Part shown: piece by piece, positions 1 to 64,000 of the stretch
Numbering within the stretch: position 1 is the stretch's first letter
How the letters are laid out: each line of letters starts with the position of its first letter
Origin: an uncultured Kiloniellaceae bacterium
Lineage (GTDB): Bacteria > Pseudomonadota > Alphaproteobacteria > Kiloniellales > Kiloniellaceae
Assembly: GCA_947493695.1 (NCBI GenBank)
Contig: CANLSF010000005.1
Coordinates: forward strand, 186,001 to 250,000
Direction of reading: 5' to 3'
DNA: 64,000 bases
The notes under the pieces: generated by a model
Databases searched by the model: none
What the model saw: only the letters and a program-made list of their open reading frames with translations
Told to the model about the DNA's origin: nothing
Position numbers and translations under genes: made by a program

Positions 1-1436
1 TCACGATCGTGATTTTTCAACATCTCCTCAATGAAAGTAAGAACAACGTGTTTACGAAAATCAGGAGAAACATAACCGATTTTTAGTTTGCGGTTAGGGT
101 CAGGCGGGTTCGTAAAGGCGTTTTCATCATAGGGCTGGTCCCATAGCTCACCGAATGCAAAGTGTTCGCGCACAAGCTCCTCGTGCGGAAGGCTGGGCAT
201 GTAGTTGAGCGAGAATAACTTGTTTGAATGGGCCAGGCTAAAAGTCGGTATCGCCTCGATCGCAGCATCAAAGCACTCCAATGCCTCGTCGAGCTCTCCC
301 CTCATAACGTGGCACATGCCCAGGTTATTGTGCGCGATACCATCTTTGGGATCACAGCTGATGCCAAGCCGATAGGCTCTTATAGCAGCATCAATCTGAT
401 TATTTTCCGATAGGGTTAAACCCATTTCCCGATAAGGTTCCGAAATATCAGGCGCAAGTCTGATTGCCTTGTTAAGTGCATCGATAGATTCCAGTGGCTT
501 GTTCTTGCTCCGAAGAATCTTACCCAGAATACAATAGGCAGAGGGCGAATCCGGAGATAGCTCGATCCCCTTTTGAACTTCCGCCTCAGCCTCGTCCGTG
601 TCGCCAAATGCATAGAGTACGGAGCCGATATTGTTGCGGGCATCGCCATAATCAGGCTTGATTTCCGTCGCCCTGGCAAAACAGCTGAACGCGTGATCGA
701 CATAGCCATCGCGTTTCCATGCGACACCCATATTGTTATAGGCCTCAGCATTTTTCGGGTCGGACTCAAGCGCCTGCTGGAAGTATGTTTTGGCCTCCTC
801 GCATTCGTTACTCTCGAGCAGAATCGCGCCAATATTCAAGTATGCATCCGCGTAGGAAGGGTTAATTTCCAGAGCGTGACGATAAGCGATCATGGCTTCG
901 TCCTTATCGCCTTTCAGGCTCGACGCCCTTCCCAGGTTCAGATAAGCCTGATCCGATTTCGGGGAAAGCTTGATCAGTTTTCTGAAAACCGATGACGCCC
1001 GGTCGTACTGCTCCAGATCCATGTAGACGTTGCCCAGGTTGAGCTGGGCCGGGGCAAATTTTTTGTCACCTTTAATCGCTTGATTAAAACTCTTCGCAGC
1101 TTCTTTCAGCTTGTTCTGCGCTTGCAGAGCCACGCCGAGATTGAAGTGACCCTCCGCAAACTTCGGCTGCTTACGCAGAGCTTTGGTGATAAATTCCTCG
1201 GCGGCATCATGCACACCGTTCTGGAGATAGAGGACGCCAAGGTAATAAAGAGCATCGATCTGGCCAGGCAAGATGGCAAGTGCCTGCTGATACAGGCTTT
1301 CAGCCTCCTTAACTCGGCCGGCTTGATGATGATCGAAGGCCAGTTCAATCGACTGCTTAGCCAGTTGCGCGCGGTCAGGCGCGCCATTTGTGCCCGCCCC
1401 TGGTGTTGTCGCCGCACCCTGAAATTTTCCGGCCAT
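1..1436 (-). CDS. TPR protein with O-GlcNAc-transferase-like domain (partial)
   Basis: The reading frame opens at the ATG on 1434-1436 and runs to the left edge without a stop, about 478 codons. After some 25 N-terminal residues there are about eleven tandem tetratricopeptide repeats (recurrent patterns such as AYLNIGAILLES, ALEINPSYADAY, NLG). The last residues enter a new domain starting KLKIGYVSPDFRKH, the usual beginning of the GT41/OGT catalytic region. Proteins of this build add sugars to proteins in the cytoplasm; FlmG of Caulobacter is a TPR-containing flagellin glycosyltransferase. It is divergent from fliS and next to flagellar genes, so flagellin is the plausible acceptor, but this is inference. 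The UDP-sugar-binding half lies outside the window, so activity cannot be judged. Confidence 0.85.
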   Translation of the reverse strand, partial: MAGKFQGAATTPGAGTNGAPDRAQLAKQSIELAFDHHQAGRVKEAESLYQQALAILPGQIDALYYLGVLYLQNGVHDAAEEFITKALRKQPKFAEGHFNLGVALQAQNKLKEAAKSFNQAIKGDKKFAPAQLNLGNVYMDLEQYDRASSVFRKLIKLSPKSDQAYLNLGRASSLKGDKDEAMIAYRHALEINPSYADAYLNIGAILLESNECEEAKTYFQQALESDPKNAEAYNNMGVAWKRDGYVDHAFSCFARATEIKPDYGDARNNIGSVLYAFGDTDEAEAEVQKGIELSPDSPSAYCILGKILRSKNKPLESIDALNKAIRLAPDISEPYREMGLTLSENNQIDAAIRAYRLGISCDPKDGIAHNNLGMCHVMRGELDEALECFDAAIEAIPTFSLAHSNKLFSLNYMPSLPHEELVREHFAFGELWDQPYDENAFTNPPDPNRKLKIGYVSPDFRKHVVLTFIEEMLKNHDR

Positions 1437-1907
1437 TGATCCCTCTTCACAGACAAGAAGTGTTGTTGCGTCCTACTGCGGACCGCCGGTCCTGGAATAA
1501 AGGTGCCGGTATCTTCGCAATCATGGTGAAGAGAGTTTGACTAAACAGAGTTAATGAACGCTTTACCGGCATCAGGTTGTAGCCCGCAGAACGAAGTTGC
1601 ATTCACTTTCCATGGATTCCGGGCAGGTTCGCTTCGACGCACAAGGTCACGGAAATTTTTACCCCAAAGTCGGAGGCTGCTAGGAAAAGTCAGCCTAGCT
1701 CGGCGTGCCGGTCGCTATGTAAATAAATTTTCTCTATAAAAATCAATATATTACGAATTTTTCGATTCTTGGCCTGTGCTTTGCAAAGACTTGGCCGAAC
1801 CAATCCGTCCCTGCTCTGGTAATGAGATTCGCCGGAACGCTTCGGAAAGGTATCGAAGGACGAACGCAGATCTTTCTGCCGGTCCGAGACAAGAATGGAG
1901 TAAAGCA
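1437..1907. other. Divergent intergenic region between TPR-OGT gene and fliS
   Basis: These 471 bases hold no convincing gene. The right half is AT-rich and contains the sigma-54 type promoter at 1770-1785. Two overlapping 6-bp hairpins lie near 1676-1700 and a CGGC-GT-GCCG dyad at 1701-1710. That dyad is about 70 bases upstream of the sigma-54 element and could be an activator site, but this is weak. I see no clear promoter for the leftward gene. Confidence 0.5.
1770..1785 (+). promoter_or_regulatory. sigma-54 type -24/-12 promoter of fliS operon
   Basis: The sequence TGGCCTGTGCTTTGCA matches the consensus TGGCACG-N4-TTGCA at 14 of the 16 positions. The invariant GG (1771-1772) and GC (1783-1784) are separated by exactly ten bases. 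It lies 123 bases before the fliS start. The window encodes FlbD, a sigma-54 activator, which fits late flagellar control. Confidence 0.7.
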
Positions 1908-2366
1908 ATGGCACTACCCGCTGCTCATACGAATTACGGCGAGATGATGGAATCCCGCCCCGGCCGCGCAATGGTCGAACTGCACGATGAAGCGATCAAC
2001 GCGCTTTTCGAGGCGATTGATGCGATTGGCGTGCAGAACATCGAGATGCGCTTCAATGAAACCGCCGCCGCGATGCAGGCCGTCACCGCACTTTATACCA
2101 TGATCGACCAGGCCAATGGCGGCGAACTCGCAGCGAACCTGGGACGCGTCTACCACGATGTGCTCACCAAACTGGGCCGGATTTCCTTCGACAGCGACCC
2201 GGCACTACTTGCCAGGCAGTCGATTGATCTTCTGACTCCCTTGCGAGATGCCTGGGCAGGCTTGGATCGTCGGGATGCGGGCGAAGATCCGCCGGTAGCA
2301 CCAGTCCAAAAGGTCATTTCCGGCGCAAAAGCGAACGTGGTCCGACCTCAGGCAAGCCCGGCCTGA
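1908..2366 (+). CDS. fliS: Flagellar export chaperone FliS
   Basis: A protein of 152 residues. FliS binds the C-terminus of flagellin in the cytoplasm, prevents early polymerisation and delivers it to the export gate. The pattern MVELHDEAINALFEAID followed by YTMIDQANGGELAANLGRVY matches the FliS helical core (normally LYDGAI...LD...GGEIA.NL..LY). The C-terminal tail after residue 120 is proline- and alanine-rich and not part of the core. The ATG at 1908 is preceded by GGAG seven bases upstream, so I prefer it to the longer upstream frame from 1776. It leads the fliS-fliK-flgD-flgE series behind a sigma-54 type promoter. No flagellin gene is in the window. Confidence 0.8.
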   Translation: MALPAAHTNYGEMMESRPGRAMVELHDEAINALFEAIDAIGVQNIEMRFNETAAAMQAVTALYTMIDQANGGELAANLGRVYHDVLTKLGRISFDSDPALLARQSIDLLTPLRDAWAGLDRRDAGEDPPVAPVQKVISGAKANVVRPQASPA

Positions 2367-2424
2367 TCTCGGCTGCGCAGATCCGGGAACTTTAAGAGCA
2401 AACCTAAGAGAGCAGAGCGACGCA

Positions 2425-4002
2425 ATGAGTTCGATCCACTTCGACCCAGCGACATCTTCCGGCAATCCTGCTGGCGCCCGTAACGCTTCCAACACGGCAA
2501 ACAATGCCGCTGGAGGTCCATCGTTCGATTCTTTTCTGGCGAAGAACCAGAGTCGATACGAAGCGAGCTCAGCCCTGCGATCCGAGAGATCGGAAAGTGA
2601 CCGCGGCTATGACAAAGACCACGATTACAAGTCTAGCCGTACGGACGAGCGTGACTACGAGAAGGATTCTACCGGGCGCAGTGAAGGTCTCGATGATGAC
2701 ACTAGCCGCTGGGACGACGAGGAAGATCTCTCGGTTGATGCCGCAGAAGGTGACTCCGCTTACGGTGAGAGCGAGGTCGAGGAAGAGGATCGCAGCGCCG
2801 AAACCGGCGAAGCCAGCGTTGCGCAAACGGCGGAACCAACCGAAACCGGTGACCCGGCCCTTGCTTCAGCTGCAGGCGCAGCGACCAGCAGCGGCACAGC
2901 CGCCAATGGCAACGCGAATGCCTCAACGGCTAACACTGCGCAAGCGGCAGCGTCCGCGACCGCAGGCAATACGGCAAACACGCAGACATCGCAGAATGCA
3001 AACGCGTCCGCAGCGGCCGCCCCTCAACAGGCAACCGCCGCCAAGTCGGCCAATGGCAACCAGGCGGCGCAGGGGGAGAGTTCCAAGCAGTCTTCTGCAA
3101 CAGCCAGCGTTTCCAACAATGCATTGGTATCGCAGTCAAACACGGCATTGACCAGCGGATCAGCGGTTGTGACCCTCCAGTCCGTCGAACCCAAGATCAG
3201 CCTGCAAACCGGGCAGGCCCCATTAAGCGACCCTATGGCCAAGCCACAGCTTAATGGAGAACCTGCCGCCGCAGCAGAGGTGAAACCGGCAGCGAACGCC
3301 GCTCAAGCAGCTAAAGCCCAGCAACAGTTAGCGCAGAATGCGCAGGCAACCGCCGCCCAGGTGGCAGCAGTAAATCAAGGCGCAACCCAGAGCGGACCAG
3401 CCAACATGAGCGCCCTGCCCGCCGGACCTGCTGATGCAGCGGCAGGCGTCAACGCACCTCAGGCGACCGCAGGCACAGGAACACCGGCCTTCACCAGTCT
3501 TGCACCGGTCGGCGGCGTGACGCAGACGGCCAATGCCACGGGCGCCGGCGCAGCCGCCTCGGGAAATGCATCCGCAGCGGCGGCCACACCGAGCGACCAG
3601 GTCGCAGTGGAAATCCGTAAAGGCGTTGCCGCAGGCAAAGACTCCATCACGATCAAGCTCAATCCCGCAGAGCTTGGCAAGATCGACGTGAAGATGGAAA
3701 TCAACGATGACGGCACCTTGCGCGCCTCTATCGCCGTGGAGAAATCCGAAACACTGGATCTCCTGCAGAAAGATACCAGAGGGCTGGAACGGGCGTTGCA
3801 GAACGCGGGCCTCCAGGCCGATAGCGGAAGTCTGAACTTCAGCCTCAGCGGCCAGGGTAACAATTCCGCGGAGCAGTTTGAAACGACTTCGAACAGTGGC
3901 TCCGGTTCCGGTGCCGACGGCGATACCACAGAAGATCCGGCTGCAGAAAGCCAACAAAACAGCAGATCGTCACATGACGGCGCACTCGATATTTCTGTCT
4001 GA
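2425..4002 (+). CDS. fliK: Flagellar hook-length control protein FliK
   Basis: A protein of 525 residues. FliK is a secreted ruler that measures the hook and switches export specificity. Residues 1-110 are highly charged (Asp/Glu/Arg), and 130-385 are low-complexity Ala/Gln/Asn/Thr, typical of the unfolded ruler region. The conserved C-terminal domain spans about 395-475, with SITIKLNPAELGKIDVKME and LRASIAVEKSETLDLLQKD, the Flg_hook signature. It follows fliS by 58 bases and precedes flgD by 26, so it is probably co-transcribed. The low-complexity centre gives long open frames on other strands that are not genes. A second FliK-like gene lies at 17528. Confidence 0.9.
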   Translation: MSSIHFDPATSSGNPAGARNASNTANNAAGGPSFDSFLAKNQSRYEASSALRSERSESDRGYDKDHDYKSSRTDERDYEKDSTGRSEGLDDDTSRWDDEEDLSVDAAEGDSAYGESEVEEEDRSAETGEASVAQTAEPTETGDPALASAAGAATSSGTAANGNANASTANTAQAAASATAGNTANTQTSQNANASAAAAPQQATAAKSANGNQAAQGESSKQSSATASVSNNALVSQSNTALTSGSAVVTLQSVEPKISLQTGQAPLSDPMAKPQLNGEPAAAAEVKPAANAAQAAKAQQQLAQNAQATAAQVAAVNQGATQSGPANMSALPAGPADAAAGVNAPQATAGTGTPAFTSLAPVGGVTQTANATGAGAAASGNASAAAATPSDQVAVEIRKGVAAGKDSITIKLNPAELGKIDVKMEINDDGTLRASIAVEKSETLDLLQKDTRGLERALQNAGLQADSGSLNFSLSGQGNNSAEQFETTSNSGSGSGADGDTTEDPAAESQQNSRSSHDGALDISV

Positions 4003-4028
4003 CGGCAGCGAAGAAGGATACCAGGACT

Positions 4029-4748
4029 ATGACTCCAGATCCCGTAAACGGCGTTAATTACGTCGACACCTCAGGCGGCAGTACCGGCATCGCCGGCGCA
4101 CAGTCTCTTGCTGAGACTTTCGACAACTTTCTGGTGCTCTTGACCGAACAGCTGAAGAACCAGGACCCTCTCTCACCAATGGAATCGAACGAGTTCACCT
4201 CGCAGCTGGTGGAATTCACGGGCGCCGAACAGGCCGTTCTGACCAACAACAAACTGGACAGTCTGATTCAGTTGCAGAACAGCAATCAGTTGAATTCAGT
4301 GGTCTCCTATATTGGCAAAACCGTCACGGCGAACAGCCTGGCCCTAAATCTCGATGAAAACGGCGCAACCATCAAATACAGCCTTGGTGGTAACGCGGAC
4401 AATACCGAGATCAGGATCATCGATGAGGATGGCAATACGGTCGTGACGCTGGACGGCGAGACATCCGGCGGCACCCATGAGATCACCTGGGACGGAAAGA
4501 ACACCGAAGGCGAGCAGATGAAGGAAGGCGTATACGGCTTCCTGGTCGTCGCAAAGGACGCCAACGATAAGGCCGTTCAAACCACCCAGGGCATTGTGGG
4601 CAAAGTCACCGGTGTTGAATCAGACAACGGCACTCTGTTACTCGCGATCGGCAAGGTCGTCGTTCCGCTGGAACAAATCTCATCGGTTCAGGAAACCAAG
4701 ACGGCTGATACACCCTCAAGCGAGGAGCCTGATGATGCCGAAACCTAA
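4029..4748 (+). CDS. flgD: Flagellar hook assembly (capping) protein FlgD
   Basis: A protein of 239 residues. FlgD caps the growing hook and is needed for polymerisation of FlgE. The N-terminal export and assembly region has the family pattern FLVLLTEQLKNQDPLSPMES followed by NEFTSQLVEFTGAEQ (residues about 34-70). It is followed by the FlgD Ig-like/Tudor-like region, with ITWDGKNTEGEQMKEGVYGF at about 150-170. It sits between fliK and flgE as in many hook operons. The C-terminus is acidic (SSEEPDDAET). Confidence 0.93.
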   Translation: MTPDPVNGVNYVDTSGGSTGIAGAQSLAETFDNFLVLLTEQLKNQDPLSPMESNEFTSQLVEFTGAEQAVLTNNKLDSLIQLQNSNQLNSVVSYIGKTVTANSLALNLDENGATIKYSLGGNADNTEIRIIDEDGNTVVTLDGETSGGTHEITWDGKNTEGEQMKEGVYGFLVVAKDANDKAVQTTQGIVGKVTGVESDNGTLLLAIGKVVVPLEQISSVQETKTADTPSSEEPDDAET

Positions 4749-4844
4749 CGACAAGCCAATCAACTACTTCAAAGATTTAGGTATCTTAGTCGAGCTTTTT
4801 AATAACCGCGCTTCGCTTCCCAACAGAACAAGGGAGATTCAAAA

Positions 4845-6101
4845 ATGAGCTTATACGGCGCACTCTACGCAGGCGTTTCCGGTCTATCGGCCCAGGCCAA
4901 CGCAATCGGAATTATCTCTGATAACATCGCCAACGTGAATACGGTTGGCTACAAGGGAACCAGCGCGCGTTTCTCTACTCTGGTAACACAGCAGGCCACT
5001 CAGAACCTGCATTCGCCGGGTGGCGTCAAGTCACAACCCTTCAATCACATCGATCAGCAGGGTCTGTTGCAGGCGACAGCCTCCGCGACGGACATCGCGA
5101 TCGCAGGTGCCGGCTTCTTCGTTGTGAATGAATCGGCGAACCCCGGCGTAGGCGACGAATATCTCTTCACCCGGGCCGGTTCTTTCTTCCCTGATGAGAA
5201 TGGCGATCTGAGAAACACCGCCGGTTTCTTCCTTCAGGGCTATGATCTGAGTACAGGTCCCGCGACCACAAGTGCCAGCACCGTGTCCGGCCTGCAGACG
5301 GTCAACGTGGCCAACCTGGCGGGGACGGCAACACCGACCTCCGAGCTGGAGATCGGCTTGAACCTGCCATCAACTGCCGCCGTCGGTGATACCGAGACTC
5401 TGACAATCCAGGTCTACGACTCACTTGGTAACTCGCATGACGTTGACATGATCTTCGAAAAGACCGCGGTCAACGCCTGGTCGATAACGCCCCAGGATCC
5501 GACACTGACCTCCAGTGGTGCAGCCAGTGGTACCATTACCTCGGCAGCCGGCAGCATCACCTTTAACGGCGACGGTACCCCGGCAACGATTACTATGCCG
5601 AACATCGACGTCACATGGACAGTCGGCGGCGCAAACAACAGCTCCATCGCCGTTGATGCCGGCACGCTGGGTCAAACCAACGGTATTACCCAGTTCGCAG
5701 GCGAATTCACAGTCTCCAAGTCGAACCAGAACGGTGTCAGCTTTGGTAACTTCGCAGGTGTCTCCATTGACGAACAAGGCATCGTGACCGCCCTGTTCGA
5801 CAACGGCGAAACCCTCGACATCTACCAGGCGCCGGTCGCGATATTCCAGAGCCCGAACGGACTATCATCGCAGTCCGGTAACGTCTTCCAGCAGACCAGT
5901 CGATCCGGTCCCTTCCTCCTGAACTTACCTCAAGTAGGTGGCGCAGGTACGGTAGCGCCCTCATCTCTGGAAGCTTCGACCGTCGATCTGGCGAACGAAT
6001 TTACGAATATGATCGTGGTTCAGCGGGCGTACTCGGCAAGTGCGGAAATTATCACCACCGCCGACGAAATGCTGGAGGAGCTGATCCGGATCAGCAGGTA
6101 A
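4845..6101 (+). CDS. flgE: Flagellar hook protein FlgE
   Basis: A protein of 418 residues, the building unit of the hook. The N-terminal rod/hook domain starts MSLYGALYAGVSGLSAQANA and includes the SDNIANVNTVGYKG motif. The FlaE-type middle part (about 180-310) is Thr/Ser-rich, and the C-terminal rod/hook domain ends VDLANEFTNMIVVQRAYSAS with DEMLEELIRI. A strong AGGGAG lies eight bases before the ATG. A 96-base gap from flgD may hold an additional promoter, but I find no -24/-12 element there. It is followed by a terminator at 6248-6293. Confidence 0.95.
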   Translation: MSLYGALYAGVSGLSAQANAIGIISDNIANVNTVGYKGTSARFSTLVTQQATQNLHSPGGVKSQPFNHIDQQGLLQATASATDIAIAGAGFFVVNESANPGVGDEYLFTRAGSFFPDENGDLRNTAGFFLQGYDLSTGPATTSASTVSGLQTVNVANLAGTATPTSELEIGLNLPSTAAVGDTETLTIQVYDSLGNSHDVDMIFEKTAVNAWSITPQDPTLTSSGAASGTITSAAGSITFNGDGTPATITMPNIDVTWTVGGANNSSIAVDAGTLGQTNGITQFAGEFTVSKSNQNGVSFGNFAGVSIDEQGIVTALFDNGETLDIYQAPVAIFQSPNGLSSQSGNVFQQTSRSGPFLLNLPQVGGAGTVAPSSLEASTVDLANEFTNMIVVQRAYSASAEIITTADEMLEELIRISR

Positions 6102-6247
6102 CTTATATCGCGTTTAATTGTATTCTCCGGTCCATCCGTTCGCCCTGCAATCTGCATACGCGGCCTCGGATGGGCCCTCGAATACAATGTTCGATGAAAT
6201 GCGGCCCCCACTGAAAATAAGTCATCTATACAAATGGCTTACCAAAA

Positions 6248-6293
6248 GATGGCCTGAACGGAGGTGTCCCCTTTGTTCGGGCCATCGCTTTTT
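6248..6293 (+). terminator. Rho-independent terminator after flgE
   Basis: Arms GATGGCCTGAAC (6248-6259) and GTTCGGGCCATC (6275-6286) form a 12-bp stem with one G-U pair. It is followed by GCTTTTTC. This ends the fliS-flgE transcript. Confidence 0.75.
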
Positions 6294-6349
6294 CAAACAG
6301 ACGCCAACATCGTAGGCACAGCAACTAAAATCATAGATAACATTGTGTT

Positions 6350-6372
6350 AAACCCTTGAATTAAGGGTTTTT
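6350..6372 (+). terminator. Second hairpin with T-run before sciP
   Basis: AAACCCTT (6350-6357), loop GAATT and AAGGGTTT (6363-6370), running into more T residues. It lies 60 bases before sciP. It could be a backup terminator or part of the sciP control region. Confidence 0.5.
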
Positions 6373-6431
6373 CAACACCGAGACGCTAGTTTGTTCAGAC
6401 CATCAATTGTGAGGAAAGATGGAGCGTCTTG

Positions 6432-6761
6432 ATGGAGTCAGATCGCCCAGGTAGGCCAACACGAGTCATAGGACCGGCAGGAGAGCCGTTGACCCTAAAT
6501 GACTTGCCGCCACCGAGTACTAAGCGTTGGGTAATCCGACGCAAAGCAGAAGTTGTCGCCGGCGTCCGCAATGGCCTTATCACCATTGAGGAAGCTTGCG
6601 AACGCTATAAGCTTTCAATGGAGGAATTGCTGTCATGGCAACGCCTGATTGATTCGCATGGCATGCGTGGCCTGCGGACAACACGGCTGCAGCAATACCG
6701 CCGCAAGATAGAAAACGCCAATCAGAATCCGGGTGGCGCCACCTCCGGCGCGTCCTCGTAG
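6432..6761 (+). CDS. sciP: CtrA inhibitor protein SciP (DUF1153)
   Basis: A protein of 109 residues. SciP is a small helix-turn-helix protein that blocks CtrA-dependent transcription in G1 cells of Caulobacter. The family core is visible in order: RVIGPAGEPLTLNDLPP, TKRWVIRRKAEVVAGVRNGL, then SMEELLSWQRLIDSHGMRGL and RTTRLQQYR. The ATG at 6432 is preceded by GGAG at 6421-6424; a TTG one codon earlier is less likely. It stands alone between the hook operon and the fliF operon, with its own terminator. The C-terminal 18 residues (after QYRRK) are not conserved in the family as I know it. Confidence 0.92.
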   Translation: MESDRPGRPTRVIGPAGEPLTLNDLPPPSTKRWVIRRKAEVVAGVRNGLITIEEACERYKLSMEELLSWQRLIDSHGMRGLRTTRLQQYRRKIENANQNPGGATSGASS

Positions 6762-6846
6762 AGTTACACGCCAGAGATCATTTCCTCACGGCTCTTTAAC
6801 GCTGTTGAATTAATTCCTTTAATCAACCTAAAGAACCTCGTTTACA

Positions 6847-6879
6847 AAGCCGGCGGTCCTAGCGATTGCCGGCTTTTTT
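6847..6879 (+). terminator. Rho-independent terminator after sciP
   Basis: Arms AAGCCGGC (6847-6854) and GCCGGCTT (6868-6875), a 13-base loop and a T-run to 6879. This is a typical terminator 85 bases after the sciP stop. Confidence 0.85.
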
Positions 6880-6929
6880 CATGGTTTTTCTGACCTACTG
6901 GAGGATGTGGGCAATTTTTTCCCAAAGCT

Positions 6930-6965
6930 AGGCAATAATTGCCTCACCGTTAACGCCCTATTTAC
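6930..6965 (+). promoter_or_regulatory. Putative FlbD-type dyad and degenerate CtrA box upstream of fliF
   Basis: AGGCAATAATTGCCT (6930-6944) is a perfect 7-1-7 inverted repeat with GGCA...TGCC core, similar to the ftr elements bound by FlbD in Caulobacter. Six bases further lies TTAA-N7-TTTAC (6950-6965), one base off the CtrA consensus TTAA-N7-TTAAC. In Caulobacter the fliF promoter also combines a CtrA site with an FlbD site. The comparison is by eye. Confidence 0.45.
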
Positions 6966-7059
6966 CCAAACACCTTAGCCTGATTTTCACAGGCAAGGAC
7001 ATCTGCGCGGTCTCCAGGAGCCTGAAAATCCGTTACTTCCAGGCAGGATTGATCACAGC

Positions 7060-8802
7060 GTGAACTCAACAATCGTCGATACATTCCGCAGTCTTGGCCC
7101 TATCCGTCTTGGCATCATGGCGGCGGTCGCCGCAGGCGTTCTGGCATTCTTCGTCTATCTGACCAGCCGGCTCGCAACGCCGGATATGTCCCTGCTCTAC
7201 GCCGAACTCGATAACCAGGACAGCGGCCAGATCGTGACGCGGTTGGAAGAGCTCAATGTTCCTTACCGCATTGAAGGCAATGGCTCACGCCTGATGGTCT
7301 CGGAAGACCAGGTCGCGCGGGTCCGCCTGCAGATGGCACAGGAAGGCCTGCCAAGCGGCGGATCTATCGGTTACGAAATTTTTGATCGTTCCGAAGGCTT
7401 TGGCACAACAAACTTCGTTCAGAACATCAATCACCTGCGCGCCCTCGAAGGCGAGCTGGCGCGCACGATCAAATCCATAGCCAACGTTAAGCAGGCGCGC
7501 GTACACCTGGTGATGCCGCAACGCGAGCTCTTCAGCCGCGACAGGCAGGAGCCCAGCGCCTCAATCGTTCTGGTCATGCGCAGTAAAGGACGACTGGAGC
7601 GCAATCAGATTGCCGCAATCCAGCATCTGGTTGCTGCAGCCGTCCCCGGGTTGAAGCCGACTCTTGTGTCCATCATTGACGACAACGGCACCCTTCTCGC
7701 ACGCGGAGCATCCGACGACGATCCGACTCAACTCGCAACCACGGCAGAAGAACGACGGATCGCGCACGAAACCAGACTGATCCGTACAGTCGAGGAAATG
7801 CTGGAACGCACCGTCGGTCCCGGCAACGTCCGCGTGCAAATCTCTGCCGAAATGGATTTCGATCGTATCACCGAAAATTCCGAGACCTACGACCCGGATG
7901 GCCAGGTTGTACGTTCCACGCAGGTGGTCGAGGAAAACGCAGGATCAAACGAAGGACAGGAGCCCGGAGTCACCGTCGGCAACAACCTGCCCGACGCGGA
8001 TCTAGACCAGCTTGGCGAAGGCGGCGGCAGTCAGTCCAATTCCTCGCGCAGCGAAGAAACCGTCAACTATGAAATTTCACGCACGGTCAAGACGGCTGTG
8101 CGGGAAACCGGCCTGGTCCGGCGCCTTTCAGTCGCGGTATCGGTCAATGGACTGACGTCGGTGGGTGAAGAAGGCGAGACGGTTTACGAGCCACGAAGTG
8201 AAGAAGAGATGGACCAGCTCGCTGCGTTGGTCCGTGCGGCTGTCGGCTATGACGAAGAACGGGGCGATACGCTGGAGATCGTCAACTTGAGGTTTACCGG
8301 TATCGATGCCGGCCTGCAGGGCGACGACACCATTCTGGGTTTCGAAAAAGCCGAACTCATGCGCTTTGTCGAACTTCTGGTTCTGGGGGTCGTGGCGATC
8401 CTTGTCCTGCTGCTGGTGGTCCGCCCGCTGATCGCCCGTGTACTGGACGGCGACTTTGAGGCCGGAACGATCGATCCGGAGACCGGCCTGCTGCGCGGTC
8501 CCGAGGGAATGCAATACGCAATTGCAGGTCCCGGCGGTGGCGCTATTGCAGGTGGCATGGAAAGCGGTCCGATGCTGATCACTAACCCTGACGGAACGAC
8601 CACGACCGTGGCCAGACGGGTTGGCGATGGTGGCGATGGTGAGGACGGACCTTCGGTTTCAGATGAAATTGAACAGATGATCGACCTGAACAAAGTCGAG
8701 GGCCGCGTGCGCGCTTCCTCGGTCCGCAAGATCGGTGAAATCGTCGAGAAGCATCCGGACGAAGCGGTCAATATTCTGCGCGCCTGGCTGCATCAGACGT
8801 AA
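7060..8802 (+). CDS. fliF: Flagellar MS-ring protein FliF
   Basis: A protein of 580 residues starting at GTG 7060. FliF forms the membrane ring on which the basal body is built. There is a transmembrane segment at about 20-35 (GIMAAVAAGVLAFFVYL). The YscJ/FliF ring domain follows, with LYAELDNQDSGQIVTRLEE and ALEGELARTIKSI...ARVHLVMPQRELF. The periplasmic FliF_C region has a Gly/Ser/Glu-rich loop near 300-330, and a second transmembrane segment lies at about 437-455 (LVLGVVAILVLLLVVRPL). The cytoplasmic tail ends with the FliG-binding segment EIVEKHPDEAVNILRAWLHQ. It is first in the long motor/export operon. Confidence 0.95.
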   Translation: MNSTIVDTFRSLGPIRLGIMAAVAAGVLAFFVYLTSRLATPDMSLLYAELDNQDSGQIVTRLEELNVPYRIEGNGSRLMVSEDQVARVRLQMAQEGLPSGGSIGYEIFDRSEGFGTTNFVQNINHLRALEGELARTIKSIANVKQARVHLVMPQRELFSRDRQEPSASIVLVMRSKGRLERNQIAAIQHLVAAAVPGLKPTLVSIIDDNGTLLARGASDDDPTQLATTAEERRIAHETRLIRTVEEMLERTVGPGNVRVQISAEMDFDRITENSETYDPDGQVVRSTQVVEENAGSNEGQEPGVTVGNNLPDADLDQLGEGGGSQSNSSRSEETVNYEISRTVKTAVRETGLVRRLSVAVSVNGLTSVGEEGETVYEPRSEEEMDQLAALVRAAVGYDEERGDTLEIVNLRFTGIDAGLQGDDTILGFEKAELMRFVELLVLGVVAILVLLLVVRPLIARVLDGDFEAGTIDPETGLLRGPEGMQYAIAGPGGGAIAGGMESGPMLITNPDGTTTTVARRVGDGGDGEDGPSVSDEIEQMIDLNKVEGRVRASSVRKIGEIVEKHPDEAVNILRAWLHQT

Positions 8803-8841
8803 CCGCAATACGAACGACAACGAAGAACGAGCACAGAAGCA

Positions 8842-9852
8842 ATGCGTGACGACTACCGCACTATGACAGGTCCCGAGAAGGCCGCTCTTCTGGTGATGAC
8901 CGTGGGCGACGAGAATGCCGCGCGCCTTTTCTCGATCATGGAAGATGACGAAATCCGAGAGATTTCGCAGGTCATGGCGAGTCTGGGAACGGTCAGTTCT
9001 GAGATTATCGAACGCCTGCTGATGGACTTCGCGGATCAGATCTCGACCACCGGGACCGTGATCGGCAACTTCGACAATACGGAACGCCTTCTCAACAAGG
9101 TCCTGGACAAGGATCGCGTCAGCTCCATCATGGAAGAGATCCGCGGCCCGGCCGGTCGCACCATGTGGGAAAAGCTCGCCAACGTAAACGAGCAGGTTCT
9201 GGCAAACTACCTGAAAAACGAGTACCCGCAGACCGTTGCCGTGATTCTCTCGAAGATCAAACCCGAACATGCTTCGAGGGTTTTGGGACTTCTGCCCGAG
9301 CCCTTCGCAATGGAAGTCATCATGCGGATGCTGCGCATGGAGTCGGTGCAGAAGGAAATCCTCGACGACGTCGAACGGACGCTGCGCAACGAGTTCATGT
9401 CGAACCTGGCCCGCACCAACCGCCGCGACTCTCACGAGTTGATGGCCGATATCTTCAACTTCCTCGACCGCAACATGGAGGCACGCTTCATTACTGCGCT
9501 GGAAGAAAGAAACCGAGATTCCGCCGAGCGGATCAAAGCCCTCATGTTTACCTTCGAAGACCTGGGCAAGCTGGATCCAGGTGGGGTTCAGACACTCATG
9601 AGCAATGTGGAAAGCGACAAGATGGCACTTGCTCTCAAGGGTGGCTCAGAAACAGTCAGAGACCTCTTCTTCTCGAACATGTCCGAGCGTGCAGCCAAGA
9701 TCCTCAAGGAAGACATGGCCTCCATGGGACCGGTTCGACTACGCGACGTCGACGAAGCCCAGATGTACATGGTCACCATCGCCAAAGACCTTGCCGCCAA
9801 AGACGAAATCGTCATCGCCGATTCCAAGGGCGACGACGAGTTGGTCTACTAG
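8842..9852 (+). CDS. fliG: Flagellar motor switch protein FliG
   Basis: A protein of 336 residues. FliG sits on the cytoplasmic face of the MS ring and converts stator force into rotation. The N-terminal FliF-binding domain begins [21 protein letters not shown]. The middle domain contains [19 protein letters not shown]. The C-terminal domain carries the charged helix region [19 protein letters not shown], where torque residues lie, and [20 protein letters not shown]. It is 39 bases after fliF, and length is normal for the family. Confidence 0.96.
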
Positions 9853-9867
9853 GTGGGATAGACCGGA

Positions 9868-10851
9868 ATGTCAGCAGAGCAAAAATTTCTTTTCAACGAT
9901 GCCTTCGAAGCCCCCCTTTCATCGGGCAGCAAACCGGAGGCCCCGCCTCCGCCGCCGGAGCCGGAGGTGGTTGAACCTGAGATTTCCGAGGCGGACCTGG
10001 AGCAGGCCCGCGCCGAGGGACGTCAGGAGGGTATCAATCAGGGAAGAGAAGAAGGCCGCGCCGAGGCTTTTTCCGGTATCGAGCAGACCACCCAGACTCT
10101 CTTGCTGAACCTGACCGGACGCTTCGGGGAGCTTCTGTCCGAGCAGCCCAGGATGCAGGTGAAAGTCGCGGAGGATGCCCTGTTGGCCGCGTCGACAATC
10201 CTGCGCAAAATCGTACCTTCGCTTGAGAAATCCGCCGCGATAAAAGAAATCGAAGCCGTGGTTGCCGAGTGCCTGGAACGAGCGCAGGACGAACCGCGCC
10301 TGGTGGTGCGCGTATCCGAGCAAATGCTCGAGCCCGTGAAAACCCGCATTGACGCCCTGGTTAACGCCGAAGGCTTTGAAGGGAAGATCGTCTTCCTTGC
10401 CACTGACGAACTCAATGACAGCGATGTTCGGGTCGAGTGGGCAGACGGCGGAGCCGAGCGGCGGACCGATGAAATCTGGCACGATATCGATCAGATTCTT
10501 GCACGTTTTCTCAAGGTTCCGGCAGAGAGCCTCTCCCGGCAAAGCAGTGCAGCCACGGCCCCTATTCAGGTCGCGCCTCCCGCACCCGAGGCGGCCTCTC
10601 CTGCCACGGCCGCTGCCGACGAAGAATCGCAACCGGAGACCGCTGCGCCACCGCCACTTGTTTCACCAATGGAACAGATGGGACTGGCTGCGTCCGAGGA
10701 AATCGACGGTACCGAGACTGTTACCGCTGCTGCAGTCGCGACCGATCCGGAACCAACAGCAGTGCCCCCGGATCACGCCGGCGAATTAACGCAGACCATA
10801 GAAAAACCGGCAGCAACAGCCGCCGCCCCTCAGGAGCCTAACAATGACTGA
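9868..10851 (+). CDS. fliH: Flagellar assembly protein FliH
   Basis: A protein of 327 residues. FliH regulates the FliI export ATPase and links it to the C-ring. Features are a Pro/Glu-rich start (PPPPEPEVVEPE) and an Ala/Glu/Gly helix with GxxxG-like spacing (EGRQEGINQGREEGRAEA, about 50-70). The FliH core spans about 90-215, including VAEDALLAASTILRKIVPSL and RLVVRVSEQMLEPV. A long Ala/Pro/Glu-rich C-terminal extension (about 225-327) is not part of the core. It overlaps fliN by eight bases, so translation is coupled. Confidence 0.85.
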   Translation: MSAEQKFLFNDAFEAPLSSGSKPEAPPPPPEPEVVEPEISEADLEQARAEGRQEGINQGREEGRAEAFSGIEQTTQTLLLNLTGRFGELLSEQPRMQVKVAEDALLAASTILRKIVPSLEKSAAIKEIEAVVAECLERAQDEPRLVVRVSEQMLEPVKTRIDALVNAEGFEGKIVFLATDELNDSDVRVEWADGGAERRTDEIWHDIDQILARFLKVPAESLSRQSSAATAPIQVAPPAPEAASPATAAADEESQPETAAPPPLVSPMEQMGLAASEEIDGTETVTAAAVATDPEPTAVPPDHAGELTQTIEKPAATAAAPQEPNND

Positions 10852-11203
10852 TTCTGAAACTCTCACGCTCGATGATCTGGACATGGCGCCGGCAGATCAG
10901 GTCGCCCTGGTCGAAGAGGGCGACGTTCCCGAAGCCGCCGGGCGTCCGCCAACAAACGCCAAGGAACTGGAAGCAGTCTACGACATTCCGGTTCAGGTTT
11001 CCGCCGTACTCGGAAAGGCCAACATGCAGGTCAGCCAATTGCTCAAGCTTGGCCGGGGCGCTGTGGTGGAACTGGACCGAAAGGTCGGCGAAGCCATCGA
11101 CATCTACGTGAACAACCGGCTTGTCGCCCGTGGCGAGGTGGTTGTCGTTGAGGATCGTCTGGGCGTGACCATGACGGAAATCATCAAAATGGATCGCGGT
11201 TAA
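10844..11203 (+). CDS. fliN: Flagellar motor switch protein FliN
   Basis: A protein of 119 residues, a C-ring subunit involved in switching and docking FliH. The SpoA/SURF domain occupies residues about 45-117, with YDIPVQVSAVLGKANMQVSQ, LLKLGRGAVVELDRKVGE and DIYVNNRLVARGEVVVVED. The acidic N-terminus (about 1-40) is variable in the family. It overlaps the end of fliH. FliM, its usual partner, is not in the window. Confidence 0.93.
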   Translation: MTDSETLTLDDLDMAPADQVALVEEGDVPEAAGRPPTNAKELEAVYDIPVQVSAVLGKANMQVSQLLKLGRGAVVELDRKVGEAIDIYVNNRLVARGEVVVVEDRLGVTMTEIIKMDRG

Positions 11204-11245
11204 TTCAGATGTTGAACGTGATTTCACAGGGGAGAACCAGCTGTC

Positions 11246-12088
11246 ATGGCTAATGTAGCAGCCAATCCGGCAACTGCCCGGCGGCAGGCAAAAAAACGCC
11301 TGTCGCAAGGTGGCCCCATGTTCGATTTCGCGACCGTATTCGGCGCTGTCGGCGCTTTCGTGGTGATCGGCACGGCCATGACGCTCGGCGGTTCTCCAGG
11401 CTCCTTCATCGACATTCCCGCCATGCTGATTGTCCTGGGCGGCACCTTTCTGGTCTCCTCGATTTCCTTTTCCGTTGCCGAGGTAATCCAAGCACAACGG
11501 GTCATGGCGCAGGCCGTGCTCTATCACGTGATCGAGCCGGACGATGCCGCACGCCAGGTTCTGAACCTAGCTGATCACGCGCGAAAAAATGGCATCCTGG
11601 CTATCCAGAACACGCTGAAAGACCTCAAGAAACAACCGTTTCTCTTCCGCGCTGCATCGATGGTAATCGACGGCATGCCGCCGGAGCAGGTTCAAAGCAT
11701 CCTGATGCGTGAGGCCGATGCGATCCGGCAGCGACACATTCGCTCCGCCGGCGTTCTGCGCCGCGCAGGTGAAGTCGCGCCGGCCATGGGCCTGATCGGT
11801 ACCCTAGTTGGCCTGGTCCAGATGCTCGGCAATCTGGAAGACCCCTCGACCATCGGGCCATCCATGGCGATTGCACTTCTGACCACTTTTTACGGGGCCG
11901 TGCTGGCGAACATGCTGTTCCTGCCGCTGGCCAACAAGCTCGACCGAAATTCCGAAGCCGAATCGATGATCAATCAGATCTACGCCATCGGCATCGCATC
12001 CATCAGCCGTCAGGAGAACCCTCGTCGGCTGGAAGTTGAAATCAACACGATTCTGCCGCCCGTAAGCCGGGTGGAGTACTTCGATTAA
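11246..12088 (+). CDS. motA: Flagellar motor stator protein MotA/PomA-like
   Basis: A protein of 280 residues, the stator ion-channel subunit in the inner membrane. Four hydrophobic segments are visible at about 30-48 (FATVFGAVGAFVVIGTAM), 54-75, 173-195 and 203-222. The signature GEVAPAMGLIGTLVGLVQML, including the essential Pro in segment 3, is intact. The cytoplasmic loop contains charged residues (about 95-165) that touch FliG. The length and N-terminus favour the PomA subtype. No motB/pomB follows; the next gene is flbD, so the partner must be elsewhere. GGGGAGA precedes the ATG. Confidence 0.88.
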   Translation: MANVAANPATARRQAKKRLSQGGPMFDFATVFGAVGAFVVIGTAMTLGGSPGSFIDIPAMLIVLGGTFLVSSISFSVAEVIQAQRVMAQAVLYHVIEPDDAARQVLNLADHARKNGILAIQNTLKDLKKQPFLFRAASMVIDGMPPEQVQSILMREADAIRQRHIRSAGVLRRAGEVAPAMGLIGTLVGLVQMLGNLEDPSTIGPSMAIALLTTFYGAVLANMLFLPLANKLDRNSEAESMINQIYAIGIASISRQENPRRLEVEINTILPPVSRVEYFD

Positions 12089-12109
12089 AAAGGGACTTGG
12101 AGAAGAAAT

Positions 12110-13495
12110 ATGAGACTCCTCATCGTCGGATCACTCGAGGGTCACATCGTCACGGCAGGCAAGATTGCCTTGGATCGTGGTGCGAAAGTCGCAAACGTCG
12201 ACGGCATCGAAGAGGCGCTTGATGCGCTGCGATCCGGACAGGGTTCGGATCTTCTCATGGTCGATGTCGATCTCGATATCGGTCAGCTCTGCGAGAGCCT
12301 CGAGGCGGAACGCATCTCGATCCCGGTCGTCGCCTGTGGCATCGACACCTCGCCCGCGCGGGCCGTCGAGGCCATCAAGGCTGGCGCCAAGGAATACATC
12401 CCCCTGCCCCCGGACGCCGAGCTGATCGCCGCCGTGATCGCCGCTGTCACTGAGGAATCGACGTCGCTGGTCTTCAAAGACCCGGCCATGAACGGTGTTC
12501 TCAGACTGGCTGAACAGGTTGCGCCTTCCGACGCCAGCGTCCTGATCACGGGTGAATCCGGAACCGGTAAGGAGATCATGGCACGCTATCTCCACACCAA
12601 GTCCCGGCGCTCCAAGGCCCAGTTCATCTCAGTCAACTGTGCCGCCATTCCCGAGAACCTGCTGGAATCGGAACTCTTCGGTCACGAGAAAGGCGCTTTT
12701 ACCGGTGCCGTGGGCCGCAGAATCGGCAAGTTCGAGGAAGCCAACGGCGGAACCTTGCTGCTGGACGAGATTTCCGAGATGCATCCGCGCCTGCAGGCAA
12801 AACTGCTGCGCGCCGTGCAGGAGCGTGAGATCGACCGGGTCGGCGGCAGTCAGCCGATCAAGGTGGATATCCGCCTGCTCGCAACCTCGAACCGGAACCT
12901 GGAAGACGAAGTTCGTCAGGGCAACTTCCGCGAGGACCTTTACTTCCGTTTGAACGTCGTCAACATCGTCATCCCGGCATTGCGCGAACGCCCGCGAGAC
13001 ATCGAGATTCTGGCCGACCATTTCATTGCGAAGTATGCTGACGCCAATGGTGTTCCGGTGCCGCCGATTTCCCACGAGGCGCGTCAGATCCTGCTAAAGC
13101 ATCACTGGCGGGGCAACGTGCGTGAGCTGGAAAACACCATGCATCGCGCCGTATTGTTAGCGCGTGACGGCAAAGTTACCGAAGAGTCGATCATGCTGAC
13201 AGGCGAAATGCTGCCGCCGGACGCCAATTCCACGGCTGCCAGCAGCAACATGCCGACCGCCTCGGCTGCCGCACCTGCCAAGTCCCATGACGCCAGCGAA
13301 CTGGTCGGACGCACAGTCGCAGACGTCGAGAAAGACCTTATCCTCGACACGCTGGAACATTGCCTCGGCAATCGGACGCATGCCGCGAACATTCTGGGCA
13401 TCTCGATCCGGACCCTGCGCAATAAGCTGAAGCTGTATGGCGAGAAAGGTTTACCGATCTCCATGCCGGGCGAAGCGGAACGCACGATCGCCTGA
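12110..13495 (+). CDS. flbD: sigma-54-dependent flagellar activator FlbD
   Basis: A protein of 461 residues. FlbD activates late flagellar genes with sigma-54 and represses fliF in Caulobacter. The N-terminal receiver-like domain (about 1-115) starts MRLLIVGSLEGH and lacks the usual acidic pair, as expected for FlbD, but shares DLLMVD and FIPLPPDAELIAAV-like segments with it. The AAA+ domain (about 125-350) has Walker A GESGTGKE, the sigma-54 contact loop GAFTGA and Walker B GGTLLLDEI. The C-terminal Fis-type HTH contains HAANILGISIRTLRNKL. It is placed inside the motor/export operon, so it may be autoregulated through fliF. Confidence 0.92.
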   Translation: MRLLIVGSLEGHIVTAGKIALDRGAKVANVDGIEEALDALRSGQGSDLLMVDVDLDIGQLCESLEAERISIPVVACGIDTSPARAVEAIKAGAKEYIPLPPDAELIAAVIAAVTEESTSLVFKDPAMNGVLRLAEQVAPSDASVLITGESGTGKEIMARYLHTKSRRSKAQFISVNCAAIPENLLESELFGHEKGAFTGAVGRRIGKFEEANGGTLLLDEISEMHPRLQAKLLRAVQEREIDRVGGSQPIKVDIRLLATSNRNLEDEVRQGNFREDLYFRLNVVNIVIPALRERPRDIEILADHFIAKYADANGVPVPPISHEARQILLKHHWRGNVRELENTMHRAVLLARDGKVTEESIMLTGEMLPPDANSTAASSNMPTASAAAPAKSHDASELVGRTVADVEKDLILDTLEHCLGNRTHAANILGISIRTLRNKLKLYGEKGLPISMPGEAERTIA

Positions 13496-13561
13496 CAGGT
13501 AAAGACAGTACCGATGGGGCCTTTCCCCTGTAGCAGCCCCGTATCACGACTGGATTAGTTT

Positions 13562-15679
13562 ATGTCCGAGACCAGCACATCGGATGACGCCCAACCCAAC
13601 GCCTCGCGGGAGTCATTCAACAGCGCGCTGGATTTTCTAAGGCGCGGCGACATCGCCCTGGCGCTCGGCGTCGTCTGTATCCTTGTCGTCCTGATCCTGC
13701 CGATGCCGCCCTGGTTGCTGGACGTCGCGCTCGCGCTTTCCATGACCCTGTCGGTGCTGATCCTGATGACATCGCTCTTCATCAGCAGGCCGCTCGACTT
13801 CAGTTCCTTCCCGACGGTTCTGCTGATCGCGACCATGTTGAGGCTGTCGCTTAATCTGGCATCGACCCGCCTGATCCTGGCCAACGGCCATGAAGGCACC
13901 GGAGGCGCCGGGAAGGTTATCGAAGCCTTCGGCGGCTTTGTCATGAGCGGGAATTTCGTGATCGGGATCATCGTCTTTTCGATCCTGGTTATCGTGAACT
14001 TCATCGTCATCACCAAGGGTTCCGGGCGTATCGCCGAGGTCTCGGCACGCTTCAGCCTGGACGCCATGCCGGGTAAGCAGATGGCCATCGACGCCGATCT
14101 TTCGGCAGGACTGATTGACGAACAGGCCGCCCGTGACCGCCGCAAAACACTCGAAGACGAAAGTAACTTCTTCGGCTCCATGGACGGTGCCGCCAAGTTT
14201 GTGCGCGGTGACGCCATTGCGGGCCTGCTGATCACCTTCATCAACGTCATTGGCGGTATCATTATCGGTGTCGCACAGATGGACCTCAGCTTTGGCGAGG
14301 CCGCCGAAGCCTACACCATGCTGACCGTCGGCGACGGATTGGTCAGCCAGATCCCTGCGATCATCGTCTCGACCGCCGCCGGTATTCTGGTATCGCAAAC
14401 CACGCAGACGGGATCCGCCGACAAGGCTGTGTTTGGACAGCTCGGCGGCTACCCTCGCGCCCTCGGTCTTTCCTCTTTCCTGATGGTTGCACTGGCGCTC
14501 TTGCCCGGTATTCCCGCGGTGCCTTTCCTCGTCATTGCGGCGGCCACCGGCGGGCTGGCCTGGAAGTCGAACCGGAAAATCGATGGTGCCGTTGAAGATG
14601 CAGAAGCCGCAAAGCAGGCGGAGGCGCAGGCCATACCGGTTGCCGAAGACCCGATCTCGAACTCGCTGCAGATCGACAACCTGCGCCTGGAGCTGGGCTA
14701 TGGCCTACTGCCGCTGATCAACGGCCAGGGCGGTCAGCGCCTGACCGATCAGATCAAGGCGCTGCGGCGGCAAATGGCCCAGGATCTCGGGTTCGTCCTG
14801 CCGTCGGTGCGGATCCAGGATAATCTTCAACTGCCAGCCAACAACTACATCATCCGCGTGAAAGAGATCGAGGCAGGCGGCGGTGAACTGCGCCCCAATA
14901 TGCTGCTGATCATGGACCCGCGCGGCGAAACCATCTCGCTGCCCGGCGAAGACACCATCGAGCCGACTTTCGGACTGCCGGCCAAATGGGTCGACGAAGC
15001 CAGCCGTGAAGAGGCGCTGTTCCGTGGCTATACCGTGGTCGATCCTCCGACCGTCGTCACCACCCACCTGACCGAAGTGGTCAAGGATAACGTCGCGGAG
15101 CTGATGTCCTACGCGGAGACACAAAAGCTGATGGACGAGCTGGATCAGGATCAGCAAAAGCTGATCGCCGACCTGATCCCCGCACAGATTTCCGTGGGTG
15201 GCGTGCAGCGAGTCCTGCAGAACCTGCTGAACGAAAGGGTTTCGATCCGCGACCTGCCGACGATCCTGGAGGGCGTTTCGGAAGCCTGCGGCTACACCCG
15301 CAACGTCACGGCAATCACCGAGCATGTGCGCGCCCGTCTGGCCCGCCAGATTTCGAACGCGCAGATCAACGAGGCAGGCTTCATTCCCATGGTGACGCTG
15401 ACCCCGGACTGGGAACAGTCTTTCGCGGACGCCATTATCGGCGAAGGCGAGGACCGTCAGCTCTCCATGGCGCCGTCCAAGCTGCAGGAATTCATCGGCG
15501 TTGTGCGAAAGACCTTCGAACAACACGCCATGATGGGCGAGACGCCCGTGCTGATGACCAGCCCAGGCATCCGCCCTTACGTACGCTCAATTGTGGAGCG
15601 TTTCCGGCCCTCAACAGTGGTTCTTTCACAAAACGAAGTTCACCCCAGAGCCAAGATCAAAACCCTTGGCCAGTTGTAG
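13562..15679 (+). CDS. flhA: Flagellar export gate protein FlhA
   Basis: A protein of 705 residues. FlhA is the large inner-membrane export gate component. The N-terminal half has about eight membrane segments (from about 33 to 335). It includes the conserved cytoplasmic FHIPEP-type loop with SRPLDFSSFPTVLLIATMLR and the segment ARFSLDAMPGKQMAIDADLS. The C-terminal cytoplasmic half (about 350-705) forms the nonameric ring that receives chaperone-substrate complexes, with LRLELGYGLLPLI and the end RSIVERFRPSTVVLSQNE. Length is typical. It is followed by flhF after an 89-base gap. Confidence 0.96.
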   Translation: MSETSTSDDAQPNASRESFNSALDFLRRGDIALALGVVCILVVLILPMPPWLLDVALALSMTLSVLILMTSLFISRPLDFSSFPTVLLIATMLRLSLNLASTRLILANGHEGTGGAGKVIEAFGGFVMSGNFVIGIIVFSILVIVNFIVITKGSGRIAEVSARFSLDAMPGKQMAIDADLSAGLIDEQAARDRRKTLEDESNFFGSMDGAAKFVRGDAIAGLLITFINVIGGIIIGVAQMDLSFGEAAEAYTMLTVGDGLVSQIPAIIVSTAAGILVSQTTQTGSADKAVFGQLGGYPRALGLSSFLMVALALLPGIPAVPFLVIAAATGGLAWKSNRKIDGAVEDAEAAKQAEAQAIPVAEDPISNSLQIDNLRLELGYGLLPLINGQGGQRLTDQIKALRRQMAQDLGFVLPSVRIQDNLQLPANNYIIRVKEIEAGGGELRPNMLLIMDPRGETISLPGEDTIEPTFGLPAKWVDEASREEALFRGYTVVDPPTVVTTHLTEVVKDNVAELMSYAETQKLMDELDQDQQKLIADLIPAQISVGGVQRVLQNLLNERVSIRDLPTILEGVSEACGYTRNVTAITEHVRARLARQISNAQINEAGFIPMVTLTPDWEQSFADAIIGEGEDRQLSMAPSKLQEFIGVVRKTFEQHAMMGETPVLMTSPGIRPYVRSIVERFRPSTVVLSQNEVHPRAKIKTLGQL

Positions 15680-15768
15680 ATAGAGTTCATTGAGTGTGAT
15701 GAGTAAGTTAGCAGTAGAGTCAGGCAACAGGGCCAGCCTGCGGAGATTAGCGGGAGGCGATAAGTCCT

Positions 15769-16746
15769 ATGCGGCTTAGAAGCTTCACCGCCGAAACCCT
15801 GCCCGATGCGATGCATCTGGTACGTGAAGAACTGGGCCTGGATGCGGTCATCCTCTCAACCCAGGAACTGGGCGGCGCACTCGGCGTAAAGGTCATGGCG
15901 GCACTCGACGGCGATCTCGATGACGAGCTCGACCTGCAGGACCCCGAAAGTCTGGTCGAGACCGTCGACGAGATGTCCGAGGTCCTCGATTATCATCAGA
16001 TACCCGCCCCTCTCGCCAACCGTCTGATGAGCAATGCTTCCGGCCTGAATGCCGACGACAATGTCATGGCGCTGGCCGGCGTTCTTGATGGCGCTTTCGA
16101 CTTCGCCCCTCTGCCGACTGCCGCCAGCAAACGACCGGTGATGATCGTAGGTCCGAGCGGTTCGGGTAAGACCGCGACCGCCGCAAAGCTTTGCGCCAAG
16201 GCACGCCTAGCCGGTCAGCAAGCCAGCCTGATCACTATGGATGGCGAGAAAGCAGGCGGTATGGCGCAGGCCGAGACCTTTGCGTCTGCGTTGGAGATTC
16301 CGCTTCATCGGGCCGACACGGCAGCGGGTCTGAGCGACGTGATAGCCGCATCCCCCAAAGAGCCTTTGATCGTGATCGATACACCGGGCGTATCGCCATA
16401 CGACGAAGAAGGTCTGCGCGACCTGCGTGAAACGGCGGAGGAAATTGGTGCGACCACGCTTCTCGTTTTGCCGTCAGGCGGTGACTGCTACGAACAGGCC
16501 GAATGCGCCCTCGCCTTCCGGGATACGGGTACACGCTATCTGATCATGACCCGGCTGGACTCCAGCCGCCGCTACGGTGGCCTGCTCTGTGCGGCTCACG
16601 CCGGACGTTTCAGTCTGATGGGTGTCGGCATATCGGCGCAGATCGGCAACGGCCTCGCGCCGATCAATCCGGTCTCTCTGGCCCGCCTGCTTCAACCCGC
16701 TACGAATACTCAAGAGCATCTGTCGCTCGTTTTGGGAACACAGTGA
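15769..16746 (+). CDS. flhF: Flagellar SRP-like GTPase FlhF
   Basis: A protein of 325 residues. FlhF determines site and number of polar flagella. It begins MRLRSFTAETLPDAMHLVRE, the usual FlhF start, followed by a linker and a GTPase domain. Motifs seen are P-loop GPSGSGKTATAAKL (about 128-141), DGEKAGG (G2 region), DTPGVSP (in place of the usual DTAG) and TRLD. It is shorter than most FlhF proteins (about 360-460) because the B/N regions are compact. flhG follows after two bases. The single odd residue in G3 does not by itself argue against activity. Confidence 0.87.
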   Translation: MRLRSFTAETLPDAMHLVREELGLDAVILSTQELGGALGVKVMAALDGDLDDELDLQDPESLVETVDEMSEVLDYHQIPAPLANRLMSNASGLNADDNVMALAGVLDGAFDFAPLPTAASKRPVMIVGPSGSGKTATAAKLCAKARLAGQQASLITMDGEKAGGMAQAETFASALEIPLHRADTAAGLSDVIAASPKEPLIVIDTPGVSPYDEEGLRDLRETAEEIGATTLLVLPSGGDCYEQAECALAFRDTGTRYLIMTRLDSSRRYGGLLCAAHAGRFSLMGVGISAQIGNGLAPINPVSLARLLQPATNTQEHLSLVLGTQ

Positions 16747-16748
16747 TA

Positions 16749-17531
16749 ATGGAAGTTTCAAACGCACTCGCCTCCGACGGAAAGTCTTCCGCAAACATCG
16801 TCGCTATCGCGTCGGGAAAAGGCGGCGTCGGCAAAACGTGGTTGTCAGTAACCCTGTCTCAGGCCCTGACCAACGCGGGAAAACCGACCATGCTCTTCGA
16901 CGGCGATCTTGGGCTTGCCAATGTGGATATTCAGCTCGACCTCGGGCCGGAACGCGATCTGGGCGGCGTCATCGCCGGACGCTATTCCCTGGAAGCCGCC
17001 AAGGTTCACTATGACGTTGGTGGTTTCGATGTGGTCGCCGGGCGTTCGGGCTCGGGAAACCTTGCCAACCTGCCCAACAACAGGCTCGGTGGCCTGATCT
17101 CGGATCTCGTGGTTCTCTCGAACAACTATGGATACGTCATCCTGGATCTGGGCGCAGGCATCGAACGGACGGTCCGCCAGTTCGCCAACCTGGCGGGGAC
17201 CTGCCTGGTGGTCACCAATGACGAACCCACGTCCCTCACCGACGCCTACGCTTTCATCAAGCTGACCATGCGTCAGTTCCCCGGAATGGATCTGCGCGTC
17301 GTGGTCAATATGGCCGAGACCGTGAGTGAGGGACAGCGGACCTATGGCACGATCAAGAAAGCCTGCGAATCCTTCCTGAAGTTCACGCCACCGCTCGCCG
17401 GCATCATCCGGCGCGACAGTGCGGTCAAGGAAAGCATCAGGCATCAGACGCCCCTGCTCACCCGGCATCCCAACTCGAAGGCCGCCGAAGACGTCGAGGC
17501 TCTCGCGCGGCGACTCATCAACGGTCCATGA
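16749..17531 (+). CDS. flhG: Flagellar number regulator FlhG (MinD-like ATPase)
   Basis: A protein of 260 residues. FlhG (FleN/YlxH) is a MinD-type ATPase that limits flagellar number and acts on FlhF. It has deviant Walker A SGKGGVGKTW near residue 23, a switch region DGDLGLANVDIQLDL, and YVILDLGAGI as Walker B-like segment. The ATG at 16749 lies directly after the flhF stop; the longer frame from 16503 would overlap flhF by 244 bases and is rejected. The last four bases overlap the next gene (ATGA). I do not see the MinD membrane-targeting amphipathic helix clearly. Confidence 0.92.
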   Translation: MEVSNALASDGKSSANIVAIASGKGGVGKTWLSVTLSQALTNAGKPTMLFDGDLGLANVDIQLDLGPERDLGGVIAGRYSLEAAKVHYDVGGFDVVAGRSGSGNLANLPNNRLGGLISDLVVLSNNYGYVILDLGAGIERTVRQFANLAGTCLVVTNDEPTSLTDAYAFIKLTMRQFPGMDLRVVVNMAETVSEGQRTYGTIKKACESFLKFTPPLAGIIRRDSAVKESIRHQTPLLTRHPNSKAAEDVEALARRLINGP

Positions 17532-19165
17532 GCAGCGTATCGCCTTCCCCTCCGCCCTCTCAGTCTTCCGGGACGGCGACGCCAAGCCAGCCAGCTCCCG
17601 CGGGAGCGGTCGCGCCTGTCGCAGCGCCCACTGGCACGCCCGCCCCTTCGCCCTCGCCACCGCAACCCGTCCAGCTTCCAATCGCCAAGGCGCCGGATCT
17701 GCTCTCGACACTGCCGTCGGGAACGGTGCTCTCAGGCACGGTTGCAAACACGGAGGCCTCCGGCTTACTGAAGGTGCTGACCAGATATGGGAGTTTCGAA
17801 CTCGACTCCAAACTTGCACTGGCAAACGGAACGAAGGTTGCCTTGCAGATCCGCGACGGCGGTCAGGTCCATCTGCAAATCGTGAAGCCCGGAACGCCGG
17901 TCACGCTTCCTGACGGCACGACCAAAACGCTTGCCGATGCCGCGGTTCGCCTACCGAACCAGATACTGACGGCGACACTGGAAACCAACCTGGCGTCTAC
18001 ACAGAACGCGCTGCGCGGATCTGGTCTCGCGGGTACAGCAGCGGCACCTCCCCTTGCAACGGAGAGCGGGCAAGGCAATCCCGGATCACCGATCCCGCAG
18101 TTGCCCGCCGCTTTGCGCAATCTGACCGCCGGTTCTCAGTTTCAAGTTCAGTTGACGGCAATCAACACAGGTTCCCCGGCCGGTGACGGCAATCCGGGCG
18201 CCAGAACAGCCGCCAGCGCGAACGCGCCAATGCCAGCGGCGAGCGCCGCGACTTCATCAGGACCAGCCACCGCAACAGCAACAAACAATCCGGTGCTGTC
18301 AGGCACCGTGATCGCCTCAGCGACTCAAGGACGGCCCGTTCTGCAAACCCCATTTGGTATTCTGTCACTGGACAGCCGGGTTCAGCTGCCACTTGGCACC
18401 AATGTGCTCATTCAGGTGCTGGCCAACAGCCTCCCCCAAATGGCCGCCGGACCGACCGCTGCTGCCAATCCGCTGGGCCACCCCCTGGCGGGTGCCGCGT
18501 CGGCCTGGGCAAATCTGGACGCAGTGATGCGGCAAGGCGAAGCAAACGCAATTCCCGACGCACTGGCGTCCAAAGTGATGCAGCGCGTTCCTGCTGCCGG
18601 ACCGGCTTTGGGGTCAAACATGCTCTTTCTACTATCCGCGCTCAATACCGGTCAATTGAGTGCCTGGCTTGGGCGCGGGACCGTGGATCAGATGCAGCGT
18701 GAAGGACAGAGCGACCTGAGCGGACGTCTGGACCAGGACCTCGCGCAGGCGGGGCGGATCGCCGATGCCAACGGAGGTGAATGGCGGACACTCATTCTCC
18801 CCTTTCTAGACGACGGCCAGATCCGGCAACTGCGCCTCTTCATCCGGCGAGACCAGGACGGCGAAGAGGGCGACGGTCAAGAGCAGTCCGGAGCGGACGC
18901 AACCCGGTTTCTGCTGGAAATAGAGTTATCGAAACTCGGCGACATGCAGCTGGACGGGCTGATCCGGGCCAAGCTCTTCGATCTTGTCCTGCGCACGCGC
19001 AAGCCTTTTTCCAATGCCATGCATGATGAAATCATCAGAATTTTCACGGAATCAAATCACAACCTGGGCCTGGCCGGACAAATTCTATTCGAAGCGTCGG
19101 ACGACTGGCGTTCGAAGGCGGCAGAGAGCGCATCCTTGGCAGACACGCCCGATCTCATGATTTGA
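17528..19165 (+). CDS. Second FliK-like (hook-length control type) protein
   Basis: A protein of 545 residues, coupled to flhG by an ATGA overlap. The first 45 residues are Pro/Ser/Ala-rich. Residues about 55-125 contain a repeated theme (SGTVANTEASGLLKVLTRYG...ALANGTKVALQIRD), found again near 258-305 (LSGTVIASATQGRPVLQTP...PLGTNVLIQVLA). This suggests two related beta-rich modules linked by low-complexity Ala/Pro/Gly stretches. The C-terminal 130 residues are ordered (LILPFLDDGQIRQLRLFIRR, FLLEIELSKLGDMQLDGLIR) and resemble the FliK C-terminal fold. Similar genes in related bacteria are annotated as FliK. The function is inferred from position and build and is not proven. Confidence 0.6.
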   Translation: MSSVSPSPPPSQSSGTATPSQPAPAGAVAPVAAPTGTPAPSPSPPQPVQLPIAKAPDLLSTLPSGTVLSGTVANTEASGLLKVLTRYGSFELDSKLALANGTKVALQIRDGGQVHLQIVKPGTPVTLPDGTTKTLADAAVRLPNQILTATLETNLASTQNALRGSGLAGTAAAPPLATESGQGNPGSPIPQLPAALRNLTAGSQFQVQLTAINTGSPAGDGNPGARTAASANAPMPAASAATSSGPATATATNNPVLSGTVIASATQGRPVLQTPFGILSLDSRVQLPLGTNVLIQVLANSLPQMAAGPTAAANPLGHPLAGAASAWANLDAVMRQGEANAIPDALASKVMQRVPAAGPALGSNMLFLLSALNTGQLSAWLGRGTVDQMQREGQSDLSGRLDQDLAQAGRIADANGGEWRTLILPFLDDGQIRQLRLFIRRDQDGEEGDGQEQSGADATRFLLEIELSKLGDMQLDGLIRAKLFDLVLRTRKPFSNAMHDEIIRIFTESNHNLGLAGQILFEASDDWRSKAAESASLADTPDLMI

Positions 19166-19183
19166 GCTAAGCTTGTTTTCTTC

Positions 19184-20290
19184 TTATCCGGTCGCGGTGC
19201 GGGCAACGGGCAACTCAGTGGCCTGAGTCCGGTTCAGCCCGAGCCGGTGACCGTCGTAGTTCCCACCGAGGATCGGTTTCCAGAAGTCCGAGTGATCGAG
19301 GTACCAGTCAATGGTCTCCTCCAGAGCCGTCTCAAAATCCGCCTCGGGTTTCCATCCCAGTTTGCTCATCAGCTTGCCGGCATCCAATGCATAGCGCCGA
19401 TCATGCCCAGGGCGATCCGTGACAAAGGAAATCAGTTCCTCGTGCGAAGCCCCTCCCGTCATCACCTTCCGGCGATCGAGCGCCCGGCAAATGGTTCGGA
19501 CAACATCCAGGTTGGAGGCTTGATTGCCGCCGGCGACGTTGTAGGTTCCCCCCGGCTGACCGGCTTCCAACACTGTCAGGACGGCGCGGCAGTGGTCGGT
19601 CACATAGAGCCAGTCGCGGATGTTCTCACCGTCGCCGTAGACCGGCAGTGGCAGCTCGCGCACCGCCTTCACAATCATCAGCGGGATCAGCTTCTCAGGG
19701 AACTGCATCGGACCGTAGTTGTTGGTGGCAACCGTAATCAGGCTCGGCAGGCCGTAGGTCGTATGATACGCGCGCACCAGATGATCGGCTGCCGCCTTAC
19801 TTGCCGAATAGGGCGAGTTCGGCTGATACGGGCTCTCTTCGGTTGCTGCGGCGCCATCGATCGAGCCGAAGACCTCATCGGTCGAGATCTGCAGAAAACG
19901 GAAGCTGCGGCTCTCATGATCCGCCAGCCCTTCCTGATAGCGTACAGCGGCATCAAGCAGATTCTGAACGCCGACGACGTTGCTCTGCACGAAGACACCT
20001 GGATTATCGATGGAGCGATCGACGTGGGTTTCAGCTGCAAAATTTATGATGGCGGAGGGAGAACACTGACGCAGGATGCTATCGACAACCTCGCGGTTCT
20101 CAATCCGGTCGTTGATGAAGCGGTGTTCCGGATGACGCAACAGACTGTTCAGAACATAGGATCCGCCGGCATAGGTCAGTGCATCGAGATTCACGACCCG
20201 ATATCCCTGGCTCAGGGCCAATTGAACAAAGTTGCTGCCGATAAAACCGGCGCCACCAGTTACGAGAATACAGCCCTTATCCATTTTCAT
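19184..20290 (-). CDS. rfbB: dTDP-glucose 4,6-dehydratase
   Basis: A protein of 368 residues. RfbB converts dTDP-glucose to dTDP-4-keto-6-deoxyglucose, a precursor of deoxysugars. It is an extended SDR with NAD-binding GGAGFIGSNF (about 11-20), STDEVFG holding the catalytic Thr-Asp-Glu, and catalytic YSASKAAADH (Tyr-x3-Lys). Substrate contacts RPGHDRRYALDAGK are near the C-terminus. The ATG at 20290 is preferred to the GTG one codon earlier. No rfbA, rfbC or rfbD partner is adjacent; instead it follows fliI-fliJ on the same strand. A role in glycosylating flagellar or surface structures is possible but inferred. Confidence 0.93.
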   Translation of the reverse strand: MKMDKGCILVTGGAGFIGSNFVQLALSQGYRVVNLDALTYAGGSYVLNSLLRHPEHRFINDRIENREVVDSILRQCSPSAIINFAAETHVDRSIDNPGVFVQSNVVGVQNLLDAAVRYQEGLADHESRSFRFLQISTDEVFGSIDGAAATEESPYQPNSPYSASKAAADHLVRAYHTTYGLPSLITVATNNYGPMQFPEKLIPLMIVKAVRELPLPVYGDGENIRDWLYVTDHCRAVLTVLEAGQPGGTYNVAGGNQASNLDVVRTICRALDRRKVMTGGASHEELISFVTDRPGHDRRYALDAGKLMSKLGWKPEADFETALEETIDWYLDHSDFWKPILGGNYDGHRLGLNRTQATELPVARTATG

Positions 20291-20420
20291 CACCGCTATC
20301 CGTTCACCGCTGAAAGCCGGTCAACTCCAAAAGTTCTGCTTGCGTTTCGTAATTCTCGCAAAAATTGGTCACTTAAAGCTGAAGAGGAAGCATTTGTTGG
20401 CAAGCTTCCGCACCGATGTG

Positions 20421-20855
20421 TCATGCGCGCCGCGCCATCCTGCGCCGGTACAGGTTCAATCCGACTTCATCAAGCGCCTGCTGTTCACGTTTGGCGCGCT
20501 TGGCTTGCTCACGGCGCAGTTCGTTACTTTCTGCTGTCTGGTACTTTTTCAGCTCCTGAAACGATGCCCGGACCTCTTCCCGGGCTGAGTCAATCGAGGC
20601 ACTGAGAATCTGCATGGAGTCCTGGATACGCTGACGCCGTTGCTTGACTGCATCCGCATAATTCGGGAATGCCGCTGCCGCTTCCGGCGAAGACGCCGCG
20701 ATCAGCTTCTCAGCCTCAAAGGCCTGATCGATCGTCAGCAGATCCTTTTCCAGTTTCTCGAGGAGCCTCTCCATGTCGGCAAGTTTCTGCCGCTTCTCAT
20801 CAAGCTCCCACTGGTGCACCCGCACCAGGCTGTTCAATGCTGTCAATGTCTCCAC
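20421..20855 (-). CDS. fliJ: Flagellar export protein FliJ
   Basis: A protein of 144 residues, almost entirely charged coiled coil. FliJ is the central stalk of the FliI ATPase and escorts chaperones. The start SLVRVHQWELDEKRQKLADM is the family pattern (normally LIRLHKW.LDEKRR.L.EL), and the end ALDEVGLNLYRRR is also typical. A GTG start is read at 20855; a TTG at 20846 is a possible alternative. It follows fliI by 109 bases on the same strand, and rfbB lies 130 bases further. Confidence 0.85.
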   Translation of the reverse strand: METLTALNSLVRVHQWELDEKRQKLADMERLLEKLEKDLLTIDQAFEAEKLIAASSPEAAAAFPNYADAVKQRRQRIQDSMQILSASIDSAREEVRASFQELKKYQTAESNELRREQAKRAKREQQALDEVGLNLYRRRMARRA

Positions 20856-20964
20856 ACCTTTTCTAGTCTGACTCTATAGAGGAGAATTCACGATCACGAC
20901 GGAGGCCGCCAAGAACCTTCGTCCTCTGAATTATCTAACGCCGTCTTTGCGCCCAAGACTTCAT

Positions 20965-22308
20965 CTAAGCTTCGCCGGGAGGCCAGGCTATGTTGAGCAA
21001 ACGCGCAAGTTCCGCATAGCCATCGTCAATCTGGAAGCGCTCGGTACGCGCTTGCGACAGAAACGCCTCAATGGCCGGGTAATAGTTCAACGCCTCATCC
21101 GTCGCGGCGTCACTGCCTTGTTTGTAGGCGCCGATACGGATCAGTTCAGCCATGTCTTCGTAAGTCGAGAGAAGCGTACGCGCGCGGGTTACCAAAGCGG
21201 TTTCAGCGTCGGAGTTACAGGCCGGCATGGTGCGCGAAATGCTGCGGAGAATGTTGATTGCCGGGTAGCGGTTACGTTCCGCTATGCCGCGTTCCAGCAC
21301 GATATGACCGTCCAGGATACCCCGGACCGCGTCGGCAACCGGCTCGTTGTGATCATCGCCTTCGACCAGGACCGTAAAGAGCCCGGTAATCGATCCCTTT
21401 GCGGTTCCGGGCCCTGCCCGTTCCAGCAACTGCGGCAACTCCGCAAAGACCGATGGTGTGTATCCTTTACTCGCAGGCGGCTCCCCGGCGGCCAGTCCAA
21501 TTTCGCGCATTGCCATGGCGAAGCGCGTCACCGAATCCATCATGCACAGCACGTCACGATCCTGATCCCGGAAATACTCTGCAACGGCAAGCGTGAGATA
21601 AGCCGCCTGACGCCGCATCAGAGGCGGTTCGTCGGACGTCGCAACAATAACCACCGAGCGCGCGAGGCCTTCGGCCCCAAGGTCGTCTTCCAGCCACTCC
21701 TGAACCTCGCGGCCGCGTTCACCGATCAGACCGATCACGTTAACATCGGCCTGTGTGTAACGCGCCAGCATGGAAAGCAGCACAGACTTACCGACACCGG
21801 ACCCGGCGAAGATACCCATACGCTGACCGCTGCAGCAGGTCAGAAAAGTGTTGATTGCACGTACGCCCAGATCGAGCTTTGAACCAACGCGGTTCCGGTT
21901 ATGCGCCGGCGGTGGTGAAGCCCTTAAGCGGTAGGGTTCCAGACCGGTTGGCAAAGGGCCCTTGCCGTCAATCGGCTCACCCATTGCGTTGATAACGCGG
22001 CCAAGCCAGGCATGATGAGGTCTGATAACCGGATCAGAGTCAGCCAGTTCGGCCTTGGTGCCAAGACCGACGCCGTCCAGAGATCCGAAAGGCAAAACCA
22101 GTGCACGCTTTTCCCGGAAGCCGATAACCTCGGCAGGCACGCGGCGGTTGCCTCGGGCGACCAGATTACAGCGTGCTCCGATTGATAGAACCCGGTCGAG
22201 ACCGGCAACTTCAACCAGCATTCCCAGTATCCCGGCAACGCGCCCATAGATCTGATAGGAGGGAACCTGTTCGATTTCATTGAGGAGAGAAGAAGACAAA
22301 AGGGGCAC
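20965..22308 (-). CDS. fliI: Flagellar export ATPase FliI
   Basis: A protein of 447 residues starting at GTG. FliI is the hexameric ATPase of flagellar type III export, a relative of F1-beta. Walker [12 protein letters not shown] is at about 164-174, followed by [18 protein letters not shown], Walker [16 protein letters not shown] and [18 protein letters not shown]. The C-terminal helical domain ends with [12 protein letters not shown]. It is divergent from ctrA across a 335-base regulatory region with a CtrA box 65 bases upstream of its start. It forms a likely transcription unit with fliJ and perhaps rfbB. Confidence 0.96.
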
Positions 22309-22372
22309 GATACCATCCGCGTTTCAAAGGGTTATGGCTAACCCCACAGACAAGAAAGATGTCTGATTACGC

Positions 22373-22387
22373 TTAAGGTTTATTTAA
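22373..22387 (-). promoter_or_regulatory. CtrA box TTAA-N7-TTAA upstream of fliI
   Basis: TTAA at 22373-22376 and TTAA at 22384-22387 with exactly seven bases between them match the CtrA consensus. It lies 65 bases from the fliI start and 257 from the ctrA start, so fliI is the more likely target. A GACTC (GANTC, the CcrM methylation site) lies at 22402-22406. Confidence 0.6.
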
Positions 22388-22591
22388 AAAATGACGTCAC
22401 CGACTCTTTTTTATCACCTGCTAACCAAACCGAGCGATGCGCATTGCAATTTTTAGAGATTTAGCTTAACAGTGATTTCATTAATATTATCAAACCGTTA
22501 CAGAGCTTACCTTATATCTACGGCAGATTATGCGAAAATTTGTTCGTATATAACCGTCTTTGAGTAAGGGTTTGTTAATAAAGCTTCCCCA

Positions 22592-22632
22592 AAATGGTTA
22601 ACAGTCTTAATCTTGATTAATCTTAACCATTT
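22592..22632 (+). promoter_or_regulatory. Inverted pair of CtrA half-sites at ctrA
   Basis: AAATGGTTAA (22592-22601) and TTAACCATTT (22623-22632) are perfect inverted copies of the CtrA half-site TTAACCAT, 21 bases apart. The second ends 11 bases before the ctrA ATG. The spacer holds two more TTAA words (TTAATC, GATTAATC) with spacing other than seven. The arrangement suggests autoregulation. Confidence 0.55.
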
Positions 22633-22643
22633 GGGTTGGAGCT

Positions 22644-23381
22644 ATGAGAGTACTTCTCGTCGAGGACGATTCTGCAACGGCGCAAGGCATCGAGATGATG
22701 TTGCGGTCCGAAGGCTATGTTTGTGACACCACGGACATGGGCGAAGACGGTCTCGAGATCGGCAAAATATACGATTACGATATCATCATTCTTGACCTTA
22801 TGCTGCCGGACATTGACGGCTACGAGGTTCTGCGGCGTTTGAGGGCGGCCCGTGTCCGCACACCGATCCTCATTCTGTCTGGTCTGAATGGTCTTGACGA
22901 CAAGATCAAAGGACTGGGTGTCGGCGCTGACGACTATCTGACGAAACCTTTCGACAAGCGCGAACTGATTGCCCGCATCCAGGCCATCGTCCGCCGTTCG
23001 AAGGGCCATTCCGACTCTATCATCCAGACCGGCAAGCTGACGGTGAACCTGGATACCCGAACTGTTGAGGTCGACAGCCAGCCGCTGCATCTCACCGGCA
23101 AGGAATACGGTATTCTGGAACTCCTGTCCCTGCGTAAGGGAACCACACTGACCAAGGAGATGTTCCTGAACCATCTCTACGGCGGTATGGACGAGCCGGA
23201 GCTCAAGATCATCGACGTCTTCGTCTGCAAGCTTCGCAAGAAGCTCTCTGCGGCGACAGGCGGTGCGAACTATATTGAAACTGTTTGGGGACGCGGCTAC
23301 GTGCTGCGCGATCCGGTCGGTGGACAAGAGGCAGCGCCTCAGACCAAGTCTGCGCCAGAACAGGAAGCTGTTTCGGCTTAG
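22644..23381 (+). CDS. ctrA: Cell-cycle response regulator CtrA
   Basis: A protein of 245 residues, the master regulator of cell cycle and motility genes in alphaproteobacteria. The receiver domain has [20 protein letters not shown], phospho-acceptor Asp51 in [10 protein letters not shown] and the TKPFDKREL segment. The OmpR-type winged helix includes [40 protein letters not shown] and VWGRGYVLR. These strings are nearly invariant among CtrA orthologues. The C-terminal tail (about 230-245) is variable and ends VSA rather than the AA end that marks Caulobacter CtrA for ClpXP, so degradation signals may differ. It is a single gene, with regulatory sites upstream and a long hairpin after it. Confidence 0.97.
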
Positions 23382-23455
23382 AGCCTGAAATCCGTTCTCG
23401 AACGCAAGTCTCGGGAACGGGCTCCGCTCCAGGTCTTTGGCTCCTCGCCTATACC

Positions 23456-23501
23456 GACAAGTTAACGGCCCGCTCCTCTCGGTGTGGGCCGTTAACTTGT
23501 C
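23456..23501. repeat. Perfect 16-bp inverted repeat downstream of ctrA
   Basis: GACAAGTTAACGGCCC (23456-23471) is exactly complementary to GGGCCGTTAACTTGTC (23486-23501), with a 14-base loop. Neither strand continues into a T-run, so it is not a standard terminator. Each arm contains GTTAAC. It could be a factor-assisted terminator, an mRNA-stabilising stem or a protein-binding cruciform. Confidence 0.8.
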
Positions 23502-23621
23502 TGCCCTACCCTACGCAAGCGGTCAGGGCCTGCTGCCGGCAGGCCTTTAGCATCGTTGAAAGACACCGTCCGGAACCGGAAGCGGATTTGCGCGGCCCTT
23601 CAAAGCTGCTAAAGCTTGCAA

Positions 23622-24071
23622 ATGAACATCTGGCGCCCAGCACAAAAAATATCTGTGAAGTCACTCGGCCTGCATTGGCGTGATCAGCGCCTGCTCGCGT
23701 TCGAGGTTTTCGACGACGCCGGCAATCTGAAAGGCGTGCGCCCACTCGGCGGAACGGTTGAGTTTGGAGAGTCCTGGCAAGACGCCCTCATTCGGGAGTT
23801 TCGCGAGGAACTGGACATTGTGGTTTCTATTCGGAATGAACCTCTAGTGTTCGAAAACATCTACGATCACGAAGGCACGGTCGGCCACGAAATCCTCTTC
23901 ATTTCCGAAGTCATCTTCCCTGCCGGCGCGTACGAGGCAGTAGAAGAGATCAGATTTGCCGAAGACAACGGAGAAGTCTGCACGGCACGCTGGTTCCATC
24001 TCAACGAACTGGGGGAAAACGGCGTTGCACTTTTCCCCCTGGACTTGAAAGAGCGCCTGATCGCAGAATGA
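23622..24071 (+). CDS. Nudix hydrolase
   Basis: A protein of 149 residues. Nudix enzymes hydrolyse nucleoside diphosphate derivatives. The Nudix box is clear at about 46-68: GTVEFGE, then seven residues, then REFREELDI, with the final Gly replaced by Asp. It resembles small MutT-like proteins with an unknown substrate (dGTP-type or dinucleotide). The ATG at 23622 has no good ribosome site and the TTG two codons earlier is also possible. It is a single gene between ctrA and the chemotaxis operon. Confidence 0.85.
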   Translation: MNIWRPAQKISVKSLGLHWRDQRLLAFEVFDDAGNLKGVRPLGGTVEFGESWQDALIREFREELDIVVSIRNEPLVFENIYDHEGTVGHEILFISEVIFPAGAYEAVEEIRFAEDNGEVCTARWFHLNELGENGVALFPLDLKERLIAE

Positions 24072-24203
24072 TGCGTGAGTAACTGCGGTGATGCCTCAGC
24101 GCTGACGGCAGAGTGCGTTGAAGCGCCTAGAGCGCAGAGAAGCAATCGCCGCAAGTAGTATCAGGATAGAGGGGCTGCGCTGGTAAGGACCGCACCGCAG
24201 AAA

Positions 24204-24251
24204 AACGAAAGGCTGGTCGATTCACTTCTGAGCAAAGTAAATCGACCAGCC
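24204..24251 (-). terminator. Terminator of the chemotaxis operon
   Basis: Read on the minus strand, GTGAATCGACCAGCC-type arms (24211-24225 and 24237-24251) form a 15-bp stem with one mismatch. It is followed by TTTCGTTTTT down to 24204. It lies about 70 bases after the cheR stop. Confidence 0.8.
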
Positions 24252-24323
24252 TCTCCAGCAGGAAATTCCTACCATTCCCTACAAGACCGGTTCCGCCATA
24301 TGGCGCGGTCTTCCCGTTCAGGA

Positions 24324-25160
24324 TCACACTGCTTTCTTGACGGCGCCCTCGCCAGCAAGACCGTAGATACCGCGCTGTCCCGGGATCAGCAGGAAGCGAT
24401 CGGAAATTCCCAGAACCGTCTCGGCACCGCCGAGATAGAGGAAACCGTCGTTCGCAAGGATACCCGACATCTGATCCAGAACCTGCGACTTGGTCGGCTG
24501 ATCGAAGTAGATCAGCACGTTCCGGCAGAAGATCACGTCGAACTGACCCATCCCAGACATGGAGTTCAAAAGGTTGAAGTTTTTGAACGTCACCATGTTA
24601 CGGATGTCATCGTTGAGCTTCCAACGATCTTCGACCTGGGTGAAGTACTTAACCAGCAAATTGATTGGAAGGCCGCGTTGCACTTCGAACTGTGAGTAGA
24701 CGCCTTCCTTTGCCTTATCGAGAATTTCCTGGGAAATATCGGTTCCCACAATCTCAATCCGCCAGCCGGCCAACTTGGCCTGCGCTTCCTTAAGCAACAT
24801 CGCCAGGGTGTAAGGTTCCTGACCGCTCGACGCGGCAGCACACCAGATCCTGATCGACTTCTTTGCAGCGCGGTGTTCGAGCAGATACGGGAGTACAACA
24901 TCCCGGAACTGATCAAACGGCTTTTGGTCCCGAAAGAAGAACGACTCATTGGTCGTCATCGCTTCGGTAATATCAACCAAAAGCTTTTCGTCGTTGGACT
25001 TACGGACCTGCTGTGCCAACTCGTCGAAGCCACTCAGGCCCCACTTGCGAGCAACAGGATTCAATCTGCTTTCCAGCAGATATGCCTTGTCTTCCGAAAG
25101 TACCAACCCCGAGCGCTTTTTCAGGAGTTGAGAAATGAGTTCGAAATCGTTCACGTTCAT
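24324..25160 (-). CDS. cheR: Chemotaxis protein methyltransferase CheR
   Basis: A protein of 278 residues. CheR transfers methyl groups from S-adenosylmethionine to glutamates on chemoreceptors. The N-terminal helical domain covers about 1-75, with FELISQLLKKRSGLVLSEDK and TEAMTTNESFFFRD. The SAM-binding domain contains IRIWCAAASSGQEPYTLAM, IVGTDIS and FDVIFCRNVLIYFD. The ATG at 25160 overlaps the cheB stop (ATGA) and has GAGG upstream. The longer frame from 25265 runs into cheB and is rejected. It is the last gene of cheA-cheW-cheY-cheB-cheR. Confidence 0.95.
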   Translation of the reverse strand: MNVNDFELISQLLKKRSGLVLSEDKAYLLESRLNPVARKWGLSGFDELAQQVRKSNDEKLLVDITEAMTTNESFFFRDQKPFDQFRDVVLPYLLEHRAAKKSIRIWCAAASSGQEPYTLAMLLKEAQAKLAGWRIEIVGTDISQEILDKAKEGVYSQFEVQRGLPINLLVKYFTQVEDRWKLNDDIRNMVTFKNFNLLNSMSGMGQFDVIFCRNVLIYFDQPTKSQVLDQMSGILANDGFLYLGGAETVLGISDRFLLIPGQRGIYGLAGEGAVKKAV

Positions 25161-26290
25161 GCCGCCGACCTCATAACAAGCTTTAGCACCTGGGGACCGA
25201 TATCCGTGAGCGGCAATACAGCCGAACAAAGACCATCGCTGGCTACTGCGCCAGGCATCCCCCAAACAACACTTGTTGCTTCGTCCTGAGCAACCACTGC
25301 ACCACCGGCTGCAGTGACAACTTCAGAGCCTCGTTGCCCATCAGACCCCATCCCCGTCAGGATAACGACGAGAAGTTTGGGCCCATAGATTTTACTCAAA
25401 CTTCTGAGCATCGGATCAACCGATGGTCTGCAGAAATTTTCCGGTGGATCTTGCGTTAAACGAATGACTTTGTTTACGCCGTCCGCTTCAAGCACCATGT
25501 GGTAGTCGCCAGGTGCCACGTAGACCTGCCCTCCCACAATCGCTTCTCCGTCGGTCGCTTCGTTACAAGTCATCCCACTCACTCGTGAAATATGTTCTGC
25601 CAGCAGCTTGGTAAAAGTCGCCGGCATGTGTTGCGTTATCAGGATCGGCTGCGTCACCTTTCCCGAAAGGCTTTTCATCACCTCGAAAAGCGCCTGTGGA
25701 CCTCCGGTCGAGCTGCCGATCGCAATAATGTCGGGCACCATCGTCGGCATAGGCCGAAGCTGTATCGGCTTGCGGGCCGATGCAGGTTTGACGACGACCT
25801 TGTCGGACGCGCCCTGTGGAACCGCGACCGGCGCCTGCGTGCCGCCACGAGCCGCAAGTCCAAGTGCTTTTACCTTTTCCGTCAATTCCCGTTTGAAGTC
25901 ACCGGCCGTCGAAATCTCGCCAGTCGATGTCGGCTTGGGAATGTAGTCTGCCGCGCCAGCCTGCAGAGCCTGCATGCTGATTTCAGCGTTCTTAAGGGTC
26001 AAGGTCGAGGCCATGATCACTCTGACGCCTGGCTGAGCCTTTATGATCAGCGGCAAAGCGGTCATACCATCCATAACAGGCATCTCGATATCGAGAACGA
26101 CCACGTCGACTTTCTGGCGTTCCAGTGTCGATAACGCGATCTGCCCGTTCTGGACTGAAGCTGCGATTGATATCTGCGGATCCGACTCCAGCGCACGCGT
26201 TAGCAGGCCCCGAATCACAGCCGAATCATCGACGATCATCACTTTGTAGGGACCTGTCAGTCCGGATGCTGAAGCTTGACCAGCAGTCAT
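25157..26290 (-). CDS. cheB: Chemotaxis methylesterase CheB
   Basis: A protein of 377 residues. CheB removes methyl groups and deamidates receptors. The receiver domain (about 14-135) has DD at 21-22, phospho-Asp67 (VVLDIEMPVMDG) and the KP motif in IPKPTS. The esterase domain (about 195-375) has the Ser nucleophile GSSTGGPQAL, His in TQHMPATFT and Asp in TGMGSDGQRG. The ATG at 26290 overlaps the end of cheY; a TTG two codons earlier is less likely. Confidence 0.95.
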   Translation of the reverse strand: MTAGQASASGLTGPYKVMIVDDSAVIRGLLTRALESDPQISIAASVQNGQIALSTLERQKVDVVVLDIEMPVMDGMTALPLIIKAQPGVRVIMASTLTLKNAEISMQALQAGAADYIPKPTSTGEISTAGDFKRELTEKVKALGLAARGGTQAPVAVPQGASDKVVVKPASARKPIQLRPMPTMVPDIIAIGSSTGGPQALFEVMKSLSGKVTQPILITQHMPATFTKLLAEHISRVSGMTCNEATDGEAIVGGQVYVAPGDYHMVLEADGVNKVIRLTQDPPENFCRPSVDPMLRSLSKIYGPKLLVVILTGMGSDGQRGSEVVTAAGGAVVAQDEATSVVWGMPGAVASDGLCSAVLPLTDIGPQVLKLVMRSAA

Positions 26291-26292
26291 GA

Positions 26293-26658
26293 TCAAATCA
26301 AACCCACCTGAGTGAATTTCGATTCAATGATCTCGCTGTCAAACGGCTTCATAATGTATTCGTTCGCACCAGCCTGGATAGCTTCCTGGATGTGCGACAT
26401 ATCGTTTTCCGTTGTGCAGAAAACGACGATTGGCTGCTCGACATCCTTCATGGCGCGAAGGTCGACGAGGAACTCAATGCCACTCTTGATAGGCATGTTC
26501 CAATCGAGCAGAACCGCGTCAGGCATGCTCTTCTCGCACGCCTCGATGGCTTTCTGGCCATCTTCAGCTTCGTCGATTGCAAAGTTGAGACCCTCGAGAA
26601 TTTTTCGGGCCACCATTCGAACGACCTTAGAGTCGTCGACGATCAGGCAGGACTTCAT
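26293..26658 (-). CDS. cheY: Chemotaxis response regulator CheY
   Basis: A protein of 121 residues, a single receiver domain that carries the signal from CheA to the motor switch. Acidic pair Asp8-Asp9, phospho-acceptor Asp52 (VLLDWNMPIKSG), Thr in FCTTENDM and Lys in IMKPFDSE are all in place. The gene is 72 bases after cheW and 4-coupled or nearly so to cheB. Confidence 0.95.
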   Translation of the reverse strand: MKSCLIVDDSKVVRMVARKILEGLNFAIDEAEDGQKAIEACEKSMPDAVLLDWNMPIKSGIEFLVDLRAMKDVEQPIVVFCTTENDMSHIQEAIQAGANEYIMKPFDSEIIESKFTQVGLI

Positions 26659-26730
26659 ATTGAGACTCCGGATCGAGTTGTAAACTCATGAAAACCAAAC
26701 ATTCTATTCGATGTCTTCCGCGACTTCTTC

Positions 26731-27210
26731 CTAAGCCGCGACCTCACGGCCGTAGTCCAGAAGGCGGGTCACGTCCAACACCACTAGGAGTTTATCGTCC
26801 AAACGGTAAATACCGTCTGAATACTCTCTAAACTTTTGATCTAATGTCGGAGGATTTCGCTCAAAATGACTTGCTTTCAGCTGCAGCACTTCGCCGACCG
26901 AATCAACCATCAGGCTATAGAGTTCGCTGTCGTGCTCGACCACGATACTCATCCCCTCATCACCTTCATCGCGACCGTTCAAGCCCAGGCGGAGCCGGAC
27001 ATCGATCGCCGTGACAATCCGACCGCGCAGGTTCAGGGAACCCGCGATTTCAGGCGGCGCCAGCGGGATTGGTGTCACCCGCTGCGGACTCAGAACATCC
27101 TGGACCTTCAGAACCGGTACACCGAACAACTGACCGGCAATCACGAATGTAATGTACTCGTCGGTCTGAGAGTTTGAATTGACGTTGGAGATTTCCTGTT
27201 CGTCGCTCAT
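26731..27210 (-). CDS. cheW: Chemotaxis coupling protein CheW
   Basis: A protein of 159 residues with a single CheW/SH3-like domain. CheW links receptors to CheA. Seen are YITFVIAGQLFGVPVLKVQD, PLAPPEIAGSLNLRGRIVTA with the typical NLRG core, and SLMVDSVGEVLQL. It overlaps cheA by four bases, so the two are translated together. Confidence 0.95.
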   Translation of the reverse strand: MSDEQEISNVNSNSQTDEYITFVIAGQLFGVPVLKVQDVLSPQRVTPIPLAPPEIAGSLNLRGRIVTAIDVRLRLGLNGRDEGDEGMSIVVEHDSELYSLMVDSVGEVLQLKASHFERNPPTLDQKFREYSDGIYRLDDKLLVVLDVTRLLDYGREVAA

Positions 27211-30035
27211 GCGGCACCTCTTACTTCGGCTAGGGTGTCTTTCAGGGTATGAAGCAGCGCATCACGGTCGTTCTTAGACACATAATCCGTAAAGCCGACT
27301 TCCCGGCCTCGCGCCAAATCGTTAGGTGAAGCAAAGGACGACAGCGCAACGAGCGGAACATTGGCCCAACGCGTGTTGTTCTTTATGGCTTCCGCAAATT
27401 CGAACCCGCTCATGCCCGGCATTTCGATATCCGAGACAATCACGTCGAAGGCCTTACCTGCTTCGCAGAGCTCCAGAGCCTCAGCGGCACTCTCGACCGT
27501 CGTGACTTCGTATCCGGCGACCGAAAGCAGCGGTGCGAGCAGATTACGGAAGAAAGGACTGTCATCGACCACAAGGATCTTGGAGCCGCCTGCACCGTCT
27601 TCAGCATCACCGCGGTCGCCACCGGCAAACCAGTCAGAGAAGGCCTGCTGCAGATAGAAGCTGGCATCGATGATGTCGGTTGCCTTGTCATCGATGATCG
27701 CACTACCGATACAACCCTGCTTCTCAGTGCCGAGCTCGATGTTCATGCGGTCTTCGACAATGTCGACAATTTCGTCAACCACGAGGCCCATGGTGCGATC
27801 CCGGTCGCTAAAGACCAGTACCGGCTGACGGCCTTCGGTCTTGAGCTCCTTGCCGTCCATCTGCACCAGCGGCATCAGGGCGCCGCGATACTGAACTACA
27901 CGTTGACCGCCGGAGTTTTCGACGCTCGCAAGATCAATTTCCTCAAGCCGCGCAACGAGCCCCAGAGGAACCGCCTTGGGCGCGGAGTCTGCAGCCCGGA
28001 AGACCAGCATCGCGACCGTTTCGGCGTTGTCGCCGGCATGGCGCTCTGCAGCGCCTTCTGCGGCAGCACCGGAAACCGCGATTTCACCGGTCGCAGCAGC
28101 AATACCGTTCGGATCAAGGATCATGACAACCGCACCATCACCAAGGATCGTGTTACCAGAGAAGAGCTGAATATCGCGAAGGATCGGCGCGACCGGCTTG
28201 ACCACGATTTCCTCGGTATCAAACACGCGATCAACAATGATCCCGAAGCTGTACGTCCCGACCTGGGCAACCACGATGAAGTTGTCGTTCTTGATCATTC
28301 CCGAGCTATCGCTGGAGCTTGGAGTTTCCGCAACGGCAGTCTCTTCGCTCTCGACGGTTTCAGCTTCATCGGAAGCTTTTTCAGGCGCTGAGCCCTTTTC
28401 GGCCTCGATCTCCTGTGGCGGAAGCTTCAGAAGCTCACGCAGATTGACGAGTGGGAGCAAACGATTGCGCAGGCGCAGAACCGGCGTATCGTTGATCCGT
28501 TCAATGGAGTGTTCGGAGTTTCCGGACGCACGGACCAGCTCAACGACCGAGAGCTGCGGAATGGCAAAGCGTTCACGGCCGGAGGCCACGATCAGCGCCG
28601 AGACAATTGCCAGGGTCAGCGGAATTTTGATGGTAAAGGTCGTGCCCTTGCCTTCAACCGACTTCAGCTCAACCGTACCACCGATCTTCTCAATGTTGGT
28701 GCGCACAACGTCCATTCCGACACCACGGCCCGAGACCGACGTAACGGCTGCTGCTGTCGAGAAACCGGCTTTGAAGATGAACTGCTGAATCTGCTGCTCG
28801 CTCATGGATTCGAGCTCAGCCTCAGTGGCCAGACCGTTGGACAGAACCTTTTCCTTGATCTTGGCGCTCGCAAGCCCCTTACCATCGTCGACGATTTCGA
28901 TGATGATATGACCACCTTCATGATAAGCATTAAGCAGGACCTTACCGGTCTCCGGCTTGCCGACCTTGATACGATCGGCAGGCATCTCCAGACCGTGATC
29001 GGCGGAGTTCCGGACCATATGGGTCAAAGGATCCTTGATCAGCTCAAGAACCTGACGGTCGAGCTCAGTCTCGGCGCCCTTCATGACAAGATCGATTTTC
29101 TTGTCAAGTTCGAGCGAGAGATCTCGGATGATACGTGGCAGCTTCGCCCAGGCGTTGCCAATCGGCTGCATCCGGGTCTTCATGACACCTTCCTGCAGCT
29201 CGGAGACCACATGATTGAGACGCTGCAGAGGAGCAGCAAATTCACTGTCCTTCTGACCGCGCAGGATCTGAAGGGTCTGGTTCCGGGTCAGAACCAGCTC
29301 GGAAACCATGGTCATCAGGTTCTCAAGCAGGTCGACGTTGACACGGATTGACTGGTTCGCAACCGAAGATTCCTTGGCAACCTCCTGGTTGGCGGCAGGC
29401 TTTTTCGCGGCTGCAGCGGGCGCAGGAGCGGCAGGTGCTTCCGGTTCGGGCGCTGGTGCAGCTTCGGCGACGGGCTCGGGCGCTGCTTCAGCGGCCGGTT
29501 CCTCGGCAACAGCTTCAGCCTGCGGCTCCTCAGCCGCGACATTCATGTTGCCTGTTTCAGAAGCCGGCGTTGGAACGAATTCTACTTCTTCTTCCGTCTC
29601 AGCAGCTGGAGCCTCGGGTGCTGCCGGTGCAGCGGCCTCTGCAGGCGCATCGGCAAGCTTGCCTTCGGCAGCCGCATTCAGGCGGCTGATCAGCTCGCTG
29701 TCATCGCCGTCAGGCTCGGCCTCTGTGGCTTCGAGCACATTCAGAATTTCACGGATTTGATCCAGGCATTCCAGGATCAGCGAGACAATCGGGCCTGTGA
29801 CCACCAACTCGCCGTCGCGCACCTTACCAAGGATGTTCTCCCCGGCATGCGCAACTGATTCCAGCCGCGGCAAACCAAGAAACCCGCAGGTGCCCTTGAT
29901 TGTGTGCATCAGCCGGAAGATATTCCCCAGCAAATCGGCATCATTTGGATTCTGTTCGAGTTTCACGAGTTCGACGTCAAGTGTCGAAAGTCCCTCGCTC
30001 GTCTCGGTCAGAAATTCACTCAACAGGTCGTCCAT
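27207..30035 (-). CDS. cheA: Chemotaxis hybrid histidine kinase CheA with C-terminal receiver
   Basis: A protein of 942 residues, longer than classical CheA (about 650). The HPt domain has His44 (HTIKGTCGFLGLPRLES). There is an Ala/Glu/Pro-rich linker (about 130-220). The dimerisation and ATPase domains span about 225-480, with NHVVSELQEGVMKTRMQPI, HMVRNSADHGLE and DDGKGLAS. A CheW-like domain follows (about 480-660, interrupted by an acidic insert), then a second CheW-like domain (about 685-800), and a receiver (about 815-940) with VVDDSPFFRNLLAP and VIVSDIEMPGMSGFE. Hybrid CheA proteins of this kind are common in alphaproteobacteria. No chemoreceptor, cheD or P2 domain is seen nearby. Confidence 0.95.
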   Translation of the reverse strand: MDDLLSEFLTETSEGLSTLDVELVKLEQNPNDADLLGNIFRLMHTIKGTCGFLGLPRLESVAHAGENILGKVRDGELVVTGPIVSLILECLDQIREILNVLEATEAEPDGDDSELISRLNAAAEGKLADAPAEAAAPAAPEAPAAETEEEVEFVPTPASETGNMNVAAEEPQAEAVAEEPAAEAAPEPVAEAAPAPEPEAPAAPAPAAAAKKPAANQEVAKESSVANQSIRVNVDLLENLMTMVSELVLTRNQTLQILRGQKDSEFAAPLQRLNHVVSELQEGVMKTRMQPIGNAWAKLPRIIRDLSLELDKKIDLVMKGAETELDRQVLELIKDPLTHMVRNSADHGLEMPADRIKVGKPETGKVLLNAYHEGGHIIIEIVDDGKGLASAKIKEKVLSNGLATEAELESMSEQQIQQFIFKAGFSTAAAVTSVSGRGVGMDVVRTNIEKIGGTVELKSVEGKGTTFTIKIPLTLAIVSALIVASGRERFAIPQLSVVELVRASGNSEHSIERINDTPVLRLRNRLLPLVNLRELLKLPPQEIEAEKGSAPEKASDEAETVESEETAVAETPSSSDSSGMIKNDNFIVVAQVGTYSFGIIVDRVFDTEEIVVKPVAPILRDIQLFSGNTILGDGAVVMILDPNGIAAATGEIAVSGAAAEGAAERHAGDNAETVAMLVFRAADSAPKAVPLGLVARLEEIDLASVENSGGQRVVQYRGALMPLVQMDGKELKTEGRQPVLVFSDRDRTMGLVVDEIVDIVEDRMNIELGTEKQGCIGSAIIDDKATDIIDASFYLQQAFSDWFAGGDRGDAEDGAGGSKILVVDDSPFFRNLLAPLLSVAGYEVTTVESAAEALELCEAGKAFDVIVSDIEMPGMSGFEFAEAIKNNTRWANVPLVALSSFASPNDLARGREVGFTDYVSKNDRDALLHTLKDTLAEVRGAA

Positions 30036-30659
30036 GACCGCTGCCCCATAATAGTGATGTAACGTTGAACGGCAAACTTGGCAGGTGTTAACTAAGCCTC
30101 CGCTTCAGCTTTAGAGTGCCAAACAGAGCTTAATAAGCCCTTACTCCTGAGCGGCTCCATTCAGTGATATCTATCTATCTGATATTATTTAATTTTTTCT
30201 CTCCCAAATCGACGTTTCCAACCAGAGAGAGAATCAGTAACCGCGCCGTATCCATGTTGACGCGTAGTCGAGTGTCTACAAATGTGAAGACGGGCATTCT
30301 GCCCACTACGAAAATTTGAGGAGAATTTTAGAACAAAGCATTGTTTGCGAACGCGTCGCGTTGTTAGTTATAAGCCTGCAGCGTTTCCGGTGCTCAAAGC
30401 ATTGTTCTTTTTTTGGGCTTTTGCTGTCAAAAGACTTGGCCGGGGACAAAGTGGAACGATCGGCAAAACGGACTGAAACATCCTCTTGCCGGTACAGCAC
30501 TCGGTAAGCGGCTTTCTGACCCCTGCCCGTCTTTCTTTGAAGAAATCAAAGACAAGACTCAGGTCATAAAGCCTTGTGATTGCGGGCAATTCGAGCTCCT
30601 GTCTCCTTTCGACAGGAAACGACCTGCCCGAGGGGAACGTACAGCGAGATGGGAACTTC
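30036..30659. other. Divergent intergenic region between cheA and the iron permease
   Basis: No convincing gene in 624 bases. It holds TTAA-N7-TTAC at 30130-30144 (one base off a CtrA box), a GGGCA-TTC-TGCCC dyad at 30292-30304, and two copies of CAAAGCATTGTT at 30334-30345 and 30395-30406. The middle (about 30160-30215) is AT-rich, suggesting a promoter for cheA. I do not recognise an iron-responsive operator with confidence. Confidence 0.45.
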
Positions 30660-32363
30660 GTGACGGACGGTATACGCCAGGCCCCTTCGGGCGCAGCCAC
30701 AGGATTCCAGCTCCGTCAGCGTATCCGTTCTCTCAGCGAGCTCGGGGCCTTTACCTGGATAACGCTCGGGATCGCTGGCCTGTTGACCATTCCGGTGATC
30801 AGTGTCCTCGCCAGTGTCTTCTCAAGCGGTACCGGCACCTGGCAGCATCTGGTGGAAACGGTTCTCCCCAGCTATACGCTGAACACCAGCCTCCTTATCC
30901 TTGGTGTCGGCATCTGCGTCCCGATCATCGGCACTTCGACCGCCTGGCTGGTAACGATGTGCAGGTTTCCGGGTTGGCGGGTCTTCGAATGGGCGCTCAT
31001 CCTGCCTTTAGCGGTTCCGGGCTACGTGATGGCCTACACCTATACCGACTTCCTGGACCCGAGCGGCGCCCTGCAGCAATGGATCCGGGATACCTGGGAC
31101 CTCTCGTTCCGGGATTACTGGTTCCCTGACGTCAGATCTCTTGGCGGCGCCATCGCGATGCTGTCGCTTGTCCTGTATCCCTACGTATACATGCTGGCCC
31201 GGGCCGCGTTTCTGGAACAGTCGATTTGCGCCCTGGAAGTCAGCCGGACCCTCGGCTGTACGCCGCGCAGCAGCTTCATGCGGGTGGCCCTGCCTCTCGC
31301 CCGCCCTTCGATTGCCGCGGGCACCGCCCTGGCGCTGATGGAGACACTGGCAGACTTCGGAACCGTATCGTTTTTCGGTGTTCCGACCTTCACCACAGGC
31401 ATTGTGCGCGCCTGGATTGACTTTGGCGACCGTATCGCCGCCGGACAGCTTTCCTCAGTGCTCCTGGCCTTCGTTTTCGCGATCCTGCTGATCGAGCGCT
31501 ATAACCGCGGCATCGCCCGCTATCATCAGGCGACAAACCGCTATCAGGAGCTCCCGCGCTACGATTTGAGAGGAATGCGCGGATTTTTCGCCTTTATCGC
31601 CTGCGGATTCCCTTTGGCGCTTGGCTTCCTTCTGCCCTGTGTTCTTTTGATCCGGATGGCGTTCGAGAGTGAAGTGGCCCTGATCGCCCCTAGATTTCTG
31701 GACCTCGTATTCAATAGCTTTACCCTCGCCGCTGTGACGGCTGTTTTCGCTGTTGTTATTGCCCTTGTCATGGCCTATGCGGTCCGCCTCAATCCGAACA
31801 GGCTCTCGAAGGTTGCCGCGCGCATCGCCTCCATGGGCTACGCCGTGCCGGGTACCGTGATTGCCGTCGGCGTGCTGATTCCCTTTGCCCGCCTCGACAA
31901 TGCGGTCGACGCCTGGATGGAGAGCACGTTCGGCATTTCGACCGGTCTACTGCTCACCGGCAGTATTGCAGCCCTGGTTTTCGCCTACCTCGTGCGCTTC
32001 ATGGCCATCTCGCTCAACACGGTGGAAGCCAGCCTGGGCAAGATACGGCCGTCGATGGACGATGCCGCCCGGACTCTAGGCCAAAGTGCGCTTGGTACCC
32101 TGTGGCGGGTTCATATGCCGCTTATGTGGGGCAGCCTGCTGACCGCAGGACTGGTCGTCTTTGTGGATGTCATGAAGGAACTTCCCGCAACCCTGGTGAT
32201 GCGCCCCTTCAACTTCGACACGCTGGCCATCAATGCGCATAACCTTGCGTCCGACGAACGCCTGACGGAAGCCTCAATCCCGTCACTCGCCATCGTAATC
32301 GTGAGCATTCCGCCCCTGATCCTGCTGACCCGCGCGATTGCCCGTTCCAGGCCTGGAACCTGA
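30660..32363 (+). CDS. Fe(III) ABC transporter permease, FbpB-type
   Basis: A protein of 567 residues with twelve predicted membrane segments in two homologous halves, the FbpB/SfuB build. Each half has an EAA-type loop (LEVSRTLGCTPRSSFMRVAL near 205-225 and MDDAARTLGQSALGTLWRVH near 465-485) that contacts the ATPase. The GTG at 30660 has GGGA upstream; the frame is also open back to 30576. The family imports ferric iron delivered by FbpA-type proteins. No ATPase gene adjoins it; the iron-binding FbpA is 6 kb away on the other strand (38524-39552). Thiamine (ThiP) is less likely given the presence of FbpA. Confidence 0.85.
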   Translation: MTDGIRQAPSGAATGFQLRQRIRSLSELGAFTWITLGIAGLLTIPVISVLASVFSSGTGTWQHLVETVLPSYTLNTSLLILGVGICVPIIGTSTAWLVTMCRFPGWRVFEWALILPLAVPGYVMAYTYTDFLDPSGALQQWIRDTWDLSFRDYWFPDVRSLGGAIAMLSLVLYPYVYMLARAAFLEQSICALEVSRTLGCTPRSSFMRVALPLARPSIAAGTALALMETLADFGTVSFFGVPTFTTGIVRAWIDFGDRIAAGQLSSVLLAFVFAILLIERYNRGIARYHQATNRYQELPRYDLRGMRGFFAFIACGFPLALGFLLPCVLLIRMAFESEVALIAPRFLDLVFNSFTLAAVTAVFAVVIALVMAYAVRLNPNRLSKVAARIASMGYAVPGTVIAVGVLIPFARLDNAVDAWMESTFGISTGLLLTGSIAALVFAYLVRFMAISLNTVEASLGKIRPSMDDAARTLGQSALGTLWRVHMPLMWGSLLTAGLVVFVDVMKELPATLVMRPFNFDTLAINAHNLASDERLTEASIPSLAIVIVSIPPLILLTRAIARSRPGT

Positions 32364-32377
32364 TTCGAAAGCGTTTC

Positions 32378-33196
32378 CTACTTAATACCCGCGCGCATGA
32401 AGCTCTGGACGAATTGCCGCTGAAACAGCAGGAACGCGATCAGCAAGGGTCCTGAGGTCATCAGCGTTGCGGCGGTGATCAGCGACCAGTCCACGCCCTG
32501 GTCCACCGAGGCGAAGATGGAAAGACCCACCGTCACCGGACGGGTTTCAACTGAGTTGGTGATGATCAGCGGCCAGAGGAAGTTGTTCCAGTGGTGGCTC
32601 ACCGACACCAGTCCGTAGGCGAGATAGGTCGGCTTCGCGAGCGGAACGTAGACCTTCCAGAGAATACCAAGCGGGCCCGCCCCTTCCACGCGCGCCGCAT
32701 CCTCCAGCTCCTTGGGGACCGTCTTGAAGGTCTGACGCAACAGGAAAATCCCGAAGCCTGAGGCGATGTAGGGCAAGCCGATGGCCACGATGGTATCCAC
32801 CAGTCCCAGGACGCGCATGGTCGCATAGTTCTCCACGATCAGGATGTCGGGCATCACCAGCAACTGAAGCAGCACTAGGGTGAAGAGAAGGTTGTGGCCG
32901 GGAAAACTGAAACGGGCGAAGGCATAGGCCGCAAGGGTACAGAGCACAAACTGACCGATCAGAATGAAGGTAACCAGCGTGACCGTATTCAGAAAGTAGC
33001 GCGCGAAGGGCGCGGCATTCCAGGCATTGACGAAGTTTTCTGTCGTCAAAGGCGCGAAAAGCTCAAAGCGCGTGGCAAACTCGCCGGGGTGAATGGCCGT
33101 CCAGAGCGCATAGATAACCGGAAGAAACCAAAGCAATCCAAGGGCCCACGCGCCCAGGGTGTTGAGCAGACGGTCAAGGTCGAAACCCGGCTTCAT
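32378..33196 (-). CDS. ABC importer permease, UgpE/MalG type
   Basis: A protein of 272 residues with six membrane segments and the EAA loop ELEDAARVEGAGPLGILWKV at about 160-180. It is the carbohydrate-type permease (CUT1) paired with the gene upstream, which it overlaps by four bases. It is last in the deoR-ugpC-ugpB-ugpA-ugpE series. Homology is to the UgpE group for glycerol-3-phosphate and similar substrates; the substrate is inferred. Confidence 0.85.
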   Translation of the reverse strand: MKPGFDLDRLLNTLGAWALGLLWFLPVIYALWTAIHPGEFATRFELFAPLTTENFVNAWNAAPFARYFLNTVTLVTFILIGQFVLCTLAAYAFARFSFPGHNLLFTLVLLQLLVMPDILIVENYATMRVLGLVDTIVAIGLPYIASGFGIFLLRQTFKTVPKELEDAARVEGAGPLGILWKVYVPLAKPTYLAYGLVSVSHHWNNFLWPLIITNSVETRPVTVGLSIFASVDQGVDWSLITAATLMTSGPLLIAFLLFQRQFVQSFMRAGIK

Positions 33197-34068
33197 CGGT
33201 AATGCACCTTGCGGTCAACAAAGTAGAACTGCCCGATGGCAAGCAGGGACAGCAGGAGCAGCAAGACCACCGTCAGGGTCGAAGCATAGGCGGTCTCCCA
33301 GTACTGGAAGGCGGTTTCATAGATGTAGAACAAGAGTAAGGAACTCGCATTGTTCGGACCACCGTTGGTCATCACGAAGATATGGTCAACCAGCCGGAAA
33401 GAGTTGATCACGGCATTCACAGACACAAAGAGGGTTGTGGGCATCAGCAACGGGAAGACAATGCGCCTGAAGTAGGTCCAGCGGCTTGCCCCCTCAATTG
33501 CTGCGGCCTCTCGCAAGCTGGGCGGGATGGACTGCAGGGCCGCCAGGTAGAAGATCATGAAGAACCCGGCTTCCTTCCAGATCGCGACCACGATCACCGA
33601 CCCCAGCGCCAGTTCCGGATCGCCGAGCCAATTGACTTCGCCAAAACCGAAAAGCCCGCGCACCTGATCGATCAGGCCAAAGCCGGGCGTGTAGAAAAAC
33701 ATCCAGATGTTCGCGACCGCAATCAGCGGAAGAACCGTCGGCGCGAAGTAGGCCATCCGTATGAAGGAACGTCCCCTTAACTTCCCGTCGACCCATAAGG
33801 CCATGATCAGCGCCAATGATATGGAGACAGGGATCGTGATCAGGGCAAACCAGGTATTGTTGAGCAGAACCTGCCAGAAGGTCTCGTCTTCGATCAGGGT
33901 GATGTAGTTCTCGAGCCCGACGAATTCGGCCTGCCGACGACCGCGCGGCGTTGAAAAAAAGCTCGCCCAGAAGGTCGTGACCGCCGGGTAATGAGTAAAG
34001 GCAAACAACAGGATCAGGGCAGGCATCAGCAAAAGCCAGGCGTAGATCCACTCAATGCGCCGATACAT
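33193..34068 (-). CDS. ABC importer permease, UgpA/MalF type
   Basis: A protein of 291 residues with six membrane segments and the EAA loop SLREAAAIEGASRWTYFRRI at about 193-213. It starts MYRRIEWIYAWLLLMPALIL, a frequent pattern for UgpA relatives. It is separated from the binding-protein gene by a 101-base gap containing a strong hairpin, and coupled to the next permease by an ATGA overlap. It forms the inner-membrane channel with the UgpE-type subunit. Confidence 0.85.
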   Translation of the reverse strand: MYRRIEWIYAWLLLMPALILLFAFTHYPAVTTFWASFFSTPRGRRQAEFVGLENYITLIEDETFWQVLLNNTWFALITIPVSISLALIMALWVDGKLRGRSFIRMAYFAPTVLPLIAVANIWMFFYTPGFGLIDQVRGLFGFGEVNWLGDPELALGSVIVVAIWKEAGFFMIFYLAALQSIPPSLREAAAIEGASRWTYFRRIVFPLLMPTTLFVSVNAVINSFRLVDHIFVMTNGGPNNASSLLLFYIYETAFQYWETAYASTLTVVLLLLLSLLAIGQFYFVDRKVHYR

Positions 34069-34120
34069 TTCTCCTCCCGTCAGTACTCTGTCGTTTGATC
34101 ATCCAATGAAACTGGCGAAG

Positions 34121-34152
34121 CGGCGGACCGGGCTGCAGCCCCCGGCCCGCCG
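34121..34152 (-). terminator. Intercistronic hairpin after the binding-protein gene
   Basis: CGGCGGACCGGG (34121-34132) and CCCGGCCCGCCG (34141-34152) form a 12-bp stem with one mismatch and an 8-base loop, 17 bases after the binding-protein stop. There is no T-run, so it is probably an RNA-stability element or partial terminator that favours expression of the binding protein over the permeases. Confidence 0.65.
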
Positions 34153-34169
34153 TTTCATACCGACGTTGG

Positions 34170-35456
34170 TTACCGGTACTTTTTCAGAATGCGATCAGCC
34201 TTCTCCTGGGCTTCCTTCAAAGCTGCCTCGGGCGTGTTTGTGCCGGTGATCGCCGCTTCAAGAGCTTCGTTGAAGATCTTGGTCACGCGCTGGTTCTGAT
34301 AGGTGGAGAGCTCGGCCACGGCATGTTCCAACTGGTCGCGTGCCACGAGAGCCGGCTTGAAGTCGGCGACATAGGCCTTCATCGCAGGGGTTTCCCAGGC
34401 ATCGGGACGTGGCGCGACATATCCGGTCGCAATGGTCCAGCGGGCCGCCTGTTCCGGTGCAGTGATCCACTTGATGAACTCCAGAGCACCGGCTTTCTGT
34501 TCGTCGGTGGAGTCGGCAAAGACATAGAAGTTGCCGCCACCGGTCGGTGCGCCCCGGCGCTTGTTGGCCGGCAGCATTGCAACACCGAAGTCGAAGGGTG
34601 CGTTCGCTCGAACGTTGGTCAGGTTGCCTGTGGTGGTCCACATCATGGCCGTCTCACGCTCAAAGAAGGCTTTCGGCGTTGCGCCCCACTCGACGATTCC
34701 GGGCTGCATCACTTTGTGCTTGGTAGAAAGGTCGACCAGGAACTGCAGGGCCTCGACAACAGCTGGGTCATCAAAGTTGGTTTCATTGCCTGCGTCGTTC
34801 GCGAGAATCGCGCCGTTCTGAGTGGTCAGTCCCTGAAACAGCCAGTAAGGGAAACCCGAGCTTGGGATCCGCAGTCCCCACTGGGAGACGTTGCCGTTGG
34901 AATCGCGCTTGGTCAGCTTCTTGCCGAATTCGACCATCTCGTCCCAATTCGCCGGCGGCGCTTCCGGATCGAGACCAGCCTCCTTAAAGGCTTCCTTGTT
35001 CCAGTAGAGAACCGGTGTGGAGCGCTGAAAAGGAATGCCGTAGGTCTTGCCGCCGGTACCGCTGTTTTCCATGAACGCCGGATAGAACGAAGACATCCAG
35101 AGCTTGCCTTCGGCGGACTTCACCAGATCTTCGAAGGGGACAATCGCGTCTTCTTCGATCAGGGTGAACATATCAACGGAGAGGATCACTGAAAGCTGCG
35201 GCGGGGTTCCGCCACGCACAGCCGTGAGCGTCTTGGTGATGGTGTCCTGATAGCTGCCTGCATAAACGGCGTCGATGTTGACGCCCGGGTTTGCAGCAAC
35301 ATACTCAGCGGTCAGTTCCTCGATGGTGTCGGCAGCCTTACCGCCTACCGCAACCGGGAAATAGAACTGAAGGTCCACGGCAGCGGCGCTGCCGGCGAGC
35401 AAACCACTCAGCGCAACTGCGCCGGCGGTCGCCCCAACTCGACTTATAAACGACAT
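34170..35456 (-). CDS. ugpB: ABC importer substrate-binding protein, UgpB type
   Basis: A protein of 428 residues with a signal peptide of about 26 residues (cut after GSAAA). It is a family 1 extracellular solute-binding protein. Seen are DTIEELTAEYVAANPGVNID, GIPFQRSTPVLYWNKEAFKE (the segment that lines the ligand pocket in UgpB) and WITAPEQAARWTIATGYV. The comparison with E. coli UgpB, including the [20 protein letters not shown]-like segment, supports a glycerol-3-phosphate or glycerophosphodiester ligand, though other polyols are possible. An AGGAG-type site lies before the ATG. Confidence 0.8.
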   Translation of the reverse strand: MSFISRVGATAGAVALSGLLAGSAAAVDLQFYFPVAVGGKAADTIEELTAEYVAANPGVNIDAVYAGSYQDTITKTLTAVRGGTPPQLSVILSVDMFTLIEEDAIVPFEDLVKSAEGKLWMSSFYPAFMENSGTGGKTYGIPFQRSTPVLYWNKEAFKEAGLDPEAPPANWDEMVEFGKKLTKRDSNGNVSQWGLRIPSSGFPYWLFQGLTTQNGAILANDAGNETNFDDPAVVEALQFLVDLSTKHKVMQPGIVEWGATPKAFFERETAMMWTTTGNLTNVRANAPFDFGVAMLPANKRRGAPTGGGNFYVFADSTDEQKAGALEFIKWITAPEQAARWTIATGYVAPRPDAWETPAMKAYVADFKPALVARDQLEHAVAELSTYQNQRVTKIFNEALEAAITGTNTPEAALKEAQEKADRILKKYR

Positions 35457-35512
35457 TTTCCTCGTCTCCTTTTCTGCGTCTCACAGGTACTTTGGTTGGT
35501 TTTATTTCGTCT

Positions 35513-36670
35513 TCAGGACGCCCCCGTCGCGGCGGTTGAGTTCGCGGCGATTTGTCGTCCTCTGTCGTTTTGCAGATCATGGGAAGATCCGGCATAGAGC
35601 CGAGAAGCTTCAGCCAGCCGTTCCCCGGTAATCGCGTTAAAGAGGTGAGCCGCGCCCTGCGCCCAGGTCAACCGAACAAGCTCGCCGGGCGTAATCCTAT
35701 GGCGGTGGGGCAAGCGTGCGGTCAGCCGCTCGGATCCGACACGGCAATCGATCAGATTGTCCGATCCCAGATACTCGATGCTCTCGACCAGCGCGGGCAA
35801 ACCACCTGAATCGGCAACGCCCAGATCCTCGGGCCTCAAGCCTAGAACGAGCTCATCAGGGTGAGGTCCATCGAAGCTCTCGGCGAAGGGCGCTGTATCC
35901 CCCGCAATCCTCCAGCCACCTTCCTGCTTCGCGAGACGTAAAAGATTCATCGGCGGCGTGCCGATAAAGCGCGCCGTGAAGAGGCTTGCCGGTGTTTCGT
36001 AAATCGCACGTGGCGACGCAGCCTGCTCGATACGCCCGCCGTTCAGGACGATGATCTTGTCGGCCATGCTGATGGCCTCAGCCTGGTCATGGGTGACGTA
36101 GACCATGGTCAGACCGAGTTTCTGTTGCAGTGCGCGCAGTTCGATCCTCATCTCGTGACGCAACTTGGCATCAAGATTAGAGAGCGGTTCATCCATCAGA
36201 CAGATTGGTTTTTCAGCAATGATCGCACGCCCCAACGCCACACGTTGCTGTTGCCCGCCCGAGAGCTGACTGGGGCGACGCTTCAGAAGCTCACTCAGGC
36301 CAAGCAAAGCCGCCGTCTTCTCCAGGCGTGCGGATTGTTCAGGGACCGGAACCCGGCGAACCTTCAGGCCAAAGAGAATGTTTTCGGCGACACTCAGGTG
36401 CGGGAAAAGCGCGTAGGATTGAAAGACCATCGAGATCTGCCGCTTGTTGGGCGGCTGCTGCGTCACATCCTCTCCGTCGATCAGTATTTGTCCCGCAGTG
36501 GCCTCTTCCAATCCGGCGATCAAACGCAGGCTCGTTGATTTCCCACATCCAGAAGGGCCGAGCAAAACGGTGAAGGCGCCGGCAGGCGCCGTAAAGGAGA
36601 TGCCGTCAACCGCAGTAGCCTCTTCCCAGCTTTTCGTGAGGGCGCGGACTTCAATCTCGACACCGCTCAT
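35513..36670 (-). CDS. ugpC: ABC importer ATPase, UgpC/MalK type
   Basis: A protein of 385 residues. Walker A LLGPSGCGKST (about 36-46), Q-loop SMVFQSYALFPHL, signature LSGGQQQRVALGRA and Walker B ICLMDEPLSNLDAKLR are intact. The C-terminal TOBE-type domain spans about 240-355, with LGLRPEDLG. It overlaps the upstream regulator gene by four bases. It is unusual to place the ATPase before the binding protein. It could also serve the ATPase-less iron permease, but MalK-type domains argue for the sugar system. Confidence 0.9.
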   Translation of the reverse strand: MSGVEIEVRALTKSWEEATAVDGISFTAPAGAFTVLLGPSGCGKSTSLRLIAGLEEATAGQILIDGEDVTQQPPNKRQISMVFQSYALFPHLSVAENILFGLKVRRVPVPEQSARLEKTAALLGLSELLKRRPSQLSGGQQQRVALGRAIIAEKPICLMDEPLSNLDAKLRHEMRIELRALQQKLGLTMVYVTHDQAEAISMADKIIVLNGGRIEQAASPRAIYETPASLFTARFIGTPPMNLLRLAKQEGGWRIAGDTAPFAESFDGPHPDELVLGLRPEDLGVADSGGLPALVESIEYLGSDNLIDCRVGSERLTARLPHRHRITPGELVRLTWAQGAAHLFNAITGERLAEASRLYAGSSHDLQNDRGRQIAANSTAATGAS

Positions 36671-37479
36671 GCTGCTTCCTCCGACCCGCAGAGCACAAAA
36701 TCGCGCCCGGCTTTAGAAAGCGTCTCCGCAACCGATTGAGGCGGCCGATAGTCAGAGAAGACAATGTCCGCTTCGGTAATATGACCACCGCGAACATGCG
36801 CGGCGCGCCCGAATTTAGTGGCATCCAGTAGTAAAAACGCTTTGCGGCAATTCAGACGGATCGCTTCGCGAACCCGCACTTCGTCCTCGTGAAAATCAAG
36901 TAACCCACCATCTGCATCGACCCCACCGACGCCGTAAATTCCGATATCCACCTTATACTGAGCAAAGAAGGCCTCGACCGCCGGGCCGACCAGATCGCGG
37001 GCGCCCGCCCGGATCATGCCGCCGGGGATATGCACCTCCGCACTTGGCAATGTGCAGGCACTGAGCGCCGCCATGATGTTGTTGGTGAAGACTTTCATGT
37101 CGCGGTGCTTGGTCAGATGCCGCACCACGATCTCCGGCGTCGTGCCGATACTGACAGCCAGACTGGCACCGTTGGGGATCTGCCTGAGTGCGGCCTGAGC
37201 AATCTGTTCCTTTGCCGGAAGATTCAGGATCTGTCGGTCGGCGAAGCTCAGGTTCGCGCTGGGTTCGGGAAGTTCGACACCACCATGGCGGCGTTTCAGA
37301 ATGCCGCGTTCGCTCAACTCATGCACATCCCGGCGGATCGTCTGTCCGGTGACATCGAAATGCGAGGCCAGTTCGGCGATGGTCTGAAACCCGCGTTGAC
37401 GCACACGCTCGGCAATCAGAGCCTGACGGTCCGATATGGCGTCATCCAACGTGTTGGCGGGTAACTCGTTCCTAATCAT
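36667..37479 (-). CDS. DeoR/GlpR-family transcriptional repressor
   Basis: A protein of 270 residues. The N-terminal HTH has RQALIAERVRQRGFQTIAEL and the signature DVTGQTIRRDVHELSERGIL with RRHGG. The DeoRC effector domain (about 90-250) contains SIGTTPEIVVRHL and GIYGVGGVDADGGLLDF, the sugar-phosphate pocket. GlpR of this family senses glycerol-3-phosphate. It is the first gene of the importer operon, so it probably controls the operon and itself, possibly through the palindrome at 37541. Confidence 0.9.
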   Translation of the reverse strand: MIRNELPANTLDDAISDRQALIAERVRQRGFQTIAELASHFDVTGQTIRRDVHELSERGILKRRHGGVELPEPSANLSFADRQILNLPAKEQIAQAALRQIPNGASLAVSIGTTPEIVVRHLTKHRDMKVFTNNIMAALSACTLPSAEVHIPGGMIRAGARDLVGPAVEAFFAQYKVDIGIYGVGGVDADGGLLDFHEDEVRVREAIRLNCRKAFLLLDATKFGRAAHVRGGHITEADIVFSDYRPPQSVAETLSKAGRDFVLCGSEEAA

Positions 37480-37540
37480 GCCGCAAAGTACCGCTGCAAT
37501 GCTTCAGGCCGGCCACAGTTCAATGAAAGAATTATTTCAA

Positions 37541-37552
37541 ATGAACGTTCAT
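37541..37552 (-). promoter_or_regulatory. Candidate DeoR operator
   Basis: ATGAACGTTCAT is a perfect 12-bp palindrome, 62 bases upstream of the regulator start in an AT-rich promoter-like stretch. It resembles GlpR half-sites (ATGTTCG type) only loosely. Confidence 0.45.
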
Positions 37553-37617
37553 ATGGACATTTATATCACATCTGCAGCCAACGTGGCTCTTCGCCTATAG
37601 TCGCGCCCCTGCGCAAG

Positions 37618-37653
37618 ACAAAGAAAACCCCGATGGACTGCTGACCATCGGGG
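37618..37653 (-). terminator. Terminator after the small exported protein
   Basis: CCCCGATGG (37628-37636) and CCATCGGGG (37645-37653) form a 9-bp stem with an 8-base loop. On the minus strand it is followed by TTTTCTTTG. It ends the 37721-38338 gene and separates it from the importer operon. Confidence 0.85.
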
Positions 37654-37720
37654 CATTCGGTTAGTTAGCGGTGTTGAGCGGTAATCGCTCCGTGGCGCAA
37701 TCACAAACCGCTACGAGGCT

Positions 37721-38338
37721 TCACTGACGTTCTTCGGCAATAAGATCGACCAGAAGGTCTGTCATCTCGTTCACGCGAATGTAGGCTTGCTCGAAAGCCT
37801 CTTCCTTATTCAGGCCGGTCTGCGCAGCAACTCCGAAAGCACTGCGATCCCAGACCTTGACCGGCAGAGATCCCAGACGATCAAGGATCGCTCTTGTCTC
37901 TTCGTTCACACCGGTAATGTTTTGCGCTGGAATATTGGTGTGGAATGACAGCTCTACATGAAGGGCGCACTCGACATTGAGCGCTCCGAACGCAATGTTT
38001 CCGACGACCAATGAAGCATCGACCTGCGCATCGGAAGTTTCGATCAGATCGAGTTTCTCCATCGCCGAAACTGCGTGTGCGCGGATATCCTTGTCGCGGG
38101 TATCAAGCGCGCAGTCAGCTGCGTCGTCATCAAGTTTAACCTCCAGACTCCGATATCCCCGAAGCTCCTTCGCCACAGAATCCGCAGCCTGAGCAACTGG
38201 AACCGTCGTCATGACCAAAACCATGGCAAGCCCCATCAGGGGAGAAAACGAGAGCCATGGCCGGGAAAGAGAAAAGAATGATTTCAGGTCAGATTTTTGA
38301 GAAGAAAAGCCAGAACAGGCTTGGTGAAAATTTCGCAC
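37721..38338 (-). CDS. Exported protein of unknown function
   Basis: A protein of 205 residues that I do not recognise. The GTG at 38338 has GGGAGG five bases upstream, so I prefer it to the ATG further out. It has a long N-terminal region followed by a hydrophobic stretch, SPLMGLAMVLVMTTVPVAQA, with a likely signal peptidase site after AQA. The mature part (about 155 residues) is acidic with two Cys (DCALDT, VECALH) and a predicted alpha/beta pattern (SLEVKLDDDA, HVELSFHTNI). The Cys pair could form a disulfide in the periplasm. It is a single gene between two terminators. Confidence 0.7.
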   Translation of the reverse strand: MRNFHQACSGFSSQKSDLKSFFSLSRPWLSFSPLMGLAMVLVMTTVPVAQAADSVAKELRGYRSLEVKLDDDAADCALDTRDKDIRAHAVSAMEKLDLIETSDAQVDASLVVGNIAFGALNVECALHVELSFHTNIPAQNITGVNEETRAILDRLGSLPVKVWDRSAFGVAAQTGLNKEEAFEQAYIRVNEMTDLLVDLIAEERQ

Positions 38339-38462
38339 GTTACCCTCCCGAACTATCAGTAGTGTTTTTACAACACTTAACAACCTGTATCAGTTAAGTG
38401 ATTTGGCAAGTGCGAGAACCGATAGAACATTGCCGACGCTATGGGGTGCTATCGCTGCGCAA

Positions 38463-38494
38463 CAAAAAAAAGCCCCGCCGAGACGGCGGGGCTT
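38463..38494 (-). terminator. Terminator after fbpA
   Basis: AGCCCCGCCG (38471-38480), loop AGA and CGGCGGGGCT (38484-38493) give a 10-bp GC-rich stem. On the minus strand it is followed by eight T residues. It lies 30 bases after the fbpA stop. Confidence 0.93.
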
Positions 38495-38523
38495 TCCAAT
38501 CGAAACGATCTGCTCGCTGGCTG

Positions 38524-39552
38524 TTACTTCCAGCCGGCGCGATCGAAGATCTTCTGAGCTTTAGGCTGATTGTCACCGAAGACCGCCACGTTGACGGGAT
38601 CCGACTTGAATTCGCCAAGCCCGACAACGGCAGAAGCGGGCGCGACACCGGCAACGACTGGATATTCGTTGTTGCCGTTTGCGAAATAGCTCTGTGCTTC
38701 CTCGCTGGCCAGATATTCCATGAACTTCACGGCGGCTTCGCGGTTAGGTGCATTTTTGAGAACGCCGGCACCAGACACATTGACATGCGTGCCACGGTCA
38801 CCCTGGTTCGGGAAGACAACACCGATCTTGTCAGCCAGACCCTTGTCGGAATCCTTCGGCTTCGTCAGCAGGCGCACGAAGTAGTAGGAATTCGCAACTG
38901 CAATCTCGCACTCACCGGAACCGATACCGCGAAGCTGGTTGGTATCGCCCTTTACCGGATCACGTGCGAAGTTCGCTACGACACCCTTGGCCCACTCCTC
39001 TGCCGCGGCTTCGCCGTGAGCGGCAATCATGGAACCCAGCAGGGACTGGTTATAGACGTTTGAACTCTTGCGAATGCAAACTTTGCCTTTGAACTTCGGA
39101 TCCGCGAGGTCTTCGTAGGTATTGATATCGCCGGCATTGATCTTGGCTTTATCGTAGTAGATCAAGCGCGCGCGAGTAGAAAATCCAAACCAGTGGCCGT
39201 CCGGATGTCGCAGGTTTTCCGGCACGCTCTTTTCGAGTGAGGCCGAAGAAACCGGCTGGAAGAGACCAGCCTGATCAGCGCGCCAGAGTCGGGCGACATC
39301 GACGGTCAGGAGAATATCAGCCGGGCTGTTTGCCCCTTCGCTCTTGATACGCTCGATCAGGGCATCGCCCTTGCCCTCGATGCGGTTGACCTTGATGCCT
39401 GTCGCCTTGGTGAAGTTCTCGTAGAGCGCCTCATCAGTCGAATAGTGGCGCGAGGAGTAGAGATTAACCTCTTGCGCACCGGCCGCAGCGGCGGTGAACG
39501 CCAGGGCCAAGCCGGCAACGCTGGCGCCCAGGCTGCGGATTACTGTCTTCAT
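38524..39552 (-). CDS. fbpA: Fe(III) ABC transporter substrate-binding protein FbpA
   Basis: A protein of 342 residues. FbpA is the periplasmic ferric-binding protein (transferrin-like fold). The signal peptide is about 26 residues, cut after AAGAQ-type site. Mature features are VNLYSSRHYSTDEALYENF at the start, AVANSYYFVRLL with the tandem Tyr that bind iron, and GTHVNVSGAGVLKNA. The ATG at 39552 has AGGAG upstream; the frame to 39642 is not used. It is monocistronic with its own strong terminator. Its permease is probably the gene at 30660; the ATPase is not identified. Confidence 0.92.
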   Translation of the reverse strand: MKTVIRSLGASVAGLALAFTAAAAGAQEVNLYSSRHYSTDEALYENFTKATGIKVNRIEGKGDALIERIKSEGANSPADILLTVDVARLWRADQAGLFQPVSSASLEKSVPENLRHPDGHWFGFSTRARLIYYDKAKINAGDINTYEDLADPKFKGKVCIRKSSNVYNQSLLGSMIAAHGEAAAEEWAKGVVANFARDPVKGDTNQLRGIGSGECEIAVANSYYFVRLLTKPKDSDKGLADKIGVVFPNQGDRGTHVNVSGAGVLKNAPNREAAVKFMEYLASEEAQSYFANGNNEYPVVAGVAPASAVVGLGEFKSDPVNVAVFGDNQPKAQKIFDRAGWK

Positions 39553-39675
39553 TACACGGTCTCCTGTGTGTCGGTCTGAACCTTTAAGAAGTGAAGCATT
39601 CTCTCCTCCATACCGCCCCGATTCAGGCAACAAGCTCACCACATGACGATGCAGTTGGAACTCCGGAAATAAAAA

Positions 39676-39690
39676 TGCAAATCACTTTCA
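39676..39690 (-). promoter_or_regulatory. Candidate Fur-type box upstream of fbpA
   Basis: TGCAAAT-C-ACTTTCA is a 7-1-7 dyad with two mismatches, like the TGCAAAT/TGCGAAT dyads bound by alphaproteobacterial Fur/Mur. It lies 124 bases upstream of the fbpA start. The remaining 39553-39901 gap shows no gene. Confidence 0.4.
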
Positions 39691-39901
39691 ATCGCGACTA
39701 TGGTGCAATTGCGAGGCTTTCGCAAGACGAATCACGGCTCAAATCACAGCAAAACTGCGGGAAAATCGCCGCATCGCAGCGGGATCAAAGACTTGTGGAA
39801 AAAAATTTTGCTGAATGACAGGCAATGCGTCTTCTCCTGCAACTCAGGAAAAGACGAAGTAATGTCTATGCAGAGCGTTAAAACCTAAAAGGCCGCAAGG
39901 A

Positions 39902-40537
39902 TCAAAATTCGACCAGGAAGCGAACCCGTCCGGGAATCGAAGCCTCGACACCCAGGTCACTGCCCATGCGCCGGGACAGGAAGCGGGTGAAATAGCCCTG
40001 CACGTTACGAGCGGTCAGATCTTCGATGGCAACATCGGGCTTGAGGGCAATTTCGGATTCAGGCCGCAAGCCGGCATTTTCTCCTGCCGCCAGTACAGAA
40101 AGCGTCACGCCGTCGGGCCGGGCGATAACGTCGACCGTCAGATGTCCGCCGCGCGGTAGCGCTTCGGCAGCCAAAGCAATCATGTTCAGGATCAGCTTGC
40201 CAAGATCCTCGGGACCTTCGTCCGGTGCCGGGCTATCGGGCCAATCCAGTTGGGCTTTTGAATGGGAGACAAACCCTGCTGCCAGACTGCGCAGCGTACC
40301 GAAATCCGAACCGATGCGACTGCCCGCGACGCCGTATGCCAGGCGATAGAACTGAAGTGCATTGGCTGCTTGTTGTGCACTGGCATTGGCGAGCTTCATG
40401 GCATCATCGGCCATATCAAAGCTCTCGTCTTCCAAGAGCTCGAGGCCGTTTCCAACAGCCCCGATCGGACCGACAAGATCGTGACAGAGTCTTGAAGAAA
40501 GGAGTTCCAGTACCCGGAAATCGATTTGCGACGTCAT
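39902..40537 (-). CDS. chpT: Histidine phosphotransferase ChpT
   Basis: A protein of 211 residues. ChpT passes phosphate from the CckA hybrid kinase to CtrA and CpdR. The DHp-like helix holds His19 in LSSRLCHDLVGPIGAVGNGL, an almost invariant ChpT string. A degenerate ATPase-like domain (about 85-210) follows, with LGKLILNMIALAAEALPRGG and a poor N-box, as expected for a protein that does not bind ATP. With ctrA and sciP in the same 40 kb this gives three members of one phosphorelay. It is divergent from the DUF3553 gene, as seen in relatives. Confidence 0.9.
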   Translation of the reverse strand: MTSQIDFRVLELLSSRLCHDLVGPIGAVGNGLELLEDESFDMADDAMKLANASAQQAANALQFYRLAYGVAGSRIGSDFGTLRSLAAGFVSHSKAQLDWPDSPAPDEGPEDLGKLILNMIALAAEALPRGGHLTVDVIARPDGVTLSVLAAGENAGLRPESEIALKPDVAIEDLTARNVQGYFTRFLSRRMGSDLGVEASIPGRVRFLVEF

Positions 40538-40794
40538 GACTGCGCTTCCACTTTAAATATTACCGACCAACGCCGTAACAGCTTCGCCCTACCCTGCCCC
40601 TTCCACGGTTCGAGCGAACCCTGTCAGCAACACCCCAATGGACTAAAACCGAAGATACCCTCTTCAGGCCTGCACGAAACTACCGATGTTCTCGGGGAAA
40701 GCCCGAATCGCCATTTACGCTTCCCCTCGTATAAAGCTCCTTATACACTAACTTGCGAATTGAAAACCCTTGGATTTTTCCCAGACAGAGGCCA

Positions 40795-40974
40795 ATGAGA
40801 TACGACCTCGTACCCGGCGTTTTCGTCCGCCATCCCGACGAACCGGATTGGGGAGTCGGTCAGGTTCAATCTGCAATTGGCGCGCGGGTGACTGTAAATT
40901 TTGAACATGCAGGCAAACTACTGATAAATATAAATAAAATTGACCTTATCCTCTGTAGGGATCAAAATAATTGA
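40795..40974 (+). CDS. DUF3553 protein
   Basis: A protein of 59 residues of unknown function. It is a compact beta-rich domain beginning DLVPGVFVRHPDEPDWGVGQ with VTVNFEHAGK, similar to the small KOW/Tudor-like DUF3553 proteins. In this family the pattern W-G-x-G-Q-V and a NFEHAGK-like strand recur. AGAGG lies five bases before the ATG. It is divergent from chpT. Confidence 0.75.
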   Translation: MRYDLVPGVFVRHPDEPDWGVGQVQSAIGARVTVNFEHAGKLLININKIDLILCRDQNN

Positions 40975-41224
40975 GACTTTCTACACGCCATGCACCGAAA
41001 TGAAGTCTATGGCTCCTGACATTTGCACGATTGTTTTTTTGAGCACTGGTAAAACAGATGCCCGTCACCAGTGAACGAGAAAGTGAAGTCGAGCATCGCG
41101 CAGTGCGATTTATTAATGTTGTTGAAGCAGCCGCTGTGCAACAAAGCCGGAGTGCCCGTACGCAGGAGGCACTGAATCGGAGTTGGTACGGTCGTTGCCG
41201 CGCAGAGCTCCGATGGAGATCAGA

Positions 41225-42130
41225 GTGAATATCAGGCAACTTCAATTTCTCGTCGCCCTCTCCCAGGAGAAGCATTTCGCGCGCGCTGCAGCGGTCTGCA
41301 ACATCTCGCAGCCAACGCTCTCGTCACGCATCCGCCAGCTCGAAGAGGAACTTGGCGTTCCGATCGTCGAACGCGACAAGCGCTATATCGGTCTGACTGT
41401 TGAAGGCACGAGGGTTCTGGAGTGGGCCAAACGCATCCTTGCCGATTGCGAATTCCTGGAACAGGAGCTGAGCGAGCTCAAAGGCGGCCTGTCGGGCCGC
41501 CTGACCATGGGCGTCATACCCTCGGCCCTGCCTGTCGTTTCGCTGCTCACCTCGCCTTTTTGCGAAACGCATCCCGGCGTAAAGATCACAGTGCTCTCAC
41601 GTACGTCGGTACAGATCGAGCGTCAGCTCCATAACTTCGAAATCGAAATCGGCGTGACCTATGTCGACAATGAGCCACTCAAGCACGTCAAAACTCTGCC
41701 GCTTTATCAGGAGAACTACGTCCTGGTCACCTCGACGCAGGGACCATTGGCCGGCCGCGAAACGGTCAGCTGGGAAGAGGTGTCACGCATCCCCCTTTGT
41801 CTGCTGACATCGGATATGCAGAACCGGCGCATCGTCGACGATGCTTTCCGGCAGGTTAACTGCGAGGTTGCTCCTCAGGTCGAGGCAAACTCGATTACCG
41901 GTCTGTACTCCCATGTCCGTTTCGGGCACTGGTCCAGTGTCCTGCCGCAAACCTACGGCACCATGGTAGGACTTGGTGACAACCTCGAAGCAATCCCCAT
42001 TACCGCACCGCTCATGTCCCATTCAGTCGGACTGATCGCATCAGACCGCGATCCGCCCTCTCCGCTTGCCAGCGCAATGATGGCGGCAACCGCGAAACTT
42101 GATCTGACCGACCTGCTGAGCAGCCTATAA
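41225..42130 (+). CDS. LysR-family transcriptional regulator
   Basis: A protein of 301 residues. The N-terminal winged HTH reads NIRQLQFLVALSQEKHFARA and NISQPTLSSRIRQLEEELGV. The effector-binding part has SALPVVSLLTSPFCETHPGV and PLCLLTSDMQNRRIVDDAF. A GTG start at 41225 with GGAG upstream fits the usual N-terminus. From memory, regulators with this close sequence often adjoin NAD-linked formate dehydrogenase genes in other bacteria, but the fdh genes here are 18 kb away, so that link is only a hypothesis. It lacks the OxyR-type redox Cys arrangement. A CACTGGT...ACCAGTG dyad lies upstream at 41044-41073. Confidence 0.8.
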   Translation: MNIRQLQFLVALSQEKHFARAAAVCNISQPTLSSRIRQLEEELGVPIVERDKRYIGLTVEGTRVLEWAKRILADCEFLEQELSELKGGLSGRLTMGVIPSALPVVSLLTSPFCETHPGVKITVLSRTSVQIERQLHNFEIEIGVTYVDNEPLKHVKTLPLYQENYVLVTSTQGPLAGRETVSWEEVSRIPLCLLTSDMQNRRIVDDAFRQVNCEVAPQVEANSITGLYSHVRFGHWSSVLPQTYGTMVGLGDNLEAIPITAPLMSHSVGLIASDRDPPSPLASAMMAATAKLDLTDLLSSL

Positions 42131-42173
42131 TAGCGGTCTGCTAATAACAGCCACTGGCTCAAATCCTCAGAAA

Positions 42174-43163
42174 ATGCGAACGTCACGGATATTCCGATTC
42201 GTGTGGATATTTTCTGATATGACTTTTCCATGGCGTATTTTTGTTACGATCGTTCCTTTGGTCATGGCGATCCTGGCACTTCAATTCTTCGTTCCTGAAA
42301 ATGGATTGCGTGCGACAATGCCGGAGGAATGGTGGCTGTCGCAGATGAAATCGCCGGGTTACAGCGGCGGCTACATCGGATATGCAACTGCGGCCAGCGT
42401 CCATATTTTGATCTGCGTCGTAGTGATCGTCTTCAACCTCTATCATATCTGGACCTGTGACCAAGCGGCGCGAAACAGACTGCTGGTCATCGCAACGCTC
42501 TACTTTTTCACACTGGGCCTTCTACTGGTCCTGACCAATCATCCGGGGCTGGCGGCCTACAAGATCACCTTCCTAAACATCCGCGAGCTCTACGAAGGTA
42601 CGCAGTTATTTGACGCCCTGAAGGATATGCTTGGGGTTCACGTTATGGTTCCGACCATCTTCGGTGTCGCGGCTGTGATTGCTGCCGCCACCGGAGCCGA
42701 GAGTCTCTTTGTCGACTTCGATCGGGAGACTTCGAACCTTAACGAGCAGGCCCTGAAGCAAAAAATCGCCATCCTGAAACGGGGTTTCCAATCGCTGAGT
42801 GTGGTGCTGGTTTCCACTGTTATCGCTGCGGCGATTGCATTCCACCTTCCAGCACGTCTTTACGAAGGAGATGGAGAAAAGCTGATCAATGCCTATGCCG
42901 ATGAGGTCACGATCTTCTGGGGCGCTATTTTCACCCTGACTTTGCTGGCGACCTACCTTCCCCAGCTCTTCCGCCTGCGGGAACTCAGCAAACGCTATAT
43001 GAAGACACAAGAGCGTAAAGCAGATGAGAGTGCAGTCCCTGAATGGCTGAGCGACACGGCCTTATTCGGGAATTTCAAGAGCCACCTCACGACCTTATTT
43101 ACCCTGCTTGCCCCGCTTATCACCGGATCACTCAGCAGCGTCATTCAATCGCTTCCGGTTTAG
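42174..43163 (+). CDS. Uncharacterised membrane protein
   Basis: A protein of 329 residues, not recognised. It has an N-terminal membrane helix (about 18-40), then helices near 72-95, 100-118, 155-175, 210-232 and 255-280 (FWGAIFTLTLLATYLPQLF), and ends with a hydrophobic tail LLAPLITGSLSSVIQSLPV. A cytoplasmic acidic helix (about 178-205) contains TSNLNEQALKQKIAILKRGF. The start is uncertain: ATG 42174 or ATG 42219 (MTFPWRIF), neither with a good ribosome site. It follows the LysR gene by 43 bases and may be co-transcribed. No family motif supports a function. Confidence 0.7.
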   Translation: MRTSRIFRFVWIFSDMTFPWRIFVTIVPLVMAILALQFFVPENGLRATMPEEWWLSQMKSPGYSGGYIGYATAASVHILICVVVIVFNLYHIWTCDQAARNRLLVIATLYFFTLGLLLVLTNHPGLAAYKITFLNIRELYEGTQLFDALKDMLGVHVMVPTIFGVAAVIAAATGAESLFVDFDRETSNLNEQALKQKIAILKRGFQSLSVVLVSTVIAAAIAFHLPARLYEGDGEKLINAYADEVTIFWGAIFTLTLLATYLPQLFRLRELSKRYMKTQERKADESAVPEWLSDTALFGNFKSHLTTLFTLLAPLITGSLSSVIQSLPV

Positions 43164-43192
43164 CGCAGCGGAACGCATATTGGGCTATAAGT

Positions 43193-43954
43193 CTACGACG
43201 CGTCGTGGAAAATGACACCCAATGTGTGCCGGTTTCCGCTTCGGATCTGGCTAACTCCATGGCGCATCTTCACCCGGTAGTCACCGCGCGCACCCTGCAC
43301 GGGCCGCTCGTTTACGCAGAAGACAACCGCATCACCCTGGCGCAGAGGCACGACCTCGGCGCGTGACTGCATTCTAGGACGCTGCTCGGTCAGAATGAAT
43401 TCACCGCCCGTATAGTCCCGGCCCGGTTCGTTCAGAAGCACCGCCAACTGGAGTGGGAATGACATTTCGCCATAGAGATCCTGGTGCAGACAATTGTAGT
43501 CTCCAGCGCCATACTTCAGGATCAGGGGCGTCGGGCGCTCCTGCCCTCTGGCGTGGCACTCCCTAAGGAATGTCGCGAGGTCTTTCGGATAACGCCGTTC
43601 CTGCCTCATCCGCTCTCCCCAGCGATTGGCCAAAGGCGCCAGAAAAGGATAGGCGGCGGTTCTCAGCCGACCAACCAGGTCGGGTAAGGGATAGGAGAAA
43701 TAACGGTATTCACCGAGGCCGAAGTTATGGCGCTTCATCTCCACCCGGCTGCGGTAGATCGAGTCCCGATCGTAGTTCTCAACCAGGGCCTCGCATTCCT
43801 GATCGCTCAGGACGTTGCCTGCAAGCGCATAACCGCGCGCATCAAGTTCGCCATTGAGGCGGTCCCAGTCGAGACCCGATATCCGGGCCTCAATAGTCTG
43901 GTTTGAAGTCGGCTCAGAGACCCCAGGCGTCAAAGACTTCAAAGTCTCCTTCAT
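43193..43954 (-). CDS. 2OG-Fe(II) oxygenase
   Basis: A protein of 253 residues of the prolyl-hydroxylase/AlkB-like superfamily (COG3826 type). The iron triad is visible as His-x-Asp in NCLHQDLYGE and a distal His in VKMRHGVSQI. The 2OG-binding Arg is probably in the last 20 residues (GNRHTLGVIFHDA). Other conserved strings are LILKYGAGDYN and YTGGEFILTEQ. Its start codon overlaps the ada stop (ATGA), and ada is upstream on the same strand, so it is translationally coupled to alkyl-damage repair. A role in oxidative dealkylation or protein hydroxylation is inferred from that position. Confidence 0.85.
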   Translation of the reverse strand: MKETLKSLTPGVSEPTSNQTIEARISGLDWDRLNGELDARGYALAGNVLSDQECEALVENYDRDSIYRSRVEMKRHNFGLGEYRYFSYPLPDLVGRLRTAAYPFLAPLANRWGERMRQERRYPKDLATFLRECHARGQERPTPLILKYGAGDYNCLHQDLYGEMSFPLQLAVLLNEPGRDYTGGEFILTEQRPRMQSRAEVVPLRQGDAVVFCVNERPVQGARGDYRVKMRHGVSQIRSGNRHTLGVIFHDAS

Positions 43955-45069
43955 GCCGCCTGTTCCCGTGCAAGCAGACTTTTCTTCCGCTCAATACCCC
44001 AACGATAACCGCCGAGACCACCGTCACTCCGAACCACACGGTGACAGGGGATTGCGATGGCGACCGGATTGGCACCGCAGGCCTGGGCAACCGCGCGCAC
44101 CGACTTGGGTTTGCCAATGGCCCGGGCAACATCCGCGTAGGACGCGGTTTTGCCCGCCGGTATATTGCGCAGGGCCTGCCACACCTGCTCCTGGAACGCG
44201 GTTCCTGCGATATCGAGGGGAAGCGAGAACAGGTTGTCAGGCGCTTTCAGGAACGCGAGCGTGGCATCGATCCACTGCTGGAAGTCAGACCCCTGTTCCG
44301 CAGGCTCGAAGTCAGCCTTGGGAAAGCGCGCTCGGAGATCTTCATTCAAGTGACTTTCGTCTTCGCCAAACAAAATGGCGCAGATGCCACGTTCGGTTGC
44401 CGCAATGACCACCGACCCGAGCCAGCTTTGAGCGGTTCCGTATCTGATCGACATGCCCTTTCCTCCCTTTTTGAATGACGTCGCCGTCATACCGATGCGC
44501 GCATCGGCCTGTTCGTAGAATCGGCTGTTCCCACCGAAGCCTGCGTCGTAGATCGCTTCGGTCACGCTGGCTCCGGCTTCAAGCGCTGCTCTCATGCGCT
44601 TGGTCCGCTGTGCCGCAGCGTACTGCTTGGGCGTGACACCGACTGCCGCTTTGAAAATCCGGTGAAAATGATGCGGACTCAAACCGGCATCTGCAGCGAG
44701 TTCGCTCAAACCCGGCGGGGTTTCCGCTGCGGTCAGCGCGCGGCAGGCCGAAGCCACCAGATCACGGTGCCTTTCAGCACGGGGCGGCAGATCGGGGCGG
44801 CAACGCTTGCAGGGACGAAAGCCTGCTTTCTCTGCCGCAGCTCTCTGTTCATAGAATGCAACGTTTTCCCGGCGTGGCTGCCGCGCGGCGCAGGATGGCC
44901 GGCAATAGACCCCCGTCGTCGCCACGGAGAACCAAAACAACCCTTCCGCCGCCTCGTCCCGGGCGAGAACCGCCGACCAGCGGGCGTCGTCGCTCTCGTA
45001 ATCCTGTGCAAGGGCGGGCACGGTAGTGTCTGCATTCGGCAAAGAAGCTTCAGTTTCGATCATCGACAT
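43951..45069 (-). CDS. ada: Bifunctional adaptive-response regulator / O6-methylguanine-DNA methyltransferase Ada
   Basis: A protein of 372 residues. Ada repairs methylphosphotriesters with its N-terminal domain and O6-methylguanine with its C-terminal domain, and activates alkylation-response genes when methylated. The N-terminal Zn/acceptor domain has Cys56, Cys60, Cys87 and Cys90 (GVYCRPSC, PCKRC). An AraC HTH domain follows at about 105-185. The C-terminal methyltransferase has PCHRVV with the active Cys and GLGGYRWG. The ATG at 45069 has GAGGA six bases upstream, so the longer frame to 45111 is not used. It leads an operon with the 2OG-Fe(II) oxygenase. Confidence 0.95.
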   Translation of the reverse strand: MSMIETEASLPNADTTVPALAQDYESDDARWSAVLARDEAAEGLFWFSVATTGVYCRPSCAARQPRRENVAFYEQRAAAEKAGFRPCKRCRPDLPPRAERHRDLVASACRALTAAETPPGLSELAADAGLSPHHFHRIFKAAVGVTPKQYAAAQRTKRMRAALEAGASVTEAIYDAGFGGNSRFYEQADARIGMTATSFKKGGKGMSIRYGTAQSWLGSVVIAATERGICAILFGEDESHLNEDLRARFPKADFEPAEQGSDFQQWIDATLAFLKAPDNLFSLPLDIAGTAFQEQVWQALRNIPAGKTASYADVARAIGKPKSVRAVAQACGANPVAIAIPCHRVVRSDGGLGGYRWGIERKKSLLAREQAA

Positions 45070-45226
45070 GGCTTTTCCTCGATCTGCGGTACAGGCGGTC
45101 TTAAGACCCATGGAATAAGCGAGAGGATGAGGCTTTCAGCTGTGCGATTCACTCCGAAGCTTGCGGTCAAATCGAAAAAACCGGGTATTTCAGCGAAAAT
45201 TCTGCTCTCGGCGCTGATTTATCCGC

Positions 45227-46189
45227 CTAAGGCAGGACGTGATCCTTTTCCCGCGGGCGGGGCATAGGACCGGCATCAGGTCTGGCGTTGCGGGTGCTAG
45301 AGACCGGCGCGGTTTCCGACACTTCCGCCCGGTTTTCACGCCACACAACGAAAAGACCGCTGCCGACAATGATCGAGGTTCCAGCAGCGACCCAAATATC
45401 GGGCACGTCACCGAAGAGGAAAAAGCCGAAGGGCACCGCCCAGATAATCTGGGAGTATTGAAAAGGCGCCACCATAGCCGCAGGCGCGGCCCGAAAGGCA
45501 CCGATAACACAGAGCTGCGCCACCATGCTGAGTAACCCGACGGAGGCCATCAGGCCAAGATCGGTCAACGGCATGGGCACGTAAACCCACGGCAAGGCCA
45601 TTGCCATAAAAACTATATTGGCCAGCATGGGAAAAAGAATCAGAACGGCGCTGCGTTCCTCGGAGCCGATCTTCCTTACGATAATCCCGGAAAAGGCGCT
45701 CGCAGTGGCAGCTGTGATCGCCGCGGCGTGTCCCAGGGTCAACTCGCTGTAACCCGGACGCAGGATCACGAGCACGCCGACCAGACCCGCAAACACCGCA
45801 ATCCAGCGGCGCAGACGCACGGTTTCCCCCAATAAGGGCACGGACAAAGCGGTGACAAGCAAGGGTGTGGCAAAAAGCAGCGCATAGGTCTCAGCCAGAG
45901 GCAGCACCGAGAAGGCATAGAACGCGCAGACCATCGAGGTCATCATTGTGACTGTGCGCGCAGCGACCAGCCAGGGGTGCTTTGGCCGAAGGTTGGCCTC
46001 CGAGCGGTCCACAAGCAACATCACCATGACCGGCACAAAGGCAAAGAGCACCGAAAAGAAGATGATCTGAAACACCGCATAATTTGCGCCGAGAGCTTTG
46101 ATCACCGCGTCATGGGTGGCAAAAACGCCGTATGCCAGCATTGCCAGACCGGCGCCGCGGCCACTCGCAGATGTTTTCTTGTCTTGCAC
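45227..46189 (-). CDS. EamA/DMT-family transporter
   Basis: A protein of 320 residues with about ten membrane helices in two EamA repeats (about 10-145 and 155-290). The first repeat ends with PLLGETVRLRRWIAVFAGLV and the second with SIIVGSGLFVVW. These drug/metabolite transporters export small metabolites or amino acids. The start ATG lies in MQDKKTSASGRG. The substrate is not deducible. It is a single gene. Confidence 0.88.
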   Translation of the reverse strand: MQDKKTSASGRGAGLAMLAYGVFATHDAVIKALGANYAVFQIIFFSVLFAFVPVMVMLLVDRSEANLRPKHPWLVAARTVTMMTSMVCAFYAFSVLPLAETYALLFATPLLVTALSVPLLGETVRLRRWIAVFAGLVGVLVILRPGYSELTLGHAAAITAATASAFSGIIVRKIGSEERSAVLILFPMLANIVFMAMALPWVYVPMPLTDLGLMASVGLLSMVAQLCVIGAFRAAPAAMVAPFQYSQIIWAVPFGFFLFGDVPDIWVAAGTSIIVGSGLFVVWRENRAEVSETAPVSSTRNARPDAGPMPRPREKDHVLP

Positions 46190-46427
46190 GGCTGTCCCGG
46201 TCTTGTTGCTTTTGCTCGTGGCTCTGGGCTAGATAGTCTGTAGCAGGATTCTATTGCAGCTTCCGGTCCGCGGATAGGCCTGAATGCAGCCGGATGTCAT
46301 TTTTATCGTGGCGCATTGTTTCTCTCTTTCGGAGAATCAGGTGGTATGCCGCTTTGGACACTTGCGTTCCCGAGGGCATGCAGTTAGAGGATTCCCGTCT
46401 CACCAATCAAGCGAGTGTTTCTGCAAC

Positions 46428-47165
46428 ATGACGGCAATCAATTCACCCCACAACGAGTCCAGCGAGCTGACCCGAACCTTCTCGGTCGTGATCCCGACTC
46501 TCCTGACCGTCATTCCTTTCGCCACACTTCTGATTGGCGACGAGTACATCTTCTATCGCACCTGGATGATCACCGAAGCCGGCTTTATCGAGCACGCCAC
46601 AGTACTGTTCAGCGTCCTTGGTCTGGTCTTTGCTGTGCTGATCGTGGCAAACCGTAAAGCCTGCCCCCGGCCCTGGATGGGCCTTCTGATGCTGTTTTTC
46701 GCCGTTGGGTTTTTCTACATCGCGGGCGAAGAGATCAGTTGGGGTCAGCATCTCTTCCTATGGGACACTCCAGGTTGGATCGGTGAAGTGAATCGGCAGA
46801 ACGAGACCAATCTGCATAACCTTCATCTGTCTCTGGATCGAATTCCCAAAACCATCATCGGCGTCGGCATCGTGATTTCGGGCTTGGCCTGGCCTCTTTA
46901 CAGTCGGTTCAAGGATGTGAAGATCACAAACACCGAAGGTGACTGGTATTGGCTTTGGCCGACGTCGGCTGTCCGGGTGACTGCTTTTGCGTTTCTGATC
47001 GTCTGGCTGCTGGATCGTTTGATGGTGAAAACCAATTTCCTGAGCGGCGAAGGCTTCAGTCTCGGCTTTCAGGAGCATCGCGAGATGATTATGGTCTACT
47101 TCCTGTTGCTCTATTGCACGTCCATCTACCTGCGCCTGAAAGCGCGCGCGGAAGTTAGTGCCTAA
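46428..47165 (+). CDS. Uncharacterised membrane protein with GEEISWGQ motif
   Basis: A protein of 245 residues. Six hydrophobic helices are predicted (about 18-38, 52-72, 80-96, 143-160, 180-200, 220-238). The conserved string AGEEISWGQHLFLWDTP after helix 3, with NETNLHNLHLSLD next, marks a widespread but uncharacterised family. The acidic pair next to the membrane could bind a metal or substrate. The ATG at 46428 gives the best N-terminus; the frame runs back to 46284 without a better site. Confidence 0.7.
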   Translation: MTAINSPHNESSELTRTFSVVIPTLLTVIPFATLLIGDEYIFYRTWMITEAGFIEHATVLFSVLGLVFAVLIVANRKACPRPWMGLLMLFFAVGFFYIAGEEISWGQHLFLWDTPGWIGEVNRQNETNLHNLHLSLDRIPKTIIGVGIVISGLAWPLYSRFKDVKITNTEGDWYWLWPTSAVRVTAFAFLIVWLLDRLMVKTNFLSGEGFSLGFQEHREMIMVYFLLLYCTSIYLRLKARAEVSA

Positions 47166-47306
47166 GAGCTACAGGGCGGTATCTAACAGCGGCTTTGACC
47201 ACAGGGGCACATAAGACGACCGGACTCCTCATCCAGGTCTCGAATTTTGGGAGCGTTCAAAGATGATGGTTCAAGCCCGCGCAGCGCACCCCGGCGAAGC
47301 GACAGC

Positions 47307-48533
47307 ATGACTTCAGGGGCCCCTCTTGTGGTGGTGGGTGGAGGCCAGGCAGCAGCGTCCACAATCCTGAAGTTGCGCGCACTCGGAGATGAACGTCCGA
47401 TCGTGCTTTTCACCAACGAAAAGCTCGCCCCCTATCAGCGTCCAAATCTCTCGAAAAAATATCTGCGCGGCGAGCTCGAGATCAGTGATCTGCTCGTGCG
47501 GCCCCTGGAATGGTATCCGGCGCATGGCGTCGAACTGCAGCTCAACCGGACGATCGAAGCGATCGACCGCACGGCGCAGGAAGTCCGACTGTCCGATGGG
47601 TCGACCCAAAGCTACAGCAATCTGATGCTCGCGACAGGCGGTGAACCCCGCCGTCTTCCCGCAGCAATCGGCGGTGATCTCGCAGGCGTCTACACCCTTC
47701 GTGATGTTGCCGACGCCGACCGGCTGGCCCCCTTGTTCACCGCGGGGAAGCGGCTTGTCATTATCGGTGGTGGCTATATTGGTCTTGAGGCCGCCGCAGT
47801 CGGTGCGCAACTGGGGTTGGATGTCACCCTCATTGAAATGGCGGAGCGTATTCTGCAACGCGTCGCCGCCAAAGAAACTTCCGACTACTTCCGCGATCTT
47901 CATCAGCGACACGCTGTGCGCATTCTGGAGAATATGCAGTTGATCAGAATGACCGGCGACGGCGGCAAGGTTTCGAAAGTTGAGATTTCGACCGGAGAAA
48001 GCCTTCCAGCCGACTTCGTCATCGTCGGAGCAGGAATTTCACCACGAACCGCGTTGGCAGAAGCAGCCGGACTCGAAGTCGACGGCGGGATCCTGGTCGA
48101 TGCCGCCGGCAGAACTTCGGACCCTTCGATCCTAGCCGCCGGTGACTGCGCGACTTTCGACTGGAACGGCACGCGGATCAGACTGGAATCCGTGCAGAAC
48201 GCCACGGATCAGGGCGAAGCTGCCGCCGCGACGCTCGCGGGTCAGGAAAGTAACTACCGTCCCGTGCCCTGGTTCTGGTCGGATCAATACGATGTAAAAC
48301 TCCAGATTGCCGGTCTCAACCGGGATTACAGAGAGAGCGTCATACGGCCCGGCACCCGCGAGCAGGCCATGTCAGTCTGGTATTATCGTGCGGATCAGTT
48401 GCTCGCGGTCGACGCTATGAACGATGCCCGCAGTTTCATGACCGCCAAGCGGCTCCTGCAAAAGGGTATCTCTCCCTCGCAGGAACTTGTGCGTGACCCG
48501 CAAAGCGATTTAAAGGCGCTTTTGCAAACCTGA
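47307..48533 (+). CDS. FAD-dependent ferredoxin-NAD(P)+ reductase-like protein
   Basis: A protein of 408 residues. FAD-binding GGGQAAASTILKLRA is near residue 10 (GxGxxA type), PYQRPNLSKKYLRGE near 44-58, NAD-binding GGGYIGLEAAAVGAQLG near 155-171, and ILAAGDCATF near 273. It is of the family that passes electrons from NAD(P)H to a ferredoxin serving an oxygenase (for example rubredoxin, putidaredoxin or dioxygenase ferredoxin reductases). No ferredoxin or oxygenase partner adjoins it. It converges on the next gene with only 25 bases between. Confidence 0.88.
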   Translation: MTSGAPLVVVGGGQAAASTILKLRALGDERPIVLFTNEKLAPYQRPNLSKKYLRGELEISDLLVRPLEWYPAHGVELQLNRTIEAIDRTAQEVRLSDGSTQSYSNLMLATGGEPRRLPAAIGGDLAGVYTLRDVADADRLAPLFTAGKRLVIIGGGYIGLEAAAVGAQLGLDVTLIEMAERILQRVAAKETSDYFRDLHQRHAVRILENMQLIRMTGDGGKVSKVEISTGESLPADFVIVGAGISPRTALAEAAGLEVDGGILVDAAGRTSDPSILAAGDCATFDWNGTRIRLESVQNATDQGEAAAATLAGQESNYRPVPWFWSDQYDVKLQIAGLNRDYRESVIRPGTREQAMSVWYYRADQLLAVDAMNDARSFMTAKRLLQKGISPSQELVRDPQSDLKALLQT

Positions 48534-48558
48534 GAACGTTACCTGCCTTTTCTCGAAG

Positions 48559-49554
48559 TCAGTTTTCGTCCGCTTCAGGCAGAAACCCCAGACGCGCAAC
48601 CACTGGCAGATGATCGGACCCCACGTTCCGCCCCCGCCTGATGCTGTGCGTAACCATGCCGGGGGCTGTGAGCACGTGATCAATGGGCAGGCCCAGCCCC
48701 GGCACCCAGTCCAATGAAGGTCGATAGAGCGTTAGACGCAGGCCCTCAACAACTCTTGCCCGCGTCGCCTCCCCGACCCGTCTGACCGAATGGCTCCAGG
48801 GTGCAGCGTTAAAGTCCCCTCCCACAACAACCGGGCGCGGCAATGCCCGCAAGTGTGCTTCCAGACGATCGACCTGTGCCGACTGTCCGAATGGAAAAGG
48901 CCAGGTCAGATGCATTGAAGCAACGGTCACCGGCCGCTCCCCTACTTTGACCCGGACCCAACCAAGCCCCTCCCCGACCACGCAGCCCTGCCTGGGTCCG
49001 ACCTCCGACGCAAAAGGCAAACGTGAAAACACGGCGACGGCGCCGACACGCGAATACTGACAAACAACGTTATAGGGATAGTCCTTGAAAAGGCTGGCAA
49101 CCTCGACAAAGACGAAAGAAGAAACCTCCTGCAGAGTCACAACATCGGCATCAATTTCCCGGACCATCCGAACAGCATCATCAGCATCACGGTTGAGGTA
49201 ATTGAGATTGAGCTGAACCAACGTGAAAGCCGCATCCTGCTCCATCGTCGCAACGTTCGTTGCAGCCGGTAAGGCGGGCGCCAATCCGCCGATCCCCGGC
49301 AAGACCAGCGCAAAAGCCAGCATGGCGCGTACGGGCGCACGCAAAAGTATCAACGCAACCGCAACGATCGCCAACGCAAGGAGCAGGTGGAACCGGAAAT
49401 GCGCGAAAGAGTCCGCAACCTCGAACCAAGGGGACAGAAAGCCAAACGCCAGGGCCGCAGCGACTAAAACCCCAAACCTGCTCATCAGAAGAAGCAAGAC
49501 AGTCTTTGCCCGGGACTCAGACCGCTGATCTTCTAACTCTTCCTGATCGCTCAA
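48559..49554 (-). CDS. Endonuclease/exonuclease/phosphatase family protein with membrane anchor
   Basis: A protein of 331 residues. Three hydrophobic helices (about 18-100) precede an EEP fold domain with FTLVQLNLNYLN, ADVVTLQEVSSF (metal Glu), VVVGGDFNAAPWSH and GSDHLPVVARL (catalytic Asp-His). This is the DNase I/exonuclease III fold, used on nucleic acids, phospholipids or inositol phosphates; the membrane anchor points to a lipid or periplasmic phosphodiester substrate. The exact reaction cannot be read from sequence. Confidence 0.85.
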   Translation of the reverse strand: MSDQEELEDQRSESRAKTVLLLLMSRFGVLVAAALAFGFLSPWFEVADSFAHFRFHLLLALAIVAVALILLRAPVRAMLAFALVLPGIGGLAPALPAATNVATMEQDAAFTLVQLNLNYLNRDADDAVRMVREIDADVVTLQEVSSFVFVEVASLFKDYPYNVVCQYSRVGAVAVFSRLPFASEVGPRQGCVVGEGLGWVRVKVGERPVTVASMHLTWPFPFGQSAQVDRLEAHLRALPRPVVVGGDFNAAPWSHSVRRVGEATRARVVEGLRLTLYRPSLDWVPGLGLPIDHVLTAPGMVTHSIRRGRNVGSDHLPVVARLGFLPEADEN

Positions 49555-49703
49555 TGATTACATCCTGTTAGCGTAAAAAACCTGATGTCGTGCGCGAGAG
49601 CCTGACCGCACTTTCCTGGTGCGAGGATCAGACTGCAGCGTCCGAGAGGTCGGCAATAACGTCAAGATGTGGCGATCCTATGGCAAATTTACTGCAATTA
49701 AAT

Positions 49704-50540
49704 TTACGCCTGAACCCACTCAATGAAGATACCGCAAGCCGCAGATGCTGGCGTCGTCGCGCGTTTTTCGCTGCAGTTGATTGTAATACCGGCAAAGACC
49801 GGGCCATTGGCGGCCTCAAGTTGAAGCGATGGATCGCGCTTCAAGGCCGCTTCGGGCGTCACGACGCGCACCTCCTGTCCTGAACCGCAGGCAACCGCAT
49901 GCCCATCGTCGATCGCTGTGACCTCTCCATCGAACATCTTCGCCACAAAAGCGGCGTCGCGCGCGGGTTCAGGCGATGCGATGTACACGGCGCTGATGAC
50001 CTCTGCGCCATTCTCGTGGGCTTGAAACTCTGGTTTCCAGAAGTACTCCGGCGCCCGGTTCTCACAGACGAAAAAGGCGATCTCCGGCATATCCGGCGAG
50101 GTCGCGAAGGTGAGAGAGAAAGCGACCGTTACTTCGTCGCCGCCAGGCAGGCGCGCTTTACGTTCGAAATCGAAAACATCATAGGTCGGGACGCCGGCAG
50201 TTTCGAAACGGGCGGCGTCGGCACGAGCGTCCTTGCCGGCAAAGACCAGCATCGAGATTCCTTCACGTTTCTCCAGCATCTCACGGCTCTGGCCGCCGAA
50301 ACTAAAAAACGGAGGTTTCTTCGAAAAATCATGCGGCTGAAGCGTTTCAGGGCGATCAACTTCGAGAATTTCGATGAAGTTTTTTCCCGCAAACTGTGCG
50401 ATGCGGTTGGAAGTTCCCATGCGGTCTTCATGCGTTGCGCGCGGGGTCAGAATGAAACCAAGTTTCTCGTAAATCGCGGCAGCAGCATCAAGATCGCGAA
50501 CCGCGAGAACAATATGATCGATAGGACGTCCTGTATTCAT
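49704..50540 (-). CDS. VOC-superfamily protein (glyoxalase-like)
   Basis: A protein of 278 residues. The first vicinal-oxygen-chelate module begins IDHIVLAVRDLDAAAAIYEK with metal-binding His, and ENRAPEYFWKPEFQAHENGA holds a later conserved stretch. The second half (about 170-278) is less conserved. It resembles the Glyoxalase_3-type VOC proteins of unknown substrate. The ATG at 50540 has GAGGAAG upstream; the frame to 50585 is not used. It is a single gene. Confidence 0.82.
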   Translation of the reverse strand: MNTGRPIDHIVLAVRDLDAAAAIYEKLGFILTPRATHEDRMGTSNRIAQFAGKNFIEILEVDRPETLQPHDFSKKPPFFSFGGQSREMLEKREGISMLVFAGKDARADAARFETAGVPTYDVFDFERKARLPGGDEVTVAFSLTFATSPDMPEIAFFVCENRAPEYFWKPEFQAHENGAEVISAVYIASPEPARDAAFVAKMFDGEVTAIDDGHAVACGSGQEVRVVTPEAALKRDPSLQLEAANGPVFAGITINCSEKRATTPASAACGIFIEWVQA

Positions 50541-50793
50541 TCTGCACTTCCTCATTCGTTGCCGCACGGCGCTTTGGCACCGCAAGATGCGGATGTTCAG
50601 CCGTCAAAAAGGCAGCACCCGGGCGGGCGTTGGATCGTTTTGCTTGAAATGTCGGAGCAGGTTTCTCACGAGATGCGCAATATCAACTGCCACCGCAGTT
50701 GATTGGCGACTATGAGATCAACCGTTAATTCCTAGTACAGACTCAGCCTGTTGGATGTCAATCAATGCCTGTTGGAACCAGCATGAGAATTTC

Positions 50794-51768
50794 TCACCCT
50801 AACATCTGCAGCGAAAAGAGCTTTTGCGGATCTTCCCAAACACTCAGTGCCCGCCAGCCGCAGTCTTGAGCAAGCGCCTGTAGGCCCGGCACCGTAAATT
50901 TGCGCGAGTTCTCGGTGTGAATGCTCTCACCTTGCACAAAATCGAATCGCCGCCCCAGCAGGGTAACCGATTGTGCGACCTCGCTGACCAGATGCATTTC
51001 GATTCTGCTGTCCACATCGTTCCAGACAGCCTTGTGCTGAAAGCGCTCCAGATCGAAATCGGCGGCGAGTTCCCGGTTGATCCTTACCAGCAGGTTCTTG
51101 TTGAAGGCCGCCGTGACCCCGGCGGCATCATCGTAGGCAGGCACCAGGATTTCGGGACTCTTGCGCAGATCTGCACCGATGACCAGCATACCGTCCTCGC
51201 CAAGCTGCTGGCGGGCGCGGGTAAAAAAAGCCGTGATTTCCGCGTCGCTCAAGTTACCGATTGTCGAACCGGGGAAAAACCCGAGCCGCCGCTGCGCAGT
51301 CTGTAGCTCAACCGGAATATCGAGGTCCGATAAAAAATTTCCAACGATGGGACGCATTGCAATGTCCGGATAATCCTCTGCCAGACCTTCGGCAACACCG
51401 CGCAAAAACGCATCGGAAATGTCGACGGGCGCGTAGTAGAGCGGCGTCTCCAGAGCGTCCAGAAGAATACGGGTTTTGACCGCAGCCCCCGCACCATACT
51501 CAATCATTGCGACACGCGGTCCCGCAAGACGGCTTAATTCAGCAACGGAGTCTGTGAGAATCTGGGCTTCGGTTCTGGTCGGATAATACTCCGGCAGGCT
51601 CGTGATCTCTTCGAAGAGTTCCGATCCGCGCGTGTCGTAGAACCAACGACACGGGAGTTCTTTGCGCGCCTTCGAGAGGCCTTCCAGAACATCGCTTGCA
51701 AAAATCTCATCGGCTCCTGCGGAGACAGCATTCCCAAGCTTGGCGTCCAGCTTTTCCATGATTGTCAT
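50794..51768 (-). CDS. egtD: L-histidine N(alpha)-methyltransferase EgtD
   Basis: A protein of 324 residues. EgtD makes hercynine from histidine and SAM, the first step of ergothioneine synthesis. Seen are the start pattern KELPCRWFYDTRGSELFEEI and LPEYYPTRTEAQIL, SAM motif MIEYGAGAAVKTRILLDAL, GFFPGSTIGNL and YDDAAGVTAAFNKNLLVRIN. It overlaps the egtB stop (ATGA). EgtC and EgtE are not in this window, as in many proteobacteria where the gene set is split or reduced. Confidence 0.95.
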   Translation of the reverse strand: MTIMEKLDAKLGNAVSAGADEIFASDVLEGLSKARKELPCRWFYDTRGSELFEEITSLPEYYPTRTEAQILTDSVAELSRLAGPRVAMIEYGAGAAVKTRILLDALETPLYYAPVDISDAFLRGVAEGLAEDYPDIAMRPIVGNFLSDLDIPVELQTAQRRLGFFPGSTIGNLSDAEITAFFTRARQQLGEDGMLVIGADLRKSPEILVPAYDDAAGVTAAFNKNLLVRINRELAADFDLERFQHKAVWNDVDSRIEMHLVSEVAQSVTLLGRRFDFVQGESIHTENSRKFTVPGLQALAQDCGWRALSVWEDPQKLFSLQMLG

Positions 51769-53042
51769 GCGTCGTCTGCAAGCCGCAGGCCGGAGAACTG
51801 CCAGCGTTTATCCGGTTGGAAAAAGTTCCTGTAAGTCGCTCTTACATGGCCACCCGGCGTCGCACAGGATCCGCCGCGCAGGACATACTGGCCGTTCATG
51901 AATTTACCGTTGTACTCCCCCACCGCGCCGGCGGAAGCCTTGAAGCCCGGGTAAGCCGTATAAGGACTCTGCGTCCATTCCCAAACATCGCCGAAGAGGT
52001 TCACAATATCCGACGCCTCCTGACCGACAATCGGCGGCTTGGGGCGCAGGCGGCCACTGTCGGCAAAATTTCCCTGCGGCTTCATACCGGATGCAGCGTG
52101 TTCCCACTCGACCTCAGTGGGCAGGCGTTTATCCATCCAGCGCGCAAAAGCGTCAGCTTCGAAGTAACTGACATGACACACCGGTGCCGCGGGATCGACG
52201 GGCTGAAGACCGCGCAAGGTCATGACAAGCCACTCACCGTCGCGCTGCTCCCAATAGAAAGGCGCTTCCCACCCGCGCTCGCTTGCCACGGCCCAACCAT
52301 CAGACAGCCAGAGCGTCGGCGTCCGGTAACCGCCGTCCGCCATGAAGGCGAGCCATTCGCCATTCAGTACAGGCCGCGACGCCAGCTTGAAGGGCCGGAT
52401 GATCGCTTCGTGACGCGGACCTTCACAATCAAAGGCAAAGTCCTCACCTTCATGACCAATGCCTGCCATCGCCGCCCCAAAGCTCTTCCAGGCAAGTGAC
52501 GCCGGACCTTCGGCACTCACCGCCAGTGGTTCAGGTGCATGAAAAGCAGGACGAAGAGGGTTCTGAGCGAAGAGGTGCAGGATGTCAGTCAGCAGCAATT
52601 CCTGATGCTGTTGCTCATGATGCAACCCCAGCTCGACCAGATCCAGGATGTCTTTCTCAAGTTCGCCGTCCAGCAGGCGCGCCATCGCCTCGTCCACATG
52701 CGCACGGTATTGCCGGACGTCTGTAAGAGAAGGCCGGGTCAGCATACCGCGCCGTGGCCGTGGATGACGCTCACCGACCTGCTCATAATAGGAATTGAAA
52801 AGATAGCAGTAGGAAGGGTCGAATGGCTTGTAACCGGCGAGTTGGGGTTCGAGCAGGAAGGTCTCGAAGAACCAGGTGGTATGTGCCAGGTGCCATTTTG
52901 CGGGACTGGCGTCTTCCATCGACTGCACGGTCGCATCGGCATCCGAGAGATTTGCAGTCAGAGCAAGTGTTTCACTTCTGACTTTCAGGTACGACTCTGC
53001 TAACGCTCCGGACCGCCGGGCGGATCGTAAAGACTGACTCAC
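51765..53042 (-). CDS. egtB: Ergothioneine sulfoxide synthase EgtB
   Basis: A protein of 425 residues. EgtB joins hercynine to a thiol substrate (gamma-glutamylcysteine or cysteine) with iron and oxygen. The N-terminal DinB_2 domain has WHLAHTTWFFETFLL and the iron-binding HxxxHxE in LGLHHEQQHQELLLTDILH. The C-terminal formylglycine-type (FGE) domain has GEDFAFDCEGPRHEA, LPTEVEWEHAA, GDVWEWTQSPY and LRGGSCATP. The order egtB-egtD is the common one. It is divergent from the LysR gene at 53184. Confidence 0.95.
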   Translation of the reverse strand: MSQSLRSARRSGALAESYLKVRSETLALTANLSDADATVQSMEDASPAKWHLAHTTWFFETFLLEPQLAGYKPFDPSYCYLFNSYYEQVGERHPRPRRGMLTRPSLTDVRQYRAHVDEAMARLLDGELEKDILDLVELGLHHEQQHQELLLTDILHLFAQNPLRPAFHAPEPLAVSAEGPASLAWKSFGAAMAGIGHEGEDFAFDCEGPRHEAIIRPFKLASRPVLNGEWLAFMADGGYRTPTLWLSDGWAVASERGWEAPFYWEQRDGEWLVMTLRGLQPVDPAAPVCHVSYFEADAFARWMDKRLPTEVEWEHAASGMKPQGNFADSGRLRPKPPIVGQEASDIVNLFGDVWEWTQSPYTAYPGFKASAGAVGEYNGKFMNGQYVLRGGSCATPGGHVRATYRNFFQPDKRWQFSGLRLADDA

Positions 53043-53183
53043 GGGATGGCTCCTTTTGGATACTCGGTTCTTACGGTCGGGTCGCCGCCCCGTCGGATCT
53101 CAACTCATATTGAGGCTTACAATTGCTTCTGCAACGACCATATGTCGAACAGTCTGGTTCAAAAATGTTACAGTGGAAATCAC

Positions 53184-54122
53184 GTGACCAATTGGGATGA
53201 CCTGAAATTTTTTCTGGCACTTGTGCGTCATCGCTCCGTCCGTTCCGCAGCGACATCCATCGGTGTCAGTCACTCGACAGTTGCCCGGAGAATCCTTGAG
53301 CTTGAAGAGCTTATGGGTGTTCGGCTGTTCGACCGGACAGCGGAAGGCTATGCGCCGACTGCGGCCGGCGAGGAGATGGTCGAGGCGGCGGAAAAGATCG
53401 AAGAGGAGGTTGCCGGGATCGAACGGCGCGTGCTGGGCACGGATGCCAAGCTTTCCGGCGAGATCCGCGTGACAATGCCGAATGTTGTGGGGGAAGGCCT
53501 CCTGATGCCGGATTTTGTGCGCTTTGGTCGCAACTATCCTGACATCGACCTGAACATCATTACATCCTATGACTTCGCAGATCTGACCCGGCGCGAAGCT
53601 GATGTTGCGATCCGGCTGATCCGGATTGGTCAGAGTCCGCCGGAACATCTCGTCGGCCGGCGGATCGCCCGTTTTTATAGTGCTGCCTATGCGACAAGAG
53701 AATATCTCGAAAGCGTGTCACTTGAGACCGACCCGACGTCAGCCCGCTGGATCGGCTGGGGGGATCGCGAAGCCTTCCCCGCGTGGGTCAAGAGCAGTAC
53801 ATTCCCCAAGACGCCAGCGCGCGACAGGATCAACGATGTCATGATTCAATATCAGGCAACCCGTCACGGTATGGGTCTCAGCTTGCTACCCTGCTTTCTG
53901 GGAGACACCGACCCCTTGCTGAACCGTGTCGGCCTGCACCCGCCCAAACAAAACTTTGACATCTGGCTTCTCAGTCATCCGGACCTGCGCGATACAGCAC
54001 GCCTGCGCGCATTCCGCGACTTTATTGCCGACGCCATAGCGGCAAAGCGGGATCTGATCGAAGGGCGTTTGCCCAAGCGCGAGGGCCGTAAACCGAGAGC
54101 ATCGCGCATTACCACAGGTTAG
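53184..54122 (+). CDS. LysR-family transcriptional regulator
   Basis: A protein of 312 residues. The HTH contains DDLKFFLALVRHRSVRSAAT and SHSTVARRILELEELMG. The effector domain contains GEIRVTMPNVVGEGLLMPDF and GRRIARFYSAAYATREYLES. A GTG start with GGAA upstream is used; an in-frame ATG at 53142 is possible. It is divergent from egtB, so control of ergothioneine genes is possible but unproven. A basic tail (RLPKREGRKPRASR) is unusual. Confidence 0.8.
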   Translation: MTNWDDLKFFLALVRHRSVRSAATSIGVSHSTVARRILELEELMGVRLFDRTAEGYAPTAAGEEMVEAAEKIEEEVAGIERRVLGTDAKLSGEIRVTMPNVVGEGLLMPDFVRFGRNYPDIDLNIITSYDFADLTRREADVAIRLIRIGQSPPEHLVGRRIARFYSAAYATREYLESVSLETDPTSARWIGWGDREAFPAWVKSSTFPKTPARDRINDVMIQYQATRHGMGLSLLPCFLGDTDPLLNRVGLHPPKQNFDIWLLSHPDLRDTARLRAFRDFIADAIAAKRDLIEGRLPKREGRKPRASRITTG

Positions 54123-54129
54123 GCGCAAC

Positions 54130-54693
54130 TTAACCCTCGGATTGAGTACCGGAACAGCCGTCCTGCCCGTCAAATCTCTTACCCATCCGGATAGCCGGCA
54201 GAAAGGTGCCGTTGGAGAGTTCAACTGCCGAATTCGCCAGTTTTTGGTAACCGAATGCACCATAGAAGTTCACTGTGGAAAGCACTGCAACGAGTTCGAC
54301 GGAACGATAACCTGCGCGCCTGATATCTGCTTCGACTGACGTCAAAATCGCACTTCCCACGCCTCTTCGCGTAAAGTCGGGATCAACAAAGAACGCTCGG
54401 ACGGTCGGCTGTGGCATCGCCGCACGCTGTTTGTCGTTCCCGCGAACGGAAGACAGCGGACGTTCACACCAGCCACCGCAGCCGATCACATGATGATCAT
54501 ACTCCACAAGATAATAGGTTCTGCGGTCAATCAGATCGCTATCAAGTAGCCCGACTTCGCGGATGTAACTGCCAAGCTGAAAATCGTTGTCGAAGGCCAA
54601 GCCAAGCTGATGCGTGCATTCAACCTGCAATGCGACGATCGAGTCTTCATCTGCGCGCGTCGCGAGACGGCATTGCCACTGTTTCTCGGTCAT
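54130..54693 (-). CDS. GNAT-family N-acetyltransferase
   Basis: A protein of 187 residues. The GNAT fold is visible: a beta strand YYLVEYDHHVIGCGGW, acetyl-CoA loop VDPDFTRRGVGSAILTSVEA (R/Q-x-x-G-x-G/A type), and a later TVNFYGAFGYQKL. The substrate is unknown. It ends seven bases from the LysR stop in convergent orientation. Confidence 0.88.
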   Translation of the reverse strand: MTEKQWQCRLATRADEDSIVALQVECTHQLGLAFDNDFQLGSYIREVGLLDSDLIDRRTYYLVEYDHHVIGCGGWCERPLSSVRGNDKQRAAMPQPTVRAFFVDPDFTRRGVGSAILTSVEADIRRAGYRSVELVAVLSTVNFYGAFGYQKLANSAVELSNGTFLPAIRMGKRFDGQDGCSGTQSEG

Positions 54694-55204
54694 TGACTTC
54701 CCTAAAAATTCTTCGCCTATCCTGCGGTAAATACCGGAGCTGGCCAGACAACAACTCAGAGGCGATAAAAATTCCCACGAGCGGATGAAAAGCCCCTGGA
54801 TTCATTCTTTCCTACCGCAAGACCGCAAGGGCTCCTTGCAGACTTCGTTCACGAAGAAGAGCTTTGCGATCACCATTGTTTCGTCCGCTCAGACTGTTAC
54901 TTCAACGCGTTAGTCTGCGAATGTTCGTATTCGGTTCAATAATGACCGCCCGCATTTTGAAACGACAAGGTATTTGCGGGCTCAAGTCGGAAGAAAATCG
55001 TCGAACGCTGGAATAGCGCGCGGGGATGTGCGCTTTCGTCCTCTGACTTCCTTAACCAACAATGGCTATGCTAACGACCGGATTATGATGGTTTTTGTGA
55101 TTTCACACTCCTCGTGTTAATCCGCTAGAAATTCCGGGGCGGTTTTCACGCTGTAGATCGTCGCCGTTTTGCATGGACGAAGAAGTCGACGGAAAGGAGC
55201 GCGA
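54694..55204. other. Intergenic region before the DUF454 gene
   Basis: In 511 bases I see no convincing gene. There are two short hairpins (GCAAGG-GCT-CCTTGC near 54825-54840 and CTTCGT-TC-ACGAAG near 54844-54857) without T-runs, and only short random frames. Confidence 0.5.
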
Positions 55205-55588
55205 GTGCTCGCGAGCAGCGCACGTTTTTTGTGGAGAATAGCCGGACTGATTTCCCTGGTGCTCGGGGTCATCGGCATTTTTCTGCCACTTCTGCCAACC
55301 ACGCCCTTTGTCCTGCTTTCAGCGTTCTGCTTCAGCCGCGGGTCTCAGCGGCTGCACGACTGGCTTCTGGCGCACCCGCGTCTTGGGCCACCAATTTTGG
55401 AATGGCGTGACCACGGCGCGATTTCGAAAAAGGCGAAGTGGATGGCCGCCATCGCAATGCTCTTAGCCTTCTTGATTGCCTGGATTGGAGGAGCACCGAA
55501 GGAAGCGCTGATGCTTCAGGTGGCTGTTCTGGTTGCTGTTGCCGTCTTCATTTTTACGCGCCCGGCTCCGCCCGCCGATGAGGCCTAA
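55205..55588 (+). CDS. YbaN/DUF454 inner-membrane protein
   Basis: A protein of 127 residues. The DUF454 signature is present: LGVIGIFLPLLPTTPFVLLS followed by AFCFSRGSQRLHDWLL and GPPILEWRDHGAISKKAK. Three membrane helices are seen (about 9-32, 75-95 and 100-118). The GTG at 55205 has AAAGGAG six bases upstream; the frame to 55169 lacks a site. The function of the family is unknown. Confidence 0.88.
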   Translation: MLASSARFLWRIAGLISLVLGVIGIFLPLLPTTPFVLLSAFCFSRGSQRLHDWLLAHPRLGPPILEWRDHGAISKKAKWMAAIAMLLAFLIAWIGGAPKEALMLQVAVLVAVAVFIFTRPAPPADEA

Positions 55589-55740
55589 TTCCCCTCACAG
55601 CTTCGATACAAAGCTCTCGCCGACGCGTAAAAGCGCTTGTGATCCTATCGCAGATCCAGTGCGACAGATCGCTTTCAGCAAACCCGTCAGTACTGGATCT
55701 GCTCTCTAAGTTTTTCCTTCAGGCCCAGTCTAGCTGACCG

Positions 55741-56349
55741 CTAGTCGGCCGTGCCTTCCTCTTCGGCACCTGGGAAGCCATCCAAAAGCCTCTCCGGCCA
55801 ATTCTCGTCCTCCCAATAAGGCTCATTCAGCATCCAGTCCCACATCGGTTCTGGCACGTCTTCCAGGCTGAAGTCCGATTGCATGCCTGCATCGTTGGCG
55901 AACACGGCAAGGTCAGCGAGATCCTGGGATGTTAGCTCTATCTGATAACCCAGTTCGATGGCCTGCAGATCCAGCATCGCCGGAGCGCCGCGCCACATGC
56001 GCGCCACGAAATCGAGCGGATCGACTGGCGGTACGTGATCGCCTTCCTCAACCGCAATGGCGTCAAGTGCAGGCGCGGCACGCCCCCCGACCCCGTTGAC
56101 CGAGTGGCAGATAACACAGCCCTTGGAAACGAAGAGCTGCCTGCCGTGCGCGGCGTCAGCCAGAGGCAGCACAATGGCCCGCGGAGACGCCGGTTTCATA
56201 TCACTGGATGCCTCCTTTGAGTCACTGGCCGCATAAACCGGCATCCGATCATTCACTGCATCACTCATCAGCAGCACACCAAAAGCAGCCAGGCTCAGCA
56301 CAGCCGTTCTGGCACGAGTTCCCGTGTAAGCGTGTGTCTTATCCGTCAT
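55741..56349 (-). CDS. c-type cytochrome
   Basis: A protein of 202 residues with an N-terminal export/anchor segment (RARTAVLSLAAFGVLLMSDA). The heme-binding CxxCH is in SKGCVICHSVNG at about residue 85. Met ligand candidates lie in RMWRGAPAML. The C-terminal third is acidic (PEPMWDWMLNEPYWEDENW) and not part of the cytochrome fold. It is a periplasmic electron carrier of unknown partner. It is a single gene. Confidence 0.85.
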   Translation of the reverse strand: MTDKTHAYTGTRARTAVLSLAAFGVLLMSDAVNDRMPVYAASDSKEASSDMKPASPRAIVLPLADAAHGRQLFVSKGCVICHSVNGVGGRAAPALDAIAVEEGDHVPPVDPLDFVARMWRGAPAMLDLQAIELGYQIELTSQDLADLAVFANDAGMQSDFSLEDVPEPMWDWMLNEPYWEDENWPERLLDGFPGAEEEGTAD

Positions 56350-56564
56350 CAATTCGCAGCCTCTCTTTGCAGATTCTACCAAGTGGAAGCCGGTTAAAGC
56401 TTCCGTTGATAAAGTGACGTAATCGGGGGTTAAGTGCATTGATCTCGCTCAGTTCCCAAAGGCGTGGCTTCGGCATAGACTGCTGGATCACAAAGCTGAT
56501 CACCGGTCGGTTGCGTCTATCCCGGAGGATCAGCGTCTGTTGAGCATCAGGATGGAGACTTCGC

Positions 56565-57329
56565 ATGAGAACGGTCTATGCCATCGCAGCCACGATCGGC
56601 TTCATCTCTTTAACACCAGCCGCGTTTGCACAACAAAGCGCCCTCGACGAATGCTGGTCTCAGTCTGACAACCGGATCGAGCTTGGCGCGTGCCTGCGCA
56701 ACTTGAAAAGCGCCGAGGACAACGAACTGGGTAAAAACTATGACAGGGCTCTGGAGGCACAGGCTGAGATCGACGGTATCGTCGGTCAGCTTCAGGCCAG
56801 CCGCGCTCTGCAGCGCGCCCAGAAGGCCTTCGAACTCTATCGCGATCTCAACTGTCATCTCGATGAGCTGCAGGCCGGCGCCGGCACTGGTTCCGGTGAC
56901 TTCTTTCTAGGCTGCTGGATCGACATGACCCGCGCACGGATCGCAAAGCTTGAGCGGTTGCTGCCGGCAAGAGATGAAACGCTCAGCATCGTGGCCAACT
57001 GGTCCGTAGAGTCTCTGGATGGCGGAAAGGTCATGCCTGGCACGCATCTTACACTCACAATCGAAAGCGAGGAGATGGTCGGTGGTGACGGTGGATGTAA
57101 CCGCTTCTTCGGCCCGCTTGAACTGGATCCCGCGAGCGGTCCCGAGGGCAGTATTGAGATCGGCCCCCTCGGCGCAACACGGAAAGCCTGCGGCGATATG
57201 ATCGACGAACAGGAAGTGCGTTTCCTGGGCGCGTTGGACAACGCCGAGCAATATACGATCAAAGGCGGCGAACTCTTCCTGATTGACTCAGAGGGTCGCG
57301 ATTTAGTTCGACTCTCTGAGATAAAATAG
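56565..57329 (+). CDS. LprI-like and META-domain fusion protein
   Basis: A protein of 254 residues with a signal peptide of about 22 residues (cut after AFAQ). The N-terminal half (about 25-125) resembles the LprI/DUF1311 lysozyme-inhibitor-type module with four Cys (DECW, GACL, NCHL, GCWI). The C-terminal half (about 140-254) is a META/HslJ domain with NWSVESLDGG, GGDGGCNRFFG and GPLGATRKACG. Fusing both envelope-stress modules in one exported protein is uncommon. The role in the periplasm is inferred. Confidence 0.75.
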   Translation: MRTVYAIAATIGFISLTPAAFAQQSALDECWSQSDNRIELGACLRNLKSAEDNELGKNYDRALEAQAEIDGIVGQLQASRALQRAQKAFELYRDLNCHLDELQAGAGTGSGDFFLGCWIDMTRARIAKLERLLPARDETLSIVANWSVESLDGGKVMPGTHLTLTIESEEMVGGDGGCNRFFGPLELDPASGPEGSIEIGPLGATRKACGDMIDEQEVRFLGALDNAEQYTIKGGELFLIDSEGRDLVRLSEIK

Positions 57330-57374
57330 GAAGGAACGCAACCTGGCGTCTAAGAGAGAACTTGGTCAGAAGAA

Positions 57375-58451
57375 TCAGAAGTCATAAACGATCGACGCCC
57401 GCGTTGTTGTGTCGGTGCTCTTTGTGTCTTCGGGTGCGTTACTGCGGTAGCGTGTGTTCAGCGAGAGTTTGCCCGAGAGCTTTTCCACGATACGGAGCTT
57501 CAGACTTGCATCGTTTTCAAGTGTGATTCTCTCGCGATCCCACAAAAGCTCGGTCTCATTCGCGAGAAGTGCACTATCGGAGACCTGCCAGCTGACGTCA
57601 TTGGTGAAGCGCGCACCCGGGACGGTTTCGGTCTCATTGCTATCCGAGAATTCTGCGTAGCGTAAACTGGGGCCGGCAGTGATCTCCCAATCGACCGGCT
57701 TGCCCTCAAAAAGACGCACGCCCAGCCCGGCCGAGGTCAGGGTCTCGAACTCAAAACCGCTGAAGCGGTCGTCGGTGTAGTTGGCCAGTCCAAAGCCGAA
57801 GAGCTTGTCCGTGATGTCGTAGTTCACCTCGTATTCAAGCTCCGCACGCTGCTCTAGTGTTTCGAACTCGCTTCTGAGGTAAGAGGCCTCTGCCGTGCCC
57901 TTATGCTCCCAGCGATCCGGTTTGTAGCCAAGTTTCAACTGTGCTTTTACCCCGGCGTTTTCCGTATTGCCGGTGCGCAGGATGCCGCCAAAGTCAACGC
58001 TGCCGGTAAAGGCTGGATTGGACGGCGCCTTCACCGGCGGCGCAGAGGCAGGTTCCGGCGGCACTTGAACATCCGGCGAGGGTGCAGGTGCCACTGCAGT
58101 CGAGGCGACAGGCTGCACTGGTGGAATCTCAGCTTCCAGGGTTTCTGCCTGATCCGGTGCCTCAGAGAGACTCGCATCGATCAGCTCCACGGCCCAATCG
58201 GGCCTGAGAACAACAGCCAGCCGCAGAATAGCAGTTTTCTGAGCCGGATTCTTCGTCACCGCTTCCCGGATCGCTGCCTTAAAAGTGTTGAGCTCCTCAG
58301 CACCCGCAGCTTGCTTGAGAGCGACCGCGAGCGAGGTTTCCAAGGGAGGTTCGGTAAGCGGCGGCGCGGCGCTAAAACCCGGCGACACGGTTATCTGAGA
58401 GAAAATGACACAGAGAAAGAAGAGGCGAAACGGCCAGGAGCGATTGAACAT
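57375..58451 (-). CDS. DUF481 outer-membrane beta-barrel protein
   Basis: A protein of 358 residues with signal peptide (cut near GFSA), a helical N-terminal region (about 30-100, LEVAL-type Ala/Glu), a Pro/Ala-rich linker (about 108-145), and a beta-barrel (about 148-358) of alternating polar and nonpolar strands. It ends with the outer-membrane signature ASIVYDF (terminal Phe). The barrel contains FTGSVDFGGILRTGNTENAG, the DUF481/YdiY start. The function of the family is unknown; the helical plug-like domain is an addition. Confidence 0.85.
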   Translation of the reverse strand: MFNRSWPFRLFFLCVIFSQITVSPGFSAAPPLTEPPLETSLAVALKQAAGAEELNTFKAAIREAVTKNPAQKTAILRLAVVLRPDWAVELIDASLSEAPDQAETLEAEIPPVQPVASTAVAPAPSPDVQVPPEPASAPPVKAPSNPAFTGSVDFGGILRTGNTENAGVKAQLKLGYKPDRWEHKGTAEASYLRSEFETLEQRAELEYEVNYDITDKLFGFGLANYTDDRFSGFEFETLTSAGLGVRLFEGKPVDWEITAGPSLRYAEFSDSNETETVPGARFTNDVSWQVSDSALLANETELLWDRERITLENDASLKLRIVEKLSGKLSLNTRYRSNAPEDTKSTDTTTRASIVYDF

Positions 58452-58611
58452 AGGCCGGGACTATAAGGACAAATTGGAACAATCACCTGTGCCCTCTTTG
58501 TGATGCGGATTAAAGCACAGGTTCTCGCGCTTAAGCTGTCCCGAAGTCAGCGAATTTTAAACTCTTTCTGCGCATATTGCGTGAAAATACAACGCCTTTG
58601 GGAACGATGAG

Positions 58612-59169
58612 ATGGCTTTAAGCTGGTTTAACGCAAGTAGCGAAACTTTCAAAAGCTTTGAATTTCACTGTGATCACTGCGGTGAACTGCATAGCGGGTC
58701 ACCTTCTTTCGCAAATGATGCGCCCTTTAGTTACTATCAGTTAACCATGAGCGAGCGAGAGACACTGGCCAAGCTCACGGAAGACACCTGCGTTATCAAT
58801 AGCGAAAGCTTTTTCATTCGCGCCACCCTGGAAATCCCTATCGACGACGCAGAAGATCCCTTTTGCTGGGGGGTATGGGTCAGCCAGAGTGAAGAGAGCT
58901 TCAATCGCTACATCGATACTTTTCACGAAAATCAGGCGGAAGACGGCAGTTTCGGCTGGCTGGCGGTGACCATGCCCGGTTACATGCGCAATCCACCTCA
59001 ATCCCCCCTGGAGCACCTGGCCTGTAACGTCGAGTGGCAGAACCAGGGCACGCGCCCCCTGGTCTTTCCGCACGAATGCGATCATCCGCTTTACGAAGAT
59101 GTCGTCGAAGGCATCACCTGGGAACGGGCAATCGAGTTAGCCAAGCTGGCAATGCATCCGGGTCACTGA
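58612..59169 (+). CDS. DUF2199 protein
   Basis: A protein of 185 residues with an N-terminal zinc-knuckle-like FHCDHCGELHSGSPSF (Cys-x2-Cys) and conserved DPFCWGVWVSQSEESFNRYI, plus PHECDHPLYEDVVEGI. This is the DUF2199 pattern. Its function is unknown; the Cys pair may bind zinc. It is a cytoplasmic single gene just before the formate dehydrogenase region. Confidence 0.85.
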   Translation: MALSWFNASSETFKSFEFHCDHCGELHSGSPSFANDAPFSYYQLTMSERETLAKLTEDTCVINSESFFIRATLEIPIDDAEDPFCWGVWVSQSEESFNRYIDTFHENQAEDGSFGWLAVTMPGYMRNPPQSPLEHLACNVEWQNQGTRPLVFPHECDHPLYEDVVEGITWERAIELAKLAMHPGH

Positions 59170-59222
59170 TGACTGTGCTCTGCGGGGGCCGGTGTATCTT
59201 TACGGTCGCTAATCAGCATCCC

Positions 59223-59277
59223 CTATCACCTCATTCGAAATAGCGATTTGCTAATTTTTCCGGCTTCTCGGCAATAT
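59223..59277 (+). promoter_or_regulatory. Shared operator upstream of formate dehydrogenase beta
   Basis: CTATCACCTCATTCG (59223-59237), the dyad TAGC-GATTT-GCTA (59241-59253) and GCAATAT (59271-59277). The same three elements with the same spacing lie upstream of the alpha subunit (62543-62597). The dyad suits a LysR-type site. It lies 119 bases before the beta start, measured from the dyad. Confidence 0.8.
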
Positions 59278-59359
59278 TGCTTGAGTTTTAGCATGCCCGG
59301 CAGTGCAGGCGTGCTCTGAGATACGCTGCGGCAGAGCGGCAGACAGAGGTGGGAGTGAT

Positions 59360-61072
59360 ATGGCGCAAGGCGTAACAAGCGGAGCAACCGGGGCAAGCGG
59401 TAAGATCCATCCCGGTTCCGGGCGACGGAAAGCACCGGCCTTTAACAAGGGGCGGCAGCTCGACCCGGGAGATCTCGATGAGATCACGGAACTGCTGGAC
59501 GACCGCTCGACCCAACGGGATCTGCTGATCGAGCACCTGCATCTGATCCAGGACAGGTTCGGCAGCCTGAAGGCTGGGCATCTGCATGCTCTGGCCGACA
59601 TCATGCAGATTCCCATGTCCGAAGTTTATGAAGTTGCGTCCTTCTACGCCCATTTCGATATCGTCCAGGACGGCGAAAAGGTCGATCACGAGATCACCGT
59701 GCGTGTCTGCGACAGTCTGACCTGCGAGCTGAAAGGCGCGCCGGCGCTGCTCGAAGGCCTCAAGGCCAACAGCGGCGCATCGGTTCGTGTGGTGCGCGCC
59801 CCTTGCATGGGCCGCTGCGACACCGCACCGGTCGCCGAGGTCGGGCACTATCACGTCGATAACGCCAGTGTTGAAAACATCACCAGCGCGGTCGAAAGCA
59901 AACATGTCCATCCGGAGATCCCGGCTTACAAGGATTTCGAAGCCTATCAGAAAGACGGCGGTTACAGCCTGCTGCGCGACTGTCTTGCCGGACAGAAGAC
60001 CCCGGACGAGCTGATCAAGGTGATGGAAGATTCCGGCCTGCGCGGTCTGGGCGGTGCGGGTTTCCCCTCCGGCCTGAAATGGAAGATCGTCCGTCAGCAA
60101 CCTAAACCCCGTCTCTTCGCCATCAACGGCGACGAAGGCGAGCCGGGCACCTTTAAGGACCGCTATTATCTGGAGACCGACCCGCACCGCTTCCTGGAAG
60201 GCATGCTGGTCGCCGCCTGGGTGACCGAGGTCGAGACCGTCTATGTCTATATCCGCGACGAATATCCCGCCGCCATCGAGATCCTGCGACGTGAAATCGC
60301 CAAGCTGGAGACCGCGGGCCTTACGGGCGGGCGCCGGATCGAAGTTCGCCGCGGTGCGGGCGCCTACATCTGCGGCGAAGAATCGGCGATGATTGAATCG
60401 ATCGAAGGCAAGCGCGGCCTGCCGCGTCACAAACCGCCCTTCCCTTCGGAAAAAGGCCTCTTCGGACTGCCGACCCTGACCCACAACGTCGAGACAGTCT
60501 TCTGGGTCCGTGATCTGGTCGAGCGTGGCCCTGAATGGTTCTCCTCCGAGGGACGCAATGGCCGCAAGGGTCTACGTTCCTTTTCGGTCTCCGGCCGGGT
60601 GAAGTCTCCCGGGGTCAAGCTGGCCCCTGCAGGCATCACGGTGCGCGAGCTGATCGAGGAGTACTGCGGCGGGATGGCGGATGGCCATTCCTTCAAGGGC
60701 TACCTGCCCGGTGGCGCGTCGGGTGGTGTGCTCCCCGCCTCCATGGGCGATATCCCTCTCGATTTCGGCACCCTGGAGGAATACGGCAGCTTCATCGGTT
60801 CCGCCGCCGTGGTCATCCTGTCGGATCAGGACAACATGAAGGACGTGGCGCTGAACCTCATGCGCTTCTTCGAAGACGAGAGCTGCGGCCAGTGTACGCC
60901 CTGCCGCAACGGCACGGAAAAAGCCGTCAAACTGATGTCAGAAACCAAGTGGGATCAGGACCTGCTGAACGATCTCTCTGTCGTGATGCGGGACGCGTCG
61001 ATCTGCGGCCTCGGTCAAGCGGCACCGAACCCGTTGCTCACCGTAATGAAATACTTCCCGGAGGACCTCTAA
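59360..61072 (+). CDS. NAD-dependent formate dehydrogenase beta subunit (NuoE-NuoF fusion)
   Basis: A protein of 570 residues. It takes electrons from the alpha subunit and reduces NAD+. The NuoE-like part (about 25-180) has 2Fe-2S Cys in CDSLTCELKGA and CMGRCDTAP. The NuoF-like part (about 200-570) has FMN/NAD-binding GLGGAGFPSGLKWK, NGDEGEPGTFKDRYYL, GAGAYICGEESAMIES, and the 4Fe-4S ligands ESCGQCTPCRNG with a later CGLG. Length and fusion match the beta subunit of the tungsten FDH1 of Methylorubrum extorquens. GGGAG precedes the ATG at 59360. It is followed by a long palindrome and then a membrane gene, not directly by the alpha subunit. Confidence 0.93.
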   Translation: MAQGVTSGATGASGKIHPGSGRRKAPAFNKGRQLDPGDLDEITELLDDRSTQRDLLIEHLHLIQDRFGSLKAGHLHALADIMQIPMSEVYEVASFYAHFDIVQDGEKVDHEITVRVCDSLTCELKGAPALLEGLKANSGASVRVVRAPCMGRCDTAPVAEVGHYHVDNASVENITSAVESKHVHPEIPAYKDFEAYQKDGGYSLLRDCLAGQKTPDELIKVMEDSGLRGLGGAGFPSGLKWKIVRQQPKPRLFAINGDEGEPGTFKDRYYLETDPHRFLEGMLVAAWVTEVETVYVYIRDEYPAAIEILRREIAKLETAGLTGGRRIEVRRGAGAYICGEESAMIESIEGKRGLPRHKPPFPSEKGLFGLPTLTHNVETVFWVRDLVERGPEWFSSEGRNGRKGLRSFSVSGRVKSPGVKLAPAGITVRELIEEYCGGMADGHSFKGYLPGGASGGVLPASMGDIPLDFGTLEEYGSFIGSAAVVILSDQDNMKDVALNLMRFFEDESCGQCTPCRNGTEKAVKLMSETKWDQDLLNDLSVVMRDASICGLGQAAPNPLLTVMKYFPEDL

Positions 61073-61086
61073 AGCGGCGACCTTTA

Positions 61087-61146
61087 TGACCGTGTCCCGC
61101 ATCGATAAATTTGAGTAAAATCAAATATATCGATGCGGAACGGTCA
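61087..61146. repeat. Long imperfect inverted repeat after the beta subunit
   Basis: Nested arms TGACCG/CGGTCA, CCGCATCGATA/TATCGATGCGG and TTTGA/TCAAA surround the loop GTAAAA, about 60 bases in all. There is no T-run. It could be a repeat-family element (MITE or REP-like) or an mRNA stability hairpin between subunit genes. Confidence 0.8.
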
Positions 61147-61225
61147 CGCTCTCCGACATTTACCTTTCCTTATTTCTTAAGAATTAGCGTTGTCTGCGAT
61201 TTTCCCGATAATCGGAGACGACGCA

Positions 61226-62380
61226 GTGAGCGTAACGGCAGACAATTCCTTGGCAGGAGCGCCAGCGGCATCGGACCACCGCGCTTACTTCGTCAGCCCG
61301 CTTGTGGATTTTCTCTGCCTTGGCGGCGCTTCCCTGATCGTCCTTCCAATCATGGCGTTGGTTATCCCAGCTGAGCCGTTCCAGCCAACGGTCACACTCG
61401 TCATGCTCGCGCTCACCAACATTATCAACCACCCGCACTTCGCGCATTCCTATCAGATTTTTTACCGGGATTTCACGCGCAAAGCCTTTGGCCAGGAAAC
61501 GACAGCTGTACTTCGGGCCCGCTATATTTTCGCGGGCATCATCGTACCGGTTCTGCTTTTTGCATTTTTTGCCGTGAGCATCGGCCTGGGTGATGCGCGC
61601 ATGCTCGGACTTGGAATGAACCTAGTGCTATTTCTGGTTGGCTGGCACTACGTCAAGCAAGGATACGGGATGGCGATCGTAGATTCCGTCTTCAAGAGGC
61701 TTTTCTTCTCTAACCAGACAAAGAAGCTCATGTTGCTCAACGGCTATGCCTGCTGGGCACTTGGCTGGATCATTGTGAACCGGGAAGCTGCCCAAAACGA
61801 CTTCTGGGGTGTCGCCTATTTCATGTTCGAGATCCCGGACATCCTCTTTACTTCTGCCATAGCCTGTGCGGCTGTAACCAGCGTTCTAACCTTGATCGCA
61901 CTCTTCAAGGAGTGGCGGAAAAACGAGGGAAGAATTCCAGTCAACGGCGTACTCGCCTATCTTACAACCTTGTACCTCTGGATCATCTTCGTTCATGTGA
62001 ACCCGCTTTTCATCCTGGTCGTTCCAGCCTTTCATTCTCTGCAATATCTATTGGTTGTCTGGCGCTTTCAGCTCAATGCAGAACACGGCCAATCCGACGC
62101 TCGGGATTATCCGAACAGCAAATGGCTCGGGCAATTGACTCCCAACAAAGCGACTATGCGTTTCACCCTGTTCCTCGCCATGGGTATCGTGCTCGGCTTT
62201 ATGGCGTTTTGGGCCATTCCTTTCCTTGCTTCGGCACTGACCTCTTTCGACCCGCTTGTATTCGGCGTAACACCCTTCTTTTTCATCTGTTGGATCTTCG
62301 TCAACGTCCATCACTATTGCCTGGATAACGTGATGTGGCGTCGCGAGAACCCGGACACAAAAAAATACCTCTTTTCGTAA
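61226..62380 (+). CDS. Uncharacterised His-rich polytopic membrane protein
   Basis: A protein of 384 residues with about eight to nine membrane helices. The family is not recognised. Histidines stand in conserved-looking motifs at helix ends: NHPHFAHSY (His69, 71, 74), WHYVKQGYG (141), a VPAFHSLQY-type segment (270) and NVHHYCLDNVMWRREN (362, 363, Asp367). This pattern is reminiscent of membrane-bound metal-dependent oxygenases or of quinone- or heme-binding proteins, but I claim none. The GTG at 61226 has GGAG nine bases upstream; a TTG at 61190 is the alternative. It lies between the two formate dehydrogenase subunits on the same strand. Confidence 0.75.
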   Translation: MSVTADNSLAGAPAASDHRAYFVSPLVDFLCLGGASLIVLPIMALVIPAEPFQPTVTLVMLALTNIINHPHFAHSYQIFYRDFTRKAFGQETTAVLRARYIFAGIIVPVLLFAFFAVSIGLGDARMLGLGMNLVLFLVGWHYVKQGYGMAIVDSVFKRLFFSNQTKKLMLLNGYACWALGWIIVNREAAQNDFWGVAYFMFEIPDILFTSAIACAAVTSVLTLIALFKEWRKNEGRIPVNGVLAYLTTLYLWIIFVHVNPLFILVVPAFHSLQYLLVVWRFQLNAEHGQSDARDYPNSKWLGQLTPNKATMRFTLFLAMGIVLGFMAFWAIPFLASALTSFDPLVFGVTPFFFICWIFVNVHHYCLDNVMWRRENPDTKKYLFS

Positions 62381-62388
62381 AGCCTTGA

Positions 62389-62435
62389 CGCCCTTCAGCG
62401 CGCACATAGCCTCAAGCGCGAAAAACTGAAGGGCG
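62389..62435 (+). terminator. Hairpin after the membrane protein gene
   Basis: CGCCCTTCAG (62389-62398) and CTGAAGGGCG (62426-62435) form a perfect 10-bp stem, with a second CGCG pairing inside the loop. No T-run follows, so its termination strength is uncertain. Confidence 0.55.
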
Positions 62436-62542
62436 GTCCCTTACAGATCGCGCTTAAGAGAGGTTAACGAGACTCCGTAATATATTGATTTAAAATAACT
62501 TATTTCGCTTAACACAACAGCTTTTCGACTGATCAGACTTGC

Positions 62543-62597
62543 CTATCACCTCATTCGGAAAAGCGATTTGCTTATTTTCCGCTGAAACCCGCAATAT
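62543..62597 (+). promoter_or_regulatory. Shared operator upstream of formate dehydrogenase alpha
   Basis: CTATCACCTCATTCG (62543-62557), dyad AAGC-GATTT-GCTT (62561-62573) and GCAATAT (62591-62597). Compared with the copy upstream of beta, both outer dyad bases changed together (TAGC...GCTA to AAGC...GCTT), preserving symmetry. It lies 74 bases before the alpha ATG. Confidence 0.8.
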
Positions 62598-62634
62598 CGT
62601 AGAAATGGGATCAGTTTAGCCCGGAGGAAAGCAA

Positions 62635-64000
62635 ATGACCGCGCCCGCAGCCGCTTCACAAGGCGTCACCTTTAATCTCAATGGCGAGGACGTCGTTGCT
62701 CAGAACGGCGAAACCATCTGGCAGGTGGCTCAGCGCCAGGGCGTGGAGATTCCACACCTCTGCTACTCACCGGAACCAGGCTACCGGGAAGACGGCAACT
62801 GCCGGGTCTGCATGGTCGAGATCGAGGGCGAGCGCACCCTAGCCGCCTCCTGTATCCGCACGCCAAGCGAAGGCATGAAGGTCAACACCACGAGCGACCG
62901 TGCCAAGAAATCCCGTGAACTGGTGTTCGAGCTTTTGGTGGCCGACCAGCCAAAACGCGAGGTGGCCCACGATCCCGACTCAAAATTCTGGAACTGGGCA
63001 TCGGATATCGGTGTCACGGAAAGCCGCTTCCCTGCCCGTGAAGGCCACGCGCCGGATGTGACCCACACGGCCATGTCCGTGCACCTGGATGCCTGCATCA
63101 ACTGCGGTCTTTGCGTGCGCGCCTGTCGCGAGGTTCAAGTCAACGACGTGATCGGCATGGCCTACCGCGGCGGTCACGCCAAGGTCATCTTCGATTTTGA
63201 TACCGAGATGGGAGACAGCACCTGCGTGGCCTGCGGCGAGTGCGTTCAGGCCTGCCCGACCGGCGCGCTGATGGAATCCTCGCTGCTGAACGATCTGGGT
63301 GTGCGCACGGAATTCGAAGACCGTGATGTGGATACGCTATGCCCCTTCTGCGGCGTCGGCTGTCAGACCACTGCACACGTAAAAGACGACAAGATCATCT
63401 CGGTTGACGGACGCGACGGCCCGGCTAACGAGAACCGCCTCTGCGTCAAAGGCCGCTTCGGCTATGACTACATTGCCCATGAAGGCCGCCTGACAAAACC
63501 GCTGATCCGCCGGGACGACGCCCCCAAGGACTGGCAGGCCCAGATGCGTGACGGCGATTACAGCGCCGTCTTCCGGGAAGCGACCTGGGAAGAAGCACTT
63601 GAGCGTGCCACCAGCGGCCTCAAGGCGACCCGCGACGAACACGGTCCCTTCTCCATGGCCGGTTTCGGTTCGGCCAAGGGCTCCAACGAGGAAGCCTACC
63701 TCTTCCAGAAGCTGGTACGCACCGGGTTCGGCAGCAACAACGTCGATCACTGCACCAGGCTCTGTCATGCCTCCTCCGTGGCGGCGCTGATGGAAACCGT
63801 TGGTTCCGGCGCGGTCTCAGCCCCCTTCACCGCAATTGACGACGCCGAGTGCGCCATCGTCATCGGCGCACGGCCAGCCCAGAACCATCCGGTGGCAGCC
63901 ACTTATTTCAAGCGCGCGGCAAAACGCGGCACCAAGCTGATCATCATGGATCCGCGCGGTCAGAATCTATCGCGTTATGCCACTTACACCCTGCAGTTCA
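62635..64000 (+). CDS. NAD-dependent formate dehydrogenase alpha subunit (partial)
   Basis: The first 455 codons of a molybdopterin oxidoreductase, open at the right edge. The N-terminal 2Fe-2S domain has Cys43, Cys56, Cys59 and Cys73 (NuoG-like). Two 4Fe-4S clusters follow (CINCGLCVRAC, CVACGECVQAC), then another 4Fe-4S Cys set (CPFCGVGC from residue 236). The active-site segment NNVDHCTRLCHASSVAAL places Cys377 where Sec stands in E. coli FdhF, so this is a Cys enzyme with Mo or W. GGAGGAAA precedes the ATG. The build fits FDH1 of Methylorubrum extorquens. Confidence 0.95.
   Translation, partial: MTAPAAASQGVTFNLNGEDVVAQNGETIWQVAQRQGVEIPHLCYSPEPGYREDGNCRVCMVEIEGERTLAASCIRTPSEGMKVNTTSDRAKKSRELVFELLVADQPKREVAHDPDSKFWNWASDIGVTESRFPAREGHAPDVTHTAMSVHLDACINCGLCVRACREVQVNDVIGMAYRGGHAKVIFDFDTEMGDSTCVACGECVQACPTGALMESSLLNDLGVRTEFEDRDVDTLCPFCGVGCQTTAHVKDDKIISVDGRDGPANENRLCVKGRFGYDYIAHEGRLTKPLIRRDDAPKDWQAQMRDGDYSAVFREATWEEALERATSGLKATRDEHGPFSMAGFGSAKGSNEEAYLFQKLVRTGFGSNNVDHCTRLCHASSVAALMETVGSGAVSAPFTAIDDAECAIVIGARPAQNHPVAATYFKRAAKRGTKLIIMDPRGQNLSRYATYTLQF

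Follow-up and report, generated by a model that had tools for sequence, protein, structure and literature searches.

In the 64,000-nt window (the whole stretch of DNA analysed) from an uncultured Kiloniellaceae bacterium, the two genes of an NAD-dependent formate dehydrogenase are preceded by what are probably two copies of one LysR-type promoter of the FdsR kind; judged from sequence, an insertion split fdsGB from fdsA, and the diverged second copy would keep fdsA co-regulated (Table 1). Directly seen are the sequences, the synteny, the insertion and the register common to both blocks and to promoters beside homologous LysR genes. What looks unusual is the arrangement; the control system itself seems ordinary.

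Table 1. Features of the split formate dehydrogenase locus and its candidate regulator (window positions)
Feature	Position	Strand	Basis or remark
LysR-type regulator, candidate FdsR	41225..42130	+	LysR Pfam domains; homologs adjoin fds genes
Block 1 candidate LysR recognition palindrome TAAT-N11-ATCA	59210..59228	+	sequence; register of ATAG-N7-CTAT in LysR-adjacent promoters
Block 1 conserved activation-site-like segment TCATTCGAAATAGCGAT	59231..59247	+	11-sequence alignment
Dyad of the sequence-only reading TAGCGATTTGCTA	59241..59253	+	overlaps inferred -35; not kept outside genus
Inferred -35 TTGCTA, fdsGB promoter	59248..59253	+	TTG invariant in 11-sequence alignment
Inferred -10 CAATAT, block 1, spacer 18	59272..59277	+	identical in G001-G003 and both blocks
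fdsGB, fused gamma-beta subunit, NAD-dependent formate dehydrogenase, 570 aa	59360..61072	+	Pfam domains
Long hairpin downstream of fdsGB, within insertion	61087..61146	+	RNA fold
Inserted gene, 396-aa membrane protein (read from sequence)	61190..62380	+	listed TTG start, real start uncertain
Block 2 candidate LysR recognition palindrome TGAT-N11-ATCA, centre 62539	62530..62548	+	top window position, foreign motif
Block 2 conserved activation-site-like segment TCATTCGGAAAAGCGAT	62551..62567	+	block and 11-sequence alignments
Inferred -35 TTGCTT, fdsA promoter	62568..62573	+	block 1 register
Inferred -10 CAATAT, block 2, spacer 18	62592..62597	+	block 1 register
fdsA, formate dehydrogenase alpha subunit, 927 aa	62635..64000, continues beyond window	+	TIGR01591 above cutoff

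An earlier, sequence-only reading had described two blocks (59223-59277 and 62543-62597) with three common elements at equal spacing, and we confirm them: CTATCACCTCATTCG begins at 59223 in block 1 and 62543 in block 2, GCGATTTGCT at 59243 and 62563, and GCAATAT at 59271 and 62591, the offset from first to last element being 48 in each. A repeat search returned a longer, 50-nt repeat (59209-59258 and 62529-62578, 84% identical), so the similarity starts 14 bases upstream of the blocks as first drawn. The two blocks are not due to chance, since exact CTATCACCTCATTCG occurs at only two sites in the whole 6.46-Mb genome, namely the blocks themselves; the single site with one mismatch (C9) lacks the rest of the block and falls within an open stretch of 659 codons that runs on the opposite strand to the motif. 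Profile R1, derived partly from the two blocks themselves, gave no credible third copy in this genome (next E-value 0.25 versus 2e-8). Across 98 genomes, and with up to three mismatches allowed, TATCACCTCATTCG-N4-AGCGATTTGCT matched in four, twice in this genome and once in each of three congeners. Block 2 is, as had been argued, not a recent copy of block 1: it matches block 1 and each congener block at 51-53 of 72 positions (51 for block 1), whereas block 1 and its orthologs in the congeners agree at 64-65 of the 72.

Each block is better read as a LysR-type promoter with predicted regulator binding. The putative palindrome of block 1 (core ATCA-N7-CTAT, T-N11-A) is centred at 59219, about -65/-66 relative to the inferred start site; its left half had been overlooked. 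In the segment that follows, AT (59233-59234) and A (59242) are invariant across the 11-sequence alignment, and AC replaces that AT in four rhizobial plasmid sites. The loci L203, L206, L209 and L212 carry TTGACC or TTGATC one base earlier than the -35 of the blocks. CAATAT agrees with TATAAT at only 3/6 positions, and a consensus promoter scan listed neither block promoter. A T-N11-A interrupted palindrome lies upstream of the -35 in both blocks, a feature that alone is not above chance.

The fds operon is reportedly the subject of a 1998 paper by Oh and Bowien. Our literature search found no described FdsR binding site among the matches listed. In Cupriavidus necator, FdsR and its promoter are formate-inducible, 4.5-fold in the published table, and the native regulators except BadR are classed as activators or dual-function (PMC7057948). 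The pairs chosen there were divergent regulator-target pairs, whereas here the regulator is 17 kb off and there are two promoters; the likeness is drawn from the description of that system, and the passages leave the family of FdsR unstated. In Methylosinus trichosporium OB3b the locus tags of a LysR-family gene, fdsR, and then of fdsG, fdsB and fdsA run consecutively (PMC3615186); unlike here, fdsG and fdsB are separate and the regulator is adjacent, and the relevant passage describes no site. The operators of OxyR, IlvY and CynR are described as having an inverted repeat of 15 bp with its centre near -66 (ATAG-N7-CTAT for OxyR, ATAA-N7-TTAT for CynR) and further sites near -44 and -35 (PMC5002191). 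The centre of our palindrome, counted from the inferred start, agrees with the position of that repeat, IR1, whereas its left half, ATCA, is unlike ATAG or ATAA; the dyad stressed by the sequence-only reading has its centre 28 bp further downstream than that of the palindrome (59219 to 59247), the sites described there being 22 or 31-32 apart (PMC5002191).

The LysR gene that had been nominated as regulator proved a good candidate. It falls inside a 40-row fds-linked clade (99/98 in the tree), many of whose genes adjoin fds genes, and a member of that clade is encoded in all four genus genomes; its best NCBIfam match, CynR, is below cutoff. A homolog lies directly upstream, on the same or the divergent strand, in 11 of 80 named fds loci, and an FdsB/NuoF-like gene stands just downstream of the homolog in 9 of 12 plasmid regions drawn from 49 records. 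Such adjacency, common and not obligatory, is absent here, the LysR gene being 17 kb from the fds genes in this genome and 17-30 kb off across the four genus genomes. An autoregulatory site was rejected, as no block-like site was found upstream of the LysR gene in the four genus loci.

Of 127,906 window positions, block 2 scored highest and block 1 fourth highest with a matrix trained only on six LysR-adjacent fds promoters from other organisms, their sites set in register by eye with the block already known; two unrelated sites in the window score above block 1. In the loci of the congeners the block came top in two and second in the third. When 84 upstream regions of fds loci were scored, the best of the 78 outside the training set was the G001 block; L068, L053 and L031, fds loci without an adjacent LysR gene, outscored block 1. 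In the opposite direction, a matrix built on the four distinct blocks of this genus scored 16.0 at best on the LysR-fds intergenic region of G046, from another family, against a best window background of 10.3, and 14.7 on that of Azospirillum brasilense; its best position was the palindrome in only two of nine plasmid LysR-fds regions. Eleven promoters given in register align through the core without internal gaps. Exact ATAG-N7-CTAT, fixed before testing, is present in six of the nine plasmid intergenic regions. The left half in this genus reads ATCA and the site therefore matches 6/8 of ATAG-N7-CTAT, a score that 47 of 69 control loci reach or exceed; the 14-position palindrome in G000-G003 was not significant, and by itself the palindrome does not exceed chance in this genus. 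The contrast of 6/11 versus 1/69 for ATAG-N7-CTAT is partly circular, because the motif was derived from some of those loci, and co-occurrence within the order (9/18 with LysR, 0/38 without) rests on one genus and one genome. The same site in the same register does recur beside homologous LysR genes, with the exact motif missing from L205, L207 and L210 and low scores in the LysR-adjacent L074, L075 and L017 (9.7, 7.7 and 3.4) and in L072 and L087, likewise LysR-adjacent and outside the top 30 of 84.

The gene downstream of block 1 had been called the beta subunit of formate dehydrogenase; the enzyme stands, but by Pfam (2Fe-2S_thioredx, Complex1_51K, SLBB, NADH_4Fe-4S) the product is a gamma-beta fusion, 93-96% identical to the congener proteins. 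The complete fdsA frame is at L010:3635-6418. In all three congeners fdsGB adjoins fdsA, with a single block upstream of the pair; the insertion of about 1.55 kb and the second block occur only in this genome. The inserted gene, without a Pfam or NCBIfam match, is absent between fdsGB and fdsA in 3/3 congeners, its homologs are scattered, and no block-like promoter lies near its relatives in 14 loci (best score 7.0). The hairpin (-34.9 kcal/mol, z -7.8) has no match in the three congeners; as a repeat it was rejected, matching only itself across the four genus genomes. Import of block 2 and fdsA from a distant donor was also rejected, as the 5' end of fdsA is not more diverged (200-base bins 80-91% identical to the three congeners). 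Second operators were sought in 15 other fdsGB-fdsA gaps, and two, L031 and L073, reached 11/14 (shuffle fractions 0.02 and 0 of 200); after 15 tests these are not convincing, and L073 could be a second case of such a split with a second operator.

Under the favoured model, one regulator dimer would occupy the palindrome (T-N11-A) some 65 bp ahead of the transcription start and another would contact the conserved segment beside the -35; transcription would begin in the presence of an inducer, presumably formate by analogy with C. necator FdsR. A single such promoter may originally have served a contiguous fdsGB-fdsA; the insertion, with its membrane-protein gene and strong hairpin, would have parted fdsA in this species, and the diverged promoter copy just upstream of fdsA would have retained the same regulator. 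Co-regulation of the subunits, as proposed earlier, is probable: both blocks resemble regulated promoters and share the register of LysR-adjacent ones. It is possible, though clearly less probable, that the operon is being split at present. In that case a second operator-promoter, either older than the resident one or foreign to it, would have arrived with the insertion or have rescued it, and fdsA would respond to formate from a promoter of its own; this promoter may differ in strength, and the stoichiometry of the subunits could shift as a result.

That both blocks are promoters under another activator or none, sharing only promoter and local signals, seems unlikely to us. The identical -35/-10 spacing, the distance of the LysR gene in this genus and the partial match to the foreign motif would fit such a scenario, yet conservation takes in the upstream palindrome as well as the CAT-CG segment, and promoters next to homologous LysR genes show the same register. 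We give still less credence to block 2 being a remnant in decay, or a passenger carried along by the insertion, with fdsA driven by read-through from block 1. Such read-through is possible, since the hairpin has no T-run behind it and a terminator scan listed nothing there; however, block 2 keeps its promoter elements and their spacing, although its flanks have no evident resemblance to the other blocks.

Least credible is the original proposal that the dyad AGC-N5-GCT is the operator, both arms having been altered jointly to retain symmetry. The dyads TAGC..GCTA (59241-59253) and AAGC..GCTT (62561-62573) are present and symmetric, and their three inner pairs are identical in all three congeners; being invariant within the genus, these pairs are uninformative on compensation. 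The congener dyad, however, reads TAGC-GATTT-GCTT in 3/3 cases, its outer pair being T/T, so that each copy requires one change, on opposite arms, and not two. From the outer pair inwards, complementarity holds in 5, 2, 2 and 5 of 14 aligned promoters outside the genus, about chance (in five of them TTG is one base earlier, putting the dyad register off by one), and pairing is not kept as both arms change, whereas the pairs of the upstream palindrome are complementary in 9 to 18 of 18 promoters picked for having it. The dyad also overlaps the inferred -35, and 336 such 4-N5-4 dyads occur in the window. The candidate palindrome conserved across species sits upstream of the dyad and was halved by the block as first drawn. 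When the form in relatives is asymmetric, comparing two copies with nothing but each other can thus give the appearance of compensation.

For the FdsR-like LysR group of the Alphaproteobacteria the locus offers a testable candidate operator, and it would represent a naturally occurring split operon whose detached gene carries that control site in a diverged copy.

Unlike its congeners G001, G002 and G003, where fdsGB and fdsA are adjacent (calculated gaps of 2, 5 and 5 bases) and a single block lies 5′ of fdsGB, the window genome has a calculated gap of 1565 bases that holds a long hairpin, a 396-aa gene and block 2. Because the ribosome-site-like sequence before fdsA, CCGGAGGAAA, recurs in G001 and G003, with CCGTAGGAAA in G002, the insertion lies directly 5′ of that sequence. 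The hairpin, located 3′ of fdsGB, is very stable (-34.9 kcal/mol, z -7.8) and has no match in the three congeners, and the G+C content of the inserted gene is 52.2% versus 61.5% for both fds genes. Pfam and NCBIfam searches with this gene returned no family; by eye, its protein contains the histidine-containing motifs HPHFAHSY and HHYCLD. Homologs occur in 14 of 98 genomes, including that of the window, and are scattered in the order and class: at 46-54% identity there are nine, some of them partial, of which seven belong to the order and two to other parts of the class; the remaining four are weak matches (23-27%). A block-like promoter was absent at all 14 loci of the inserted-gene relatives. 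Downstream, near fds, lie the molybdenum cofactor genes FdhD, MobA and a moaA-like ORF, the last presumed to be such from reading its sequence.

Features of the split fds locus and related sites
Feature	Position	Remark
Block 1	59223-59277	before fdsGB; repeat 59209-59258
Block 2	62543-62597	before fdsA; repeat 62529-62578
fdsGB		gamma + beta subunit fusion, 570 aa, 5′ of insertion
fdsA		alpha subunit, 927 aa, 3′ of insertion
Hairpin	61087-61146	
Inserted gene	61190-62380	
Candidate LysR regulator	41225-42130	17 kb from fds
Second-best matrix site	6225-6272	
FdhD	L010:13398-14378	window-genome region with whole fdsA
MobA	L010:12728-13501	
moaA-like ORF	L010:15818-16843	
fdsGB-fdsA gap of L073	10159-10520	partial palindrome

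The sequence-only reading described two blocks with shared elements at identical spacing; their positions and spacing were reproduced, and both are present, with a repeat longer than stated (84% identical). The genome-wide motif search it proposed found the exact 15-mer nowhere in 6.46 Mb beyond blocks 1 and 2, the sole one-mismatch site lying within a long open frame without the remaining block. When all four genomes of the genus were searched with a profile, two copies appeared here and one per congener (n=3), the next matches having E ≥ 0.2; because the profile was derived in part from blocks 1 and 2 themselves, the result is informative only in showing no further copies. Block 2 is, as proposed, no recent copy of block 1, being identical to it at 51/72 positions, against 64-65/72 between block 1 and its orthologs (51-53/72 between block 2 and the congener blocks).

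The claim of paired compensatory changes in the central dyad did not hold. The congener dyad is TAGC-GATTT-GCTT in 3/3, with an outer pair of T and T, and block 1 (TAGC..GCTA) and block 2 (AAGC..GCTT) each differ from it by one change, in opposite arms, so a double change is unnecessary, although the agreement among congeners does not prove the ancestral state. Among 18 aligned promoters, 7, 6, 6 and 9 have complementary bases at the four dyad pairs in turn, and beyond the genus 5, 2, 2 and 5 of 14 do, five of these outside promoters being off by one in the dyad register because their TTG lies one base earlier. In the palindrome further upstream, a candidate LysR site, the corresponding counts for its seven pairs are 9, 13, 14, 17, 18, 13 and 14 of 18, figures partly selected, since the outside sequences were chosen for carrying it.

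Homologs of the candidate regulator lie directly 5′ of fds, on the same or divergent strand, at no fewer than 11 of 80 named loci, a lower bound given many short contigs; two further loci have weak LysR homologs elsewhere. Among 12 plasmid regions examined out of 49 records, nine carry an FdsB/NuoF-like gene just 3′ of the LysR gene; L204 lacks it and has an fdhF gene 5′, and L211 and L214 have neither. In the tree, whose root is unsure because of long outgroup branches, the genus LysR proteins fall inside a 40-row clade of relatives, many fds-linked (99/98), and three other LysR proteins fall outside it; clustering of the fds-link label among close relatives is a weak test. The nearest NCBIfam model is CynR, under cutoff (159 versus 277 bits), so the name FdsR rests here on gene neighbourhood.

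The exact palindrome ATAG-N7-CTAT occurs in 6/11 LysR-adjacent fds upstream regions versus 1/69 others, a partly circular contrast, as these loci supplied the motif. The plasmid regions were inspected after the motif was fixed: 6/9 have it in exact form (L203, L206, L208, L209, L212 and L213), and it was not found in L205, L207 and L210. Across the order (56 upstream regions from 61 genomes; G022, G030, G044, G045 and G052 left out), at least 11/14 palindrome positions matched in 9/18 genomes with the LysR and 0/38 without, a co-occurrence amounting to two lineages because eight of the nine belong to one genus. The fdsGB-fdsA gap of L073 also holds a partial LysR-type palindrome (11/14; 0/200 shuffles); this may be a further case of a second operator, or a chance match given the 15 tests made.

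Within the genus of the window genome, the palindrome by itself does not exceed chance, and the argument for a putative LysR site there depends on the complete register: the distance from CTAT to the last base of TTG, 28 bases, is the same in the window and in six training loci (L048, L063, L065, L067, L073 and L079). A matrix trained on these six only ranked block 2 first (18.3) and block 1 fourth (10.5) of 127,906 positions, two unrelated window sites outscoring block 1 (15.0 and 11.4); congener blocks ranked 1, 1 and 2. Leave-one-out ranks were 1 for 6/6 training loci, and L072, outside the matrix, ranked 9. Of the regions upstream of fds that were scored (n=84), the best outside the training set was the G001 block (17.6); three that lack an adjacent LysR, L068, L053 and L031, scored 14.1, 12.6 and 10.7, all above block 1, and LysR-adjacent L074, L075 and L017 scored 9.7, 7.7 and 3.4. 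Conversely, a genus-only matrix peaked on the LysR-fds intergenic region of G046, from another family of the order, with a score of 16.0 where the window background reached 10.3 at best, and likewise on that of Azospirillum brasilense (14.7); its best position was the palindrome in 2/9 plasmid LysR-fds regions (L212 and L213). The second-best window site with the foreign LysR-promoter motif, between an ORF that we take, from its sequence, to be flagellar-hook-like and the next ORF, is probably due to chance.

In both candidate promoters the palindrome is centred at -65/-66, counted via a predicted -10, a weak match that the consensus promoter scan did not list, and predicted start sites. For OxyR, IlvY and CynR, the part of the literature consulted places the first site at about this position (PMC5002191), and it describes a 4.5-fold range with formate for FdsR of Cupriavidus necator and its promoter (PMC7057948). 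By analogy, we infer that the LysR protein would activate both fds promoters with formate.
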